From NCBI RefSeq assembly GCF_036226885.1, contig NZ_CP109027.1, positions 3,410,001 to 3,474,000 of the forward strand: DNA of 64,000 bases, read 5' to 3'. Both the position numbers and the translations under genes were made by a program. The notes under the pieces are model-generated. The model worked only from the letters and a program-made list of their open reading frames with translations. It was not told the DNA's origin and made no database searches. Each line of letters opens with the position of its first letter. Position 1 is the stretch's first letter. This stretch comes from Streptomyces sp. NBC_00663. GTDB taxonomy: Bacteria > Actinomycetota > Actinomycetes > Streptomycetales > Streptomycetaceae. Below are positions 1 through 64,000 of this stretch, piece by piece.

Positions 1-1183
1 CCCCGCGCACCCGCGGCCCGTGCCGACGCCACCACAACCGTGCCCACAGCAGCTGAAGCCCCGCCAGGAGCAGCATCGTGACAAGGGCGTCGAGCCGCAG
101 CAGCGGGCCGGTGTCGGTCAGCAGGCGGTGGCCGGAGCGGGCCAGCAGCGGCCAGGTGACGTCCAGCAGCAGCCGCAGCCCCACGAAGACACAGCCGATC
201 GAGCCCGCCACCGCGCCCGCGGCGTACGCCTTCAGCATCCGGCGCTCGGCGGGTCGCCGCCCGGCCAGCGGGTCGCGGCTCGCCCGGCCCAGGAGGCGGG
301 CCCCGAGGTGGCGGAGCCAGGCACCGGCGTCGCCGTACAGGTTGCGGCACCCGGTCAGGTCCTGGGCGACGAAGTACAGGTCGGTGCGCATGAAGACCAG
401 GCACTGGTTGGCGAAGGAGGTGACCAGGGTCATCGCGACGACCGGCAGCAGGGGCGAGTCGGCACCGGCCGCGAGGGCGAGCAGACAGCCGCCCCAGACG
501 GCGCCGTCCACGGCGAGCCCGGACAGATACACGGTGAGCCGCGCGCGGCGGCCCTTGAGCCAGATCCCGGACACCTCGGTCTGCGCCACCAGGAACTGGA
601 GGCGGGTGCCCAGCCGCACCCGCCCGGCCACTCCGGCGGCCCGCGCGGTCACCAGGTGCGCCAGTTCGTGCAGGCCGATCAGACACCAGGCGGCGAGCGA
701 CTGCACGAGGAGGTTGACGGTGCCGAGGCGCGCCCACACCAGGTCGTCCCAGGACGGCAGACCGCGCCCCCGCAGCACGACGGCCACGAGTCCGGCCACG
801 GGGACGGCGAGGACGGCGGCGTGCAGAACGGGAGCGAGCACCCAGCGGACGTGGCGCTGCCGCAGCCGGGGGAGGGAGACCGGGACCGGCGCGGTCTCGA
901 AGCGCCGGGTGCCGATCGCGGCGACCAGACCGGCGGCGGCCAGCGACTCGGCGAACGCCTCGACATCGAGGTCACGGCCGCGGTCCCGCCGCAGCGCGCC
1001 GCGGGCCTGGCCCACGGTGCGCCCCTCGGCGAGCAGCCGGAGCGCGGCCATGCCGATCTCGGGCAGGGCGACGACCTGCTCGTTGCCCTGCCGTCCGACG
1101 ATCCACTCGTCGCGGTCCTGCCGCACCTCCAGCGGGTGCAGGACCACCGTGGGGTCCGGTTCCGGCGGCGCGGCGGCCGTCAC
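1..1183 (-). CDS. M50 membrane metalloprotease with N-terminal PqqD/RRE-like domain (3' end outside window)
   Basis: Partial: 394 codons are visible and the gene runs off the left edge. The GTG start at 1183 overlaps the TGA of the upstream ThiF-like gene (GTGA), so the two are probably translationally coupled. Residues about 12-90 resemble the PqqD winged-helix fold: a beta hairpin, then a helix with LPEIGMAALRLLAEG and a C-terminal DVEAFAESLAAAGLV helix. This fold is used by RiPP enzymes to grip leader peptides. Membrane segments follow, with the zinc motif HELAH at residues 172-176 and a likely third ligand Asp near 268 (MRTDLYF...QDL, replacing the family's LDGY...DL pattern). M50 enzymes cleave within or near the membrane, so the inferred job is to process the peptide encoded at 2316-2456. 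The family call is firm; the substrate is inferred. Confidence 0.85.
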   Translation of the reverse strand, partial: MTAAAPPEPDPTVVLHPLEVRQDRDEWIVGRQGNEQVVALPEIGMAALRLLAEGRTVGQARGALRRDRGRDLDVEAFAESLAAAGLVAAIGTRRFETAPVPVSLPRLRQRHVRWVLAPVLHAAVLAVPVAGLVAVVLRGRGLPSWDDLVWARLGTVNLLVQSLAAWCLIGLHELAHLVTARAAGVAGRVRLGTRLQFLVAQTEVSGIWLKGRRARLTVYLSGLAVDGAVWGGCLLALAAGADSPLLPVVAMTLVTSFANQCLVFMRTDLYFVAQDLTGCRNLYGDAGAWLRHLGARLLGRASRDPLAGRRPAERRMLKAYAAGAVAGSIGCVFVGLRLLLDVTWPLLARSGHRLLTDTGPLLRLDALVTMLLLAGLQLLWARLWWRRHGPRVRG

Positions 1184-2253
1184 GGCCCGCACAACGGGCA
1201 GTCGGGCCGGGCCGGGTGCTGTACGAAGACATGCTGGTCGGGCGCGATCAGGTTCACCCCGCGCACAAAGCCGGGCGGGGTGGCACCGATGCCGGTGAGC
1301 AGGGCGACGACCTCATGGGCGATGAGCTGCCCGGAGACACCGGCGGCCGGGGCCAGGGCGCCGGCGGTGCCCAGGTGCGGGGTCCACCCCGGCTTGAGCT
1401 TGGCCTCCTCGCCGGCGCCGACGCACTCGAAGCAGGGGCCCTCGGGTGCGTACACCCCGACCGTCGCCAGGGGGCCGCTGTAGCCGGCGGACACCCAGGG
1501 CACCCCCAGGGACGCGCAGACCCGGTTCGTCATCTTGCGGATGAGGTCGCCGCGGGGCTCGTCCGCGCACAGCACGAAGACGTCCCGGTCCCGCACGAGT
1601 TCGGTGAGCGCGGCCTCGGTGTCGGCGCGACGGCTCTCGTGGGTGTAGCGGCCCGACGAGTTCACGGCCGCGAGCCGGCGGGCCGCTGTCTCCGCCTTGG
1701 GGCGGCCGAGGTCGGCCTCGGTGTAGAGCACCTGCCGGCTGAGGTTGGACTCCTCGACGACGTCGGGGTCCACCAGGTGCAGGGTGCCCACGCCCATGGC
1801 GGCCAGCGCCCACGCGGCGTGACTGCCCGAGCCGCCCACGCCCAGCACGGTCACGCGGGCCTGTTTGAGGCGCAGTTGGGAGGACCAGGCGTCGATGCCG
1901 GGGCGCAGGTCGACGTACCGGAAGTAGGTGTGGTTCCTGCTGTAACGCTCGCGCTCGCGGTCGGTGAGGCCGTCCGGAGGAGTGGCGGCGGCGTCCTCGA
2001 CATAGCCGGTGTCCAGCAGTTCGGCGAGCAGCCGGCGGGCGCCTTCGGGGCCCAGCGCGGGGTGGCTGTCCGCGAGGGTGCGCTCGATCCGGTCCGGCGG
2101 TGTGGCGCCGTCGAGCAGGGTGAGTGCGTCCCAGACCCAGCCGTGCGGATCGGCGATCTCCGCCGCGACTCCGTAGACCCCGCCGCCGAGCCGGAGGGTT
2201 CCGTCGTCGAAGCGGTGCGGGGCGTGCTCCGCCTTGATCCGGGGCAGCTGCAC
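1180..2253 (-). CDS. ThiF/MoeB/MccB-like E1 adenylyltransferase with N-terminal RRE-like domain
   Basis: A 357-residue protein starting at GTG 2253, with GAAGGAGA just upstream. Residues 1-90 look like a PqqD/RRE winged helix (VWDALTLLDGATPPDRIERT, then LLAELLDTGYV). Residues 133-260 are the E1 Rossmann core, with GVGGSGSH at 138-145 and DPDVVEESNLSRQV at 162-175 matching the nucleotide-binding and Arg-finger motifs of ThiF/MoeB. A zinc site is formed by CxxC at 274/277 and CPLC at 352/355, the latter almost at the C-terminus. The family adenylates a carboxylate using ATP. MccB and PaaA relatives do this on short ribosomal peptides. No catalytic thiol position is obvious. The gene lies between the small peptide gene and the M50 protease and is predicted to modify that peptide. 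Confidence 0.85.
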   Translation of the reverse strand: MQLPRIKAEHAPHRFDDGTLRLGGGVYGVAAEIADPHGWVWDALTLLDGATPPDRIERTLADSHPALGPEGARRLLAELLDTGYVEDAAATPPDGLTDRERERYSRNHTYFRYVDLRPGIDAWSSQLRLKQARVTVLGVGGSGSHAAWALAAMGVGTLHLVDPDVVEESNLSRQVLYTEADLGRPKAETAARRLAAVNSSGRYTHESRRADTEAALTELVRDRDVFVLCADEPRGDLIRKMTNRVCASLGVPWVSAGYSGPLATVGVYAPEGPCFECVGAGEEAKLKPGWTPHLGTAGALAPAAGVSGQLIAHEVVALLTGIGATPPGFVRGVNLIAPDQHVFVQHPARPDCPLCGP

Positions 2254-2273
2254 GATCGTCTCCTTCGAAGAAC

Positions 2274-2307
2274 GACCCCGGCGGCGGTTCGGGCCGCCGC
2301 CGGGGTC
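2274..2307 (-). terminator. Strong hairpin between peptide gene and ThiF gene (attenuator-like)
   Basis: A perfect 14-bp GC-rich stem (GACCCCGGCGGCGG and its complement, 2274-2287/2294-2307) with a 6-nt loop starts 9 nt after the stop of the peptide gene. It ends 20 nt before the ThiF start codon, and no U-run follows. A stem at this place fits partial termination or mRNA stabilisation that would give more peptide than enzyme, as is common after RiPP precursor genes. Confidence 0.6.
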
Positions 2308-2315
2308 TGCCGTTG

Positions 2316-2456
2316 TCAGGTGTCGATCTGCTTGTTCTGGATCGTCTCGATCTTGTCCAGGAGCCGGACCTCGATGAACTCGGGCTGCTGCGGCGCCTCG
2401 GAGTTGCCGAGCGTGCCCTGGTCACCGAAGGTCTCGGCGTGCGTGGTGTGCTCCAC
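2316..2456 (-). CDS. Small 46-residue peptide, candidate RiPP precursor
   Basis: The GTG start at 2456 is preceded by a good ribosome site (AGGAAGAG, 4 nt spacing). The peptide is acidic, has no Cys, Tyr or Trp, and has no signal peptide or membrane segment. It begins MEHTTHAETFGDQG, has a Gln/Pro-rich middle (APQQPEF), and ends in an amphipathic Ile/Leu/charged stretch closing with NKQIDT. I know no family for it. It is called a precursor because of context: a strong ribosome site, a hairpin immediately after the stop, and two downstream enzymes carrying peptide-gripping RRE-like domains. Glu/Asp and Lys residues in the C-terminal third could be acyl donors and acceptors if the E1-like enzyme activates a carboxylate. 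It could also be a small regulatory protein. Confidence 0.6.
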   Translation of the reverse strand: MEHTTHAETFGDQGTLGNSEAPQQPEFIEVRLLDKIETIQNKQIDT

Positions 2457-2538
2457 GGTGCTCTTCCTTTCCGATGGATCGGATGCGGCGGGCGGCCGTC
2501 GGTGACGGCCATCCCGCTTCTGCGTCCCAGCCTCGGAC

Positions 2539-2604
2539 AGGGGTCTTTCGCTTGTCTTTCGCCTGTCTTTCTCCGGTCTTTCAGCGGCCTTTCAGCGGCC
2601 TTTC
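2539..2604 (-). promoter_or_regulatory. Six tandem 11-bp repeats upstream of the peptide gene
   Basis: Read on the minus strand, six contiguous units each start with GAAAG at exactly 11-bp spacing: two identical GAAAGGCCGCT, then GAAAGACCGGA, GAAAGACAGGC, GAAAGACAAGC and GAAAGACCCCT. They lie between the end of the bldKE-like gene (2645) and the peptide start codon (2456), about 80 bp upstream of it. One repeat per helical turn places every copy on the same DNA face. Direct repeats at 11-bp period are the known layout of SARP-family activator sites in Streptomyces. The heptamer here does not match a SARP consensus I know. Confidence 0.75.
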
Positions 2605-2644
2605 GCCCGCCCCTCACCGGGCGTCGGCCGGCCCCGCGGGGCGC

Positions 2645-3775
2645 CTAGTCGTCGTTCAGCTCCTCCTCCAGCGCCGCCAGCGCCGGATCCAGCACGATGT
2701 CCTCGTCCCGCCCCTCGGTCGTCGGCTCCTCCGGGAAGTGGCAGGCCGTCAGATGTCCCTCGTGGTTCCCGGAGATCCGGACCAGCGGCGGCTCCTCCGC
2801 CGCGCACTTGTCCTGCGCCTTCCAGCACCGCGTCCTGAAGCGGCAGCCCGACGGCGGTGAGATCGGCGACGGAACGTCCCCGGCGAGCCGGATGCGCTCA
2901 CGTCCCGCGGTCTCCGCCCCTCCCTCCACCAGGCTCACCTCGGGCACCGCGGAGAGCAGGGCGTGGGTGTAGGGGTGCCGGGGGCGGGTGTAGATGGACT
3001 CACGGTCGCCGACCTCGATGATCTTGCCGAGGTACATCACGGCCACGCGCTGCGAGAAGTGCCGTACGACGGCCAGGTCGTGGGCGATGAACAGGAACGC
3101 GATGCCCAGCTCCTGCTGGACCTTCTGGAGCAGGTTCACCACCTGCGCCTGGATGGAGACGTCGAGGGCCGAGACCGGCTCGTCCGCCACGATCAGCTTC
3201 GGCTCCAGCGCCAACGCGCGGGCGACACCGATCCGTTGACGCTGGCCGCCGGAGAACTCGTGCGGGAAGCGGTTGTAGTGCTCGGGGTTGAGGCCGACGA
3301 TCTCCAGGAGTTCGCGGACCCGCCGTTCCCGCCCGCCCTCCGGCTCGATGTCGTTGATCTCCATCGGACCCGCGATGATCTTGCCGACCGTCTGCCGCGG
3401 GTTCAGGGACGAGTACGGGTCCTGGAAGATCATCTGGATCTCGGAGCGGATCGGCGCCAGCTGACTGCGGCTGGCGTGCGTGATGTCCTTTCCGCGGTAC
3501 GAGATCGTCCCGGCCGTCGGCTCCAGCAGCCGGGTGATCAGACGGCCCGTGGTCGACTTGCCGCAGCCCGACTCCCCCACCAGGCCGAAGCTCTCGCCGA
3601 CGTTGACCGTCAGATCGATGCCGTCCACGGCCTGGACCGCGCCGACCGTACGGCGGATCGGGAAGCCGCCCTTGACGGGGAAGTGCTTGGTGAGCCCCTG
3701 GACGACCAGCAACGGGTCGCCCGACGCCTCTGCGACTGCCTCGCGCGGGGCCGGGAGGACGAGGTCCTCTTTCAT
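2645..3775 (-). CDS. bldKE: Oligopeptide ABC importer ATPase, OppF/BldKE type
   Basis: A 376-residue cytoplasmic ATPase. The Walker A is GESGCGKST, the signature [14 protein letters not shown] and the Walker [13 protein letters not shown]. The C-terminal oligopeptide-transporter extension carries a Cys-rich patch ([14 protein letters not shown]). The ATG start at 3775 follows a near-perfect AGGAGG. It powers peptide uptake together with the second ATPase at 3806-4870 and the two permeases. The gene order permease, binding protein, permease, ATPase, ATPase matches the bldK operon of S. coelicolor, where the importer takes up an extracellular peptide needed for aerial growth. The symbol rests on order and neighbours (typA, sdh), not on a database match. 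A few acidic residues extend the C-terminus. Confidence 0.85.
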
Positions 3776-3805
3776 GACGTGTCCTCCTAGGACTGGGACT
3801 ACGGA

Positions 3806-4870
3806 CTAGCCCAGGCTGGGCTTGATCTCTTCGATGAAGATGGTCCGCTTCTGGTCCGCCGTGAGATGGCAGGCGGAGGCGCGGTCCGGGGCCAGCAAGG
3901 GGCGTTCGTCGGTGCAGCGGGTGCCGTCGACCCGGCTCTGGAAGGTGCAGCGGGGGTGGAAGCGGCAGCCGGACGGGGGGTTCAGCAGTGACGGGGGCTG
4001 GCCCGGGATCGGTGCCAGCGGGGCGTCGAGGTCCGAGTCGATGCGCGGCATCGAGTTCAACAGGCCCCAGGTGTAGGGGTGCTGGGGTGAGCGCAGGACC
4101 TCGTTGGTGGTGCCGCGTTCGATCGCGCCGCCCGCGTACATCACCATGATGTCGTCGGCCATGTCGGCGATGACACCGAGGTCGTGGGTGATGAAGATGA
4201 TCGCGGAGCCGAACTCCTGCTGGAGGTCCTTCAGGAGGTCGAGGATCTGGGCCTGGACCGTGACGTCGAGGGCTGTGGTGGGCTCGTCGGCGATCAGCAG
4301 GTCGGGGTCGCAGACCAGGGCCATGGCGATCATCGCGCGCTGACGCATACCGCCGGAGAACTGGTGGGGGTAGTCCTTCGCCCGTTCCTTGGGGTGGGGG
4401 ATGCCGACCTTGCCGAGCATCTCCACCGCGCGGTCCCAGGCGGCCTTCTTCGAGGCGCCCGTGTGCTTCATGTACGGCTCGGCGATCTGCCGGCCCACCG
4501 TGTAGTACGGCGACAGCGCGGTGAGCGGGTCCTGGAAGATCATGGCGACCTTGTTGCCGCGCAGCTTCTCCAGCTCATGCTCCCGGGCGGTGGTCAACTC
4601 CCGCCCCTCCAGCAGGATCTCGCCCTCGACGGTGGTGAACTTCGGGTTGTGCAGCCCAAGGATCGTCAGGTTGGTCACGGACTTGCCGGAGCCGGACTCG
4701 CCGACGATGCCGAGGGTCTTGCCGCGCTCCAGGTCGAAGGAGAGCCCGTCGACGGCGCGGACGGTGCCGTCCTCGGTGCGGAAACTGACGTGCAGGTCGC
4801 GCACCGAGAGGAAGGCACCCGCGTCGGAGGGAACGGGCGCCCCGGCCGGTTCGGTCAGAGTGGTCACCAC
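3806..4870 (-). CDS. bldKD: Oligopeptide ABC importer ATPase, OppD/BldKD type
   Basis: A 354-residue ATPase with Walker A GESGSGKS, signature [15 protein letters not shown] and Walker [13 protein letters not shown]. The C-terminal segment of the oligopeptide/HPY type ends with paired cysteines ([13 protein letters not shown]). Two GTG codons in tandem (4870 and 4867) can start it; AGGAG lies upstream and fits either. The gene is 13 nt from the permease gene upstream and 30 nt from the next ATPase, so one operon is clear. It forms the asymmetric ATPase dimer with the OppF-type partner. Confidence 0.85.
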
Positions 4871-4883
4871 AGAACTCCTAGGC

Positions 4884-5864
4884 CTAGGACAGCCGGACGC
4901 GCGGGTCGATGAAGGCGTAGCAGGCGTCGACGACGATGTTGCAGAGCAGGATCACGGCGGCGGCGAACAGCATCACGCCGAGCAGCAGCGGCAGATCGCT
5001 GAACTGCACCGACTCCACCGCGAGCCGTCCGAGACCGGGCAGTCCGAAGGTGTACTCGGTGATGATCGCGCCGCCGAGCAGAGAGCTGAGGTCGATGCCG
5101 AGGATGGTGATGATGGGGATCAGCGAACCACGCCAGGCGTAGCGGAAGAAGACGTAGCGGCCGCTCATGCCCTTGGCGCGGGCGGTGCGGACGTGTTCCT
5201 CCTGGAGCTGCTCGATCATCGAGGAGCGGGCCATACGGGTGTACTGCGCGGCGAAGATGGTGGACAGCACGGCCCAGGGGATGATCAGCCCGGTGAACCA
5301 GGCGACGGGGTTGTCGGTGATCGAGGTGTACTCGGGCTCCTCGAAGATGTGCGTCTGGTAGACGAGGATCGCGAGCGCCAGGGGCCCGAGGAAGTAGATC
5401 TGCATCGAACTGAGCACCATGGAACCGGCGGTGAAGGACTTGTCCACGAGGGTGCCGCGCTTCCAGGCGGCGAGCAGTCCGGTGCCGAGGCCGACGAACA
5501 GGAAGACGACGGTGGCGCCGGCCGCGAGCGACAGCGTGAGCGGCAGCCGGTCCATCAGGGTCGACCACACCTGCTCGTTGGTGTGGTACGAGTACCCGAA
5601 GCACGGGGCGGGGCAGGGCCCTTGCTCGAAGTCATTGCGTCCGGTGACCAGCCCGGACAGGAAGATCCAGAACTGTTCCGGGATCGACTTGTCGAGTCCC
5701 AGTGTGTGGTGGATGTTCGCCAGGGAGTCCGGCGTGCAGGTCTTGCCGCACATCAGCAGCGCCGGGTCGCGGGGCATGCCGAAGAAGAGCAGGAAGGCGA
5801 CCACGGTCAGCAGGACCAGGATCACGAGTGAGCCGAGGATCCGGCGGAAGAGGAAGCGCAGCAT
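4884..5864 (-). CDS. bldKC: Oligopeptide ABC importer permease, DppB/OppB type
   Basis: About 326 residues. It starts MLRFLFRRILGSLVIL, with a first membrane helix typical of OppB-type permeases. An external loop of about 120 residues contains cysteines (MCGKTCTPDS and PCPAPCFGY), and five further helices follow. The family's coupling motif is in the last third (EEHVRTARAKGMSG), which docks on the ATPases. I prefer ATG 5864 because translation from there begins at the conserved first helix. A longer start at GTG 5915 is open but adds a non-conserved tail. The Shine-Dalgarno for 5864 is weak. Confidence 0.82.
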   Translation of the reverse strand: MLRFLFRRILGSLVILVLLTVVAFLLFFGMPRDPALLMCGKTCTPDSLANIHHTLGLDKSIPEQFWIFLSGLVTGRNDFEQGPCPAPCFGYSYHTNEQVWSTLMDRLPLTLSLAAGATVVFLFVGLGTGLLAAWKRGTLVDKSFTAGSMVLSSMQIYFLGPLALAILVYQTHIFEEPEYTSITDNPVAWFTGLIIPWAVLSTIFAAQYTRMARSSMIEQLQEEHVRTARAKGMSGRYVFFRYAWRGSLIPIITILGIDLSSLLGGAIITEYTFGLPGLGRLAVESVQFSDLPLLLGVMLFAAAVILLCNIVVDACYAFIDPRVRLS

Positions 5865-5954
5865 CTCAGTGGCAGCTTTCGGGCGAAGCCTGGGCGGCGC
5901 GGTGCGCCCCGCCACGGGAACGGGACGGGACGCACCGGACGCCGCTTGGACGGG

Positions 5955-7763
5955 TTACTTCACGAAGAGCCTGCGCGGGTCGACGCCGCCGATGACGTCG
6001 TCGTACGCGAGGCCACCGATCTTGGACCCGGCGATCTGGGTCTGCTTGTAGTACGCCGTCGGGATGTTGGAGACGACGTCCTTCACGATGTACTCGTTGA
6101 TCTTGTTCCAGGCCTCGGCGGCCTTGATCGGGTCGGTGATGGTGTTCGCCTTGTCGATGTCGGCGTTCACCTTGGGGTCGTTGATGTGTGAGTAGTTCGA
6201 GGAGCCGTCCTGGATCTGGCGGCCGTCGTAGAGCGGCGGGATCACGGTCGACGCGCTCGGCCAGTCGGCACCCCACGCGGTGTGGTAGATGTCGTAGTTG
6301 TTCTTGACCTTGCTGACGTTGTCGTAGTACGTCTCGGCCGGGATCTCCTGGCGCTGCACGTCGAAGCCGGCCTTCTCCAGGCCCGCCGCCATGGCGGTGG
6401 AGTACTGCTGGCCCTCAGGGGTGTTGATGTAGCCGAAGGTCAGCTTCAGGCCCACCTTGCCGGCCTTCTCCAGGAGCTGCTTGGCCTTGGCCGGATCACC
6501 GGCGGGCTTGGCCTTCTTGCCGAAGGGGTCGAACTTGGGGTCGTAGCCGGAGACGGTCGGGCTGATCAGACCGCCGGCGACCTCCATCGCGTCGGTGCCG
6601 CCGAAGGCGCGCACGAACGGCGTGATCGGCAGGGCGTAGGCGATGGCCTCGCGGACCTCCTTGGACTGCATCTCCGGCTGGGACAGGTTGATGTTCATCT
6701 GTCCCACGTACGGCTGGTAGCCGGAGACCGTGCGGTTCTTCATCGCGGCGTCGTTCAGGACCTTGGTCAGGTTGCCCGCGTCGACCTGGTTGCTGAGACT
6801 GATCGCCGTCGCGTTGGCGCCGGTGTCGTCGAGGATGGCCTTGGTCGAGTCCTCGAACTGCTTGTTGAACTCGATGTTGAACCGGTCGACGTACTGGTGC
6901 CGGACCGCGTCGGTCTTCGGGTCCCAGTTGGTGTTCTTGACCAGCGTCATCGTCTTGCCCGACTTGAACTCCGAGATCTTGTAAGGACCGGAGGTCATCG
7001 GGGACTTGTCGTACTTGACCTTGGTGTCCTTCTCGGCGGACACGACGGAGTAGCCGGCCATGGCGAGCGCGTACGGCAGGTCGGGCTTGGGCGACTTGAA
7101 CTTGAAGACAATCGTTTTGTCATCGGGCGTCTCCAGGACGGTGTCCGGGAGGTGCTTGCCCTTGTACGGGCCGTCCGGGAGGAGCTTGCGGTACTCCGTG
7201 CCCGGGGTGTCGGCCAGCCACTGCTGGATGTAGGTCGGGCCGTTGGAGATGAACGGCGCGAAGAGCCGCTCGAAGGTCTGGCGCACGTCCTTGGCGGTGA
7301 TCGCGGAGCCGTCGGCCCACTTGATCCCGTCCTTCAGCGTGTACTTCCAGGTCTTGCCGCCGTCGCTGGTGGTACCGCTGTCGGTGGCGAGGTCGCCGAC
7401 GACCTGGTGCTTCTTGCCGTCGTCGCTGGTGGCCTTGTAGGCGGTCAGACCGCGGTGGATGAGCTGCGAGAGGGCCATCTCGTCGGAGACGTAGATCTGC
7501 CCCGGGTCCAGGTGCGCGAAGCTGTCCCGCTGGAGCACGTTGACGGTGCCGCCCGCCTTGGCGCCGGCGATCTCGGCGGCCGGCCCCGTCGAGTCCTTGG
7601 CGTTGCCGAAGGAGATGCCGGCCTGCTGGCGCTGGGCGTTCTCCTTGTCCTGCTTGTCGTTGTCGCTGCCTTTGCTGCCGCCCTCGCTGCAGCCGGTGAG
7701 CACGAGAGCCCCCGCCGCCAGCAGTGAGAGCGCGGCGTACGCGTGGCGTCCACCCTTACCCAT
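5955..7763 (-). CDS. bldKB: Peptide-binding lipoprotein of the ABC importer (family 5), BldKB type
   Basis: About 602 residues. A signal peptide of about 25 residues ends in the lipobox LTGC. A Ser/Gly/Lys-rich linker leads into a full family-5 extracellular solute-binding domain (GGTVNVLQRDSFAHLDP; WKYTLKDGIKWADG; DVRQTFERL). It is a membrane-tethered receptor that captures oligopeptides outside the cell and hands them to the two permeases. ATG 7763 and an adjacent GTG at 7766 are both possible starts. In S. coelicolor loss of this protein gives resistance to a toxic tripeptide and a bald phenotype; whether the ligand is the same here is not visible. Confidence 0.85.
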   Translation of the reverse strand: MGKGGRHAYAALSLLAAGALVLTGCSEGGSKGSDNDKQDKENAQRQQAGISFGNAKDSTGPAAEIAGAKAGGTVNVLQRDSFAHLDPGQIYVSDEMALSQLIHRGLTAYKATSDDGKKHQVVGDLATDSGTTSDGGKTWKYTLKDGIKWADGSAITAKDVRQTFERLFAPFISNGPTYIQQWLADTPGTEYRKLLPDGPYKGKHLPDTVLETPDDKTIVFKFKSPKPDLPYALAMAGYSVVSAEKDTKVKYDKSPMTSGPYKISEFKSGKTMTLVKNTNWDPKTDAVRHQYVDRFNIEFNKQFEDSTKAILDDTGANATAISLSNQVDAGNLTKVLNDAAMKNRTVSGYQPYVGQMNINLSQPEMQSKEVREAIAYALPITPFVRAFGGTDAMEVAGGLISPTVSGYDPKFDPFGKKAKPAGDPAKAKQLLEKAGKVGLKLTFGYINTPEGQQYSTAMAAGLEKAGFDVQRQEIPAETYYDNVSKVKNNYDIYHTAWGADWPSASTVIPPLYDGRQIQDGSSNYSHINDPKVNADIDKANTITDPIKAAEAWNKINEYIVKDVVSNIPTAYYKQTQIAGSKIGGLAYDDVIGGVDPRRLFVK

Positions 7764-7880
7764 CACTCAGATTCCACCCATCTTGTGTCACCGGTGCGAC
7801 CTGCGCCAGTGCGGTTTGAAGTGCGGACCGGCAACGTGCCATCCGGTCGGTGTCGGGCGAGGACGCCCACAACTCCTCGG

Positions 7881-8918
7881 TCAGCGCGCCGTCTTGGGAT
7901 CGAAGGCGTCCCTGACCGAGTCCCCGAGCAGGTTGAACGCCACGATGAAGATGATCATCGAGATGCCCGGGAAGAACATGTAGGTGATGTCGTTCTGCAT
8001 CACGAGTTCGGTCGACGCCTTGGAGAACATCTGCCCCCAGTCCGGCGTCGGTTCGACGATCCCGACGCCGAGGAAGCTCAGACCGGCCTCGGCGGTCACG
8101 AAGTTGGGCAGCATGTACGTCGACTGCACCAGGATCGGGGTGACCACGTTGGGCAGGATCTCCCTGCGGATGATCCGGGTGGGAGACGCTCCGCTGACCT
8201 TGGCGGCTTCGATGAATTCCCGTTCCCGCAGGGAGAGTGTGGTGCCGCGCAGGATGCGGCCGAGGCTCATCCAGCCGAGGAACCACTGCACCGCGATGAG
8301 GGCGACGACCCGGACGTACACCGGCGTCTCGTCGCGCGGGCTGACGAACAGCGAGACCACGACCGGCATGCTCGCGATGAAGAACAGCTGGGACGGGAAA
8401 GCGAGCAGGAAGTCGATGACCCGGCTGATCAACTGGTCTGTCTTGCCGCCGAGATAGCCGGCCGCGACCCCGAGGACGATGCCGGTCAGCACGGTCGCGA
8501 CGGTGACCGCGAGCGAGATCATCAGGGAGTTGCGGATGCCGTAGAGCAGCTTGGTGAAGACGTCGTAGCCGTTGCCGGGCTCCAGGCCGAACCAGAACTC
8601 GCCGCTGATACCGCCGTTGGGCTGGAGCGGGACGCCCGCGCTGTCGAAGAGTTCGGGGCGTTCGTCCGCGAACACCGTGTACGGGTCCTTGCCGTAGAGC
8701 TTGGAGATCAGCGGGGCCGCGAGGCCGACCACGAAGAAGAAGATCACGACGTACGCCGAGATCACTCCGGTGCGGTCGCGCTTGAAGCGGATCCACATCA
8801 ACTGGCCCGGAGAGCGGCCCTCCAGCTGCTTGGCCTCCTCCGGCTTCGTCGCCGGCTGCTGGTCACCGTCGACGACGACCGGGGTCCCGCCGCCTTCGAT
8901 GTCGATAGGACTGGTCAC
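7881..8918 (-). CDS. bldKA: Oligopeptide ABC importer permease, DppC/OppC type
   Basis: About 345 residues from GTG 8918, which has GGACGA upstream; a longer open frame to 8966 looks untranslated. A hydrophilic N-terminus (SPIDIEGGGTP) precedes the first helix (GVISAYVVIFFFVVGLAAPL). The DppC-type core follows, with a large external loop (KDPYTVFADERPELF), five more helices and the coupling motif EREFIEAAKVSGAS. It is the first gene of the five-gene importer operon. A 114-nt gap separates it from the binding-protein gene, and a leader region of about 650 bp lies upstream. Confidence 0.83.
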   Translation of the reverse strand: MTSPIDIEGGGTPVVVDGDQQPATKPEEAKQLEGRSPGQLMWIRFKRDRTGVISAYVVIFFFVVGLAAPLISKLYGKDPYTVFADERPELFDSAGVPLQPNGGISGEFWFGLEPGNGYDVFTKLLYGIRNSLMISLAVTVATVLTGIVLGVAAGYLGGKTDQLISRVIDFLLAFPSQLFFIASMPVVVSLFVSPRDETPVYVRVVALIAVQWFLGWMSLGRILRGTTLSLREREFIEAAKVSGASPTRIIRREILPNVVTPILVQSTYMLPNFVTAEAGLSFLGVGIVEPTPDWGQMFSKASTELVMQNDITYMFFPGISMIIFIVAFNLLGDSVRDAFDPKTAR

Positions 8919-9070
8919 AGTTCGTCCGTTTCGCAGGTGTGGGTGTGCCGAACCGGCGACCGGCACGGGTGTGCGCGATCGCGGGTCGGATCATGAAGAA
9001 GCGTCGGCGCATGCCCCGGCCCACGGAAGAACCCGCAGCCGGACGCGCGTAGTGGTAGGAGCGAAGCCCC

Positions 9071-9154
9071 TCAGAGCCGATCGCCGTACGCCGGCGCGGA
9101 GTTGACGCAGTTTGCGGACGCTGTGACCCACCTGGTGCTTGTGACACCGCGCAT
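9071..9154 (-). CDS. Possible 27-residue leader peptide upstream of the importer operon
   Basis: This short frame begins MRGVTSTRWVTASANC and ends at TGA 9073-9071. The start is preceded by GAGGAGGAG with 4-nt spacing, the strongest ribosome site in this leader. It ends about 150 nt before the permease start. No homologue is known to me. It may be a leader ORF controlling the importer mRNA, a small peptide in its own right, or the remnant of a longer gene. The support is the ribosome site and position only. Confidence 0.35.
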   Translation of the reverse strand: MRGVTSTRWVTASANCVNSAPAYGDRL

Positions 9155-9512
9155 GGGACTCCTCCTCATGACTCCACGTGTTCACCAACAGGAGGGGGTA
9201 CTGCCCGTCCTCCGACACCCCTGACGGAGGGTCAGGCACCCCCTGGTGCTCGTGAGTCGGCGCCGTCCCCACGGCGCGAGACCCATTGACCCGAGCGCTA
9301 CGCGGCTAACTATCTGCCATGAGCCAAGTACCGACCACTGTTCTTAAATCTCAATTCAGTCACAGCTGGCCCGTACATCTTCCAAAATCTGGACAAACTG
9401 TCTGGTGCGAGAAGGCCGCGAAACGGACGTGTTACATGGGTATCGGGCGAGGATCTCCGCATTACGGACATCGTTCACCGCTGATCCACAGGAACCTGAC
9501 TGAAAATGGGTT
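9155..9512. other. Non-coding leader/promoter region upstream of the peptide importer
   Basis: About 360 bp without a credible gene. GC content is visibly lower than around it between roughly 9300 and 9515. It lies upstream of the importer operon on the minus strand and ends at the typA terminator, so the importer promoter is expected here. An inverted repeat CTGAC/GTCAG occurs near 9220-9235. I cannot assign a -10/-35 pair with confidence. Confidence 0.5.
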
Positions 9513-9553
9513 GCAAAAAGCCCGGGTGCCCCCATGATGGGGGCACCCGGGCT
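9513..9553 (-). terminator. Intrinsic terminator of typA
   Basis: A perfect 15-bp stem (AGCCCGGGTGCCCCC at 9519-9533 pairing with 9539-9553) and a 5-nt loop is followed on the minus strand by five U residues. It begins 17 nt after the typA stop codon and separates typA from the importer operon. Confidence 0.92.
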
Positions 9554-9570
9554 CAGGAACTGATCGTGGA

Positions 9571-11478
9571 TCAGCCGTGCTTGGCGCGGCTCGCGGCGCG
9601 GGCGCGCTCACGGGCGTCCAGGTTCACCTTGCGGATGCGAACCGCCTCCGGGGTGACCTCCACGCACTCGTCGTCGCGGCAGAACTCCAGCGACTGCTCC
9701 AGGGAGAGCTTGCGGGGCGGCACGATCGCCTCGAACGAGTCGGCCGACGACGACCGCATGTTCGTGAGCTTCTTCTCCTTGGTGATGTTCACGTCCATGT
9801 CGTCGGAGCGCGAGTTCTCGCCGACGATCATGCCCTCGTACACCTCGGTGCCGGGGTCGGTGAACAGCACACCGCGCTCCTGGAGGTTCGTCATCGCGAA
9901 GGCGGTGACGGCACCGGAGCGGTCGGCGACCAGCGAACCGTTGTTACGGGTCTGGAGGTTGCCGAACCAGGGCTCGAAGCCCTCGTGGATGGAGTGCCCG
10001 ATGCCCGTACCGCGGGTCTGGGTCAGGAACTCGGTCCGGAAGCCGATGAGACCGCGGGACGGCACGACGAACTCCATGCGCACCCAGCCCGAGCCGTGGT
10101 TGGACATGTTGTCCATCCGGCCCTTGCGGACGCCCATGAGCTGCGTGACCGCGCCCATGTGCTCCTCGGGCACGTCGATCGTCATGCGCTCGACGGGCTC
10201 GTACGTCTTGCCGTCGACCTCCTTGGTGACGACCTGCGGCTTGCCGATGGTCAGCTCGAAGCCCTCGCGGCGCATCTGCTCGACCAGGATGGCGAGCGCG
10301 AGCTCACCACGGCCCTGGACCTCCCAGGCGTCGGGACGCTCGGTGTCGAGGACGCGGAGCGAGACGTTACCGATCAGCTCACGGTCGAGGCGGTCCTTGA
10401 CCTGGCGGGCGGTGACCTTGCGGTCCTTGACGGCCGCCTTGTTGTCGGCGCCCTTGCCGGTGCCGCCCCGGCCGACCAGCGGCGAGGTGTTGGTGCCGAT
10501 GGTCATGGAGATCGCGGGCTCGTCGACCGTGATCAGCGGGAGCGGGATCGGGTTCTCGGGGTCGGCGAGGGTCTCGCCGATCATGATGTCCGAGATACCG
10601 GCGACGGCACAGATGTCACCGGGGCCGGCCACCTCGGCGGGCTTGCGGGTGAGCGCCTCGGTCATCAGCAGCTCGGTGATGCGCACGTTGGACATGGAGC
10701 CGTCGCGCTTGATCCACGTGACGGTCTGGCCCTTGCGCAGCTCGCCCTGCTCGACACGGAGCAGCGCGATACGGCCGAGGAAGTTGTCGGCGTCCAGGTT
10801 GGTGACGTGGGCCTGGAGCGGCGCGTCCTCGTCGTAGGTCGGGGCCGGGATGTGCTGGAGGATCGTCGAGAAGAACGGCTCCAGGCTGTTGGAGTCGGCC
10901 GGGACCGTGCCGTTCTCCGGCTTGGTCAGCGAGGCGATGCCGTCACGGCCGCAGGCGTAGACGATCGGGAACTCGATCTGCTCCTCGTCCGCGTCCAGGT
11001 CGAGGAAGAGGTCGTAGGTCTCGTTGACGACCTCGTCGATCCGGGAGTCCGGACGGTCCGTCTTGTTGATGCACAGGATGACGGGCAGACGCTGCTGGAG
11101 CGCCTTGCGCAGCACGAAGCGGGTCTGCGGCAGCGGGCCCTCGGAGGCGTCGACCAGCAGGACGACACCGTCGACCATGGACAGACCGCGCTCGACCTCG
11201 CCACCGAAGTCGGCGTGACCGGGGGTGTCGATGATGTTGATGGTGATGACGTCCCCCCCGTCCTTCGGGTGGTACTTCACCGCCGTGTTCTTGGCCAGGA
11301 TCGTGATGCCCTTCTCACGCTCCAGGTCGTTGGAGTCCATCATGCGGTCGTCGACACCTTCGAGCTGGTGCGCGGCGAAGGCGCCGGCCTGCTTCAGCAT
11401 GCCGTCGACGATGGTGGTCTTGCCGTGGTCGACGTGGGCGACGATGGCGACATTGCGGATGTCGTGGCGCGTGGCCAT
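9571..11478 (-). CDS. typA: Translational GTPase TypA/BipA
   Basis: 635 residues from ATG 11478 (GGGAG upstream). The G-domain motifs are all visible: AHVDHGKTT (G1), [11 protein letters not shown] (G3) and NKTDR (G4). The EF-G-like domains II, III and V follow, together with the TypA-specific C-terminal domain ([20 protein letters not shown]). It is a ribosome-associated GTPase linked to stress growth and large-subunit assembly. The length is normal. A long in-frame extension upstream of 11478 is open only because of base composition; the conserved [19 protein letters not shown] start decides. It is transcribed alone, with its own terminator. Confidence 0.96.
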
Positions 11479-11614
11479 AGTGCGGCGTACTCCCGGAGTG
11501 GTGTGGTAGGGGCCTGCGCGTACGTCTGTGTGACGCGGACCCTGCCGGGCTGTACATGCCACGGCCTCACCCCATGGTACGTGGCATTGACAGGAACGGC
11601 CTCCGGGGGCCGGT

Positions 11615-12211
11615 TCAGGCGGCCTCGGCGGCCTTGGAACCGGTCGGACAGCGGCGGGCGGCGGCCTCCCTGCCGCTCTCGCTCGGTGCCTTCTCGGCGC
11701 AGGACCGGAAGTCGGAGCCGGTCTTGTCCCAGGTGCGGACATGGCCCTTGACGGGCTCGCCGTCCCCGCAGGTGTAAGTGAAGTCGGCGTCGACGAGGTT
11801 GAGGTAGCTCCAGGCGTAGTAGGAGCCCTTCTCCAGCCCGGTCCCCTCCTCGTACCCGGCGCCGATCCGGGTGTCGACCTGCCCGCGTCCGCCGCCGAGC
11901 GGCTCGTCGGCCTTCAGATAGGTGCCCAGCGACGCGAGCACGTCCGAGGAGCTCGCGCCCTCGGGCCGGGGGCTGATCGTCTGGTGGTACACCACCGTGT
12001 CGATGACGTCGAGGTCGGCTTTGTAGGACGCCGTCCGCTTCTCGATCGTGATGGGCTCGGCGAGGTGGGTCACCTTCTCCGTGTGCCGGACACCCGACCA
12101 CGCGAACGTCCCGTCCGTGCAGCCCCCCGCCTTGTCGTCCGTGCCCCCGCCGCAGCCCGTCAGCCCCGCCGCCAGAGCCACCGCCGCCGCCCCCGCCATC
12201 CACGTACGCAT
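11615..12211 (-). CDS. Small secreted lipoprotein, unknown function
   Basis: 198 residues with a signal peptide ending in the lipobox LTGC at residues 17-20, followed by GGGTDDK. The mature part has four cysteines (GCTDG, YTCGDG, FRSCAEK, RRCPTG). It contains no domain I recognise. Several TW/YY/W aromatic stretches suggest a compact beta fold. The gene starts at ATG 12211, downstream of the peptide-binding lipoprotein gene (71 nt gap), and may share its transcript. The C-terminus is Ala/Glu-rich. It is probably anchored to the outer face of the membrane. Confidence 0.75.
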   Translation of the reverse strand: MRTWMAGAAAVALAAGLTGCGGGTDDKAGGCTDGTFAWSGVRHTEKVTHLAEPITIEKRTASYKADLDVIDTVVYHQTISPRPEGASSSDVLASLGTYLKADEPLGGGRGQVDTRIGAGYEEGTGLEKGSYYAWSYLNLVDADFTYTCGDGEPVKGHVRTWDKTGSDFRSCAEKAPSESGREAAARRCPTGSKAAEAA

Positions 12212-12282
12212 CCCCGTCGTCCCTTTCCCCTCGTCGTACGACGCACGCCGTACGAGCCCCGTACGACGAGAGGAATGATCCC

Positions 12283-14553
12283 CTACTTCTTCGACGGGCT
12301 CGCCGAGGGGTGTGCCCCCTTCTTCAGGAAGCCCATGTCCTCGTAGACCGGCGTCTGGAAGCCGAAGGCACCGGCGTTGGCGATGTTCTTCCTCGCGGCC
12401 GTGAGCTGGGGTCGCTGATACAGCGGGATCGATCCGGCGGCGGCCCAGATCCGGGAGTCGGCCTTGCGGATCAGGCCCCGGCTCTCGCCCTCGTCCAGCG
12501 TGGAGACGGCCTGGTCGAAGAGCTGGTCCACCTGGTCGGTGCCGACGCGGGTGTAGTTCTGCTCGACGTTCAGGGAGCCGTCGGCGGCCGGGACCGGCTT
12601 GGCGTAGATCGGGCGGGCGTCGGTGGCGGGGAAGGCGGAGGCGGGCCAGGAGTACAGGGCGAGGTCGAACTGGCCGGCCGCGACGTGGTCCTTGAAGTAG
12701 CTCTCGTCCGCGACCTCGGTGATCTCGGTGCGGATGCCGACCTTCTGGAGCATCCCGGAGATCCGGTCGGCCACCGTGCGCAGGGTCTGCGAGCCCGGTC
12801 CCGACGGCAGGACGAAGCGGAGCGTGAGCGGCTTGCCGTCCTTGGCGAGCATCCCGGCCGCGGCGCCGACGGGCGCGGCGGTGCCCCGGGGGGCGTAGGC
12901 GCCGGGGGCACCGCCCTGCTTCAGCTTGTTCGCGTACTGCTTGCCGTCCTGCGCGAGGTGCTGGGAGCCGTCCCCGCTCTTCCCGTGCTTCTTGGGATCC
13001 TGCTTCTTCTCCCGGTCGGCCTCGCGCAGGACCTTGTCGGCCTCACGCAGGACCTTGTCCGCCTCGCGCGGCGCCTTGTCGTCCTCACCGACGATGTACG
13101 TGTCGTCGTCACCGTCGTCCCCGGACTCGCCGTCCTCCGCGGCGGCCTTCTCGCCCTTGGCCCCGGCGGCCTTCTCGCCCTTCTTCTTCTCCTCCTTCAG
13201 CGGTCCGCCCGGCACCCAGCCGGCGTCCGCGAGGAGGGCCTGCGCCTCGGTGGTGTCCTGGCCGCCGAGGGCGCCGCTGTTGTCGGCGTAGGCGGCCTGC
13301 CCGGCGAGCGCGAGGTGGCTGCCGACCGGCTCGGCGGGCAGGCCGAGCGGGCTGAGCACGACCGAGGCGAGGGCCTCCCGGTCGAGGGCGCGGGCCACGG
13401 CACGGCGGACCCGCTCGTCGGCGAGGGGGCCCTCGGCGCCGTTGAGAGCGAGCTGGGTGTAGGCGGGCTCCAGGGAGCGGCGGACCTCGAAGCCACGCAG
13501 GGCCTGCTGCTGGCGGGCGTACGCGGAGATCTCCTCGCGCTGCTTCTCGCGGGCGCTGATCTCCTCGTCGGCGGCGTCCTCGTCGGTGCCCTTGGCGACG
13601 GCCCAGGAGCGCAGTGAGTCGGCGGCGCTGAGGTTGCTGCCGGGGCCCATGAGCGGCGTGGCGCTCGGCCGGCCCTTCGCCGCGACGGTGATCCGCTTGA
13701 CCGACTCGGGGTCGATCTCGGCCAGGTCCAGGCTGCCCGCGGCGAGTGCGGCGGCCCGCTTGTCGCGGGGCACGGCGCGCAGCACGATCTCGTCTAGCTT
13801 GGCGGGCCTGCCCCACCAGCGCGGGTTGCGGGCGAGGGTGAGCTCGTCGTCCTTGCGGTCGACCTTCTTCAGTGCGAAGGGACCGGCGGTGACCTTGAGC
13901 TTCTTGCGGGCGCTGTCGTTGAAGGAGTCCGGGGTGCCCATGACGTCCTTCGGGTACAGCGGGGAGAACAGCGACTTCCAGTCGGCGTACGGCCGCGCGA
14001 AGGTGACCTTGACCTCAAGGTCGTTCTTGCCGCGCTCGATCTTCTCGATGCGGTCGTAGCCGGCGTTGCGGGCCGTCCAGTACGCGCTGTCCTTGCCGGA
14101 CAGGGCGCGCCACTGGGCGGCGAAGTCGGCGGCGCCGATCTCGCGGCCGTCGCTCCAGACAGCCTGCTGGTTCAGCTTGTACAGCACGACCTGGCGGGGC
14201 TCGGTCTCGACGACCTCGGCCTTCTCCAGGTAGTCGGCGTCGACCTGGGGGCGGCCGTTCGCGTCGAGCCGGTACATCGCCGGCAGGACGGCCTGGGCGA
14301 CCCGGGTGGTGGTGGCGTCGGCGTCCGACTGGAACGTGTTGAGGGTGTCCGGCACGGAGTCCACCGCCCAGCGCAGGGTGCCGCCGTCGGCGACCAGGGA
14401 ACGCTCGGCGATTCCGATGTCCTGCCCGGCGAGCGGCTTGCCGGCCGGATCCTCGGAGCTGCACCCGGAGAGCAGCGGGACCGCGAGCGCGCCCGCGCTC
14501 AGGAAGGCGACCGAGCGCATCACCGCGCGCAGTGCGACGCCGTGTGGGGACAT
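12283..14553 (-). CDS. Orphan family-5 peptide-binding lipoprotein with a large charged insertion
   Basis: 756 residues from ATG 14553 (GGAGG upstream). The signal peptide ends in the lipobox LSGC. The family-5 binding fold is recognisable (GGTLRWAVDSVPDTLNTF, QAVWSDGREIGAADFAAQW, DEVVLRAVP-type segments). No permease or ATPase genes are adjacent. Between the family landmarks LLADAGW and KDGKPLTLRF, residues about 450-568 form an extra Lys/Glu/Asp/Gly-rich, probably disordered segment that includes a heptad-like READKVL repeat. The coding DNA shows matching repeats of about 21 bp near 13018-13085. The usual length for the family is 520-600 residues, so the insertion explains the excess. It may deliver ligand to a distant transporter or act as a sensor. 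Confidence 0.83.
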   Translation of the reverse strand: MSPHGVALRAVMRSVAFLSAGALAVPLLSGCSSEDPAGKPLAGQDIGIAERSLVADGGTLRWAVDSVPDTLNTFQSDADATTTRVAQAVLPAMYRLDANGRPQVDADYLEKAEVVETEPRQVVLYKLNQQAVWSDGREIGAADFAAQWRALSGKDSAYWTARNAGYDRIEKIERGKNDLEVKVTFARPYADWKSLFSPLYPKDVMGTPDSFNDSARKKLKVTAGPFALKKVDRKDDELTLARNPRWWGRPAKLDEIVLRAVPRDKRAAALAAGSLDLAEIDPESVKRITVAAKGRPSATPLMGPGSNLSAADSLRSWAVAKGTDEDAADEEISAREKQREEISAYARQQQALRGFEVRRSLEPAYTQLALNGAEGPLADERVRRAVARALDREALASVVLSPLGLPAEPVGSHLALAGQAAYADNSGALGGQDTTEAQALLADAGWVPGGPLKEEKKKGEKAAGAKGEKAAAEDGESGDDGDDDTYIVGEDDKAPREADKVLREADKVLREADREKKQDPKKHGKSGDGSQHLAQDGKQYANKLKQGGAPGAYAPRGTAAPVGAAAGMLAKDGKPLTLRFVLPSGPGSQTLRTVADRISGMLQKVGIRTEITEVADESYFKDHVAAGQFDLALYSWPASAFPATDARPIYAKPVPAADGSLNVEQNYTRVGTDQVDQLFDQAVSTLDEGESRGLIRKADSRIWAAAGSIPLYQRPQLTAARKNIANAGAFGFQTPVYEDMGFLKKGAHPSASPSKK

Positions 14554-14837
14554 GCCGTCTACCTCCGGGGGTGTGCCGCCTGGTTTGGATCACGTTTGGC
14601 GGTATATGGAGCTGATCAGATGTATGCGGCCACTGAAGAGGAAAGGGTTCGGCACTCGGCGGCGACACGGCGAAGGGGGCCGGGAAGCCCACCCGTGCGG
14701 CGCAATGGACGGCGCACGAGGGGCGCGCACGCAGGCTCACGATCCGCCAATCCATGCACGTCCCTTCACATGGGCCGGTGTGACGCGCAACACTCGCAGG
14801 CGCACATGAACGTTGCCGTCCGAAGTGAGGTCACGTC

Positions 14838-15128
14838 ATGGCCCTGCACGACGAACTGGCGTCAGCCCAGCGCTGCCTCGACGAGCTGCACCGGTATGTG
14901 AAACGCCTGGAGCAGCAACTCGGCAGCGGCGGCCTGGAGATGCGCCGTGTCCGCGTGGACACCGACCGCCTGCGCGAGAGCCTCGCCCTGCTCAAGGAGG
15001 CCGACCCCGCGCTCGCCCAGTCGAAGCGGACCGACCTCGTCTCCATCCCCGACACCCCGTACGACAACAGCCTGTGGACGGACTCGGACGACGAGGGTCT
15101 CGGCGCCCGCGACCGCCACGCCCCCTGA
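14838..15128 (+). CDS. Short coiled-coil protein, conserved actinomycete type
   Basis: 96 residues from ATG 14838. Residues 3-60 are heptad-rich and predicted to be a long helical coiled coil (ELASAQRCLDELHRYVKRLEQQL). The acidic C-terminal tail ends with a conserved-looking SIPDTPYDNSLWTDSDDEG motif. There is no signal peptide, no membrane segment and no catalytic motif. It lies 19 nt upstream of the dehydrogenase membrane subunit and could be co-transcribed with it. Function unknown. Confidence 0.75.
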   Translation: MALHDELASAQRCLDELHRYVKRLEQQLGSGGLEMRRVRVDTDRLRESLALLKEADPALAQSKRTDLVSIPDTPYDNSLWTDSDDEGLGARDRHAP

Positions 15129-15147
15129 ACCCGACCGGAGTCATGAG

Positions 15148-15969
15148 TTGGCCACTGGTACGGAACCCCATCCGAACAGCGGCGGTGTACGGTCCGGTAC
15201 GCGCGCCGCGATCGCCGCTCCTCATCTGCGGACCGACCGCTGGTGGCTGGCGCCCGCCGCCACCACCGCCGGACTGCTCGCCTTCGTCGTGTACTCCGCG
15301 TGGAGGGCCTTCACGAACGCGGACTACTACGCGGCACCGTATGTCTCGCCGTTCTACTCCCCGTGTCTCGCGGAGAAGTGCGAGACCATGCGCGCGGGCC
15401 CCAACTGGGAGATCTTCGGCGGCTGGTGGCCGCTGTCCCCGGCGATCCTCATCCTGATCTTCCCACTCGGCTTCCGCCTGACCTGCTACTACTACCGCAA
15501 GGCCTACTACCGGGGCTTCTGGGCGTCCCCACCGGCCTGCGCGGTGGCCGAGCCGCACAAGAAGTACTCGGGCGAGACCCGCTTCCCGCTCATCCTCCAG
15601 AACCTCCACCGGTACTTCTTCTACGCCGCGATCCTGGTCGCCGGCATCCTCACCTACGACACCGTGCTCGCCTTCCGCGACGAGCACTACGCGTGGGGCC
15701 ACATGGGCCTGGGCACCCTCGTGTTCCTGGTCAACATCGTGCTGATCTGGGCGTACACCCTCTCCTGCCACTCCTGCCGGCACATCGTCGGCGGCCAGCT
15801 CAAGCACTTCTCCAAGCATCCCGTGCGCTACCGGGCCTGGAGGCTCGTCGGGAAGCTGAACGCCCGTCACATGCTGTTGGCGTGGGCGTCGTTGGTGAGC
15901 GTGGCGCTCGCCGACTTCTACGTCTACCTGGTCGCCTCCGGCGCCTTCGACGATCCGAGGTTGTTCTGA
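15148..15969 (+). CDS. sdhC: Succinate dehydrogenase/fumarate reductase membrane (cytochrome b) subunit
   Basis: 273 residues. The start is TTG 15148, chosen because GGAG sits 7 nt upstream and the frame then joins the dehydrogenase operon. Five membrane helices are visible. Candidate haem-ligand histidines occur in NLHRYFF, WGHMGLG and CHSCRHIVGG. A single five-helix anchor is typical of the Sdh1-type complex of actinobacteria. It passes electrons between the FeS subunit and menaquinone. Its stop overlaps the ATG of the flavoprotein gene (TGATG). The CxxC-H motif in the fourth helix region is unusual for the family as I know it. Confidence 0.85.
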   Translation: MATGTEPHPNSGGVRSGTRAAIAAPHLRTDRWWLAPAATTAGLLAFVVYSAWRAFTNADYYAAPYVSPFYSPCLAEKCETMRAGPNWEIFGGWWPLSPAILILIFPLGFRLTCYYYRKAYYRGFWASPPACAVAEPHKKYSGETRFPLILQNLHRYFFYAAILVAGILTYDTVLAFRDEHYAWGHMGLGTLVFLVNIVLIWAYTLSCHSCRHIVGGQLKHFSKHPVRYRAWRLVGKLNARHMLLAWASLVSVALADFYVYLVASGAFDDPRLF

Positions 15970-17936
15970 TGTCCGTGGTGGAGCGCCAGGAGTGGGACGT
16001 CGTCGTGGTCGGTGCCGGTGGTGCCGGCCTCCGCGCCGCCATCGAGGCGCGTGAGCGCGGCGCCCGTACGGCGGTCATCTGCAAGTCGCTGTTCGGCAAG
16101 GCGCACACCGTGATGGCCGAGGGCGGCATCGCGGCGGCGATGGCGAACGCCAACGAGCACGACAGCTGGCAGGTGCACTTCCGCGACACCATGCGGGGCG
16201 GGAAGTTCCTCAACCAGTGGCGGATGGCCGAACTGCACGCCCAGGAGGCCCCGGACCGGGTGTGGGAGCTGGAGACCTGGGGCGCCCTGTTCGACCGCAC
16301 CAAGGACGGCCGGATCTCGCAGCGCAACTTCGGCGGCCACGAGTACCCGCGCCTCGCCCATGTCGGCGACCGCACGGGCCTCGAACTCATCCGGACCCTC
16401 CAGCAGAAGATCGTGTCCCTGCAACAGCAGGACAAGAAGGAGACCGGCGACTACGAGTCCCGGCTCAAGGTCTTCCAGGAGTGCACGGTCACCAGGGTGC
16501 TCAAGACTGTGCCGGACAGCGGCTCCGCCGCGGACAGCCGGGTCTGCGGGGTCTTCGCCTACGAGCGCGAGTCCGGCCGTTTCTTCGTCCTCGAAGCGCC
16601 GTCCGTCGTCATCGCGACGGGCGGCATCGGCAAGTCCTTCAAGGTGACGTCGAACTCGTGGGAGTACACCGGCGACGGTCACGCCCTCGCCCTGCTGGCC
16701 GGCGCGCCGCTGCTGAACATGGAGTTCGTGCAGTTCCATCCGACGGGCATGGTCTGGCCGCCGTCGGTGAAGGGCATCCTCGTCACGGAGTCGGTCCGCG
16801 GCGACGGCGGGGTGCTGCGCAACTCGGACGGCAAGCGGTTCATGTTCGACTACGTCCCGGACGTCTTCAAGGAGAAGTACGCCCAGTCCGAGGACGAGGC
16901 CGACCGCTGGTACGAGGACCCGGACCACAACCGCCGCCCACCGGAGCTCCTCCCCCGCGACGAGGTCGCCCGCGCCATCAACGCCGAGGTGAAGGAGGGC
17001 CGCGGCTCCCCGCACGGCGGTGTGTTCCTGGACGTGTCCACGCGGATGCCCGCCGAGACGATCAAACGCCGGCTGCCGTCCATGTACCACCAGTTCAAGG
17101 AGCTGGCGGACGTCGACATCACCGCGGAGGCGATGGAGGTCGGGCCGACCTGTCACTACGTGATGGGCGGCATCGCGGTCGAGTCGGACACGGCGGCGGC
17201 ACGCGGGGTGCCGGGGCTGTTCGCGGCCGGTGAGGTCGCGGGCGGTATGCACGGCTCCAACCGGCTCGGCGGCAACTCGCTCTCCGACCTGCTGGTGTTC
17301 GGCCGCAGGGCGGGCCTGCACGCGGCCGAGTACGCGGCGGCCCTCGCCTTCGAGCGCCCCGCGGTGGACGAGACCCAGGTCGACACGGCGGCGGCCGAGG
17401 CGCTGCGCCCGTTCTCCGCGGAGGGCCATGCGCCGGGCGAGGAGGACGGCCGCCCGCCGGAGAACCCGTACACCCTGCACCAGGAGCTCCAGCAGGCCAT
17501 GAACGACCTCGTCGGCATCATCCGCCGCGAGCCCGAGATGGCGCGGGCCCTGGAGAAGCTGGCGGAGCTGCGGGTACGGGCCCGGCGCGCCGGCGTGGAG
17601 GGGCACCGCCAGTTCAACCCCGGCTGGCATCTCGCCCTCGACCTGCGCAACATGCTGCTGGTCAGCGAGTGCGTGGCCCGGGCGGCGCTGGAGCGCACCG
17701 AGTCGCGCGGCGGCCACACCCGCGAGGACCACCCGTCGATGGAACGCGCGTGGCGCAACGTCAACCTGCTGTGCCGGCTCACCGACCCCACGGGCGGCCT
17801 GGCGGCCACGGACCCGGTCCGCGGCCAGATCGCCCTCACCCGCGAGACGACCGACCCCATCCGCCCCGACCTGCTCGCCCTCTTCGACAAGGAGGAGCTG
17901 GTCAAGTACCTCGCCGAAGAGGAGCTGTACGAGTGA
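15969..17936 (+). CDS. sdhA: Succinate dehydrogenase/fumarate reductase flavoprotein subunit
   Basis: 655 residues. The FAD-binding dinucleotide fold is at the N-terminus (DVVVVGAGGAGLRAAIEA). The covalent-flavin histidine lies in KAHTVMAEGG. The substrate-binding elements MEFVQFHPTG and HGSNRLGGNSLSDLL are present. The ATG at 15969 is used because it overlaps the preceding stop, so long upstream frames are composition artefacts. It oxidises succinate or reduces fumarate and works with the FeS gene, whose GTG start overlaps its stop (GTGA). The three genes form one tightly coupled operon. Confidence 0.95.
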   Translation: MSVVERQEWDVVVVGAGGAGLRAAIEARERGARTAVICKSLFGKAHTVMAEGGIAAAMANANEHDSWQVHFRDTMRGGKFLNQWRMAELHAQEAPDRVWELETWGALFDRTKDGRISQRNFGGHEYPRLAHVGDRTGLELIRTLQQKIVSLQQQDKKETGDYESRLKVFQECTVTRVLKTVPDSGSAADSRVCGVFAYERESGRFFVLEAPSVVIATGGIGKSFKVTSNSWEYTGDGHALALLAGAPLLNMEFVQFHPTGMVWPPSVKGILVTESVRGDGGVLRNSDGKRFMFDYVPDVFKEKYAQSEDEADRWYEDPDHNRRPPELLPRDEVARAINAEVKEGRGSPHGGVFLDVSTRMPAETIKRRLPSMYHQFKELADVDITAEAMEVGPTCHYVMGGIAVESDTAAARGVPGLFAAGEVAGGMHGSNRLGGNSLSDLLVFGRRAGLHAAEYAAALAFERPAVDETQVDTAAAEALRPFSAEGHAPGEEDGRPPENPYTLHQELQQAMNDLVGIIRREPEMARALEKLAELRVRARRAGVEGHRQFNPGWHLALDLRNMLLVSECVARAALERTESRGGHTREDHPSMERAWRNVNLLCRLTDPTGGLAATDPVRGQIALTRETTDPIRPDLLALFDKEELVKYLAEEELYE

Positions 17937-18703
17937 GCAGCTACAAGGCCCAGTTCAAGGTGTGGCGGGGCGATGTGGGCGGCGGCGGCCTGGAGGACTT
18001 CACGGTCGAGGTCAACGACGGTGAGGTGGTCCTCGACATCATCCACCGCCTCCAGGCCACCCAGGCGCCCGACCTCGCCGTCCGCTGGAACTGCAAGGCG
18101 GGCAAGTGCGGTTCGTGCTCGGCGGAGGTCAACGGGCGGCCCCGGCTGATGTGCATGACCCGGATGTCGGTGTTCACCCGCGAGGAGACGATCACCGTCA
18201 CCCCGCTGCGGGCCTTCCCGGTCGTCCGTGACCTGGTGACAGACGTCGGCTTCAACTACGAGAAGGCGCGCGAGGTCCCGGCGTTCGTGCCGCCGCAGGA
18301 TCTGGGCCCCGGCGAGTACCGGATGATGCAGGAGGACGTGGACCGCTCGCAGGAGTTCCGCAAGTGCATCGAGTGCTTCCTGTGCCAGGACACCTGCCAT
18401 GTCGTGCGCGACCACGAGGAGAACAAGCAGGCGTTCGCGGGCCCGCGCTTCCTGATGCGGGTGGCCGAGCTGGACATGCACCCGCTGGACGCGGCGGCGG
18501 AGTCGGGGCTCGACCGCAAGGCGACCGCCCAGGACGAGCACGGTCTCGGCTACTGCAACATCACCAAGTGCTGCACGGAGGTCTGCCCCGAGGGCATCAA
18601 GATCACGGACAACGCGCTGATCCCCCTGAAGGAACGGGCCGTCGACCGCAAGTACGACCCGCTGGTGTGGCTGGGTTCGAAGATCAGAAGGAGGTCTTCG
18701 TAG
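17933..18703 (+). CDS. sdhB: Succinate dehydrogenase/fumarate reductase iron-sulfur subunit
   Basis: 256 residues from GTG 17933, overlapping the flavoprotein stop. The N-terminal [2Fe-2S] ferredoxin domain has CKAGKCGSC and a fourth Cys in RLMCM. The C-terminal domain carries the two other clusters (CIECFLCQDTC and CNITKCCTEVCPEG). It transfers electrons from FAD to the membrane subunit. The last 20 nt overlap the end of the convergent small membrane protein gene. Confidence 0.94.
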   Translation: MSSYKAQFKVWRGDVGGGGLEDFTVEVNDGEVVLDIIHRLQATQAPDLAVRWNCKAGKCGSCSAEVNGRPRLMCMTRMSVFTREETITVTPLRAFPVVRDLVTDVGFNYEKAREVPAFVPPQDLGPGEYRMMQEDVDRSQEFRKCIECFLCQDTCHVVRDHEENKQAFAGPRFLMRVAELDMHPLDAAAESGLDRKATAQDEHGLGYCNITKCCTEVCPEGIKITDNALIPLKERAVDRKYDPLVWLGSKIRRRSS

Positions 18704-18986
18704 CGAGCCGCTGCACGTACAGGCCCAGGGCGAACACCACCATGCCGGCCATCGCGTACGGCACGTGCTCCATGCTGGGCCCGCTCAGCGGCCCGACGAA
18801 CAGAAACGTCCCGATCCCGGCCTGCCCGATCAGCGTGCCGTACCCCCACACCCTGGGCCGCACCACCTTGGCACGCCCCCGTCCCGGGATCAGCCACCCG
18901 GTGGTGACGGCGGCGAGCCCGATCCCCAGCCCGGCCGTCAGGACGAGGACGGCCGCGATCACCAATGTCTCGTGCACGCCGATCAT
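18684..18986 (-). CDS. Small membrane protein, three hydrophobic helices
   Basis: 100 residues starting at ATG 18986, which overlaps the stop of the upstream kinase-like gene (ATGA). There are three hydrophobic segments: ETLVIAAVLVLTAGLGIGLA, a central GYGTLIGQAGIGTFLFVG, and MAGMVVFALGLYV. No domain is recognised. It is translationally coupled to the kinase-like protein and ends inside the convergent sdhB gene. Confidence 0.7.
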   Translation of the reverse strand: MIGVHETLVIAAVLVLTAGLGIGLAAVTTGWLIPGRGRAKVVRPRVWGYGTLIGQAGIGTFLFVGPLSGPSMEHVPYAMAGMVVFALGLYVQRLATKTSF

Positions 18987-19945
18987 CGTCGCACCAGATC
19001 GAGGACGCGCACCAGGTTGTGCTCGGCAATGGCGCGCATGGATTCCGTAAAGGGAAAGTCCCCGTCGAGCAGCCGCAACGGCCCGGCGACCAGGGAGAGA
19101 CGCAGGGCGAGCCGGTAGAACCGCAGCCGGTCCTCGTCGAGGCCGGGGCGGCGCAGGGCGTCGTACCCCTGCCCGAACCGGATCTCCAGGAAGACGTGCT
19201 CCCACTCCACGTCGAAGTAGAGCAGCCCTTCGATGTCGATGAGGGCGAGGTCTCCGTCCGGCGTCAACAGCACATGATCCGGCCCGAGTTCACCGTGGAT
19301 GAGGGTGTGCCGAGCGCGCGGCCGGACCTCGGCGGCCAACCCCCGTACCCGCTCGGCGACCTGGTCCCGTACGGCGGCGAGACGCGGCTCCCGCCCGGCG
19401 ACCTCCTCGATGTCGCGCAGGGCACCCTCCAGGACCCGCTGCTCGCAGGACGTCCCGTACGAGGAGCCGCCGGCGTCGACGAGGGCGACCTTGCCGAAGC
19501 GCGGGCCGGTGTGGGCGTGCAGGGTGTCGAGGAGGGCGGCCAATCGGTCCATCAGGGCCGGGTCGTGGGGCAGTGCCGCTTCCAGGCTGCCGCCGGGAAG
19601 GTCCTCGACGACCGCCTGGCGGGCCTCGGTGTCCAGGTGCAGCAGACGGGGTGTGCGGACGCCCGCGGCGGACAGACGGTCGTGCGCGGCGGTGAACAGG
19701 TCGAGGCCGGTGCCGTGGGAGAGGGGGTCGCGCGGGTCGGAGGGGCCCGCGTCCCAGTAGTCCTCGTCCGACGACCAGACGTACGCGATCGCGCTGGAGC
19801 CGTCGTCGAAGGTGAGCCGGTAGACGCCTTTCTTGCTGCCGCCGCGCAGCCGCGTGGCGTCGGCGAGGACCCGGCCACTGCCGACGGCGGCACGGGCGAG
19901 CGGGACGAGGTCTTCGCGGGTGAGGGCCCTGCGGGTGGCGGTCAT
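18983..19945 (-). CDS. Aminoglycoside phosphotransferase-like / small-molecule kinase-fold protein
   Basis: 320 residues from ATG 19945. The APH/choline-kinase fold is suggested by the N-lobe (RLRGGSKKGVYRLTFDDGSS) and by TLIHGELGPDHVLL and ALIDIEGLLYFDVEWE, which occupy the places of the catalytic HGDxxxxN and the metal-binding DxE/D motifs. The catalytic Asp is Glu here and the Asn is His, so the activity may differ or be lost. Its substrate is not predictable. The gene is coupled to the small membrane protein gene and is divergent from the gene at 20047 across a 101-bp promoter region. Confidence 0.75.
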   Translation of the reverse strand: MTATRRALTREDLVPLARAAVGSGRVLADATRLRGGSKKGVYRLTFDDGSSAIAYVWSSDEDYWDAGPSDPRDPLSHGTGLDLFTAAHDRLSAAGVRTPRLLHLDTEARQAVVEDLPGGSLEAALPHDPALMDRLAALLDTLHAHTGPRFGKVALVDAGGSSYGTSCEQRVLEGALRDIEEVAGREPRLAAVRDQVAERVRGLAAEVRPRARHTLIHGELGPDHVLLTPDGDLALIDIEGLLYFDVEWEHVFLEIRFGQGYDALRRPGLDEDRLRFYRLALRLSLVAGPLRLLDGDFPFTESMRAIAEHNLVRVLDLVRR

Positions 19946-20046
19946 CCGCCCGATCCTGGCACCCGGCCCCGCCGGCCGCAGCCGAATTCCTCCCCGCCCT
20001 CCCCTCCCGGTCGCGCCCCCGCATTCCTGCTCATACGCTCCGAAAT

Positions 20047-21582
20047 GTGACGTCATCCCTGATACGAGGCCGGCCGCGGCGGGCGACCTCGCACATATCC
20101 GCGCGGGTGGTGCACGCCCTGCTGGGTGTGCTGATCGGCGTGGCGTGGCTGGTGCTGCCGGGGATGACGATCGAGCACCGTGCCCCGGTCGCGGACGGGC
20201 GCGCGCAGGCATCCGTCGCGCAGGAGGAGGACGAGTCGTCCGCCGCCGACCTCGTGCTGCCGCTCGTGGCGGTGGGCGCCGCGGTCCTGGTCGCGGGGTA
20301 CACGTACGTACGGCGGACCCGGCGGGCCCGCACCCGGACCACCCCCGGTGTCGTCCCCGCCCCGCTCACGGCACCGCCGCCGCTCACCGAACTGGACGAG
20401 CAGGCCCGGGTCCTGCTGGTGGCCGCCGACGACAGCGTCCGCACCAGCCGGGAGGAGCTCGGCTTCGTCGAGGCCCGCTTCGGGGCGAGCGCGGTGGAAC
20501 CGTCCGCGCTCGCCGTGCGGGACGCCGAGGCCGAGCTGGCGGCCGCCTTCCGGATGCGGCAGCAGTACGACGACGGTGTACCGGAGGAGGCCGCGGCCCG
20601 GCAGCACGCGCTCGCCGGGATCGTCGGCCGCTGCGAGGAGGCCGGGCGGCGGCTGGACGAGGCGGCGGCCGGCGTCGACCAGCTGCGCGGCCTGGAGCGG
20701 GGCGCGGGTGACGCGCTGGGGCTCGCGGAGACCCGGTTCCGGGCGCTCGCCGGACGCACCCAGGCCGTCGACGCCCTGCTCACCGAGCCGGCCGCCCGGT
20801 ACGGCTCCGTCGCCGTCGGCGCGGTCACCGGGTACGTCGAGCAGGCCAAGGACCGGCTCGTCTTCGCCACCCTGCGGCTCAACCAGGCCCGCCAGGCCGC
20901 CGACCTCGCCGCCCACGACCGGGCCGCCCTGCATCTGCGCGCCGCCGAGGGCGCGATCGCCCAGGCCGCCGTCTTCCTCCACGGCGTCGAACGTCTCGGC
21001 ACAGAGCTGTCCGGGGCCGCCGCCCTGCTGCCCGCCGCGCTGACCGGCGCGGAGGCGGAACTCGCCCGGCTGCGGAACAGCGGCGGCGAGACGCCCGTCG
21101 GCGAGCTGCGGGCACGGATCCTGCACGCCGACAACGTGCTGGCCTTCGTACGGGACGAGGTGGCGGGTGCCGATCCCTACGATCCGCTCGACGCCCTGCG
21201 CCGGGTCGTACGGGCGCTCGCGCCGCTCGCCGCGGAGCCGACGGCCGGGGTGCTGGGGGCCGCCGCGGCGCTGGTCGGGCGGGCCGCGGTCGCGGGTGCG
21301 GACGACTTCGTCGCCACGCATCGCGGCGCGGTGGGTGCCACGGCCCGCACCCGGCTGGCGGAGGCGAAGCGGCTGCTCGCCGCGGACCCGGTGGCCGCCG
21401 ACGGACTCGCCGTGGCGGCCCGTGAGCTGGCCGAGCAGGACGTCCGCATGCACGGCAACCCCGTCGCCGGGGCGGCCGAGCACGAGAGCGGGGGCGCCGG
21501 GGCCGTGCTGGGCGGCATCCTGCTGGACGGCGGGGCGGCGGCGAGCTTCGGCGGCCCGCGCGGCCGGGGGCGGCGCGCCTGA
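20047..21582 (+). CDS. Membrane-anchored long-helical (coiled-coil) protein
   Basis: 511 residues from GTG 20047. A positively charged start leads to one hydrophobic helix (VVHALLGVLIGVAWLVLPG). A short extracytoplasmic stretch (about residues 38-65) precedes a second helix (VLPLVAVGAAVLVAGYTYV). About 400 Ala/Glu/Arg-rich helical residues follow with many AxxxL/ExxR heptads, ending in a Gly-rich tail (GGPRGRGRRA). The layout resembles the C-terminal half of actinomycete TPM-domain membrane proteins, but I see no TPM domain. Function unknown. Confidence 0.7.
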   Translation: MTSSLIRGRPRRATSHISARVVHALLGVLIGVAWLVLPGMTIEHRAPVADGRAQASVAQEEDESSAADLVLPLVAVGAAVLVAGYTYVRRTRRARTRTTPGVVPAPLTAPPPLTELDEQARVLLVAADDSVRTSREELGFVEARFGASAVEPSALAVRDAEAELAAAFRMRQQYDDGVPEEAAARQHALAGIVGRCEEAGRRLDEAAAGVDQLRGLERGAGDALGLAETRFRALAGRTQAVDALLTEPAARYGSVAVGAVTGYVEQAKDRLVFATLRLNQARQAADLAAHDRAALHLRAAEGAIAQAAVFLHGVERLGTELSGAAALLPAALTGAEAELARLRNSGGETPVGELRARILHADNVLAFVRDEVAGADPYDPLDALRRVVRALAPLAAEPTAGVLGAAAALVGRAAVAGADDFVATHRGAVGATARTRLAEAKRLLAADPVAADGLAVAARELAEQDVRMHGNPVAGAAEHESGGAGAVLGGILLDGGAAASFGGPRGRGRRA

Positions 21583-21627
21583 CACGGATGCCCGGAAGAG
21601 AGACGGCGGCGCGCCTGACACGGATGG

Positions 21628-24231
21628 CTAGAAGAGGCTCAGCAACGCCTCCGCCGGGTCCGTCAGACCCGTCTCGCCGTCCGGCAGCGGCAGTTCGAAC
21701 CACACCGTCTTCCCGCGCGGCGTACGGCGTGAGCCCCAGGCCGCGCTGAGCAGACCGACCAGTTGCAGGCCCCGGCCGCCCTCGTCGGTGTCACGGGCGC
21801 GGCGGCGGCGCGGCTGGACCAGGCCGGAGTCCCAGACCTCGCAGACCAGGGTCCGGTCGAGCAGGAGCCGCAACCGGATCTCGCCCTCGCCGTACCGCAG
21901 CGCGTTGGTCACCAGCTCGCTGACCAGCAGCTCCGTGGTGTCGACCAGGGGCTCCAGATCCCAGCTGAGCAGCCGGCCGCGCGCGTACTCCCGCGCCCGG
22001 CCCACGCTGCGCGGCTCGCGCGGCAGGGTCCAGTCGCCGACCGAATCGGCGGGCAGGCCCTGGACGCGGGCCATCAGCAGGGCGATGTCGTCCTCGCCGT
22101 GGAGGGTGTCGAGGGTGTTGAGGACGTGGTCGCAGACGTCCTCCAGGGGGCGGGTCGGGTCGGTCAGCGCGCCCACGAACGCCTGGAGGCCCTCGTCGAG
22201 GGGGTGATCGCGGCTTTCGACCAGTCCATCCGTGTAGAGCGCGAGCAGGGCGCCTTCGGGCAGTTCGACCTCGACCTCCTCGAAGGGCTCCCCGCCGACG
22301 CCGAGCGGCATGCCGGGCGGGACGTCGAGCATGAGGGCCGCCTCGCCGGGCTCGACCAGGACGGGCGGCAGATGACCGGCGTTGGCGAAGGTGCACCTGC
22401 GCGTCACCGAGTCGTAGACGGCGTACACACAGGTCGCCAGGTACACCTCGGACAGGTCGGCCTCACGGGGCCTGCGGGCGGCCCGGGTGGCCTGCTGGAC
22501 GCCGCCGGGCGCTCCGAGCCCGCGCGCGATCTCGTCCAACGCGCTGAGCACTTCCGCCGGTTCGAGGTCGAGCAGGGCCAGGGTGCGGACGGCGGACCGG
22601 AGTTCGCCCATCGCCACGGCGGCGCGCAGCCCGCGCCCCATGACGTCCCCGACCACCAACGCCGTACGGTGCCCGGGCAGTTCGATGACGTCGAACCAGT
22701 CGCCGCCGACCTCGCTGGGCCGGTCGGAGGAGGAGTTGCCGGGCCGGTAGCGGCAGGCGATGTCGAGGCCGGAGGCGACCGGGTCGCCGGGCGGCAGGAG
22801 GGACCGCTGGAGCATCAACGCCCGCTCGTGCTCGCGCCGGTACAGCCGCGCGTTGTCGATACAGACCGCGGCCCGCGCCGCCAGTTCGACCGCCAGCTCC
22901 CGGTCCCGGTCCCCGAACGGCTCGCTCCCCTTGGTCCGCGCGAACTGCGCGAGGCCTACGACGGTGTCGTGGGCGACCATCGGCACGGCGAGCGTGGACT
23001 GCACGAGGCCGCCCTCCTCGGCCGGGATGTACTGCGGCCGTGCGGTGCGCAGGGCGTCCGCGCAGGGCGAGTTGAAGGGGTAGTGGTGGACGGCGCCGAC
23101 CGCTATGGGCGGGCCCGCGCCGATGAAGGGGGCGTCGGAGACGGCGCTGGCGAAGGCGACCCGGCGCAGTTGCGCGCTGCCGTCGGCCAGGCCCGGCGGG
23201 GTCTCGTCGCCGGCCAGGAGGCCCTGGTAGAGGTCGACGGTCGCCAGGTCGCAGAAGCCGGGGACGACGACGTCGAGGAGTTCGCGGGCCGTGGTCTCCA
23301 GGTCGAGGGAGTTGCCGATGCGCGCGCCGGCCTCGTTCAGGAGGGCGAGATTGCGCCGGGCGGCGGCGGCTTCCCGGGCGGCCTGACGGCGGGCGGTGAT
23401 GTCGATGGCGAGCCAGGCGATGCCGATGGGGCGGCCGGAGCCGCTGTGCACACGGTAGAGGTTGACCGACCAGTGCCGGCGCTCCTCGGAGCCCGGCACA
23501 AAGCCGGTGACGTGCATGTCCGTGATGGAGTCGCCGGTCTCCAGGACGCGGCGGAGGGTGGCCGTGACCCGCTCGGCCTCGGGGCGCGGGAGGTAGTCCT
23601 GCACCCCTCTGCCCCGGTGGTCGTCCGGCGTTCCGCCGAACACGGTGGCGAAGCGCTGGTTGGCGCGGCGCACCCGCAGATCCAGGTCGATCAGCAGGAA
23701 GCCGAAGGGAGATTGACCGAATATCGACTGCGAGGCGGCGAGGTCGGTCTCGATGCTGCGCAGGGTGCGGACGTCGACGACGATGCAGACGGCGGCCTTC
23801 TCGCCCTCCTCGGTCCGTGTCGGCATGACATAGACCTCGGCGAGGCCCTCGGCCCCGGGGGTGCCGTCCTCCCCGTCCGGGGCCCGGAAGGGGACGACGC
23901 CGGTCCACTCGCGCCCGTCGAGGATCTCGGCCATCTTGCGCTGGCCGACCTCGCGCCGGTCCGGGTCGATGAACGCCTCGATGGGGTCCATGCCGACCGC
24001 CTGCCCGGCGGGGATGCCGAAGACCTGCTCGGCACGCAGGCTCCACTGGTCGACCAGCCCGTCGGGGCCGATGGAGAAGGAGGCGACCTTGATGTAGTCG
24101 TAGATCGAGCCGGGCGGACTGCTCTGCCACATGGCGTCACCCTGCGGGGCCACGGCGTCAGCCGCGGCCTGTGACCTCGCGCCGTCCGACGGGTCCTCGG
24201 ACTCCGTGGCCCTCGCTGGTATCTCGCTCAC
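21628..24231 (-). CDS. PAS-PAS-GAF-SpoIIE (PP2C) phosphatase with C-terminal HATPase domain
   Basis: 867 residues from GTG 24231, which has GGAGGGGA upstream; the further open frame to 24426 is not needed. Two PAS domains (about 50-165 and 165-290) are followed by a GAF domain (about 305-465). The SpoIIE/RsbU-type phosphatase (about 485-705) has GGDWFDVI and the VVGDVMGRG motif. The C-terminal domain is RsbW-type (ELLVSELVTNALRYG; DEGGRGLQLVG). Such fusions carry both halves of an anti-sigma partner switch: the kinase phosphorylates and the phosphatase dephosphorylates an anti-sigma antagonist. The signal sensed by PAS/GAF is unknown. An RsbW-like gene lies upstream at 24505-24912. Confidence 0.9.
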   Translation of the reverse strand: MSEIPARATESEDPSDGARSQAAADAVAPQGDAMWQSSPPGSIYDYIKVASFSIGPDGLVDQWSLRAEQVFGIPAGQAVGMDPIEAFIDPDRREVGQRKMAEILDGREWTGVVPFRAPDGEDGTPGAEGLAEVYVMPTRTEEGEKAAVCIVVDVRTLRSIETDLAASQSIFGQSPFGFLLIDLDLRVRRANQRFATVFGGTPDDHRGRGVQDYLPRPEAERVTATLRRVLETGDSITDMHVTGFVPGSEERRHWSVNLYRVHSGSGRPIGIAWLAIDITARRQAAREAAAARRNLALLNEAGARIGNSLDLETTARELLDVVVPGFCDLATVDLYQGLLAGDETPPGLADGSAQLRRVAFASAVSDAPFIGAGPPIAVGAVHHYPFNSPCADALRTARPQYIPAEEGGLVQSTLAVPMVAHDTVVGLAQFARTKGSEPFGDRDRELAVELAARAAVCIDNARLYRREHERALMLQRSLLPPGDPVASGLDIACRYRPGNSSSDRPSEVGGDWFDVIELPGHRTALVVGDVMGRGLRAAVAMGELRSAVRTLALLDLEPAEVLSALDEIARGLGAPGGVQQATRAARRPREADLSEVYLATCVYAVYDSVTRRCTFANAGHLPPVLVEPGEAALMLDVPPGMPLGVGGEPFEEVEVELPEGALLALYTDGLVESRDHPLDEGLQAFVGALTDPTRPLEDVCDHVLNTLDTLHGEDDIALLMARVQGLPADSVGDWTLPREPRSVGRAREYARGRLLSWDLEPLVDTTELLVSELVTNALRYGEGEIRLRLLLDRTLVCEVWDSGLVQPRRRRARDTDEGGRGLQLVGLLSAAWGSRRTPRGKTVWFELPLPDGETGLTDPAEALLSLF

Positions 24232-24504
24232 GCGAACCGTCCCCTCCAGCTCACCGCGCCCGGCACCGGTCACCGGCAGCGGCTGCCCGCAGTATCCAGC
24301 ACTACGGCGCCGCACAACACGGTGTTCACGATCACAGCACGGTCCCAGCGTTTTTTGGACCGCACCGCGACAACACTTCCAGTCTTCTAACCAGCCAACA
24401 CACAGTCGAATCACGTACTCCGGCAACCGTCAGTGGCCTGAACCTGTCGGTGGACACCGCCGGCGCACGCGTACAGCCGATACGCCCCCGGCGCACCGCG
24501 GTGT

Positions 24505-24912
24505 TCACGGCGGCACCGCGAGCTCGAACCACACCGTCTTCCCGGCCGCGCCGGGGCGGGTACCCCAGCGGCGCGAGGAGAGGGCGACCAGCTGAAGACC
24601 CCGCCCGCTCTCGTCCTCGGGGCGCGCGACCCGCTCGCGGGGCGGGTCGGGGAGCGGGTCGGAGACCTCGACCAGCAGGACGTCACCGAGGCCGGCGGGA
24701 CGTACGAGACGTACGCCGATCGGGCCGGTGGCGTGCCGCAGGGAGTTCGTCACCAGCTCGCTCACCAGCAGGGCCGTGATGTCGGCCAGGCTGTCGAGGT
24801 CCCACTCGTGCAGTCGCCCGCGGACGGCTCCGCGGGCGGCGCGCACGGCGCCGGGGTCCGCGGGGAACGACCACTCGGCGCAGTCGCCTTCGGTGTCGAT
24901 CACGCCGATCAC
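24505..24912 (-). CDS. RsbW-like anti-sigma/serine kinase (HATPase_c_2)
   Basis: 135 residues comprising one ATP-binding domain of the anti-sigma-factor kinase kind. The N-box is LLVSELVTNSLRHA, the G1 region is VEVSDPLPDPP, and ESGRGLQLV is the glycine-rich lid. It ends KTVWFELAVPP, almost the same as the C-terminus of the large phosphatase at 21628-24231 and of the one at 51319-53373. It may bind a sigma factor or an antagonist of the BldG type. Streptomyces genomes carry many orphan copies and the partner cannot be told from sequence. Confidence 0.85.
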   Translation of the reverse strand: MIGVIDTEGDCAEWSFPADPGAVRAARGAVRGRLHEWDLDSLADITALLVSELVTNSLRHATGPIGVRLVRPAGLGDVLLVEVSDPLPDPPRERVARPEDESGRGLQLVALSSRRWGTRPGAAGKTVWFELAVPP

Positions 24913-25052
24913 TTCCCAGGCACACCCATGTCCGGTTTCGTGGGGTTAATGGGCACATACCCGATATCCGGTGGGGATTACCGTGGGGCGGGGCGCACTG
25001 TGGTGCGAACGGGGGTATCGGGGGGCGCCTGGGAGCTCGGGGGTGCTGTTGT

Positions 25053-25103
25053 CGTGCGGGTGCGGGTTGCCTGTGGCTGGTCGCGCAGTTCCCCGCGCCC
25101 CTA
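25053..25103 (+). repeat. Dispersed intergenic repeat, copy 1
   Basis: The segment around TCGCGCAGTTCCCCGCGCCC (about 25080-25101), with the G/T-rich stretch before it, recurs nearly unchanged at 44715-44765. Both copies lie at the 3' end of a gene. I recall this as a common Streptomyces intergenic element; its role is unknown. Confidence 0.7.
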
Positions 25104-25502
25104 GGTTGGCCACCCAGCCGCCAGCTTTTGAACAGCGGGGACGTCTTGGTCCAGCCACGGCACGGTCCAGAGCTCATCCCTGGTCAGCCAGCGGAGTTCG
25201 TCGTGGTCCTGTAGGGGCTTGGGGTCCGGGGAGTCCGGGAGTAGGCGGGTCGTCCAGACCTGGAGGATGTACGGGGGCCTCAGGGGCCACTCCCCCGGCA
25301 CGCGGTCCTCGACCTCGACCTGCACCCCCAGTTCCTCGCGGAGCTCTCGCACCAGGGCCGCTTCCGGAGTCTCGCCCGGCTCCACCTTGCCGCCCGGGAG
25401 TTCCCAGCGGCCGGCCAACTCGGGTGGGGCGCTGCGGCGGGCGGCGAGGAGGCGGTCGGTGTCGAGGAGGGCGGCTCCCACCACCACCGTGCGTTCGGTC
25501 AT
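25101..25502 (-). CDS. NUDIX hydrolase, MutT type
   Basis: 133 residues. The NUDIX box is complete, running from GGKVEPGETPEAALVREL to REELGVQ, so the enzyme should hydrolyse nucleoside diphosphates linked to another moiety with Mg2+. The order ALLDTDRLLAARRSAPPELAGRWELPGGK and the short length match the MutT/8-oxo-dGTP type. The exact substrate is not certain. The start is ATG 25502, 31 nt after the SPOR-like gene upstream. The 3' end abuts the dispersed repeat. Confidence 0.9.
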   Translation of the reverse strand: MTERTVVVGAALLDTDRLLAARRSAPPELAGRWELPGGKVEPGETPEAALVRELREELGVQVEVEDRVPGEWPLRPPYILQVWTTRLLPDSPDPKPLQDHDELRWLTRDELWTVPWLDQDVPAVQKLAAGWPT

Positions 25503-25533
25503 GCGGGGGAGCCTACGGGAGGCCGGTTCCCGG

Positions 25534-25725
25534 TCAGTTGCGGGTGGCGTCGCCGTTCTGGCCGATGCGCTCGACCCAGTACAGCTGCTTGTGTCCGCGG
25601 TCGTCGAGGCTGTCGGCGATCTTCTGGGCCTCGGCTCGGGTGGCGTAGCGGCCCACGCGGTAGCGGTTGCCGTTGTCGTCCTGTCGTATGACGAGCCAGG
25701 GAAGAGTGATCGTGCCGTCGTTCAT
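25534..25725 (-). CDS. Small SPOR-like domain protein
   Basis: 63 residues from ATG 25725, after a G-rich ribosome site. The pattern WLVIRQDDNGNRYRVGRYATRAEAQKIADSL is that of SPOR-type folds (YRVGRYATRAEA), although short and without membrane anchor or signal peptide. It is transcribed towards the NUDIX gene and likely with it. Its function is unknown, and any peptidoglycan binding is only a family-level guess. Confidence 0.75.
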   Translation of the reverse strand: MNDGTITLPWLVIRQDDNGNRYRVGRYATRAEAQKIADSLDDRGHKQLYWVERIGQNGDATRN

Positions 25726-26022
25726 CGCCCCCCACTGCTCCTTCCCGACAACGCTCCGCCCGCTAAGGAAACCGCAATCCGCATATGCCCGAGCCTACGC
25801 CTAACCTTTACGCAGCGAATACGCCTTTTCACAAAGAGGTACGCAACCGGCCAGAACGTGGGGGGCGTGCGGCATCGAACGCGCCGTGCGCGGGCGTTGA
25901 TGCGTCCGGTCAGGGGCGTGGCCGCGCGCACGGGGTCACCTGCGAGAACGGCCAGATTCCAACGCCGTTCGAAGGAGCGGCCGTTGACCCGGTGCAGGGG
26001 GCAACGGCCGTGAGGGTGTGCG
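25726..26022. other. Intergenic region between GntR gene and SPOR-like gene
   Basis: 297 bp. The central part (about 25770-25855) is less GC-rich than its surroundings and is the likely promoter region for the SPOR-NUDIX pair on the minus strand. I see no convincing gene, no strong hairpin and no repeat. Confidence 0.4.
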
Positions 26023-26775
26023 CTACTTCACCGGAAGGTGGTACGCGACCCGGTAGCGGTCGGCCGGGATGACCACGTCGGCCGTCTCGACCGGGCGGCC
26101 GGAGGCGTAGAACGTCCGGTGGACGACCACGACGACATGGCCGGGGACGCCGCCCAGGGCGAGGAGTTCCTCGGCGAGGCCGGGTCGGGCGCCGACCTCT
26201 TCGGTGACGTTGTCCACGATCACGTCGATGGCCGCCATGCGCTCGACCACGCCCATGCCGCCGAGCGGGCCTTCCTCGGGCAGCATGACGGGGGTGCGGC
26301 CGGTGACGGCGAGGGGCTCCCAGGAGGTGGAGAGCATCATCGGCTCGCCGTTGTCCCGGTAGACGTACTTGGTGCACATCACGCGGTCGCCGGGGCGGAT
26401 CGCGAGCCGCTCGGCGACTGCGACGCTGGCCTCGGCCTGCCGGCTGCTGGACTCCCAGGTGCCGCGCGCCTCACCGTCGGCCTGCTCCTGGCGGAACGGT
26501 GTGGCCAGGCCGTCCGGGCGGAAGCCGGAGCGGGCCACCCGGCGGGGCACGGGCCGCTCGCGGACGTAGGTCCCGGAGCCGGAACGCCCTTCCACCAGCC
26601 CCTCGGCCATCAGCACCTTGCGGGCCTCCAGGGCGACGGTGTCCGAGACGCCGTACTCCTCGCGGATTCTGGCCTGGGAGGGCAGCCGTGTGTGCGGTGG
26701 CAGCGAACCGTTGACGATCTTCTTGCGGAGATCACCCGCGACACGCAGATACGCCGGCTGCTCACCGAAAGTCAC
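26023..26775 (-). CDS. GntR-family transcriptional regulator with UTRA domain (HutC type)
   Basis: 250 residues from GTG 26775. The N-terminal winged helix-turn-helix (YLRVAGDLRKKIVNGSLPPHTRLPSQARIREEYGVS) is of the GntR type. Residues about 85-245 form a UTRA ligand domain (GDRVMCTKYVYRDNGEPMMLSTSWEPL; VVVVHRTFYASGRPVETADVVIPADRY). It probably represses or activates genes in response to a small metabolite, but no transport or catabolic genes are adjacent to suggest which. The sequence upstream (GGTTGTACAGACAGCAACA, 26790-26808) could contain its own operator. Confidence 0.88.
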   Translation of the reverse strand: MTFGEQPAYLRVAGDLRKKIVNGSLPPHTRLPSQARIREEYGVSDTVALEARKVLMAEGLVEGRSGSGTYVRERPVPRRVARSGFRPDGLATPFRQEQADGEARGTWESSSRQAEASVAVAERLAIRPGDRVMCTKYVYRDNGEPMMLSTSWEPLAVTGRTPVMLPEEGPLGGMGVVERMAAIDVIVDNVTEEVGARPGLAEELLALGGVPGHVVVVVHRTFYASGRPVETADVVIPADRYRVAYHLPVK

Positions 26776-26922
26776 TGGCCGCTCCCATCAGGTTGTACAG
26801 ACAGCAACAGCGTGGCAACCGTGGGTTGAGCCGTGCAAGCAAAGGCCAGAGAATCACTCGATGTAGTGACATGTGCCCGCGTCAGGCTTTACGCAGGCAC
26901 TTTCTCCCCGCTATAGCGGCGA

Positions 26923-28077
26923 TCACACATCGAGGTTGCCGGCGTCCCCGCCGCCGCCTCCGCCCTCGGTGTCCTCGTCGTACGACGGCACCGTGGTGGC
27001 CAGGCCCAGAGCCTTGCGTGCGGTGACAGTGGAGTCGCCGTCGATGAACTCGTAGCCGGCGTCGTAGTGCACGTAGTACGAGTCGACGTCCTTCGCGGCG
27101 GCGGCCTTCGCCCACTCCTTCCGGGCGTCCTCCATGTCGGAGGCGAGGTCGGCCACGGCCTTGTCGTCCGCTCCGGTCCAGGAGTGGCCGCGCAGCGCCT
27201 CGGCCTGCTCGCCGAGGACCTTGTCGACGTCGGCGGCCCACTCGCGGTTCGCCGGGAGGTCGTCCTCGGCGTAGTCCAGGGGCTCCTCGTAGAGCACCCG
27301 GTCAAGGGCGTTGGCCGACTTCAGGAAGGCGATCTGGTCCGCGTCGAGGGTCGTGGCGTCGTTACGCAGCGAACCCGTCAGGCTCTTCTTCTCGTCGACG
27401 TCGCCGAAGACGCAGGTGATCTCCCGGTCGCCGAAGGTCCAGCTGTCCTCGGACGGCACCAGGTAGTACACGTCCACGTTCTCCGGTACGGCCCACGCGT
27501 CCATCGCGTAGTCCTCCTGGAGCGCGTAGCACTTGTCGTCCGCGAGGTCGGTCACCTCGTCGTCGCCGGGGAAGGAGCCCGAGGGCAGGGTGACGACGGC
27601 GAACACCTCGCCGTGGTGGGCGCGGGAGCAGGGCACCTCGTCGACGTCGTAGGCGTCGCCCTGGAGGGAGCCTGTGCCCGAGTCGAAGCAGTCGCCCTTG
27701 GCGAGCGCGTAGGCGGTGCCCTCGCCACGCGCGGCGTCCTTGAGGCCGTCGACGACGTCGGAGGCGACGCCGGTCGACAGCGACACCGTCCACAGCACGA
27801 GCCCGACGGTGGACAGCACGGCCCCGGCGATCGCCATGCCCTTGCCGCGTTCACCCTTCCTCTTGATCTGCGCGAGCGCGATCAGCCCGAGGACCAGACC
27901 GACGGCCGGCAGGAAGCAGAGGATGCCGAGCACCAGGGCGGCGATGGCGACGCCGTTGACGGGCACCGGCTGCGCGTAACCGCCGTAGCCGTAGCCCCAG
28001 GGTCCGGGCGGGGTGAAAGGACCCGGCGGGTACGGCCCCTGAGGCTGGTGGGGGCCGGGAGGCGGAGGTATGGACAC
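26923..28077 (-). CDS. DUF4190 membrane protein with septum-formation-type domain
   Basis: 384 residues from GTG 28077 (AGGAG 10 nt upstream). A Pro/Gly/Tyr-rich cytoplasmic N-terminus is followed by two helices of the DUF4190 hairpin (GVAIAALVLGILCFLPAVG; GMAIAGAVLSTVGLVLWTV). The extracytoplasmic region has GDCFD...VPCSRAHHGEVF, DKC and TCVFG, the cysteine pattern of the actinobacterial septum-formation family. The C-terminal third is a charged helical region ending in an acidic Gly-rich tail. Its role in septation is a family inference only. It is divergent from the serpin gene across 84 bp. Confidence 0.8.
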   Translation of the reverse strand: MSIPPPPGPHQPQGPYPPGPFTPPGPWGYGYGGYAQPVPVNGVAIAALVLGILCFLPAVGLVLGLIALAQIKRKGERGKGMAIAGAVLSTVGLVLWTVSLSTGVASDVVDGLKDAARGEGTAYALAKGDCFDSGTGSLQGDAYDVDEVPCSRAHHGEVFAVVTLPSGSFPGDDEVTDLADDKCYALQEDYAMDAWAVPENVDVYYLVPSEDSWTFGDREITCVFGDVDEKKSLTGSLRNDATTLDADQIAFLKSANALDRVLYEEPLDYAEDDLPANREWAADVDKVLGEQAEALRGHSWTGADDKAVADLASDMEDARKEWAKAAAAKDVDSYYVHYDAGYEFIDGDSTVTARKALGLATTVPSYDEDTEGGGGGGDAGNLDV

Positions 28078-28161
28078 GGGTACCGTGCTCCTGGTTCGGA
28101 CTGGGGTGGCGAACTGTCGTACGACTGGGCGCATGGTAAGCGCAGGGTGAGCGGGGGCGGA

Positions 28162-29415
28162 ATGGCGGTCACTAATGCCACGATTCAGGCGGTCAACGGG
28201 CTGACCGCGCGGTGGGCCGGGGTCTCGGAGGGCGGAACGGTCTTCTCGGCGGCGGGAGTCTGGCCACTGCTGGCGTTTCTGGCGGACGGGGCGGCGGGGG
28301 CCGCCCGGGAGGAGCTGGCCGAGGCCGTCGGGATGCCGGCGGCGGAATCGGCGGGCGCCGCGCGGGAGTTGCTGGGTGCCATGGGGCGGATGCGGGGCCT
28401 CGACTCGGCCCTCGGGCTGTGGACCGGGCGGACGCTGGAGCTGCGGGAGCGGTGGGAGGCGGGGCTGCCGGCGGCGGCGCACGGCGTGCTGACGGGGGAC
28501 GAGGCCGCCGACCAGGCGGCGCTGGACGCATGGGCGGCGAAGCGGACGGACGGGCTGATCGAGAAGATGCCCGTGCGGGTGACCCGGGACACCGAAATGG
28601 TGCTCGCGAGTGCGCTGGCGTTGCGGACGGAGTGGCTGAGCCGGTTTCAGGACTGGCCGATGTGCCCGGCGACGGGACCCTGGGCGGACCGAAGACTGGC
28701 CGGGCTCCACCGCAGCAGCGCCCTGCTCGACCGGGTCGGCGTCGCGGACACTCCGGCCGGCCAGGTCACCGAGCTGAAGGTGTACGGCGACAACGCGATC
28801 GACGTGCATCTGCTGCTCGGGGAGGAGGGGATGACGCCGGGGCAGGTCCTGGGGGCCGGGGTGGACATCCTCGCGCGGAGGGTGACCGTCCTGCCGGGAC
28901 CGCAGCTGCCCTACGGGGAGGTGGGGCCTGGGCTGAGGGTGGTGAAGGTGCGTTCGGCGCATCCCGAGCCGCCGACGCTGAACGTGGCGACGACGGGCTT
29001 CGACATCGACGCCCAGCACGACCTCCTGGAGCTGCACCGGCTGTTCGGTCTCACGACGGCCATGGACACGAGCAGGGGCCACTTCCCCGGCATCAGCGCC
29101 ACCACCCCCCTGGCCGTCGAGTCGGCCCAGCAGGCCGCCATGGCCCGGTTCACCGCCCTGGGGTTCCGCGCCGCCGCGGTGACCGCCTTCGGCGCGGCCG
29201 GGGCCGGCATCCCCCAGCTCCGCTGGATCACGACCCAGGTCGACGCCCGCTTCGACCGCCCCTTCGGCTTCCTCGCCGTCCACCGCCACTCACGGCTCGT
29301 ACTGTCGGCGGGCTGGGTCACGGAGCCCACGGACTATCCCGAAGAGCCCGAATGCCCCGAATACGACGAGGACTACGAGGGCGACGAGGGTGACGAGGGT
29401 GACGAGGGCTTCTGA
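28162..29415 (+). CDS. Serpin-family protein (intracellular)
   Basis: 417 residues from ATG 28162 (GGGGGCGG upstream). Serpin landmarks are the N-terminal helix A region (NGLTARW...GGTVFSAAGVWPLLAFL), the breach/shutter positions (LASALALRTEW), and the hinge plus reactive-loop area (GFRAAAVTAFGAAGAGIPQL). The terminal RPFGFLAVHRHSRLVLSAGWV strand also fits. There is no signal peptide, so it should act inside the cell as a suicide inhibitor of a serine or cysteine protease, or have lost inhibitory ability. An acidic GDEGDEGDEG tail follows. The stop overlaps the ATG of a second serpin (TGATG). Confidence 0.85.
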   Translation: MAVTNATIQAVNGLTARWAGVSEGGTVFSAAGVWPLLAFLADGAAGAAREELAEAVGMPAAESAGAARELLGAMGRMRGLDSALGLWTGRTLELRERWEAGLPAAAHGVLTGDEAADQAALDAWAAKRTDGLIEKMPVRVTRDTEMVLASALALRTEWLSRFQDWPMCPATGPWADRRLAGLHRSSALLDRVGVADTPAGQVTELKVYGDNAIDVHLLLGEEGMTPGQVLGAGVDILARRVTVLPGPQLPYGEVGPGLRVVKVRSAHPEPPTLNVATTGFDIDAQHDLLELHRLFGLTTAMDTSRGHFPGISATTPLAVESAQQAAMARFTALGFRAAAVTAFGAAGAGIPQLRWITTQVDARFDRPFGFLAVHRHSRLVLSAGWVTEPTDYPEEPECPEYDEDYEGDEGDEGDEGF

Positions 29416-30576
29416 TGATCGACGCGGTCAACGCGCTGACCGCCCGCTGGGCCGCATCCGTCCGGGGCGGCACCGTCTTCTCGGCGGCCGGTGTCTGGCC
29501 GCTGCTCGCCCTGCTCGCGGACGGGGCGACCGGCGCGGCCCGGGAGGAGCTGGCGGAGGCGGTCGGGGTACCGGCGGAGCAAGCCGCCGAAGCCGCGCGG
29601 GAGTTGCTTGCGGCCCTCGGCGCCGTCGACGGTCTGGACTCCGCCCTGGGGCTGTGGACCAAACGGTACGTGGAGCTGCGGGAGGCGTGGACGGCCGGGT
29701 TGCCGACGGAGGCGCACGGCGTCCTCACCGGCGACCCGGAGGCTGATCAGGCGGCGCTGGACGCGTGGGCCGCCGAGCGGACGTCCGGGGCGATCGCGCG
29801 GATGCCGGTGGCGTTGCGGACGGACTCCTCGCTGGTGCTGGCGAGCGCGCTGGCGTTGCGGACGGAGTGGGAGGTGCCGTTCAAGGGGGACCTCATGCCG
29901 TGGCGGGACCAGGACCGCGCCGGGTTGTCCCGTACGACGCCCGACCTGGACGCCGTGGCGGTGGCGCGGACGCCGGCGGGTGCCGTGACGGAGGCCCGGG
30001 TGCGCGGCACGAACGGGATCGACGTCCATCTGCTGCTCGGGGAGGCGGAGTCGACGCCCGGGGAGGTGATCGGTGCGGGGACGGATCTGCTGACCGGCGC
30101 CCTGACCGCCGTACCGGGAAGCCGGCTGCCGTACGGCGAGGCGGGGCCCGGCCTCAGGGTCGCGTCGGTCCGCACCGAGCGGCCCGAGCCGCCGAGCCTC
30201 ACGCTCAACACCCCCGAGTTCACGGTCGACGCCGAGCACGACCTGCCGGCGGAGCCGGAGGTGTTCGGGCTGGCGACCGCGGGCGACGGCTCCCCCGGAC
30301 ACTTCCCCGGCATCAGCCCGGCGCCCCTCGGACTCGCGGCCGGGCGGCAGTCGGTGACGGCGGCCTTCAGCGGCGAGGGGTTCAGGGCGGCCGCCGTGAC
30401 CGCGCTGGACATGGTGTGGCTGAGCTGGGAGCCCGAGCCGGAAACACGAGTCGAAGCGGGCCTACGCCACCTTCGACCGCCCCTTCGGCTTCCTCGCCGT
30501 CCACCGCGCGTCACGGCTCGCCCTCGCGGCGGGCTGGGTCACCGACCCGACCCCTTTCCGCGAGGACCGTCGCTGA
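29415..30576 (+). pseudogene. Second serpin-family gene, frameshifted near its 3' end
   Basis: It starts at ATG 29415, overlapping the first serpin's stop, and is about 45-50% like it by eye over the first 340 codons (GGTVFSAAGVWPLLALLADG; GFRAAAVTALD). After codon 343 (about 30443) the frame reads Arg/Pro-rich nonsense and stays open to 30818, deep into the opposite-strand SDR gene. In the +1 frame the expected serpin end appears at once (AYATFDRPFGFLAVHRASRL) and stops properly at TGA 30576. So a single-base deletion/insertion event, or a sequencing error, breaks the final beta strands. If real, the protein lacks the conserved C-terminal strands and is probably non-functional. Confidence 0.8.
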
Positions 30577-30583
30577 ACGCTCC

Positions 30584-31414
30584 TCAGCTGTCGAACGCCG
30601 TCGCCCTCGCGTCCTTCTCCCACGGGGCGATGTCCTCGCGGACCTGGTCGAGGTGGCCGAGGACCGCCGTGACGCCGTCGTCGCCGAGGGGGAGGCGGAG
30701 CGGGGTGCGGTCGGCCCGGAGGGCGGCCAGGATGAGGGCGGCCGCCTTGGCCGGATCGCCGGGCTGGGTCCCGTCGCCGCCGGCGATCAGGCCGCGGGTG
30801 GCGCTGACCTTGGGGTAGACGCCGCTGTCGGTGCTGACGCCCGCCCGGTCCTTCTCGAACAGCCCGGTCCGGAAGGCCCCCGGCTCGACGATCAGCACCT
30901 TGACGCCGAACTCCGCGACCTCGTCCGCGAGCGCCTCGGACATGCCCTCCAGCGCGAACTTCGTACCGCTGTACGCCGAGAAGCCCGCGAACGACATCTG
31001 CCCGCCCATGCTGCTCAGCTGCACGATCGCGCCCGAGCGGCGCTCCCGCATGGCCGGCAGTACGGCCCGCACCAGGGCCGCCGGCCCGAAGACATGCACG
31101 TCGAACAACGCCCGCAGCTCGTCCTCGCCGGTCTCCTCGAAGGCACCGACGTGGGTGCGGCCCGCGTTGTTGACCAGGACGTCGATCCGCCCGTGCCGGG
31201 CCACCACGTCCCGTACCGCCGCCTCGGCCGCCGCCGTGTCGGCGACGTCCAGGCGCAGCGCCTCCACCTGGTCGGGGTGGGCGGCCACCAGGTCGTCCAG
31301 CGCCTCGGGGCGGCGGGCGGCGCCCACGACCACGTCACCGTCGGCGAGGGCCGCCTCGGCGATCGCCCGCCCGAATCCGCTGCTCGCGCCGGTGATGAGC
31401 CACACCTTGTTCAT
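30584..31414 (-). CDS. Short-chain dehydrogenase/reductase (SDR)
   Basis: 276 residues from ATG 31414 (MNKVWLITGASSGFG). The cofactor motif TGASSGFG, the NNAG motif and the catalytic SAYSGTK (Y and K) are present, as in classical NAD(P)-dependent SDRs. After AARR at the end of beta 2, NADP is more likely than NAD. The substrate is unknown. It is divergent from a LysR-type regulator that probably controls it (92-bp shared region). Longer in-frame upstream codons to 31495 are not needed. Confidence 0.9.
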   Translation of the reverse strand: MNKVWLITGASSGFGRAIAEAALADGDVVVGAARRPEALDDLVAAHPDQVEALRLDVADTAAAEAAVRDVVARHGRIDVLVNNAGRTHVGAFEETGEDELRALFDVHVFGPAALVRAVLPAMRERRSGAIVQLSSMGGQMSFAGFSAYSGTKFALEGMSEALADEVAEFGVKVLIVEPGAFRTGLFEKDRAGVSTDSGVYPKVSATRGLIAGGDGTQPGDPAKAAALILAALRADRTPLRLPLGDDGVTAVLGHLDQVREDIAPWEKDARATAFDS

Positions 31415-31506
31415 GACCGCTCCCGTCACACTCTTGTGGGTCCGTCTTCCGTGAACCAGCTTGCTGCGGTGGACGGTTGCCCGTCCAAGACCCATGGTGA
31501 TAACCG

Positions 31507-32418
31507 ATGGGCATGACGAACGACGTTCATCTGCGGGACCTGCGCTACTTCCTCACGGTGGCCGAGGAGCTGCACTTCACCCGGGCCGCCGAGCGGCTGT
31601 ACGTGTCCCAGCCCGCGCTGAGCAAGCAAGTACGGTCCCTTGAGCGGCAGTTGGACGCCGAACTCTTCCGGCGCGACCGGCACGGCGTGGCGCTCACCGC
31701 GGCGGGCGAGGCGCTGTTGCCGTACGCCCGGCGGGTGCTGGAGGGGTGGGCGGAGGGCGCGGCGGCGCTGGACGCGGCGCGCGCGGCGGGGCGGAGCACG
31801 CTCACCGTCGGGATGAGCACCAGCCCCGGGCGCGGCGGGCTGCTGCCGGCGATCCGCTCCCGCTTCACCGCCGTCCACCCGGAGGCGACGGTACGGCTGC
31901 GCCAGGTGAGCTGGGAGGATCCGACGGCGGGGCTGGCCGCCGGTGACGTCGACGTGGCCTTCGTCTGGCTGCCGTTGCCGGACGCGGAGCGCTACGCGTG
32001 GACGGTGCTCGCCGAGGAACCCCGCCTGATCGCCCTCCCGGAGAGCCATCCGCTGGCCTCCCGCACGGAGATCGACTTCGCCGACCTGGCCGACGAACCG
32101 TTCCTCGCCCTGCCCGAGAGCGCCGGCCCGCTGCGCGACCACTGGCTCGCCCTCGACTCCCGCGCCGGCCGCCCGCCCCGCGTCGGCGCGGAGATCGCCG
32201 GGACGGAGGAGACGTACGAGGCCCTGGTCGCCGGCCTCGGCATCTGCCTGGTGGCCACGGGCAACGCGCCCCTGATCACCCTGGGCGGCGTGGTGACCCG
32301 GCCGGTACGCGGGGTGTCACCCAGCCGGTACGCCCTGGCGTGGCGGAAGGGCGAGCGGAGGGCCCTGGTGCGGGCCTACGTGGAGGCGGGTCGGGGGGTG
32401 GCGGAGCGCTCCGCGTGA
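31507..32418 (+). CDS. LysR-family transcriptional regulator
   Basis: 303 residues. The N-terminal winged HTH (LRDLRYFLTVAEELHFTRAAERLYVSQPALSKQVRSLERQL) is classical LysR. The effector-binding domain follows (about 90-300), with two Rossmann-like lobes. The start can be ATG 31507 or ATG 31513. It is divergent from the SDR gene, which is the typical arrangement for a LysR regulator and its target. Confidence 0.92.
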   Translation: MGMTNDVHLRDLRYFLTVAEELHFTRAAERLYVSQPALSKQVRSLERQLDAELFRRDRHGVALTAAGEALLPYARRVLEGWAEGAAALDAARAAGRSTLTVGMSTSPGRGGLLPAIRSRFTAVHPEATVRLRQVSWEDPTAGLAAGDVDVAFVWLPLPDAERYAWTVLAEEPRLIALPESHPLASRTEIDFADLADEPFLALPESAGPLRDHWLALDSRAGRPPRVGAEIAGTEETYEALVAGLGICLVATGNAPLITLGGVVTRPVRGVSPSRYALAWRKGERRALVRAYVEAGRGVAERSA

Positions 32419-32525
32419 CAGGGGCGGGCCTGTTCTCGGACGCCGATCTCGGGGTGGTGAAGAAGCCGCCTGTGCCGACGGTGCCGCCGCTGCCGACGGT
32501 TCTGTTCTCCTGGACTCACTCGGTC

Positions 32526-33416
32526 TCACCCCGGGTTCCGGACGGCCTCCCGGAAGGCGATCGGGGTCTGTCCGGTGCGCTGGTGGAAGTACTTGCTGAA
32601 GTGCGTCGCGCTGGCGAAGCCGAGGTGGCCGGCGATGCTCGTCGCGGTCCGGTCGCCGTGCGCCAGAAGGCGTTTGGCCTCAAGGACGACACGGCGGTCG
32701 ATGAACTCCTTGGCGCCGAGTCCCGCGGCGGCGAGGGTGGCGCGGGAGAGGGTGCGGGTCGAGTAGCCGAGCGCGCGGGCGTAGTCCTCGACGCGTCGGG
32801 TTCCGGTGAAGTCCTGCTCCACGGCGTCACGGAAGCGCAGGTAGGTGGCGTCGGGTTCGGGTGCGGGGCGGCCGGCGGGCCCGGTGAGGTGGGCCAGGCG
32901 CAGCACGAGGACCGCGAGCAGATGGCGCAGGGCGGCGGTGTGGATCTCCAGGGGCAGCCGGCCGAGGGCGTGGAACTCGGTGGTGAGGTGGTCGGCGGCG
33001 AGCCGCAGGGCCGCCGCGTCGTCGGGCAGCGGGCGGCGCAGGACCATGGCGTGCCGGTCCTCCGTACGGGCACCGGCGGCGGTGGCCGGGTCGAGGAACT
33101 CCTGCCGGAACAGGATCAGGGTGCCGTCGACGCGGGTGAGGTCACCCCACTGGTGAACCTGGCCGGGGCGGACCCAGAGCCAGGCGCCGGGTTCGAGGTC
33201 GTACGCGGTGAAGTCGACCGTGTGCCGCAGGGTTCCGGAGGAGAGGGTGACCAGATGGTGGAAGTCGGGTCGCCGGGGAGCCGTGAGCCGCTCGGCGGGC
33301 ATCCGGTGGCGCAGGTCGGCGAGGGTCAGCACTTCCACGCCGGCGGGGGTTCCGGCGGGCGCGGCGAAGGAGATCTCCGGGATACCGCGATCGGCAGCGT
33401 GTCGCATTCTGACCAT
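32526..33416 (-). CDS. AraC-family transcriptional regulator
   Basis: 296 residues. The N-terminal cupin-like half carries the effector site (FHHLVTLSSGTLRHTVDFTAYDLEPGAWLWVRPGQVHQW). The C-terminal double HTH is RVEDYARALGYSTRTLSRATLAAAGLGAKEFIDRR and ATSIAGHLGFASATHFSKYFHQRTGQTP. It lies divergent from the SnoaL-like gene at 33560, its best candidate target. The start is GTG/ATG at 33416. Confidence 0.9.
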   Translation of the reverse strand: MVRMRHAADRGIPEISFAAPAGTPAGVEVLTLADLRHRMPAERLTAPRRPDFHHLVTLSSGTLRHTVDFTAYDLEPGAWLWVRPGQVHQWGDLTRVDGTLILFRQEFLDPATAAGARTEDRHAMVLRRPLPDDAAALRLAADHLTTEFHALGRLPLEIHTAALRHLLAVLVLRLAHLTGPAGRPAPEPDATYLRFRDAVEQDFTGTRRVEDYARALGYSTRTLSRATLAAAGLGAKEFIDRRVVLEAKRLLAHGDRTATSIAGHLGFASATHFSKYFHQRTGQTPIAFREAVRNPG

Positions 33417-33559
33417 GGTGAGTCACGAGCGTATCCGATTCGTCCTGTTCATTAACCTTACTTTGGAGATGTCAGCCCGTTTGGCGTGGAGCCGGTGTCG
33501 GAAAGCAGACATCTTGATCTTCGCTCCCACCCTGGCCCGACCTCGCAAGGAGTACCGCC

Positions 33560-33940
33560 ATGAGCGACCCGGAGAAGAACAAAGCCGCGGCCCAGGCGTT
33601 CTACGATCTGATGTTCAACCAGTGCCGCCCCGCCGAGGCCATCGCGCAGTTCGCCGGCGACACCTACATCCAGCACAACCCGCACGTCGCCGACGGCAAG
33701 CAGGCGTTCGTCGACTACTTCGACCGCATGGCCGCCGAGTACCCGGGCAAGCGAGTCGAGTTCAAACGCGCCTTCGCCGAGGGCGACCACGTCGTCCTGC
33801 ACTGCCACCAGATCTGGCCCGACGAGGAGTACGCGGGCATCGACATCTTCCGCTTCGACACCGCCGGCCGAATCGTCGAACACTGGGACGTCCTCCAGGT
33901 CGTCCCACCGACGTCCCAGAACAACAACACGATGTTCTGA
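33560..33940 (+). CDS. SnoaL-like / NTF2-fold small protein
   Basis: 126 residues from ATG 33560 (AAGGAG upstream). The SnoaL/NTF2 cone fold is suggested by [22 protein letters not shown] at the start, then [17 protein letters not shown] and [19 protein letters not shown]. Similar stand-alone proteins often act as cyclases, isomerases or simply unknown enzymes. The promoter is shared with the AraC regulator (33417-33559). Confidence 0.88.
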
Positions 33941-33977
33941 CATGGCGGGTGGGCGACTGCCGCGTGATCTGCACGAT

Positions 33978-34009
33978 CTCCACCGTCTCCACCGTCTCCA
34001 CCGTCTCCA
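33978..34009 (+). repeat. Short 9-bp tandem repeat
   Basis: About 3.5 perfect copies of CTCCACCGT follow the SnoaL-like gene. Just after them (about 34025-34050) a GGGCTC/GAGCCC hairpin probably ends that transcript. No function is visible for the repeat itself. Confidence 0.7.
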
Positions 34010-34103
34010 GCACGGAATCAGTAAAGGGGCCGGGCTCCCACGAGCCCAACCCCTTCTGACCTGCATGTTTGCCGCGTCAGTGACGTGGTGTCACTTCATC
34101 CGC

Positions 34104-35192
<1,089 letters not shown>

Positions 35193-35357
35193 GTTGCGAC
35201 TTCCCGTATATGAGGAGGAGAGGACTTCAGAGGGCCGATCCACCAGTCTACGGCGTGCCCGACCCCGCCCTCGCGACGCGTCGAACACTTGGCCAAGGTC
35301 GATCCCTCGGCGTGTCTGAGGGGCGATTCTGCATATAAACCGTCCTAAGTTGGTCCA

Positions 35358-35897
35358 GTGGAGCAACACAGGACGCGACCCCCGCACATCCGAGCACGGC
35401 GCGAGACGGCTTCCCTGCCCCCGCAGGCAGCCCGCGGCGGGCGTCCCGCGGCCCGTCCGGCGGCCGTACGGCGGCCCGCTCCCCCGGCCGTGCAGGCGGT
35501 ACGACGCTTTCCCAACCCCCGGCTCACCGGACTCGGCGGTGGTCTGTTCTGCATCGCGACGATGCTGCTGCTCGGCTGCCTGGACGCCCTGACCTTCGGG
35601 TCGCTGACGGTCTACGGCGTGCTGTTCCTGCCGGTGTGCGTGCTGACCGCCGTCTGGGTGCGGCGGGGCGACCTGGTCACCGCGCCCGTGGTGGTCCCGA
35701 TCGCCTTCGCCGTGGGGGTCGTACCCGTCACCGAGGGCGGGGACGGGCTCGGCGCCCGGCTGATGGGTCTGGTGACGGCGCTCGCCACCGAGGCCGGGTG
35801 GCTGTACGGCGGGACGCTCGTCGCCGGTCTGATCGTGACCGTACGGAAGGTCCGGCTGATGAACCGCCGGCGCCGGGCGAGCCGCCGTCCCGGGTGA
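35358..35897 (+). CDS. Membrane protein with DUF6542-like helices
   Basis: 179 residues from GTG 35358. A Pro/Arg/Ala-rich cytoplasmic N-terminus of about 50 residues is followed by four hydrophobic stretches (LGGGLFCIATMLLLGCLDAL; GVLFLPVCVLTAVWV; TAPVVVPIAFAVGVVPV; LYGGTLVAGLIVTV). A basic C-terminus ends the protein. It resembles the DUF6542 membrane proteins of streptomycetes. Function unknown. It is divergent from ychF and converges on the glucokinase gene (1-nt gap). Confidence 0.75.
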   Translation: MEQHRTRPPHIRARRETASLPPQAARGGRPAARPAAVRRPAPPAVQAVRRFPNPRLTGLGGGLFCIATMLLLGCLDALTFGSLTVYGVLFLPVCVLTAVWVRRGDLVTAPVVVPIAFAVGVVPVTEGGDGLGARLMGLVTALATEAGWLYGGTLVAGLIVTVRKVRLMNRRRRASRRPG

Positions 35898-35898
35898 G

Positions 35899-36642
<744 letters not shown>

Positions 36643-36671
36643 GGCCCTACGTTACGACGGACGACGGACAG

Positions 36672-37673
36672 TCACTCGCCCGAGGTGCCCTTGCGCTCCG
36701 CGACCAGGGCCGCGGCCTCCTCGCGCAGATCGCGGCGCAGCTCCTTGGGGAGCGAGAAGACGATGGACTCCTCGGCCGCCTTCACCAGCTCGACGTCGCC
36801 GTAGCCGCGCTGGGCGAGGAACTCCAGGACCTCTTCGACGAGGACCTCGGGCACGGACGCGCCGGAGGTGACACCGACCGTCGTCACGCCCTCCAGCCAG
36901 GCCTCGTCGATCTCGCTCGCGAAGTCGACCAGGTACGCCTCGCGGGAGCCCGCCAGCTTGGCGACCTCCACCAGCCGCTTGGAGTTGGAGGAGTTGCGCG
37001 AGCCGACCACGATGACCAGCTCGGCCTCCGCGCCCATCTGCTTCACCGCGAGCTGACGGTTCTGCGTGGCGTAGCAGATGTCGTCGCTGGGCGGGGAGAT
37101 GAGCTGCGGGAACTTCTCCTTGAGCGCGTCGACGGTCTCCATCGTCTCGTCGACGGACAGGGTCGTCTGGGAGAGCCAGACCACCTTCGACTCGTCACGG
37201 ACCTCGACCTTGGCGACATCGGCGGGGCCGTCGACGAGCTGGATGTGCTCGGGGGCCTCACCGGACGTGCCGATGACCTCCTCGTGGCCCTCGTGGCCGA
37301 TGAGGAGGATGTCGTAGTCCTCGTTCGCGAAGCGGACGGCTTCCTTGTGGACCTTGGTGACCAGCGGGCAGGTCGCGTCGATGGTGGCGAGCTGTCCCCG
37401 CGCGGCCTCGTCGTGGACGACGGGGGCGACGCCGTGCGCCGAGAACATGACGATGTTGCCCGGCGGGACCTCCTCCGTGCGCTCGACGAAGATGGCGCCC
37501 TTGTTCTCCAGGGTCTGTACGACGTACTTGTTGTGGACGATCTCGTGCCGGACGTACACCGGAGCGCCGTACTGCTCCAGGGCTTTCTCGACGGCGATCA
37601 CGGCGCGGTCCACGCCCGCGCAGTAGCCCCGGGGGGCGGCGAGCAGGACACGGCGGCCAGGCGAAGCAGTCAT
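36672..37673 (-). CDS. ispH: 4-hydroxy-3-methylbut-2-enyl diphosphate reductase (IspH/LytB)
   Basis: About 333 residues. The three [4Fe-4S] cysteines are [14 protein letters not shown] and DICYATQNR. The catalytic His/Glu region ([19 protein letters not shown]) is intact. It makes IPP and DMAPP, the last step of the MEP isoprenoid pathway. ATG 37673 follows GATGGGA closely; ATG 37682 is an alternative adding three residues. It is divergent from the APC permease gene. Confidence 0.95.
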
Positions 37674-37787
37674 GCGTCCCATCGTAAGGCCGCGCCCGAC
37701 GGGTCAAAGATCGCGTGGCCCGCGAGACTGGCCGGGAAGTGTGAAGGACGGGGAACGCGCGACGACAGGCGACTGGCGGAGGCATCG

Positions 37788-39158
37788 ATGTCCGAGACCG
37801 GCACGGCGAACCGAGCGCCCGACACGGGCCATGTCCTGCGGCGCAGTCTCGGTTTCCGGGATCTGGTGGTCTACGGGCTGCTTTTCATCGCCCCCATGGC
37901 GCCCGTCGGTGTGTTCGGCACGCTCGACGCCAGGTCGCACGGGGCGGTCGCGCTCGTCTATCTCGTGGCCACGGTGGCGATGGCGTTCACCGCCTTCAGT
38001 TACGCGCAGATGGTGCGGGTGGTCCCCCGCGCGGGCTCGGTGTACGCCTACGCGCGCGTGGCGCTCGGCGAGGAGGCCGGGTTCATCGCCGGGTGGATGG
38101 CGATGCTGGACTATCTGCTGATCCCGGCGGTCGCCTACCTGTTCTCCGGGATCGCGATGAACGCGCTGGTCCCGGAGGTCTCGCGCTGGGTGTGGACGGC
38201 CCTCGCCGTCGTCGTCACGACCCTGCTGAACCTGTGGGGCGTACGGGCCGCGGCCCGGGTGGGTTTCCTGGTGCTGGCGCTGGAGATCGTGGTCCTGCTG
38301 GTCTTCGTGGTCTCCGCGGCCGTCGTCCTCTCGCGCGACGGCGCGGAACGGGGCTGGCTGTCGCCGCTGTCCGGGGACGGCACACAAGGGGCGTTCGCGC
38401 TGACGGCGGTGATCGGCGCCGTGTCGGTGGCGGTCCTTTCCTATCTGGGCTTCGACGCGATCGCGTCCTTCGCGGAGGAGGTCACCGGCGGCTCGGAGAA
38501 GGTCGCGCGGGCGGTGCTGTTCTGTCTGGCGCTGGCGGGTGTGCTGTTCGTGGCGCAGACGTATCTGGTGGCGCTCCTGGAGCCGGTCACCTCCGCCGAA
38601 CTGGCCGCCGACCCGGGCCGGCAGGGATCCGCGTTCTACGACGCCGTCGACGTGTCGGTGGGGACCTGGCTGCACGACCTGGTGGCCGTCAGCAAGGCCG
38701 TCGGGGCGGCGTTCGCGGCGCTGGCGGGGCAGGCGGCGGCGGGACGGCTGCTGTTCGCGATGGGCCGGGACCGGCGGTTGCCGCGGGCGCTGGCGCGGAC
38801 GGAGTCCGGGGTGCCCCGGGTGGCTCTCCTCTGCGCGGCCGTGATCACGCTGGTCGCGGCGGTGTGGGCGGCCCGCCGGGACGACGGGATGGACCACCTG
38901 GTCTCGGTGGTCGACATCGGCGCGCTGGTGGCGTTCACGTTGCTGCACGCGAGCGTGGTGGGCTGGTTCGCGGTACGCCGGGCCGGGGGCCCGGTGAGCT
39001 GGTGGCGGCATGTGCTGCTGCCGGTGGTGGGCGCGGTGATCACGGTCGCGGTGATCGTGGAGGCTTCGGGAGCGGCGCAGGTGGTGGGGGCGGTGTGGTT
39101 CGTGGTGGGGGTGGCGGTGCTGGTGGGGCAGCGGGGGCGGACGGAGGCGAGTCCGTAG
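37788..39158 (+). CDS. APC-superfamily amino-acid permease
   Basis: 456 residues from ATG 37788 (GGCGGAGG upstream). About 12 membrane helices are visible, with the APC substrate-site turn FIAPMAPVGVFG in helix 1 and YLGFDAIASFAEEV in helix 6, the latter resembling the eukaryote-like CAT/YhdG types. It takes up amino acids or other amines with protons or by exchange; the substrate is unknown. A more upstream frame (to 37245) is not coding. Confidence 0.92.
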   Translation: MSETGTANRAPDTGHVLRRSLGFRDLVVYGLLFIAPMAPVGVFGTLDARSHGAVALVYLVATVAMAFTAFSYAQMVRVVPRAGSVYAYARVALGEEAGFIAGWMAMLDYLLIPAVAYLFSGIAMNALVPEVSRWVWTALAVVVTTLLNLWGVRAAARVGFLVLALEIVVLLVFVVSAAVVLSRDGAERGWLSPLSGDGTQGAFALTAVIGAVSVAVLSYLGFDAIASFAEEVTGGSEKVARAVLFCLALAGVLFVAQTYLVALLEPVTSAELAADPGRQGSAFYDAVDVSVGTWLHDLVAVSKAVGAAFAALAGQAAAGRLLFAMGRDRRLPRALARTESGVPRVALLCAAVITLVAAVWAARRDDGMDHLVSVVDIGALVAFTLLHASVVGWFAVRRAGGPVSWWRHVLLPVVGAVITVAVIVEASGAAQVVGAVWFVVGVAVLVGQRGRTEASP

Positions 39159-39197
39159 GCCCTTCGCTGCCCCTGGGGCAGCACCGGGCGCCAAGGC

Positions 39198-40634
39198 TCA
39201 GCCCTGGTGGCGTCCCCTGCGGCGGCGCCGCGCCCATACGGTGAGTGCGGTCCCGGCGCCGACGAGGCCGGCGGCCGCGGCCGCGATCGGTCCCGTGGGT
39301 GCCTTGGCGCCGGTGTCGGCGAGGTTGCCGCCGGGGTGGTCGGGCCCCGGATGGGGAGCGTGGGTGGTGGGCGCGGGCGGGGTGGGCGTCCCGGGATCCG
39401 TACTCGGCGTGGTGGGGGTCGGAGTGGGCGTCGGGGTAGGGGTGGGGGTCGGCGTCGGGGTGGGAGTGGGGGTCGGCGTAGGAGTAGGGGTCGGCGTCGG
39501 GGCCGGGTCCGTGTCGTCCTCCGTGTCGCAGGTGAGGGTCGCGTCGAACGGGAAGTAGTGGATCTCCCCCGCGTTCACCGCCGCCCCCGAGGGCCCGGAC
39601 AGCGGCCCGGCGACCAGGGACTTCGCGATGACGTCGCCCTCGATGTCGGCCGGGTCGAGGTCGACGACATGGGCACGGGGCGCGTAGACCGTGCCCTCGA
39701 TGGTGTCGCCGTCGGCGATGGTGATCTGCGTGGCGTCGGGGAAGTCCCACAGGATGTAGGGGGCCTGGGTTCCGGAGACTCCGGCCAGGTTGGGGACGTG
39801 CCAGGTGTAGTCGCCGCCGTCGGCGGTGGTGTCGACGACGATCAGCAGCGGGGTGTCCGCGCTCGGCTGGTTCAGGAACGTCAGCACGTCCAGGTTGGTG
39901 AGCTGCTCCCCCGTCAGGTGCAGCACATTGGTCTCGCCGCTCGTCAGGGAGACGGCCACGTCGGCGCCGACCGCGATGTTCTCCTGGTCCGCCAGGGGTG
40001 TGCCGCTGGTGTCGCGCAGGACCACGGTGTTGGCGCAGCCGGCCATCGCGGTGGCGCGGTCGCGGTACGTCGAGAAGAGCGACGTGAAGTCCATCGGGTG
40101 GGCCGGCCCCACCGAGTTCGCGGGCTGCCGGGTGGTCAGCTCGATGCGGGGTGTCGAGTCGTAGCCGGCGCCCGAGGCGACGAGGCGGGTGTTGACCGAG
40201 GCCCCGTTGGCGTCCGTGGTCAGCGCCCGGCCGCCGGTCGTGTCGCCGACCTTCGCATAGCCGTTGTTCAGCACTTTCAGCACCCCGTCCGGGCTGCCGC
40301 CGGCGTGGTCGACCTTGCCGCCGACGAGCAGTGCGGTGGGCCGCGCGTCATCGCCGACCACGTACGAACCGGCGGTGTGCAGCGCGACGTTGTAGCCGTA
40401 GCCGAAGCTCAGGTCGCCGCCGACCGCGACCGGCCCTTCCGACTCGGTGCTGCCGAGCACGGCGTCGTCCTCGGTGACGACGCCGAAGCCGTTGTTCCCG
40501 GCGACGGGGTTGCCGACGGTGACCGTGTCCCGGGCGAGGGCTGCGCCGGGCGCGGTGGCGAGGGCCGCACCCGCCAGGGCCGCGGAACAGGCGGCCCATT
40601 TGGCAGCCTTGATGTAGTTATTTCCTTTTTGCAT
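39198..40634 (-). CDS. Cell-wall-anchored choice-of-anchor A surface protein with Thr-Pro stalk
   Basis: 478 residues. A Sec signal peptide (SAALAGAALATAPGAALA) precedes a choice-of-anchor A domain (residues about 40-350: NPVAGNNGFGVVTEDDA, VGGDLSFGYGYNVAL, IEGTVYAPRAHVVDL). A stalk of about fifteen Thr-Pro pairs (near residues 375-410) follows. The C-terminal sorting signal is LADTG near residue 440, then a hydrophobic segment and RRRRRG. LAxTG is the form cut by class E sortases in Streptomyces. No sortase gene is in the window. The DNA of the stalk is a hexanucleotide repeat (near 39420-39507). Confidence 0.85.
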   Translation of the reverse strand: MQKGNNYIKAAKWAACSAALAGAALATAPGAALARDTVTVGNPVAGNNGFGVVTEDDAVLGSTESEGPVAVGGDLSFGYGYNVALHTAGSYVVGDDARPTALLVGGKVDHAGGSPDGVLKVLNNGYAKVGDTTGGRALTTDANGASVNTRLVASGAGYDSTPRIELTTRQPANSVGPAHPMDFTSLFSTYRDRATAMAGCANTVVLRDTSGTPLADQENIAVGADVAVSLTSGETNVLHLTGEQLTNLDVLTFLNQPSADTPLLIVVDTTADGGDYTWHVPNLAGVSGTQAPYILWDFPDATQITIADGDTIEGTVYAPRAHVVDLDPADIEGDVIAKSLVAGPLSGPSGAAVNAGEIHYFPFDATLTCDTEDDTDPAPTPTPTPTPTPTPTPTPTPTPTPTPTPTPTTPSTDPGTPTPPAPTTHAPHPGPDHPGGNLADTGAKAPTGPIAAAAAGLVGAGTALTVWARRRRRGRHQG

Positions 40635-40716
40635 GGTCAGACGCTAAGAAGTCCGGTCCGGCTTCGGGCCCCGGCGCGCCGCATCGATGTCGGCGCCTGC
40701 GGATACGCTCACCGGC

Positions 40717-41925
40717 ATGGCTGTGAACACGTCCGCGGAATCCCCCATCCCCGTCGGTGAGGTGTCGCGGCTCATCGGGGGCTGGATCGACCGGCTCGGG
40801 GCCGTGTGGGTGGAGGGCCAGATCACCCAGCTCTCCCGCCGCCCCGGCGCCGGAGTCGTCTTCCTGACGTTGCGCGACCCCTCGTACGACATCTCGGTGA
40901 GCGTCACCTGCTACCGGCAGGTGTTCGACGCGGTCGCCGACGTGGTGAGCGAGGGCGCGCGGGTGGTCGTCCTGGCGAAGCCGGAGTGGTACGCGCCGCG
41001 GGGGCAGCTGTCGCTGCGGGCCGCCGAGATAAGGCCTGTGGGCGTGGGTGAACTGCTCGCGCGGCTTGAGCAGTTGAAGAAGTCGCTGGCCGCCGAGGGG
41101 CTGTTCGCGGCCGACCGGAAGAAGCCGCTGCCGTTCCTGCCGCAGCTCATCGGGCTGGTGTGCGGGCGGGCGTCGGCCGCCGAGCGGGACGTGCTGGAGA
41201 ACGCGCGCCATCGGTGGCCCGCCGTCCGCTTCGAGGTGCGCAACGTGCCCGTGCAGGGCGTGCACGCGGTGCCGCAGGTGGTGCAGGCCGTCAAGGAACT
41301 CGACGCGCTGGACTCCGTGGACGTGATCATCGTCGCGCGGGGCGGCGGCAGCGTCGAGGACCTGCTGCCGTTCTCCGACGAGCAGCTCATCAGGACCGTC
41401 GCCGACTGCCGTACCCCCGTCGTGTCCGCGATCGGGCACGAGCCCGACACCCCGCTCCTCGACTACGTCGCCGACCTGCGGGCCTCGACGCCCACCGACG
41501 CCGCCAAGAAGGTCGTACCGGACGTGGGCGAGGAGTTCGAGCGGGTGCGGATGCTGCGGGACCGCGCGCGGCGGTGTGTCCAGGGGATCGTCGAGCGGGA
41601 GGAGCGCGGGCTGGCCCACGCGCTCGCGCGGCCGGCGATGGAGGATCCGCACCGGATGATCGACGAGCGCGCCGACCAGGTGGCCTCCCTGGTCGACCGG
41701 AGCCGGCGCTGCCTCGGGCATCACCTCGACCGTGCCGAGTCCGAGCTGACGCACACGCACGCGCGCGTGGTGGCGCTGTCGCCGGCGGCGACCCTGAAGC
41801 GGGGGTACGCGGTGCTCCAGAAGGCCGACGGGCACGTCGTGCGCGACCCGCAGGAGGTCACGGGCGACGAGGTGCTGCGGGCGCGGGTGTCCGAAGGTGA
41901 GCTCACTGTCCGAGTCGACTCTTAG
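40717..41925 (+). CDS. xseA: Exodeoxyribonuclease VII large subunit
   Basis: 402 residues from ATG 40717 ([10 protein letters not shown]), chosen over ATG 40687 for its fit to the family's usual N-terminus. The N-terminal OB-fold ([23 protein letters not shown]) binds DNA. The nuclease core has [16 protein letters not shown] and [26 protein letters not shown] long helical region and a C-terminal strand follow. Exo VII degrades single-stranded DNA and needs XseB, encoded 9 nt downstream. Confidence 0.95.
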
Positions 41926-41934
41926 GGTGGGCGC

Positions 41935-42177
41935 ATGACCAGCAGCAAGGTGGATGAGGCGCTCGGCTACGAGCAGGCGCGGGACGAGCTGATCGACGTC
42001 GTACGACGGCTGGAGGCGGGCGGTACGACGCTGGAGGAGTCCCTCGCGCTCTGGGAGCGGGGCGAGGAGCTGGCCAAGGTGTGCCGGCGGTGGCTGGAGG
42101 GGGCGCGGGCGCGGCTGGACGCGGCGCTGGCCGAGGAGGAAGAGGGGTCCGGGGACGACGAGGACTCCGACGGCTGA
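41935..42177 (+). CDS. xseB: Exodeoxyribonuclease VII small subunit
   Basis: 80 residues from ATG 41935. The pattern YEQARDELIDVVRRLEAGGTTLEESLALWERGEELAKVCRRWLEGAR is that of XseB, a helical hairpin that forms an assembly with XseA. The C-terminal tail is very acidic (EEEEGSGDDEDSDG). The spacing to xseA shows one operon. Confidence 0.94.
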   Translation: MTSSKVDEALGYEQARDELIDVVRRLEAGGTTLEESLALWERGEELAKVCRRWLEGARARLDAALAEEEEGSGDDEDSDG

Positions 42178-42223
42178 TGTTCTCCGCGTGATCTGTGAAG
42201 CGGATCACCACACCCCGCTTTTT

Positions 42224-42237
42224 GTTGAAGCTTCAAC
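42224..42237. promoter_or_regulatory. Perfect palindrome upstream of the nitroreductase gene
   Basis: GTTGAAGCTTCAAC is a 14-bp perfect palindrome about 75 bp before the start codon at 42313, preceded by a T-run. Palindromes of this TTGAA-TTCAA type are typical operators of MarR-like or similar redox-responsive repressors. No such regulator gene is adjacent, so the binding protein is unknown. Confidence 0.65.
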
Positions 42238-42312
42238 CTAACTGCCGTAGAGTCATGTGTGTCAGCAGGTCCGGCACCCCGGACCCGACGTCCCCACGAG
42301 AAGGTTCCCCGC

Positions 42313-42903
42313 ATGTCTCTCGTTCTTGACCCCGCCGCCCAGGACCTGCTGTTCCGCGAGGCCCACACCGCGAACGCCTTCACCGACGAGCCGGTGACGG
42401 ACGAGCAGATCCAGGCGATCTACGACCTGGTCAAGTTCGGCCCGACCGCCTTCAACCAGACCCCGCTGCGCATCACCCTGGTCCGCTCCGCCGAGGCCCG
42501 CGAGCGCCTGGTGCAGCACATGGCCGAGGGCAACCAGCCCAAGACCGCCACCGCGCCCCTGGTCGCGATCCTCTCCGCGGACAACGAGTTCCACGAGGAG
42601 CTGCCGACCCTGTTCCCGGCCTTCCCGCAGGCCAAGGACGTCTTCTTCGGCGAGCGCCCGGCCCGTGAGTCCGCCGCCCGGATGAACGCCGCCCTCCAGG
42701 CCGCGTACTTCATCGTCGGCGTCCGCGCCGCCGGTCTCGCCGCCGGCCCGATGACCGGCTTCGACCACGAGGGCGTCCGCAAGGAGTTCCTGGACGACGA
42801 CCACACCCCGCTGATGGTCGTCAACATCGGCAAGCCGGGCGAGAACGCCTCCTACCCGCGCTCGCCGCGCCGCGCCTACGACGAGGTCGTGACGACGGTC
42901 TGA
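42313..42903 (+). CDS. Nitroreductase-family oxidoreductase, malonic semialdehyde reductase-like (RutE/HadB)
   Basis: 196 residues from ATG 42313. It is a flavin-dependent nitroreductase fold with FREAHTANAFTDEPVTDEQIQAIYDLVKFGPTAFNQTPLR and SPRRAYDEVV, which resembles the RutE/HadB group that reduces malonic semialdehyde or similar carbonyls with NAD(P)H. It is transcribed alone, with a perfect palindrome upstream and a hairpin terminator just after its stop, so it is likely inducible. Confidence 0.85.
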   Translation: MSLVLDPAAQDLLFREAHTANAFTDEPVTDEQIQAIYDLVKFGPTAFNQTPLRITLVRSAEARERLVQHMAEGNQPKTATAPLVAILSADNEFHEELPTLFPAFPQAKDVFFGERPARESAARMNAALQAAYFIVGVRAAGLAAGPMTGFDHEGVRKEFLDDDHTPLMVVNIGKPGENASYPRSPRRAYDEVVTTV

Positions 42904-42916
42904 CCCGCCTGAACAT

Positions 42917-42950
42917 GAGAAGGGCCCCCGGTTTTCCGGGGGCCCTTCTC
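42917..42950. terminator. Hairpin terminator between convergent genes
   Basis: A perfect 15-bp stem (GAGAAGGGCCCCCGG at 42917-42931 with its complement at 42936-42950) and a TTTT loop lies between the nitroreductase gene and the convergent DUF4245 gene. It can serve both strands. Confidence 0.9.
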
Positions 42951-42982
42951 ATGCGTGTCGGGTCACTTTCCTGCGTGTCGGG

Positions 42983-43549
42983 TCACTTCGCCTTGAGCGC
43001 CTTCGCCAGCTGCGCCAGCTGGTCGTAGCCGCCGGTGCCCGCGACCACGGTCGTGGCGCCGTCGCCCTGGTACACGAGCGCGTCGTAACGGCCGCCGTCG
43101 TAGCGGGTCCAGGTGCGGCCGCCGATCTCCGCGGTGGTGTCCGTCTCCTCGCCGCCCTGGCTGGCGCTGTCGATGAATGCCCCCGGCTTCTGCGTCGCCG
43201 ACTGCTCAAGCTGCGCGTACTCCCCGCCCGGGGTGGAGAAGCCCAGGTGCCAGGCCTCCGACTCGGCGCCGTCGTAGCGGACCGACGTCGACTTCCAGTC
43301 GGCGGACAGGCCCTCGGGCGCGAGCACCGGGTACGAGGCCGCGCGGCGCGCTGTGAGCAGTTCGACGCGGTAGTCGACCCGCTTCACCTCGGGCTCGGAG
43401 TCGTCGTGCGGGATGAACAGGTAGATGACACCTGCCATGAGACCGATCAGGGCCAGGGAGAGCACCATGTCCCGGACCGTCTTCTGCTTGCCGCTCTTGC
43501 CATTCGAACCTGCCACGCCCCCATCGTCGCAGGTGCCCGGGCCGCTCAT
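42983..43549 (-). CDS. DUF4245 membrane-anchored protein
   Basis: 188 residues. I prefer ATG 43549 (AGGGGA 8 nt upstream); GTG 43516 is a second option. A short basic N-terminus (GSNGKSGKQKTVRD) precedes one membrane helix (MVLSLALIGLMAGVIYLFI). The extracytoplasmic domain has VDYRVELLTARRAASYPVLAPEGL and WHLGFSTPGGEYAQLEQS, the DUF4245 pattern found next to glpX in many actinobacteria. Function unknown. It is divergent from glpX. Confidence 0.88.
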   Translation of the reverse strand: MSGPGTCDDGGVAGSNGKSGKQKTVRDMVLSLALIGLMAGVIYLFIPHDDSEPEVKRVDYRVELLTARRAASYPVLAPEGLSADWKSTSVRYDGAESEAWHLGFSTPGGEYAQLEQSATQKPGAFIDSASQGGEETDTTAEIGGRTWTRYDGGRYDALVYQGDGATTVVAGTGGYDQLAQLAKALKAK

Positions 43550-43642
43550 CCGTGGGGTCCCCTGCTCATTTTGTCGGACTGACGATAGAGTCGAGGATCG
43601 AACCCTCATCCGGCCGTCGTCGTATCAGAAAGGTGCGCTCCG

Positions 43643-44677
43643 ATGACCGAGCATCATCATCTGCCGTCCGAACTCGAAGTCCCCTCCGAGGCCCCCGACC
43701 GCAACCTCGCCCTGGAACTCGTCCGGGTGACCGAAGCCGCCGCCATGGCCGCGGGCCGCTGGGTCGGCCGCGGCGACAAGAACGGCGCCGACGGTGTCGC
43801 GGTGCGCGCCATGCGGACCCTCGTCTCCACCGTGTCGATGAACGGCGTGGTCGTCATCGGCGAGGGCGAGAAGGACGAGGCGCCGATGCTCTTCAACGGG
43901 GAGCGGGTCGGTGACGGCACCGGGCCCGAGTGCGACATCGCCGTCGACCCGATCGACGGCACGACGCTGACGGCCAAGGGCATGCCGAACGCGATCTCCG
44001 TGCTGGCCGCCGCGGACCGGGGGTCGATGTTCGACCCGTCCGCCGTGTTCTACATGGACAAGCTGGTCACCGGTCCCGAGGCCGCCGACTTCGTCGACAT
44101 CAACGCGCCGGTGTCCGTGAACATCCGGCGGGTCGCCAAGGCGAAGCGGTCCACGCCCGAGGACGTGACGGTCGTCATCCTCGACCGGCCCCGGCACGAG
44201 GGGATCATCAAGGAGATCCGGGAGGCCGGCGCGCGGATCAAGCTGATCTCCGACGGTGACGTGGCGGGCTCCATCTACGCGCTGCGCGAGGGCACCGGCG
44301 TCGACATGCTGCTCGGCATCGGCGGCACCCCCGAGGGCATCATCTCGGCCTGCGCCGTGAAGTGCCTGGGCGGCACGATCCAGGGCAAGCTGTGGCCGAA
44401 GGACGACGAGGAGCGGGCTCGGGCGATCGACGCCGGGCACGATCTGGACCGCGTGCTGATGACCGACGACCTGGTCGCCGGGGACAACGTGTTCTTCGTC
44501 GCGACCGGGATCACCGACGGGGAGCTGCTGCGGGGTGTGCGGTACCGGTCGGAGACCGCGACGACCGACTCGATCGTGATGCGGTCGAAGTCGGGGACGG
44601 TGCGCCGGATCGACTCCGAGCACCGGCTGAGCAAGCTGCGGGCCTACAGCGCGATCGACTTCGATCGGGCGAAGTAG
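43643..44677 (+). CDS. glpX: Fructose-1,6-bisphosphatase class II
   Basis: 344 residues from ATG 43643 (AGAAAGGTGCG upstream). The metal/phosphate motifs [10 protein letters not shown] and [12 protein letters not shown] and the segment [20 protein letters not shown] are those of the GlpX family. It performs the key irreversible step of gluconeogenesis. In actinobacteria this is usually the only fructose-bisphosphatase. It has its own hairpin terminator at 44796-44825. Confidence 0.95.
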
Positions 44678-44714
44678 GGAGACGGCGCCTACGGGTTGGG
44701 GGCTCCTGCGCATG

Positions 44715-44765
44715 GGCGGCTGCGGGTGCGTCGTGGCCGTTCGCGCAGTTCCCCGCGCCCCTTAG
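44715..44765 (+). repeat. Dispersed intergenic repeat, copy 2
   Basis: It lies just after glpX. It contains TCGCGCAGTTCCCCGCGCCC preceded by the same G/T-rich context as copy 1 at 25053-25103. The two copies differ by small insertions and a few substitutions in the first half and are identical over the last 20 bases or so. Confidence 0.7.
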
Positions 44766-44795
44766 GCGCCTCATCGCCCCGTACGCCAAAAGCGA

Positions 44796-44825
44796 GGGGC
44801 GCTCCCGGTGCGGAGGGAGCGCCCC
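44796..44825. terminator. Hairpin terminator between glpX and the wbl gene
   Basis: A perfect 11-bp stem (GGGGCGCTCCC at 44796-44806 with 44815-44825) has an 8-nt loop, between convergent genes. It is probably bidirectional. Confidence 0.85.
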
Positions 44826-44841
44826 TTCGGCATGCTGCTCG

Positions 44842-45219
44842 CTAGCCTGCCTGCGCTATGTGGTCCGTCGTCCTGGCCGCCTTTTTCAGTTCCATGTCGC
44901 GGCGGCGGCGTCGGGCGAGGACCACTCGGCGTTCTGCTGCCGTGAGGCCGCCCCAGACGCCGTAGGGCTCTGGTTGCAGGAGGGCGTGCTCGCGGCACTC
45001 GACCATGACGGGACAGCGGGCACAGACCCGTTTCGCGGCCTCTTCGCGGGAGAGCCGGGCCGCTGTCGGTTCCTTGGAGGGGGCGAAGAACAGGCCGGCC
45101 TCGTCGCGGCGGCACACCGCCTCGGTGTGCCATGGTGCGTCTTGGTCCCTGTCTCGCACTGGCACCCGCTGAGCCGGAACAACAGCTACCTGAAGGGGCG
45201 AATGCGGCGGTTGCAGCAC
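44842..45219 (-). CDS. WhiB-like iron-sulfur transcription regulator
   Basis: 125 residues from GTG 45219 (AGGAG 6 nt upstream). The four cluster cysteines are C36, C66, C69 and C75 (Cx29Cx2Cx5C). The G(V/I)WGG turn is GVWGGL at 87-92, and a basic C-terminal helix (ARRRRRDMELKKAAR) provides DNA binding. Wbl proteins bind [4Fe-4S], sense redox/NO and act with sigma factors in development and antibiotic control. The place beside glpX suggests the one called wblI in S. coelicolor, but that is from memory of gene order. Confidence 0.92.
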   Translation of the reverse strand: MLQPPHSPLQVAVVPAQRVPVRDRDQDAPWHTEAVCRRDEAGLFFAPSKEPTAARLSREEAAKRVCARCPVMVECREHALLQPEPYGVWGGLTAAERRVVLARRRRRDMELKKAARTTDHIAQAG

Positions 45220-45415
45220 GGTCTACTCCTGACGACGGCTTCGCGAGCGAGAGACGATGCAGCAAGGCCTACCCGCTGTGCGCGTGCCTATGCACTGAGT
45301 TCCGAACCGCTGGATTCCGGGTGGTGTCGTGCGGGATTACGGGTGGACCGCGAGCGACCCGTGGACGGCCTGTGGGCGGACCAACCCCCTCCGGTCGGGG
45401 GCGGATTCACAACCG

Positions 45416-46138
45416 TCAACGGTCCAGGTGTTTGCGCAAACTCCGGTCGACCTTGTGCTGCACGCGATCGAGAATGTCCGCGACGAGCTTGCCGCGCCGG
45501 GCCCTGCCCTCGATGTTGCCGAGGACGGCCCAGCCGTCCACGTAGACCACCGGGGCCTCGGGGTCGGCCGCGTCGAGCGTGTGCACCTCGAAGTTGCCGA
45601 GGACACCGCCGCCGGTGCCGCGCAGCGACACGTTCTCCGGGACGCGGACCTCGATGGTGCCGAACACTGAGATCGCCTTGACGACGACCTGCTGGTACTC
45701 GAAGAGGGCCTCGCTCAGATCGATCTCGACGCTGCCGAAGACCGCGTACGCGTGGATACGGCGGCCCGCGCGCCAGCGGCCCTTGCGGACGGCGCTGCTG
45801 AACACCGCGACCACGTTCTCGTCGGGGTCGACCGGGATGGCGCCCGTGGTCGGGCGGTTGGGGGCCACGGCATACGTCGGCGTCTCCCGGCGGGCGTGCG
45901 CGGCCGGCAGGTCCTGGATGAAGACGTCCAGCTCGCCCACGGTCTTGGCGGCCAGCACGCCCTCGACCCGCTCGGCGTGCTCGTCGGCGGTCAGGCGCCC
46001 CTCGGCGAGCGCCTCGCGCAGGATGTCCGCGACGCGGTCGCGGTCGGCGTCGGAGGCGCGCAGGTCGGTGGCGCGCGGGCTGGCGGTGGCGGCGGGCGGG
46101 GTCGGCGGCTGCTGCACGTCCGGCTTCTGAAGGTCCAC
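45416..46138 (-). CDS. DUF1707 protein with LiaF-like C-terminal domain
   Basis: 240 residues. The DUF1707 segment is DLRASDADRDRVADILREALAEGRLTADEHAERVEGVLAAKT (about 26-68). The C-terminal region (about 110-225) is a beta-rich repeat (VVAVFSSAVRKGRW; AYAVFGSVEIDL; AISVFGTIEVRVPENV; WAVLGNIEG) like the cell-wall-active antibiotics response domain of LiaF. There is no membrane helix. Its role could be envelope-stress sensing or cytoplasmic scaffolding. It is divergent from the class I fumarase gene. Confidence 0.87.
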   Translation of the reverse strand: MDLQKPDVQQPPTPPAATASPRATDLRASDADRDRVADILREALAEGRLTADEHAERVEGVLAAKTVGELDVFIQDLPAAHARRETPTYAVAPNRPTTGAIPVDPDENVVAVFSSAVRKGRWRAGRRIHAYAVFGSVEIDLSEALFEYQQVVVKAISVFGTIEVRVPENVSLRGTGGGVLGNFEVHTLDAADPEAPVVYVDGWAVLGNIEGRARRGKLVADILDRVQHKVDRSLRKHLDR

Positions 46139-46321
46139 GGCAGCAGCGTACCCAAACGCGATAGATCGCGACCAGGCCTGTGGGCAACCGTGGACCGGTG
46201 GAAAACGGGCGCCGCCGAACTGAGCCTTACCTCACAACCTTCCCGCCTTGGACAGGTTCTAGGCTGGTGAGGCCTGCCAATGGAGGCCGGCCGCCGTCGT
46301 TCGAGTGAGGAATGGGCTGAG

Positions 46322-47989
46322 ATGCCTGAGTTCGCGTACACCGATCTGCTCCCCATGGGAGAGGACACCACCCCCTACCGGCTGGTGACCTCCGAGGGTG
46401 TCTCCACCTTCGAGGCCGACGGGCGCACGTTCCTCAGGGTCGAGCCGGAGGCGCTGCGCAAGCTCGCCGAAGAGGCCATCCACGACATCCAGCACTACCT
46501 GCGCCCGGCCCACCTGGCCCAGCTGCGCCGCATCATCGACGACCCCGAGGCGTCCAGCAACGACAAGTTCGTGGCGCTGGACCTGCTGAAGAACGCGAAC
46601 ATCGCGGCGGCGGGCGTCCTTCCGATGTGCCAGGACACGGGCACCGCGATCGTCATGGGCAAGCGCGGCCAGAACGTGCTGACCGAGGGCGGTGACGAGG
46701 CGGCGCTGTCGAAGGGCATCTACGACGCGTACCTCAACCTCAACCTGCGCTACTCGCAGATGGCCCCGCTGACCATGTGGGACGAGAAGAACACGGGCTC
46801 GAACCTGCCCGCCCAGATCGAGCTGTACGCCACCGACGGCGGCGCCTACAAGTTCCTCTTCATGGCCAAGGGCGGCGGCTCGGCCAACAAGTCGTTCCTC
46901 TACCAGGAGACGAAGGCCGTCCTGAACGAGGCCTCCATGATGAAGTTCCTGGAGGAGAAGATCCGTTCGCTGGGTACGGCCGCCTGTCCGCCGTACCACC
47001 TGGCGATCGTGGTCGGCGGTACGAGCGCCGAGTACGCCCTGAAGACGGCCAAGTACGCCTCCGCGCACTACCTGGACGAGATCCCGGCCGAGGGGTCGGA
47101 ACTGGGCCACGGTTTCCGTGACAAGGACCTCGAAGAGAAGGTCTTCGAGCTGACGCAGAAGATCGGGATCGGGGCGCAGTTCGGCGGCAAGTACTTCTGC
47201 CACGACGTCCGGGTGGTGCGCCTGCCGCGCCACGGCGCGTCCTGCCCGGTCGCCATCGCGGTCTCCTGCTCGGCCGACCGTCAGGCGGTCGCGAAGATCA
47301 CCGCCGAGGGTGTCTTCCTGGAGCAGCTGGAGACGGACCCGGCGCGCTTCCTGCCGGACACGACGGACGAGCACCTCGACGAGGCCGGTGACGTCGTCAG
47401 GATCGACCTGAACCAGCCGATGGACTCGATCCTCGCGGAGCTGACGAAGTACCCCGTCAAGACCCGTCTCTCCCTCTCCGGCCCGCTCGTCGTCGCCCGT
47501 GACATCGCGCACGCCAAGATCAAGGAGCGCCTTGACGCGGGTGAGGAGATGCCGCAGTACCTGAAGGACCACCCGGTGTACTACGCGGGCCCGGCCAAGA
47601 CCCCCGAGGGCTACGCCTCCGGCTCCTTCGGGCCGACCACGGCCGGCCGTATGGACTCCTACGTCGAGCAGTTCCAGGCGGCGGGCGGTTCGAAGGTGAT
47701 GCTGGCGAAGGGCAACCGTTCCGCCCAGGTCACCAACGCCTGCGACACCCACGGCGGCTTCTACCTCGGCTCCATCGGCGGCCCCGCCGCCCGGCTCGCC
47801 CAGGACTGCATCAAGAAGGTCGAGGTCGTCGAGTACGAGGAGCTCGGCATGGAGGCGGTCTGGAAGATCGAGGTCGAGGACTTCCCGGCGTTCATCGTGG
47901 TCGACGACAAGGGCAACGACTTCTTCCAGGACCCGGCGCCCGCGCCCACGTTCACGTCGATTCCGGTGCGGGGACCGGGGCTGGCGTAG
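46322..47989 (+). CDS. fumA: Fumarate hydratase class I ([4Fe-4S], FumA/FumB type)
   Basis: 555 residues from ATG 46322. It is a full-length single-chain class I fumarase with the N-terminal alpha region ([18 protein letters not shown]) and the C-terminal beta region ([42 protein letters not shown]). Cluster cysteines are expected in MCQDTG, AACPPY and NACDTHG. It interconverts fumarate and malate and is oxygen-labile. A second fumarase (class II) is encoded at 48864-50249. Confidence 0.95.
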
Positions 47990-48044
47990 GTCGTCGGGCG
48001 CGATCTGGTGCGGCGGGGATGGTTTTCGCCCCCGCCGCCCCTAC

Positions 48045-48170
48045 CCGTCCCATCCTCCAGGGGCTGCGCCCCGTCGACCCCGCCACTGCCCGTGGGGGCT
48101 GCCGCCCCCAGACCCCCGCTTCGGCCCCGAAAGGGCCTCGTCATCGAACGCCGGACGGGCTGAAAGTTGC
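48045..48170 (+). repeat. GC-rich palindromic intergenic element
   Basis: After the class I fumarase come several short inverted repeats: GGGGCTGCGCCCC, GGGGGCTGCCGCCCCC and GGCCCcgaaaGGGCC. The segment ends with CGCCGGACGGGCTGA. I recall such clusters as frequent between Streptomyces genes, so this is probably a copy of a dispersed element that also helps end transcription. Confidence 0.6.
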
Positions 48171-48217
48171 GGGGCGGCGCCAGAGACGCACCGGCGTTGG
48201 AGGGCGCCGCGTTTCGT

Positions 48218-48709
48218 TCAGTCGCCGAGGTCGAAGTCCAGGCGCTGGTAGTCCCCGTCGTCCGTGAAGTGGATCTGGCCGCTCGCGCCGCGGTAGTCGT
48301 CCGTGCCGCCGGTGATGGACGCGACGAAGTCGGTCGGTTGCGCCGACTCGTCCAGGGGCACCGTCAGGAGCACCTGGGCGGTGAGCTGGCCGCCGGACAG
48401 GACGAAGGTGCCGACGCACTGGATGTCCATGGGGTCGCCCGCGCGGACGACCGTGCAGGCGGCGCCGTCCCGGCCGACCTTGTCGCCGCCCTTGTGCTGA
48501 TAGAGGTCGTCGGCGGAGGCGAAGGCGTCACCGACCTTGGGGGCCTGCTGATCGCCCGGGCCCTCCTCGTCGGCGGGCACTTCCTTGGCGTAGAGCGTGA
48601 AATCGCCGTCGGTGGCCGACACGGGGGCGGCAGTGGTGAGGGCGGCCGCCGCGGCCAGACCGGCGGCCCCGAGCGCGCCGTAGATCCTGATCCTGCGCCT
48701 GCGGAGCAT
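48218..48709 (-). CDS. Secreted protein with allene-oxide-cyclase/dirigent-like barrel
   Basis: 163 residues from ATG 48709, with a perfect AGGAGG 6 nt upstream. The Sec signal peptide is cleaved after about residue 32 (TTAAPVSATDGDF). The mature barrel has DGDFTLYAKEV, VGDAFASADDLYQHKGGDKVGRDGAACTVV, CVGTFVLSGGQLTAQVLL and ITGGTDDYRGASGQIHFTDDGD, the order of the AOC-barrel/dirigent family. Two cysteines (TACTVV-type and IQCVG) could pair. Bacterial members have no proven role. It is divergent from fumC. Confidence 0.85.
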   Translation of the reverse strand: MLRRRRIRIYGALGAAGLAAAAALTTAAPVSATDGDFTLYAKEVPADEEGPGDQQAPKVGDAFASADDLYQHKGGDKVGRDGAACTVVRAGDPMDIQCVGTFVLSGGQLTAQVLLTVPLDESAQPTDFVASITGGTDDYRGASGQIHFTDDGDYQRLDFDLGD

Positions 48710-48863
48710 GGCTTGCCTCCTGGGGTGACGAGCCCCCCTTGCGAGTCCCCCCGTTCCCCGTCCTCCCATTGTCCGGCGATCACCCGCTGCCCGCCCGGTG
48801 GGCCCCGTCTCCGTTCGGCCCATGGTCCGGAACATCTCCACCGCCCCGAACGCTGTACCCGGC

Positions 48864-50249
48864 ATGAGCGAATACCGCATCGAGCACGACTCCATGGGTG
48901 AAGTCCGTGTCCCCGTCGACGCCAAGTGGCGGGCGCAGACCCAGCGGGCCGTCGAGAACTTCCCCATCTCCGGGCAGCGGATCGAGCGGGCGCACATCGA
49001 GGCGCTCGCGCGGATCAAGGGGGCCGCCGCGAAGGTGAACGCGCGGCTCGGGGTGCTCGACAAGGACGTCGCCGAGGCGATTCAGGAGGCGGCCGAGGAG
49101 GTCGCCCGTGGCGAGTGGGACGCGCACTTTCCCGTCGACGTGTTCCAGACCGGGTCCGGGACCTCGTCCAACATGAATACCAACGAGGTCATCGCCACCC
49201 TGGCGACGCAGCGGCTCGGGCGGGACGTGCATCCCAACGACCACGTCAACGCCTCGCAGTCGTCCAACGACGTCTTCCCGTCCTCCATCCACATCGCCGC
49301 CACCGCCGCCGTCACCCGTGATCTGATTCCCGCCCTGGAGCATCTCGCCGACTCCCTCGGACGCAAGGCCGAGGAGTTCGCCGATGTCGTGAAGTCCGGG
49401 CGGACCCATCTCATGGATGCCACGCCGGTGACCCTGGGGCAGGAGTTCGGCGGGTACGCCGCTCAGGTGCGGTACGGCGTCGAGCGGCTCTACGCCTCGC
49501 TCCCCCGGCTCGCCGAACTGCCGCTCGGAGGCACCGCGGTCGGGACCGGGATCAACACGCCGCCCGGCTTCTCCGCCGCCGTCATCGAGGAGGTCGCCCG
49601 CGCCACCGGGCTGCCGCTGACCGAGGCCCGCGACCACTTCGAGGCGCAGGGCGCCCGGGACGGGATCGTGGAGACCAGCGGACAGCTGAGGACCGTCGCG
49701 GTCGGGCTGACGAAGATCGCCAATGATCTGCGGTGGATGGCCTCGGGGCCGCGTACCGGGCTCGCCGAGATTTCCCTCCCCGACCTTCAGCCCGGGTCGT
49801 CGATCATGCCGGGGAAGGTCAACCCCGTGATCCCCGAGGCCGTTCTCATGGTCGCGGCGCAGGTCGTCGGCAACGACGCCACCGTCGCCACCGCCGGCGC
49901 CGCCGGGAACTTCGAGCTCAATGTGATGCTGCCGGTCATCGCGAAGAACGTGCTCGAATCCGTCCGGCTGCTCGCCAATGTGTCGCGGCTCCTCGCCGAC
50001 CGCACCGTCGACGGGATCGTCGCGCACCGGGAACGCGCCCGTGAGTACGCCGAGTCGTCACCGTCCGTGGTCACGCCGCTGAACAAGTACATCGGGTACG
50101 AGGAGGCCGCGAAGGTCGCCAAGAAGGCGCTCGCGGAGCGGAAGACCATTCGTCAAGTCGTCCTGGAGAGTGGGTATGTGGAGCGGGGCGACCTCACCCT
50201 CGAACAACTCGACGAAGCGCTGGATGTCCTGCGGATGACGCGTCCGTAA
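48864..50249 (+). CDS. fumC: Fumarate hydratase class II
   Basis: 461 residues from ATG 48864. It is an aspartase/fumarase superfamily member with [26 protein letters not shown] at the N-terminus, [14 protein letters not shown] and the signature [12 protein letters not shown]. It is oxygen-stable, unlike the class I enzyme encoded just upstream, so the pair can keep the citric-acid cycle running under different redox or iron conditions. It is probably monocistronic or read with the DUF402 gene after a 72-nt gap. Confidence 0.95.
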
Positions 50250-50321
50250 CAAGAGACGCCGGTCCGCAGAACCGTGACGCGTGCCGCAGCGTCGTATGCC
50301 CAGGGCACCTAATATCTGTCC

Positions 50322-51014
50322 ATGGCAGAGGGTGGAGCGGTGAGAGCAGCGGAAGCGGGTCCGTCGGCGTCCTTCTGGGAGCCCGGTGCCCAGATCCTGT
50401 GGCGCTACCGGGAGAACGGCGGCGAGCGGGTCCACATCGCACGCCCGGTGACCGTCGTGCGCGATGATCACGACCTGCTCGCCGTGTGGATGGCGCCGGG
50501 GACCGAGTGTGTGAAGCCCGTGCTCGCCGACGGCACCCCGGTGCACGCCGAGCCGCTGGAGACCCGCTACACCAAGCCCCGTACCGTCCAGCGCGACCGC
50601 TGGTTCGGTACGGGGGTGCTGAAGCTGGCGCGGCCCGGTGAGCCCTGGTCGGTGTGGCTGTTCTGGGAGCCGGGCTGGCAGTTCAAGAACTGGTACGTGA
50701 ACCTGGAGACGCCGCTGGCCCGTTGGGACGGCGGGGTCGACTCCGAGGACCACTTTCTGGACATCTCCGTGCACCCGGACCGCAGTTGGCACTGGCGCGA
50801 CGAGGACGAGTTCGCGCAGGCCCAGCGGGACGGGCTGATGGACGCCCACCTCGCCGAACAGGTGCGGCAGGCGGGCCGGTCGGCGGTGGAGGTGATCCGC
50901 GCCTGGGGCCGGCCGTACGCGGACGGCTGGCAGCACTGGCGCCCGGATCCGTCCTGGGCCGTACCGTTGCTCCCGGAAGACTGGGACCGTACGCCCGCGC
51001 ACGTGTCCTCATGA
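50322..51014 (+). CDS. DUF402 family protein (nucleoside phosphatase-like fold)
   Basis: 230 residues from ATG 50322. The DUF402 pattern is clear: WFGTGVLKLARPGEPWSVWLFWEPGWQFKNWYVNLETP, then DSEDHFLDISVHPDRSWHWRDEDEF. Relatives such as Ntdp and FAU-1 hydrolyse nucleotides or bind RNA, and the acidic DxDxD-like and ExE positions are kept here (LDISVHPD, DEDEF). The role in the cell is unknown. Confidence 0.85.
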   Translation: MAEGGAVRAAEAGPSASFWEPGAQILWRYRENGGERVHIARPVTVVRDDHDLLAVWMAPGTECVKPVLADGTPVHAEPLETRYTKPRTVQRDRWFGTGVLKLARPGEPWSVWLFWEPGWQFKNWYVNLETPLARWDGGVDSEDHFLDISVHPDRSWHWRDEDEFAQAQRDGLMDAHLAEQVRQAGRSAVEVIRAWGRPYADGWQHWRPDPSWAVPLLPEDWDRTPAHVSS

Positions 51015-51130
51015 GACCCTTGATGCGCCCCCGGGCAACAAACGTAGGATCGTCCTCCGCAAGAGCGCGCGGCGGCAACTACCGGAGCGTGCACTGAGCT
51101 TGACCATTCGTCACCGAGGGGCGGCAGGAC

Positions 51131-51322
51131 GTGATCGAGGGGTACGAGGGCACCACGGACGACGCGGGCCCCAGGGTCGGACGGTGCGGCCGTGGCACAG
51201 GAACGGCCGCTGACCACACGGGAATTCCGTTCCTGGGGCAGGCAATCCGGGTATCGGCATTTCTGCGGGACGAACTGTGCGCGCGGCGCGCAGCCCCCAA
51301 CGGACGGAATCGACACGCGTGA
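51131..51322 (+). CDS. Possible small ORF overlapping the start of the SpoIIE phosphatase gene
   Basis: A 63-codon frame starts at GTG 51131 after GGCAGGAC. It ends in TGA that overlaps GTG 51319 (GTGA), the preferred start of the phosphatase. The overlap resembles coupling, but the predicted protein (starts MIEGYEGTTDDAGPRVG) matches nothing I know. It could be a spurious frame in the leader of the phosphatase mRNA. Confidence 0.3.
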   Translation: MIEGYEGTTDDAGPRVGRCGRGTGTAADHTGIPFLGQAIRVSAFLRDELCARRAAPNGRNRHA

Positions 51323-53373
51323 CGGAGCAGCCCACCTCGTTCGAGCGCCCACAGACGGGCGCCGACCCCGCGGACCCTCGCGGGGCGCTCCTGCGTGCCT
51401 CCACGCCCCCGCACAACGCCTTACCGGCACAAGCCCGCGCCGGTGAGACGCCTGCCCCCGGACCTGACATGACCACACCGCAGCCCGGCAGCGACCCGGA
51501 GCACTCCCAGCCCACCGTCGCCGCCGAGCCCGACACCCACCGGCCGAGGCCCGTGCCCGAACTCCCCGACACGATCCCGGCCCAGAGCGGCGACTCCGCG
51601 GGCGGTGAGCGCCGCACCGGACAGAGTGTCCAGCCCGGCCGACCCACACCGATGCGACGGGACGGGGACCGGCTGCGCTTCGTGGGCGCGGCGACCCGGC
51701 GGATCGCACGCGGCATCGACCTCGACGAGATCGTGATGGGGCTGTGCCGGGCCACCGTGCCGACCTTCTCCGACGCGATCCTGGTCTATCTGCGCGACCC
51801 GCTGCCGGTCGGCGACGAGCGGCCCACCGGCCCACTGGTGCTGCGGCTGCGCCGCACCGACCGCATTCCGGAGGAGCGGGACACCGAGGGCGGCTTCGTC
51901 TCGCCCGCGCTTCAGCCGGAACCGACGGAGCTGACCGAGCTGTCGGCGGTCACCGCCGAACTGTGCGAGGTGCGGGCGGGAGGTGCGCTCGCCGAGGTGC
52001 TGCGCGGCGTACGTCCGGTCTTCACGGACTCCCCCGCGGCCCGCGCCGCGCTGCCCGAACTGCTCGGCGAAGGCGGCGAGTTGACCGTACCCGCGGGACA
52101 GCGGGCGATCCTCGCCCCGCTGCGCGGCCGGCGCCGGGTCATCGGTGCCGCGCTGTTCCTGCGCCGCCCCGAGCGCATCGCCTTCGAGCCCGACGACCTC
52201 CTGGTCGCCGCCCAGCTCGCCACGCACAGCGCGCTCGGCATCGACAAGGCGGTGCTGTACGGCCGCGAGGCCTACATCGCCGACGAACTCCAGCGCACCA
52301 TGCTGCCGGAGACCCTTCCGCGCCCGACCGGCGTCCGGCTGGCCTCGCGCTATCTCCCGGCCGCCGAGACCGCGCGCGTGGGCGGCGACTGGTACGACGC
52401 GATCCCGCTGCCGGGCAGCCGGGTGGCGCTGGTCGTCGGTGATGTCATGGGCCACTCCATGACCTCGGCCGCGATCATGGGCCAGCTGCGGACCACCGCC
52501 CAGACGCTGGCCGGGCTCGACCTGCCGCCGCAGGAGGTGCTCCACCACCTCGACGAGCAGGCGCAGCGGCTCGGCACGGACCGTATGGCCACCTGTCTGT
52601 ACGCCGTCTACGACCCGGTCTCGCACCGGATCACCATCGCCAACGCCGGTCATCCGCCGCCCGTCCTGCTCCACCTCGGTGGCCGGGCCGAGGTGCTGCG
52701 GGTGCCCCCGGGCGCGCCCATCGGCGTCGGTGGCGTCGACTTCGAGGCCGTAGAACTGGACGCCCCGGCCGGAGCGACCCTGCTCCTCTACACGGACGGG
52801 CTCGTCGAGTCCCGGCTGCGGGACGTGTGGACCGGCATAGAGCAGCTGCGCGAGAAGCTCGCCGCGACCGCGCAGCTGACCGGCCCTGACCATCCGCCGC
52901 CGCTGGAGGCCCTCTGCGACGAGGTGCTCGACATGCTCGGCCCCGGCGACCGGGACGACGACATCGCGCTGCTCGCCGCCCGCTTCGACGGGATCGCGCC
53001 CAGCGACGTGGCGTACTGGTTCCTGGAACCGGAGGACGCGGCTCCCGGCCGTGCCCGGCGGCTGGCCCGGCGGGCCCTGTCGCGCTGGGGCATGGAGGAG
53101 ATGAGCGACTCGGTGGAGCTGCTGGTCAGCGAGGTCGTCACCAACGCGGTGCGCTATGCGACGCGGCCGGTCACGCTGCGGCTGCTGCGGACCGATGTGC
53201 TGCGCTGCGAAGTGGGCGACGACGTGCCTCAGCTGCCCCGGCTGCGGCAGGCGCGGGCCACCGACGAGGGCGGGCGCGGGCTGTACCTCGTCAACCGGCT
53301 GGCGCGGCGGTGGGGGGCGACCCGGCTGAGCACCGGCAAGGTCGTGTGGTTCGAGCTGAACCGAGGCGGCTAG
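51319..53373 (+). CDS. GAF-SpoIIE (PP2C) phosphatase with C-terminal HATPase domain
   Basis: About 684 residues if started at GTG 51319. A Pro/Thr-rich, probably disordered N-terminus of about 110 residues is followed by a GAF domain (about 115-300) and the SpoIIE/RsbU phosphatase (about 320-535: GGDWYDAIPL; VVGDVMGHSM; DDDIALLAARF). The RsbW-type domain (about 560-684) has ELLVSEVVTNAVRYA and DEGGRGLYLVN. Like the PAS-containing relative at 21628-24231 it probably controls an anti-sigma antagonist by dephosphorylation. The start is uncertain; GTG 51277 is also open. Confidence 0.88.
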   Translation: MTEQPTSFERPQTGADPADPRGALLRASTPPHNALPAQARAGETPAPGPDMTTPQPGSDPEHSQPTVAAEPDTHRPRPVPELPDTIPAQSGDSAGGERRTGQSVQPGRPTPMRRDGDRLRFVGAATRRIARGIDLDEIVMGLCRATVPTFSDAILVYLRDPLPVGDERPTGPLVLRLRRTDRIPEERDTEGGFVSPALQPEPTELTELSAVTAELCEVRAGGALAEVLRGVRPVFTDSPAARAALPELLGEGGELTVPAGQRAILAPLRGRRRVIGAALFLRRPERIAFEPDDLLVAAQLATHSALGIDKAVLYGREAYIADELQRTMLPETLPRPTGVRLASRYLPAAETARVGGDWYDAIPLPGSRVALVVGDVMGHSMTSAAIMGQLRTTAQTLAGLDLPPQEVLHHLDEQAQRLGTDRMATCLYAVYDPVSHRITIANAGHPPPVLLHLGGRAEVLRVPPGAPIGVGGVDFEAVELDAPAGATLLLYTDGLVESRLRDVWTGIEQLREKLAATAQLTGPDHPPPLEALCDEVLDMLGPGDRDDDIALLAARFDGIAPSDVAYWFLEPEDAAPGRARRLARRALSRWGMEEMSDSVELLVSEVVTNAVRYATRPVTLRLLRTDVLRCEVGDDVPQLPRLRQARATDEGGRGLYLVNRLARRWGATRLSTGKVVWFELNRGG

Positions 53374-53406
53374 GGCAGGCCCTGGGCCGCCCATTGCCTC
53401 GCAGGT

Positions 53407-53444
53407 GGAGACGGGTGTCCGGTGGAAACCGGGCACCCGTCTCC
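53407..53444. terminator. Hairpin terminator after the SpoIIE phosphatase gene
   Basis: A 16-bp stem with one G-U pair (53407-53422 with 53429-53444) and a 6-nt loop (TGGAAA) lies between the phosphatase gene and the convergent lipoprotein gene. Confidence 0.88.
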
Positions 53445-53473
53445 GTGTCGGTCACAGGGTGCCGAAGTCCACG

Positions 53474-54070
53474 TCACGAGCACGCTTCGGCCACGTACAG
53501 ACGCACGTCCGCCGACCGGTCGAACTCCGTGCCCGCCGCGGGTTTCTGTGTGCACACCCGCCATTTCGCCAGCGGTTTGGGATCGGTGACCTGGGTCTTG
53601 GGGTCGTCCGTCTTGAACACCTTTACCCGATCCGGGTGATAACCGGCCATGAGCGCGTCCACAAGGGATGTGTCGACCCGATGTCCGGTGAGGTCGGGAA
53701 ACTCCGGAGCCGACACCTTCGCCCCCAGTTTATCCGGGCATTTCTCGGCTTTCGGTACTGCATAAAGGTCCACGGCCTGAAGTTTGGGAACCTCTTTCCG
53801 GAAGCAGGCAATGTATCCATCAACCTGACCATGGTAGACATATCGCCCAAGGCCTGTCGCGTCCTTGAGGGCGAACCCCTTGCCGGCGTCGGCCACATTC
53901 TTCATCGCGGTGAGCAGCTTTTCCCCCGAAGGCTCCCGACGCACCTCTTGAGCTGCGCTTTCCTCGGCACCGCCGGCCGTGTCGCCTTTGCCATTCTGTC
54001 CGCAACCGGATATCGACGCCGAAAACGCTACAGCCAGCGCGACGAGAGCCGCTCCCCGCAATATCTTCAT
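53474..54070 (-). CDS. Lipoprotein with PASTA-like C-terminal segment, atypical base composition
   Basis: 198 residues from ATG 54070. The signal peptide ends with the lipobox SISGC. The mature part is Lys/Asp-rich, with cysteines in IACFRKE, EKCPDK, RVCTQ and AEACS. The final 30 residues (VCTQKPAAGTEFDRSADVRLYVAEAC) look like the second half of a PASTA repeat. Codon use differs from the neighbours: AAA, GAT, TAT, TTT and GGA occur repeatedly where GC-ending codons are the rule. This suggests later acquisition or weak selection. It is divergent from the small secreted protein gene at 54160. Confidence 0.75.
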   Translation of the reverse strand: MKILRGAALVALAVAFSASISGCGQNGKGDTAGGAEESAAQEVRREPSGEKLLTAMKNVADAGKGFALKDATGLGRYVYHGQVDGYIACFRKEVPKLQAVDLYAVPKAEKCPDKLGAKVSAPEFPDLTGHRVDTSLVDALMAGYHPDRVKVFKTDDPKTQVTDPKPLAKWRVCTQKPAAGTEFDRSADVRLYVAEACS

Positions 54071-54159
54071 GCCGGCCACAATTACACGGAATACTTCCCT
54101 CCGCAATCATCCGCCGGTTATCGTCCGAACGGTTATCCGAACGCAGGAGGGGAATCCTT

Positions 54160-54543
54160 GTGAAATCACTCGCCCGTATTGCCGTCGTCGGTGCCGTGGC
54201 GGCCGCCATCGCCACGGCCACAAGCACCGTGGCTGTCGCCGAGGACGCGACCGCCTACGCCGCCGGCGGAGGCGCCAAGGTGGAATGGGTCGCGTACGGC
54301 GACGACATGTACATCACCGACACGAGCGCCGACGGGCACTCGGCCGTCGGCACGTACCAGTGGGGCGAGACCCAGTACTTCTACTGGAACAGCAACGGCA
54401 ACGGGACCACGCGCTATGTGAACCTCAACCTCACGGAACACACCTACTTCGCCTTCGGCGCCATGCTGGGCGACTGGCAGGGCACCCCCACCGGCGGCCT
54501 CCTCTGGCGCACCCTCAACACACTGGACGTCTGGACCACCTGA
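54160..54543 (+). CDS. Small secreted protein, unknown function
   Basis: 127 residues from GTG 54160 with a strong GGAGGGG 8 nt upstream. The Sec signal peptide is cleaved near VAEDATA (about residue 29). The mature part of about 98 residues is rich in Gly, Tyr, Trp, Asn and Thr (WGETQYFYWNSNGNGTTRYV; LLWRTLNTLDVWTT), probably a beta-sandwich. There are no cysteines. The 89-bp divergent region upstream holds two near-copies of CGGTTATCxxCCGAA. Unknown function. Confidence 0.75.
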   Translation: MKSLARIAVVGAVAAAIATATSTVAVAEDATAYAAGGGAKVEWVAYGDDMYITDTSADGHSAVGTYQWGETQYFYWNSNGNGTTRYVNLNLTEHTYFAFGAMLGDWQGTPTGGLLWRTLNTLDVWTT

Positions 54544-54575
54544 GGGCCGGAACACGTCGGAAAAGTAGAAAAAGC

Positions 54576-54606
54576 AAGGGCGCTCGGCGAGAAGCCGAGC
54601 GCCCTT
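54576..54606. terminator. Hairpin terminator between convergent genes
   Basis: A perfect 13-bp stem (AAGGGCGCTCGGC at 54576-54588 with 54594-54606) and a GAGAA loop lies between the secreted-protein gene and the end of the penicillin-binding protein gene. Confidence 0.9.
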
Positions 54607-54610
54607 CGCG

Positions 54611-56929
54611 CTACTGCCCGTCCCCCGGGTCCAGGGGATCCTCAGGAATGCCGTCCGTCGGATCCTTCGTCGTCGGGGTCGACGTCGGAGTCTGCGTCGG
54701 GGTCTGCGTCGGCGTCTGGGTGGGCGTCTGCGTCGGCGTCTGCGACGGCGCCTCGCTCGTCGGCTCCTCGGTCGTCGGCTCCTCGGTCGGCGTCTGGGTC
54801 ACCGACTTGGTCGGCGTCGGGGTCCAGGTCGGCTCGACCGCCGCGCCCTGGTCGGTGTCCAGGTCGAACTCGGCGGACGTGGAGGTCACACCGAACATGT
54901 ACGCCGCCCAGATCTGCGCCGGGAAGCCACCGCCGTTGACGCGGTCGAAGCCGCCGGCGCCGTACATCTTGGCCTGTCCCGGTTTCGCGTGGTTCTCGCC
55001 GAACAGGCCGACCGAGGTGACCAGGTCGGGGGTGTAGCCGGTGAACCAGGCCGACTTGTTGTCGTCGGACGTACCCGTCTTGCCCGCGACCTCCTGGCCG
55101 TCGCGCAGCGGGTTGTCGCGGACGGACGTCTTGGCCGTACCGTCGTCGACCACGCCGGTCAGCACCGAGGTCACCGTGTCCGCGGTCTCGCGGCTGATGA
55201 CCTGCTCGCCGATCGGGTCCGGCATGTCGACCTGACTGCCGTTGCGCTCGGCCGACTTGATGATGGTCGGGGTGACCTGCTTGCCGTGGTTGTCGAGGGT
55301 GGCGTAGACGCTGGCCATCTGGATCGGGCTCGCCTCCATGGTGCCGAGGGTGTAGGCGGGCAGCGCCTCCAGGTCGCCGGTGTCCATGCCGAGCTTCTTG
55401 GCCGTCGACAGGACCTTGTCCATGCCGACGTCGACGCCCATCTGCGCGAAGACGGAGTTGATGGACTTGTTCATCGCCGTCTGGACGGTGACGTCGCCAT
55501 AGTCGGTGTCGTCCTCGTTCTCCGGGTCGAACGGGATGTCGCTGCCCTCGACGGGCCGCTTGCTCGTGCCGTCGTAGACCGTGCTCGTGGTGATCTTGTC
55601 GCCGTCCTGGGTCTTGGCGCCCTCCTCCAGGGCGGCGGCCAGGATGACCGGCTTGAACGTCGACGCGGGCTGGTAGTCGGTGCGGTTGGCGTTGTTGTAG
55701 TCGTGCTTGATGTAGTCCACGCCGCCGTAGAGAGCGACGATCTTGCCCGTCTTGGGGTCGACGGAGACGGCACCCGCCTGGATGTCCTTGTCGACCGACC
55801 GCTTGTCCGGGTCCAGCTTGTCCGTGAGCTGGGACTTGACGGCCTTCTCCAGCTGCGCCTGCTTCTTCTTGTCGATGTTCAGGGTGATGGTCCAGCCACC
55901 CTTGTCGACCTGGGCCTGCGCCTCGTCCTCGGTGAGGTCGTCGTTGGCCATCAACTGCTTGACGAGCTGCTGCTTGGCGAGCTTGACGAAGTAGCCCTTC
56001 TGCCCCTTGAGCCCGGCCTCGGCCTTCTGCTTCAGCGGCTTCGGGAACTTCATGTCCGCGCGCTTGCCGGCGTCCAGCCAGCCCTCCTCGACCATGTTGT
56101 CGAGGACGTAGTTCCACCGCTGCTGGACCAGTTTCTTGCTGTAGTCCGAGGCGACCGCCCAGTCGTACTGGCTCGGCGCCTGGAGCAGCGCGGCGAGATA
56201 CGCGCCCTGCTCGACGCTGAGCTTGTCGGCGTCGACGTGGTAGTACGCCTGCGCGGCGGCCTGGATCCCGCTGGCGCCGCGGCCGTAGTAGCTGGTGTTG
56301 ATGTAGCCCTCGAGGATCTCGTCCTTGGACTTCTGGCGGTCCACCTTGAGCGAGATCACCAGCTCCCTGAGCTTGCGGGTGACCGTCTGGTCCGGGGTCA
56401 GGTAGTAGTTCTTGACGTACTGCTGGGTGATCGTCGAACCACCCTGCTTGCCCTTGCCGGACAGCGTGTTGAGCAGACCGCGGGCGGTGCCCTTCAGGTC
56501 GACGCCGGAGTCCTGGTAGAAGGTCTTGTTCTCGGCGGCGACAAAAGTGAGCTGCACCTTCTTGGGGATCTTGGCGAGCTCCACGTTCTCGCGGTTCACC
56601 TTGCCGTCCCGGACCAGGACGTCACCGTTGCTGTACTTGATGGTGTTGCTCTGGAGCTGGGCCTCGGCGTTCCCCTCGGGAACCTCCACCATCATGTACA
56701 GCACGATGAAGGCGCCGATGCCGAGCAGGCAGAAGCCGAGGAACGTGCCCAGGATCTTCTTCCAGGTGAACAGCCTGCGTATGAGGCTCTTCCCCGCCCC
56801 GGCGCCGACGCTGGCACTGCCGGTCGCCGGCGACGAACGGCGCTTGGGCGCGGCGCGTCGACCGCCGCGCTGTCGCGCTCGTCTTTCTTCCGCTCGTCCC
56901 ATGGGCCCGTTCCGCTCCGCTTCGTTCAT
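54611..56929 (-). CDS. Class A penicillin-binding protein (transglycosylase/transpeptidase)
   Basis: 772 residues from ATG 56929. A basic cytoplasmic tail and one membrane helix (about 58-82) come first. The GT51 transglycosylase domain (about 105-285) has the catalytic Glu in AAENKTFYQD (E133) and GGSTITQQ. The transpeptidase domain carries STFK at 423-426, SIN in MNKSINSVF and KTG in VAGKTGTSDD. The C-terminal about 90 residues are a Thr/Pro-rich stalk with repeated QTPT units. The enzyme polymerises and cross-links peptidoglycan. The gene is divergent from the SPFH gene. Confidence 0.94.
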   Translation of the reverse strand: MNEAERNGPMGRAEERRARQRGGRRAAPKRRSSPATGSASVGAGAGKSLIRRLFTWKKILGTFLGFCLLGIGAFIVLYMMVEVPEGNAEAQLQSNTIKYSNGDVLVRDGKVNRENVELAKIPKKVQLTFVAAENKTFYQDSGVDLKGTARGLLNTLSGKGKQGGSTITQQYVKNYYLTPDQTVTRKLRELVISLKVDRQKSKDEILEGYINTSYYGRGASGIQAAAQAYYHVDADKLSVEQGAYLAALLQAPSQYDWAVASDYSKKLVQQRWNYVLDNMVEEGWLDAGKRADMKFPKPLKQKAEAGLKGQKGYFVKLAKQQLVKQLMANDDLTEDEAQAQVDKGGWTITLNIDKKKQAQLEKAVKSQLTDKLDPDKRSVDKDIQAGAVSVDPKTGKIVALYGGVDYIKHDYNNANRTDYQPASTFKPVILAAALEEGAKTQDGDKITTSTVYDGTSKRPVEGSDIPFDPENEDDTDYGDVTVQTAMNKSINSVFAQMGVDVGMDKVLSTAKKLGMDTGDLEALPAYTLGTMEASPIQMASVYATLDNHGKQVTPTIIKSAERNGSQVDMPDPIGEQVISRETADTVTSVLTGVVDDGTAKTSVRDNPLRDGQEVAGKTGTSDDNKSAWFTGYTPDLVTSVGLFGENHAKPGQAKMYGAGGFDRVNGGGFPAQIWAAYMFGVTSTSAEFDLDTDQGAAVEPTWTPTPTKSVTQTPTEEPTTEEPTSEAPSQTPTQTPTQTPTQTPTQTPTSTPTTKDPTDGIPEDPLDPGDGQ

Positions 56930-57095
56930 GTGTGCGCGTCTGTCACACAGGTTCGCCGCTCAGGTCAGCTCAGAAAGCTAACACCGGGAGATGTGACAAA
57001 GGGCTGCCGATCCCGCCTTTTGCGGACGTGACAATCAGCACCCACCCCTATGGAACCGACGTACGAGGACTGTCCAAGGTTGCCCTGGCGAGCTA

Positions 57096-57109
57096 AAGTG
57101 ATATCACTT
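57096..57109. promoter_or_regulatory. Palindrome upstream of the SPFH gene
   Basis: AAGTGATATCACTT is a perfect 14-bp palindrome, with AGCTA and TAGCT flanks continuing the symmetry after one extra base. It is centred about 47 bp before the start codon at 57150, in the range of the promoter. It is a likely operator; the regulator is unknown, although the RHH protein encoded downstream is one candidate. Confidence 0.7.
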
Positions 57110-57149
57110 AGCTAGACCAAAGCTATGCCGTACGAGAACGGGGATCCCC

Positions 57150-58082
57150 ATGACCACCCACGACGACACGATCGCCGACGTACCCGCGATGCCCGCCCCG
57201 CGGGTCCGCGAGTTCGCCGCGCACAGCATCGGTGGCGGACTCGCCCTGCTGCTCGGCCTGCTGGGCCTGTTCGCCGGTGCCGGAATGATCGCGAGCGCTA
57301 CGGCGGTCTCGGCAACCGGCGGAAAGGCGGCGCTCATCGTCGGCGGCATCCTGGTCGGCCTCGCCGCCTTTCTCGCCATGTGCGGGCTCAACACCGTGGC
57401 GCCGGGCGAGGCGCGGGTCGTGCAGCTCTTCGGCCGTTACCGGGGGACGATCCGGCAGGACGGGCTGCGCTGGGTGAACCCCTTCACCTCGCGCACCAAG
57501 ATCTCCACCCGGGTGCGCAACCACGAGACGGCCGTCCTGAAGGTCAACGACGCCTACGGCAACCCGATCGAGCTCGCCGCGGTCGTGGTGTGGCGCATCG
57601 AGGACACCGCGCAGGCCACCTTCGAGGTCGACGACTACCTCGAGTTCGTCTCGACGCAGACCGAGGCGGCCGTCCGCCACATCGCCATCGAGTACCCCTA
57701 CGACGCCCATGACGAGGGCGGCCTCTCGCTGCGCGGCAACGCCGAGGAGATCACCGAGAAGCTCGCGCTCGAACTGCACGCGCGTGTGGAGGCGGCCGGC
57801 GTGGAGATCATCGAGTCCCGCTTCACCCACCTCGCGTACGCTCCCGAGATCGCCTCGGCGATGCTCCAGCGGCAGCAGGCGGGGGCGATCGTCGCGGCGC
57901 GCCGCCAGATCGTGGACGGGGCGGTCGGCATGGTGGAGGCGGCGCTGGCCCGGATCAGCGAGCAGGAGATCGTCGAGCTGGACGACGAACGGAAGGCGGC
58001 CATGGTGTCGAACCTGATGGTGGTGCTGTGCGGGGACCGCGCGGCCCAGCCCGTCCTCAACACCGGGACCCTCTACCAGTGA
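57150..58082 (+). CDS. SPFH/band-7 (stomatin-like) membrane protein
   Basis: 310 residues from ATG 57150. Two hydrophobic helices at the N-terminus ([41 protein letters not shown]) precede the SPFH domain ([54 protein letters not shown]). A helical region ([29 protein letters not shown]) typical of prohibitin-like oligomerisation follows. It probably organises membrane microdomains. Its stop overlaps the GTG of the RHH gene (GTGA). Confidence 0.92.
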
Positions 58083-58321
58083 CGGATCCCGCAGAGGACC
58101 CCGTGGAGTCCACGCCCAAGCGGCGGCCGCAGCAGCGCAAGCAGGTGCTGCTGCGGCTGGACCCGTCGGTGTACGAGGCGCTGGCCCGGTGGGCCGGGGA
58201 CGAGCTCAGGTCGGCGAACGCGCAGATCGAGTTCCTGCTGCGCAAGGCCCTCGCGGACGCCGGCCGTCTGCCCGGCGAGGCCAAGCCCATCCCTCGCCGC
58301 GGGCGTCCGCCGGCGCAGTAG
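58079..58321 (+). CDS. Small ribbon-helix-helix (Arc/CopG-like) protein
   Basis: 80 residues from GTG 58079, overlapping the SPFH stop. The centre, RKQVLLRLDPSVYEALARWAGDELRSANAQIEFLLRKALADAG, has the beta strand plus two helices of the RHH fold. Basic, Pro-rich tails lie at both ends. It may be a DNA-binding autoregulator of this operon (palindrome at 57096-57109), or a protein partner of the SPFH scaffold. Confidence 0.85.
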   Translation: MTDPAEDPVESTPKRRPQQRKQVLLRLDPSVYEALARWAGDELRSANAQIEFLLRKALADAGRLPGEAKPIPRRGRPPAQ

Positions 58322-58389
58322 CACAACCGTGACAATCGGCCGCGACCTGCGGTTCGGCACCCCGCTTCACCGTCTACACACTCGGCGTA

Positions 58390-58415
58390 TACATGCGGGG
58401 TATACACCGCATGTA
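58390..58415. promoter_or_regulatory. Inverted-repeat operator of the PadR regulator
   Basis: TACATGCGG at 58390-58398 pairs with CCGCATGTA at 58407-58415 across an 8-bp spacer (GGTATACA). It sits 11 bp before the start codon of the PadR gene. ATGT/ACAT-containing inverted repeats in the promoter are the standard PadR autorepression site. Confidence 0.8.
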
Positions 58416-58426
58416 CAGTCCTTCCC

Positions 58427-58951
58427 ATGTCCATCGGTCACACCCTCCTGGGACTCCTGGAGTCCGGGCCCCGCCACGGCTACGACCTGAAGCGGGCCTT
58501 CGACGAGAAGTTCGGTCACGACCGGCCGCTGCACTACGGCCAGGTCTACTCGACGATGTCCCGGCTGCTGAAGAACGGCCTCGTCGAGGTCGACGGCATC
58601 GAGCCCGGCGGCGGGCCCGAGCGGAAGCGGTACGCGATCACCGAAGCCGGGATCACCGACGTACAGCAGTGGCTCGCGACGCCCGAGAAGCCCGAGCCGT
58701 ACTTGCAGTCGACCCTCTACACGAAGATCGTGCTCGCCCTGCTGACGCACCGGGACGCGGCCGACATCCTCGACACCCAGCGTTCGGAGCATCTGCGGAT
58801 GATGCGCATCCTCACCGACCGGAAGCGGAAGGGTGATCTCGCGGATCAGCTCATCTGCGACCACGCCCTGTTCCATCTCGAAGCGGATCTGCGGTGGCTG
58901 GAGCTCACGGCCGCGCGGCTCGACAAGCTGGCGCAGGTGGTGGCCAAGTGA
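58427..58951 (+). CDS. PadR-family transcriptional repressor
   Basis: 174 residues from ATG 58427. The PadR winged helix (LLGLLESGPRHGYDLKRAFDEKF; GQVYSTMSRLLKNGLVEV) and a C-terminal helical dimerisation domain (about 95-170) are clear. It overlaps the ABC ATPase gene (GTGA) and controls the operon, presumably releasing DNA on binding the exported compound. A clear inverted repeat lies over its promoter. Confidence 0.93.
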   Translation: MSIGHTLLGLLESGPRHGYDLKRAFDEKFGHDRPLHYGQVYSTMSRLLKNGLVEVDGIEPGGGPERKRYAITEAGITDVQQWLATPEKPEPYLQSTLYTKIVLALLTHRDAADILDTQRSEHLRMMRILTDRKRKGDLADQLICDHALFHLEADLRWLELTAARLDKLAQVVAK

Positions 58952-59634
58952 CTCCCGCCGGTTCCCTGCTGGTCGCCGACAACCTGCGCAAGGCGTACGG
59001 TCCGACCCTGGCGCTCGACGGCGCCGAGTTCTCGATCCACCCCGGTGAGGTCGTCGCCGTGATGGGCCCCTCCGGCTCCGGCAAGTCGACGCTGCTGCAC
59101 TGTCTCGCCGGGATCGTCACGCCCGACTCGGGCTCGATCACGTACAACGGCCGCGAGATGGCGACCATGAACGACGCCCAGCGCAGTGAGCTGCGGCGCA
59201 CCGAGTTCGGGTTCGTCTTCCAGTTCGGGCAGCTGGTGCCCGAGTTGACCTGCGTGGAGAACGTCGCGCTGCCGCTGCGGCTGACCGGCACCTCCCGCAA
59301 GGAGGCCGAGAAGACCGCCCTCGGGTGGATGCAGCGCCTTGAGGTCGACGATCTCAAGAAGAAGCGGCCCGGCGAGGTCTCCGGCGGTCAGGGCCAACGT
59401 GTCGCCGTGGCACGGGCGTTGGTGACCAGCCCGCGCGTGCTGTTCGCCGACGAGCCGACCGGCGCGCTCGACTCGCTCAACGGCGAGCGCGTGATGGAAC
59501 TGCTCACCGACGCCGCCCGGTCCACCAACGCGGCCGTCGTGCTGGTCACGCACGAGGCACGGGTGGCCGCCTACTCCGACCGCGAGATCGTCGTACGGGA
59601 CGGCAAGTCCCGGGACATGGAGCGGGTCGTATGA
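58948..59634 (+). CDS. ABC transporter ATPase (MacB/LolD-like)
   Basis: 228 residues from GTG 58948. The motifs are Walker A GPSGSGKST, signature VSGGQGQRVAVARAL and Walker B VLFADEPTGALDS, all of the MacB/FtsE type. It drives the FtsX-like permease encoded next, whose ATG overlaps its stop (ATGA). The PadR-ATPase-permease arrangement is common for exporters or mechanotransmission systems handling antibiotics and peptides. Substrate unknown. Confidence 0.93.
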   Translation: MTPAGSLLVADNLRKAYGPTLALDGAEFSIHPGEVVAVMGPSGSGKSTLLHCLAGIVTPDSGSITYNGREMATMNDAQRSELRRTEFGFVFQFGQLVPELTCVENVALPLRLTGTSRKEAEKTALGWMQRLEVDDLKKKRPGEVSGGQGQRVAVARALVTSPRVLFADEPTGALDSLNGERVMELLTDAARSTNAAVVLVTHEARVAAYSDREIVVRDGKSRDMERVV

Positions 59635-61967
59635 GTTCCAAGGGGGGACAGTGGGCGCGGGATCTGGCCATGGGGGTCAGATTCGCGTTCGCGGGGGGAC
59701 GCGAGGGCTGGGTGCGGGTCCTGCTGACGGCCGTCGGCGTCGGGCTGGGCGTGGCGCTGCTGTTGCTGACGACCGCGATCCCGAACGCGATGTCGGTCCG
59801 GGACCAACGCGAGGCCGCGCGCCAGGACATGACATACAGCGCGACCCGGCTGAAGAAGGCCGACGACACCCTGATCGTGGGGTACGTCACCACGACGTAC
59901 CACGACAAGAGCGTGCGCGGGCGGGAGTTGGAGCCCGAGGGGTCCAGATCGCCGCTGCCGCCGGGGCTTTCGGACTTCCCGGCGCCGGGCGAGATGGTGG
60001 TCTCCCCCGCGCTGAGGAAGCTCCTGGACTCCGCCGACGGCAAGCTGCTGCGGGAGCGGCTGCCGGAGCGGATCGTCGGGACCATCGGGGAGAAGGGGCT
60101 GATCGGCTCGGCCGAACTCGCCTTCTACCGGGGCGCCGAGGGGCTCGCGCCGAGGATCGACGGCGGCAATGTGGACCGCATCGAGCGGTTCGGTACGCCG
60201 AGCCCGCCGTCGGATCCGCTGGACCCGGTGCTGCTGCTGCTGATCCTCGTCGTCTTCGCGGTGCTGCTGACACCCGTCGCCGTCTTCATCGCCGCGGCCG
60301 TACGGTTCGGCGGCGAGCGGCGTGACCGGCGGCTCGCGGCCCTGAGGCTGGTGGGTTCCGACGCCCGGATGACCCGGCGGGTCGCGGCGGGCGAGGCGAT
60401 GGCCGGGGCCGTGGTGGGGCTGGTGCTGGGCGCCGGGTTCTTCATGGTCGGGCGTCAGATCGCGGGCAACGTCGAGCTGTTCGACTACAGCTTCTTCCCC
60501 AGCTATCTCAACCCCTCGCCGCTGCTGGCCCTGCTGGTCGCCGTCGCGGTGCCCGCCGCGGCCGTGCTGGTCACCCAGTTCGCGCTGCGCGGGGTCGTCA
60601 TCGAGCCGCTCGGAGTGGTGCGGACGGCGAAGCCCTCGCGGCGCCGCCTGTGGTGGCGGCTGCTGCTGCCGCTGGGCGGGCTCGCGATGCTCTACCCGAT
60701 GATCGGCCAGGGCAACGACCGCGGGAACTTCAACCAGTACCTCACCGTCGGCGGCGTCATGCTGCTGCTGGTGGGCGTCACCGCGCTGCTGCCCTGGATC
60801 GTCGAGGCGGTCGTCTCCCGGCTCGGCGCGGGCCCGGTCGCCTGGCAACTGGCCGTACGCCGACTTCAGTTGAGCAGCGGTACGGCGGCCCGCATGGTCA
60901 ACGGCATCGCGGTCGCGGTGGCCGGGGCCATCGCCCTGCAAATGCTCTTCGCCGGCGTCGACGGCCAGTACACGGACCGGAAGTCCGAGGACGTCAGCGG
61001 GGCGGAGATGGCCATCCGCATGACCGGCGACAGCCCGGTCGCCGCGGCCGAGAAGAAGCTCGCCGCGACCCGGGGTGTCGAGCACGTCTACGACATCTCC
61101 GAGAGCTACCTCGGCGACACCCGCACCGACCCCCAGCACTTCGCCCCCGTCTCCGTCGGCAGCTGCGCCTCCCTGCGCGAGGTCGCGAAGCTCCCCTCCT
61201 GCCGGGACGGCGACGTGTTCCTCCTCAAGGGCGACGCCTACGCCTACGAGACGGCCGACATCGCCAAGAGCGGCAAGAAGCTCTGGTTCGACGACTCCGA
61301 CGACGATCCGGCGACGAAACCGCTCGCCTGGACCGTCCCGAAGGTCGTCACGGACGTCCAGCCCACCCAGGACGCGACCCGGCTCGGCCGCGGCGGCCTG
61401 CTGATGACCCCGGCGGCACTGCCCTCGGGCGCCGAGCGGATGCTCACCACGGAGCTGTACCTGCGGCTCGACCACTCGGTGCCGGACGCCCGCGAGTATG
61501 TGCGCAACACGGCGGCACTCCTCGACCCGTACGAGGAGCCCAACCAGTTCGTGACCATCGACCGCAACGAGAACTACGCCGCCATCCGCGGCGGACTGTT
61601 CGTCGGCGCCTCGTGCGTGCTGATGCTGATCGGCGCGAGCCTGCTGGTCTCCCAGCTGGAGCAGCTGCGCGAGCGCAAGAAGCTGCTGTCGTCCCTGATC
61701 GCCTTCGGTACCCGGCGCTCCACCCTGAGCCTGTCGGTGCTGTGGCAGACGGCGATCCCGGTCGGCCTCGGACTGGTGCTGGCCGCGACGGTGGGGCTGA
61801 CGCTCGGCGTGGTCCTGCTGAAGATGACGGACACCCCGGTCTCCGTGGACTGGACGAGCGTGCTCCAGATGACGGGCGCGGGCGCCGCGGTCGTCCTCGC
61901 CGTCACCCTGCTCAGCCTGCCGCCGCTGCTGCGGCTGATGCGGCCGGACGGACTGCGCACGGAATGA
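59631..61967 (+). CDS. FtsX-like ABC transporter permease
   Basis: 778 residues from ATG 59631. The first helix near residue 30 is followed by an external domain and three helices (VLLLLILVVFAVLLTPVAVFI...). A second half repeats the pattern with an external domain of about 200 residues (containing SVGSCASLREVAKLPSCRDGD) and three C-terminal helices. This FtsX/MacB topology acts by mechanical transmission rather than by forming a channel. Last gene of the PadR operon. Confidence 0.92.
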   Translation: MSSKGGQWARDLAMGVRFAFAGGREGWVRVLLTAVGVGLGVALLLLTTAIPNAMSVRDQREAARQDMTYSATRLKKADDTLIVGYVTTTYHDKSVRGRELEPEGSRSPLPPGLSDFPAPGEMVVSPALRKLLDSADGKLLRERLPERIVGTIGEKGLIGSAELAFYRGAEGLAPRIDGGNVDRIERFGTPSPPSDPLDPVLLLLILVVFAVLLTPVAVFIAAAVRFGGERRDRRLAALRLVGSDARMTRRVAAGEAMAGAVVGLVLGAGFFMVGRQIAGNVELFDYSFFPSYLNPSPLLALLVAVAVPAAAVLVTQFALRGVVIEPLGVVRTAKPSRRRLWWRLLLPLGGLAMLYPMIGQGNDRGNFNQYLTVGGVMLLLVGVTALLPWIVEAVVSRLGAGPVAWQLAVRRLQLSSGTAARMVNGIAVAVAGAIALQMLFAGVDGQYTDRKSEDVSGAEMAIRMTGDSPVAAAEKKLAATRGVEHVYDISESYLGDTRTDPQHFAPVSVGSCASLREVAKLPSCRDGDVFLLKGDAYAYETADIAKSGKKLWFDDSDDDPATKPLAWTVPKVVTDVQPTQDATRLGRGGLLMTPAALPSGAERMLTTELYLRLDHSVPDAREYVRNTAALLDPYEEPNQFVTIDRNENYAAIRGGLFVGASCVLMLIGASLLVSQLEQLRERKKLLSSLIAFGTRRSTLSLSVLWQTAIPVGLGLVLAATVGLTLGVVLLKMTDTPVSVDWTSVLQMTGAGAAVVLAVTLLSLPPLLRLMRPDGLRTE

Positions 61968-61997
61968 GGAGAGGGGCCCCGAGCGGGGCCCCTCTTC
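61968..61997 (+). terminator. Hairpin terminator after the ABC permease
   Basis: A GC-rich inverted repeat around GAGGGGCCCCG (61968-61981 with 61984-61997) starts at the permease stop. It also faces the end of the convergent roadblock-like gene, so it may be bidirectional. Confidence 0.8.
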
Positions 61998-62003
61998 CGT
62001 GTG

Positions 62004-62432
62004 TCAGAGGCTGTACTCCCGTACCACGCGCCGCACCTGGGCGAAGAGCATGCCCACGTTGACCGACTTGCGGCACACGACCACGGCCACCACGTCCTGC
62101 TGCTCGCTCAGCCGCACGAACAGGTGGGTGAGGTTCTCGCTGTTGACGAGGATCTCCTGGAAGAAGTGGTTGTCACTGCTGCTCCCGCGCCGCTCCTTGA
62201 AGACGTCCTCGATCATCACGACCGTACGGCCCTGGAAGAGGTCGAGGGTCGCGCCCGCCAGCAGGTCCAGGACCTCGGGCGGGTGGTTGTCGACGGTCTC
62301 GTACGACAGCAGCATGCCCGTGGACATGTCGACGATGCCCGCGGCCACACAGTCGGGGGCGTCGGTACGGAGGGACTTGACCAGGCCCATCACCTGGTCG
62401 GAGAAACCGGGGGTCATACGCTTCGTCGCCAT
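62004..62432 (-). CDS. Roadblock-like small cytoplasmic protein
   Basis: 142 residues from ATG 62432. It has the length and pattern of a roadblock/LC7-like fold without classical motifs (VAAGIVDMSTGMLLSYETVD; FVRLSEQQDVVAVVVCRKSVNVGMLFAQVRRVV). It lies 4 nt after the roadblock gene at 62437 and so is in one operon. Such small proteins often pair to regulate small GTPases, but no GTPase gene is in the window. Confidence 0.75.
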   Translation of the reverse strand: MATKRMTPGFSDQVMGLVKSLRTDAPDCVAAGIVDMSTGMLLSYETVDNHPPEVLDLLAGATLDLFQGRTVVMIEDVFKERRGSSSDNHFFQEILVNSENLTHLFVRLSEQQDVVAVVVCRKSVNVGMLFAQVRRVVREYSL

Positions 62433-62436
62433 CCCT

Positions 62437-62832
62437 TCAGACTCCTTCCGCCGCCTTCTCGGTGGGCGCGCTCAGGATCGTGTCGATCCGGTCCAGCGCC
62501 CGCTGACTGGCCCGGTGCAGGCCGTCCACGTCCATGCCCTCGTCTCCGAGTACGACCATGAGCGCGGTGTCGCCGACGGCGTAGAAGGCGGCACAGCCGT
62601 GGCTGCCGTAGGTCACCGTCCGGCGCAGGGTGCCGCGGGCGGTCGCGCCCACCGTGCGGCGGGCGAGGCCGAGACCGGCCGCGGCGAGGGCGGCGAGCCC
62701 CTCCGGGTCGATCGAGTCGGCGGTGTCGGCCGCGATGAGCAGCCCGTCGGCAGCGGCCACGGCGGTGTCGGTGATACCGGTGACCTGTTCCCGTAGTCCC
62801 CGCATTTCCAGGGCCAGTGCTTCGCGATCCAT
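62437..62832 (-). CDS. Roadblock/LC7-domain protein
   Basis: 131 residues from ATG 62832 (GGGGAG 8 nt upstream). The roadblock pattern is plain: VTGITDTAVAAADGLLIAADTADSIDPEGLAALAAAGLGLARRTV, then LRRTVTYGSHGCAAFYAVGDTALMVVLGDEG. It is like the MglB-type partners encoded in the conservons of streptomycetes. It probably forms dimers with the product of the next gene. Confidence 0.87.
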   Translation of the reverse strand: MDREALALEMRGLREQVTGITDTAVAAADGLLIAADTADSIDPEGLAALAAAGLGLARRTVGATARGTLRRTVTYGSHGCAAFYAVGDTALMVVLGDEGMDVDGLHRASQRALDRIDTILSAPTEKAAEGV

Positions 62833-62874
62833 GCAATCAACTCCCCTATTTCTGTTCACATCTGTTCGGCTTCT

Positions 62875-63786
62875 TCATTTCGGGGCTCCGTTTCGCAGGC
62901 GGAAGAACCCTTTCCAGCTCACTCCGGTCCGGTCCGGGGCGAGTGCTTCGGCGATACCGCTGGCACCCGGGCGTCTTCGGGGCAGGGCGTCGGGCACGGC
63001 GGGCGGTACCGCGGCGGGCGGCGCCGGTGACACCGGAGCCGGTTTCCGCTGCCGGACGCCCTGGCCGTCGGGAGGCGGGCGGACCGGGATCGGGGCGGGT
63101 GCGTCGGGGCACTCCAGAAGCCCCTCGGCGAGCATCCGGGCGATCTCGACGGTCACCGTGTAGACCCCGCGACCGGTACGGAAGGCCAGGTCACGTGCGG
63201 TGCTCCGGCCGTCCGCCGCGTCGAGGAGGGCGCGTTGCAGCGGGCTGAGCGTGCCGCGGTCCGCGCCGGGGACGGGGGCCGGCCGCTCGCGGTCGGGGCG
63301 CAGCGGGTGGGGCAGGGTCGAGAGGGCGGCGAGCCGGCGGGTGGCGTCCTGGAGCAGCCGTACGCAGGTCTCGCCCACGGCGACGGTGGCGAACGGCTCG
63401 GCCTCGGCGACGCGTTCGCAGCCGTGCACCCGGCCGGCGACGATCGCGAAGGCCGCGTCGTGCAGCGCCATCACGCAGACGACCCTGAGCTGGGCGGATC
63501 CGGCGTAGCCACGGCCGATCAGCCCGGTCGCGGGCCAGCGTGCCCCACCCGACTCCCGTACCACCTCGGCCCACTGCTCGCCGCTGACCCGTCCGGAGCG
63601 CAGCAGCAGTGCCTCCGGTCCTGGCGCCCCGGGGCTCTCGGCGCCCACGACCAGCCCGGCCCGCAGATGAAGGGTGCCGCCGGGCGCCCCGGCCACCTGT
63701 AGCCGTCCGGTGAACTCCTCGCGCCCGCACCGGTGCAGGGCGTGCGCCAGGAGGTCGTAGCCGACGCGGTCGAGGGAGTACCGCAT
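62875..63786 (-). CDS. DUF4388-like protein with winged-helix segment and Pro-rich tail
   Basis: 303 residues from ATG 63786 (GGGGGAG upstream). The N-terminal domain (residues 1-80, FTGRLQVAGAPGGTLHLRAGLVVGAESPG) has the form of DUF4388, a domain found in signalling proteins. Residues about 180-225 look like a winged helix (LSPLQRALLDAADGRSTARDLAFRTGRGVYTVTVEIARMLAEGLL). A long Pro/Arg-rich disordered region follows and the end is VSWKGFFRLRNG. It is the first gene of the roadblock operon and could be its sensor or regulator. Confidence 0.75.
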   Translation of the reverse strand: MRYSLDRVGYDLLAHALHRCGREEFTGRLQVAGAPGGTLHLRAGLVVGAESPGAPGPEALLLRSGRVSGEQWAEVVRESGGARWPATGLIGRGYAGSAQLRVVCVMALHDAAFAIVAGRVHGCERVAEAEPFATVAVGETCVRLLQDATRRLAALSTLPHPLRPDRERPAPVPGADRGTLSPLQRALLDAADGRSTARDLAFRTGRGVYTVTVEIARMLAEGLLECPDAPAPIPVRPPPDGQGVRQRKPAPVSPAPPAAVPPAVPDALPRRRPGASGIAEALAPDRTGVSWKGFFRLRNGAPK

Positions 63787-64000
63787 GCCGCCATCACTCC
63801 CCCTGGCATTTCGCACATACGCCTGGCGCGTAGCACTGAGGGGGGTATGTGTATCAGCCGTAGGGCATATGTCGAGCGGGGTATTCCTGCCTGCCCCCAG
63901 CTGACGGAATTTGAAATATGGCGCCATTCAATTCGCTGTGTTCGGCGCTCATTTGAACGAATCTCAGGTGAGATTCTCCGGTCGGTCGAGCACCCGTACG
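63787..64000. other. Upstream region of the DUF4388/roadblock operon (window end)
   Basis: 214 bp of comparatively AT-rich sequence, for example around 63815-63860 and 63905-63965. It is the expected promoter region of the minus-strand operon. No gene, hairpin or repeat is evident. Confidence 0.4.

Follow-up and report, generated by a model that had tools for sequence, protein, structure and literature searches.

In Streptomyces sp. NBC_00663, positions 1-2604 of the 64,000-nucleotide stretch analyzed here (the window) very probably constitute a RiPP cassette, encoded on the minus strand in the order 46-residue precursor peptide, hairpin, E1-like adenylating enzyme, and membrane M50 protease. 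A tiny ORF accompanied by two RRE-bearing enzymes is a usual RiPP architecture. The precursor gene (2316..2456, minus strand) begins with a GTG codon at 2456, has AAGGAAGAG upstream, and encodes a leader-like block, IEVRLLDKIET, followed by the tail IQNKQIDT, with Lys as the fifth residue from the end (position -5). It is separated by a strongly folding intercistronic hairpin (2270..2305, minus strand; 14-bp stem), likely an attenuator or processing site, from the gene for the E1-like (ThiF family) enzyme (1180..2253, minus strand; 357 residues, N-terminal RRE), whose stop codon overlaps the start of the M50 gene (GTG at 1192) in the sequence GTGA. The M50 zinc protease (1..1192, minus strand; 411 residues, N-terminal RRE-like domain) carries HELAH at residues 175-179, and its gene ends 44 bases outside the window edge (full gene, L009:14957-16192). 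A preliminary description of this DNA had reported the tiny ORF with its ribosome site, a peptide devoid of Cys, Tyr, and Trp, the hairpin, and the GTGA-coupled pair of E1-like enzyme and HELAH protease, all of which were recovered. Its statement that the cassette holds just these two enzymes was incomplete, as outside the window, 136 bp after the M50 gene and in the same orientation, there is a gene for a 1130-residue SARP-NB-ARC-TPR protein (L009:11428-14820). Beyond it lie a convergent small SARP, a methyltransferase, and a mycothiol-S-transferase-like gene.

Within Streptomyces, the E1-like enzyme is present in 29 of 393 genomes (E ≤ 1e-60), and the M50 protease in 44 of 296 (E ≤ 1e-8). 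A scan of species genomes returned 489 E1-related stretches, some of which are possibly other ThiF proteins, and the best 80 of the 489 were analyzed. These 80 loci are all actinobacterial, and come from Streptomyces, Microbispora, Planotetraspora, Herbidospora, Nonomuraea, Micromonospora, Glycomyces, Amycolatopsis, Nocardia, and other genera. Using an iterated small-ORF profile, a precursor homolog was located near the E1 gene in 71 of the best 80 loci, with true matches scoring 24 to 66 bits, compared with at most 8 bits for other small ORFs. Because homologs with scores of at least 24 bits recur in this way near homologous E1 genes, the precursor ORF is more than a chance reading frame; a small ORF conserved beside its modifying enzyme is one feature by which RiPP cassettes are recognized. 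The comparison of gene order and small ORFs proposed in the preliminary description therefore gave a clear outcome: the gene set is found repeatedly and the small ORFs can be aligned, and this comparison now lends good support to the suggestion that the peptide is the substrate.

The remaining nine loci are mostly from Pseudonocardiaceae, in which the E1 gene stands between SARP or NB-ARC-TPR genes; four such E1s (L142, L147, L151, and L152) are flanked by these regulators and have no recognizable precursor of the same family. Other groups of the family carry additional genes, namely DUF6879 (15 loci), SARP/NB-ARC-TPR (22 loci), and M14 carboxypeptidase-like genes, which adjoin the precursor (22 loci); in this M14-linked group the precursors are on the opposite strand and were found by reading intergenic DNA. 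A search of mobile elements gave one weak match in viral contigs and four records in a plasmid collection, at 38-46% identity. NCBIfam holds no model for the precursor or the M50 protease. Separately, two genes downstream of one E1-precursor pair lies a tRNA synthetase gene of class I, Trp/Tyr type (L118:8520-9686, plus strand), which may either serve in self-resistance as an additional copy or be an unrelated neighbor. A second M50 protein (∼30% identical) followed by a TPR protein was also observed (L043:16479-19899, plus strand), in a locus that contains a small ORF with MKKIAVRKAGTVRLTSAAASTYCCGTA; similar M50-TPR pairs occur in L070-L073, L075-L077, L081, and L082, and these are possibly another RiPP family.

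The E1-like enzyme belongs to the ThiF-like adenylyltransferase superfamily, with a Pfam ThiF score of 152.6 bits (cut-off 28.1) and intact ATP and Mg sites by sequence. With a profile of 58 sequences, the best solved structures are PaaA and MccB, the PaaA match covering profile positions 3-228, including the N-terminal domain, and the structure model (pLDDT 92.5) matches MccB over its full length. The enzyme thus groups with these RiPP enzymes, in keeping with its earlier designation as ThiF/MccB-like. Its N-terminal domain is an RRE by this fold match to PaaA and MccB, and is predicted to bind the leader. Invariant among the 58 sequences are GxGGxG, R173, K186, D231, and four zinc-type cysteines (CxxC...CxxC), and the spacing of R173/K186/D231 is that of R167/K180/D225 in EnfB (PMC12250964). 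No invariant Cys outside the zinc set was found in these 58 sequences, and a ThiF-type catalytic cysteine is therefore not indicated. The PaaA/MccB match, the EnfB-like R/K/D spacing, and the lack of an invariant Cys outside the zinc set speak for the mechanism proposed below.

The M50 protein has the HExxH motif and the third Asp ligand of the site-2 protease family in its membrane domain, with H175, E176, H179, and D271 invariant in 32 sequences; its Pfam M50 score is 12.9, below the cut-off of 27.2. In the structure model (pLDDT 90.3), the membrane domain resembles SpoIVFB (Z 9.4, 132 residues, 3.8 Å) and an archaeal S2P (Z 7.5, 142 residues, 3.9 Å), and the N-terminal domain matches leader-bound lasso-peptide RREs (Z 10.5, 82 residues, 2.4 Å). 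By fold, then, the N-terminal domain is RRE-like and predicted to bind a leader, so that such a domain is found in both biosynthetic enzymes.

All precursor groups share the motif [IV]x[IV]RxLDKxETx, preceded by a variable N-terminal part and followed by a short variable tail. The preliminary description had anticipated a conserved C-terminal block with a variable linker and had placed the product in the C-terminal third. A conserved block does exist, but as it is common to all groups (IEIRLLDKIET; IEVRLLDKIET in the window) and the residues after ET vary, it is the leader-like part, and the alignment suggests that the core is probably the last ∼8 residues. In the window's clade (eight distinct tails from 11 loci: IQNKQIDT, IQNKQIDS, IQSKQIDS, IETKAVSR, IQNKAVSR, IQNKHQDG, VKLKHVDG, and IDSKAVAR), Lys(-5) is the only invariant column among the last eight. 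Outside this clade, many of the tails have a high content of Ser, Gly, and Asn (e.g., GDSGGNGGS, GDSNSQGA, VCSNSTGN, GWPASNGNSN, and KICTITGD). Of the 41 non-redundant tails that lack Lys(-5), 27 have Ser or Cys at position -6, compared with 4 to 15 at other positions, and none of 5000 within-tail shuffles matched this count, a statistic that ignores relatedness; as a signal of the nucleophile, this enrichment is no more than suggestive. The Lys(-5) clade is supported (100/99) in the E1 tree and lies among Streptosporangiaceae E1s with mostly Ser/Cys(-6) tails, with the fork just above it being weak (87/86), a placement which would fit a change of nucleophile. At positions -5 and -6, several tails (TGQRANG, TTIRVLDMG, and TGWRVIGAGG) lack Ser, Cys, and Lys alike, and GDSGGNGGS has Ser at -7, so no single ring rule holds for the whole family. 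Tandem precursors, two or three with the same leader, occur at L049:8748-8948 (minus strand) and L126:5559-5916 (plus strand), and their tails contain Cys (AQSCPRCA, AVCHEDVPCS, and GVCQDCNYA), unlike the Ser-rich tails elsewhere.

In the mechanism that we propose, the RREs of both enzymes would bind the leader block IEVRLLDKIET, and the E1-like enzyme would adenylate the C-terminal carboxylate of the precursor. An internal side chain would then attack the acyl-adenylate, closing a small ring with the loss of water. The candidate nucleophile in the window's clade is Lys42, at position -5, whose attack would yield a macrolactam between Lys and the C-terminus spanning KQIDT. In most relatives, Ser or Cys at -6 would take this role, and the product would be a lactone or thiolactone of six residues. 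Removal of the leader would fall to the membrane M50 protease, which may also help to release the product. Ring closure by these named side chains is suggested by the invariance of Lys(-5) in the clade tails and the frequency of Ser/Cys(-6) elsewhere, and by the related enzymes IndF (PMC12150305) and EnfB (PMC12250964), which close rings on the C-terminal carboxylate. We regard this part of the mechanism as evenly poised; the conserved Lys could instead be a binding residue.

Two other routes, each improbable on present evidence, are serious rivals to side-chain closure. The peptide could be a scaffold, to the C-terminus of which the E1-like enzyme couples a small amine, amino acid, or nucleotide, with a peptidase acting at the C-terminus (M50, or M14 in relatives) freeing the small product, as TglG does in pearlin biosynthesis. 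Such a role would be consistent with the M14 genes beside the precursors, with the removal of C-terminal residues from scaffold peptides by the M50 proteases TglG and TmoG (PMC10885120), and with the additional ability of EnfB to amidate a C-terminus (PMC12250964), but the precursors end in different residues (T, S, R, G, N, A, D, E, and Q) where MccB-type coupling needs Asn, and coupling leaves the conserved Lys(-5) and Ser/Cys(-6) unexplained. The second, which we hold to be similarly unlikely, retains ring closure by the E1-like enzyme, but on a backbone amide (an imide, as proposed for EnfB) or on a Thr within the ET(T) motif. Use of a backbone amide has been reported for EnfB (PMC12250964), and ETT still precedes those tails that lack Lys, Ser, and Cys at both -5 and -6; the sole invariance of Lys(-5) in the window's clade would not be accounted for. 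Finally, that the two enzymes form no RiPP system but act on a ubiquitin-like, sulfur-carrier, or other substrate, with the small ORF incidental, is very improbable. In its favor, the E1-like enzyme also matches the MoeB and ThiF models of NCBIfam, all below cut-off; against it, the small ORF is conserved in both sequence and position, both enzymes have RREs, and an invariant catalytic Cys is lacking.

RiPPs made by E1-like enzymes are already established (PMC12250964), and the cassette can be set against several systems already described. The pantocin A enzyme PaaA and the microcin C enzyme MccB have the same RRE and ThiF-domain architecture and are the best sequence and fold matches, but the window's cassette differs in its M50 partner and SARP regulator; its precursor ends in Thr and not in the Asn of the microcin C type, and there is no Glu-Glu-Asn core of the pantocin A type in the 46 residues. 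IndF (indolylamide), EnfB (enterofaecin), and GrcB (thiolactone) of Firmicutes likewise combine a short precursor with an RRE-ThiF enzyme, and close a ring on the activated carboxylate (PMC12150305; PMC12250964). The family described here differs from these in its actinobacterial hosts, in a leader of IxIRxLDKxET as opposed to (V/I)RKA, and in having no radical SAM or M16 partner. The window's peptide has neither the Trp-containing hydrophobic C-terminus of indolylamides and enterofaecin nor the C-terminal Cys of the GRC type, and no match to radical SAM, the partner in GRC systems, was found among the scanned neighbors of the cassette. Membrane M50 zinc proteases also act in the maturation of RiPPs, as we propose here, in the case of EpeP (epipeptide) and TglG and TmoG (pearlin) (PMC10885120); the window's M50 protease differs in its own RRE-like N-terminal domain and in being paired with an E1-like enzyme. 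A global search listed 27,400 fusions of RRE and ThiF domains, with some groups left unassigned (PMC12150305), and the E1s of this family may be within that network. In the open-access papers searched, we found no description of the leader, the RRE-M50 partner, the tails, or their combination.

Upstream of the precursor is an 11-bp repeat array (2604..2543, minus strand), absent from the preliminary description, which consists of six direct GAAAGRC heptamers at exact 11-bp spacing and is the only run of at least four such repeats on either strand of the window. Direct repeats spaced by 11 bp are the layout of SARP sites (e.g., those of ActII-ORF4 and AfsR), and the array looks like a putative SARP operator; L083, L084/L043, and L088 have two to three GAAAGRC-type copies in the corresponding position. 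The downstream SARP gene encodes OmpR-type DNA-binding (Trans_reg_C, 33.3 bits) and BTAD (134.9 bits) domains, both over cut-off, along with NB-ARC and TPR regions. Its BTAD, NB-ARC, and TPR regions are shared with AfsR-type SARPs, and the repeats are as expected for SARP sites; it differs in scoring 443.7 against an AfsR cut-off of 1430, and in its linkage to a peptide-modification operon. Given this downstream gene and the repeat array, the SARP-NB-ARC-TPR protein probably activates the operon via the 11-bp repeats. Strong hairpins between precursor and E1 genes are found in 9 of the 11 clade loci, with mostly unrelated stem sequences, and we infer that a structure conserved in this manner fits an attenuator or processing element which would give precursor in excess of enzyme.

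The cassette is flanked by convergent oligopeptide-permease operons (window 2645-7766 and L009:141-8358). Import of a pheromone by these Opp proteins was considered and rejected: the same two operons are found tail-to-tail in the cassette-free genomes G011, G003, and G007, with other genes between them, and therefore mark an insertion site, variable in relatives, and not a part of the cassette. In two sister loci, L044 and L045, the genes directly upstream of the precursor encode an ABC exporter and a signal peptidase of the S26 type; a thioredoxin-like protein and a Cys-rich peptide of 56-57 residues are encoded nearby, and parts of this module are differently arranged in L088 and L047. The exporter module is absent around the window, and the window's genome has only distant homologs of the sister-loci ABC exporter (best 37% identity), none near the cassette. 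That no exporter stands beside the cassette in this genome, though sister loci have one, counts against the proposed mechanism. The Cys-rich peptides of 56-70 residues (e.g., MSKMFRGMVGRMADKLLPQTSAAAGCGGCETFRKSSGGQIYFVKCCWTPSCVLRCP), which have no NCBIfam model, were observed at L044:14061-14234 (minus), L045:8401-8571 (plus), L086:880-1050 (plus), L088:1693-1875 (minus), and L047 ∼12360-12570 (minus); together with the exporter, signal peptidase, and thioredoxin-like protein, they form a bacteriocin-like module.

To our knowledge, the ring-closing E1-like enzymes known so far have been described from Firmicutes and Proteobacteria. The family reported here is a distinct version of the E1-like enzyme, spread across many actinobacterial genera, and its recognizable leader and very short, diverse tails make it minable by sequence. 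It also explains the presence of tiny ORFs, ∼20 to 50 codons long, which gene callers readily overlook, and the proposed mechanism names a ring-closing residue that would differ between clades. If correct, side-chain closure would be a minimal means of making lactams and lactones at the C-terminus. A broader reading, which we hold to be improbable, is that these cassettes represent a widespread class of C-terminal macrocycles made by E1-like enzymes in actinobacteria, that the nucleophile has switched during evolution from Ser/Cys(-6), giving a lactone or thiolactone, to Lys(-5), giving a lactam, and that the ring peptide of the SARP-linked clade is a ligand of the SARP-NB-ARC-TPR protein; were this so, it would be a signaling peptide made by an E1-like enzyme.
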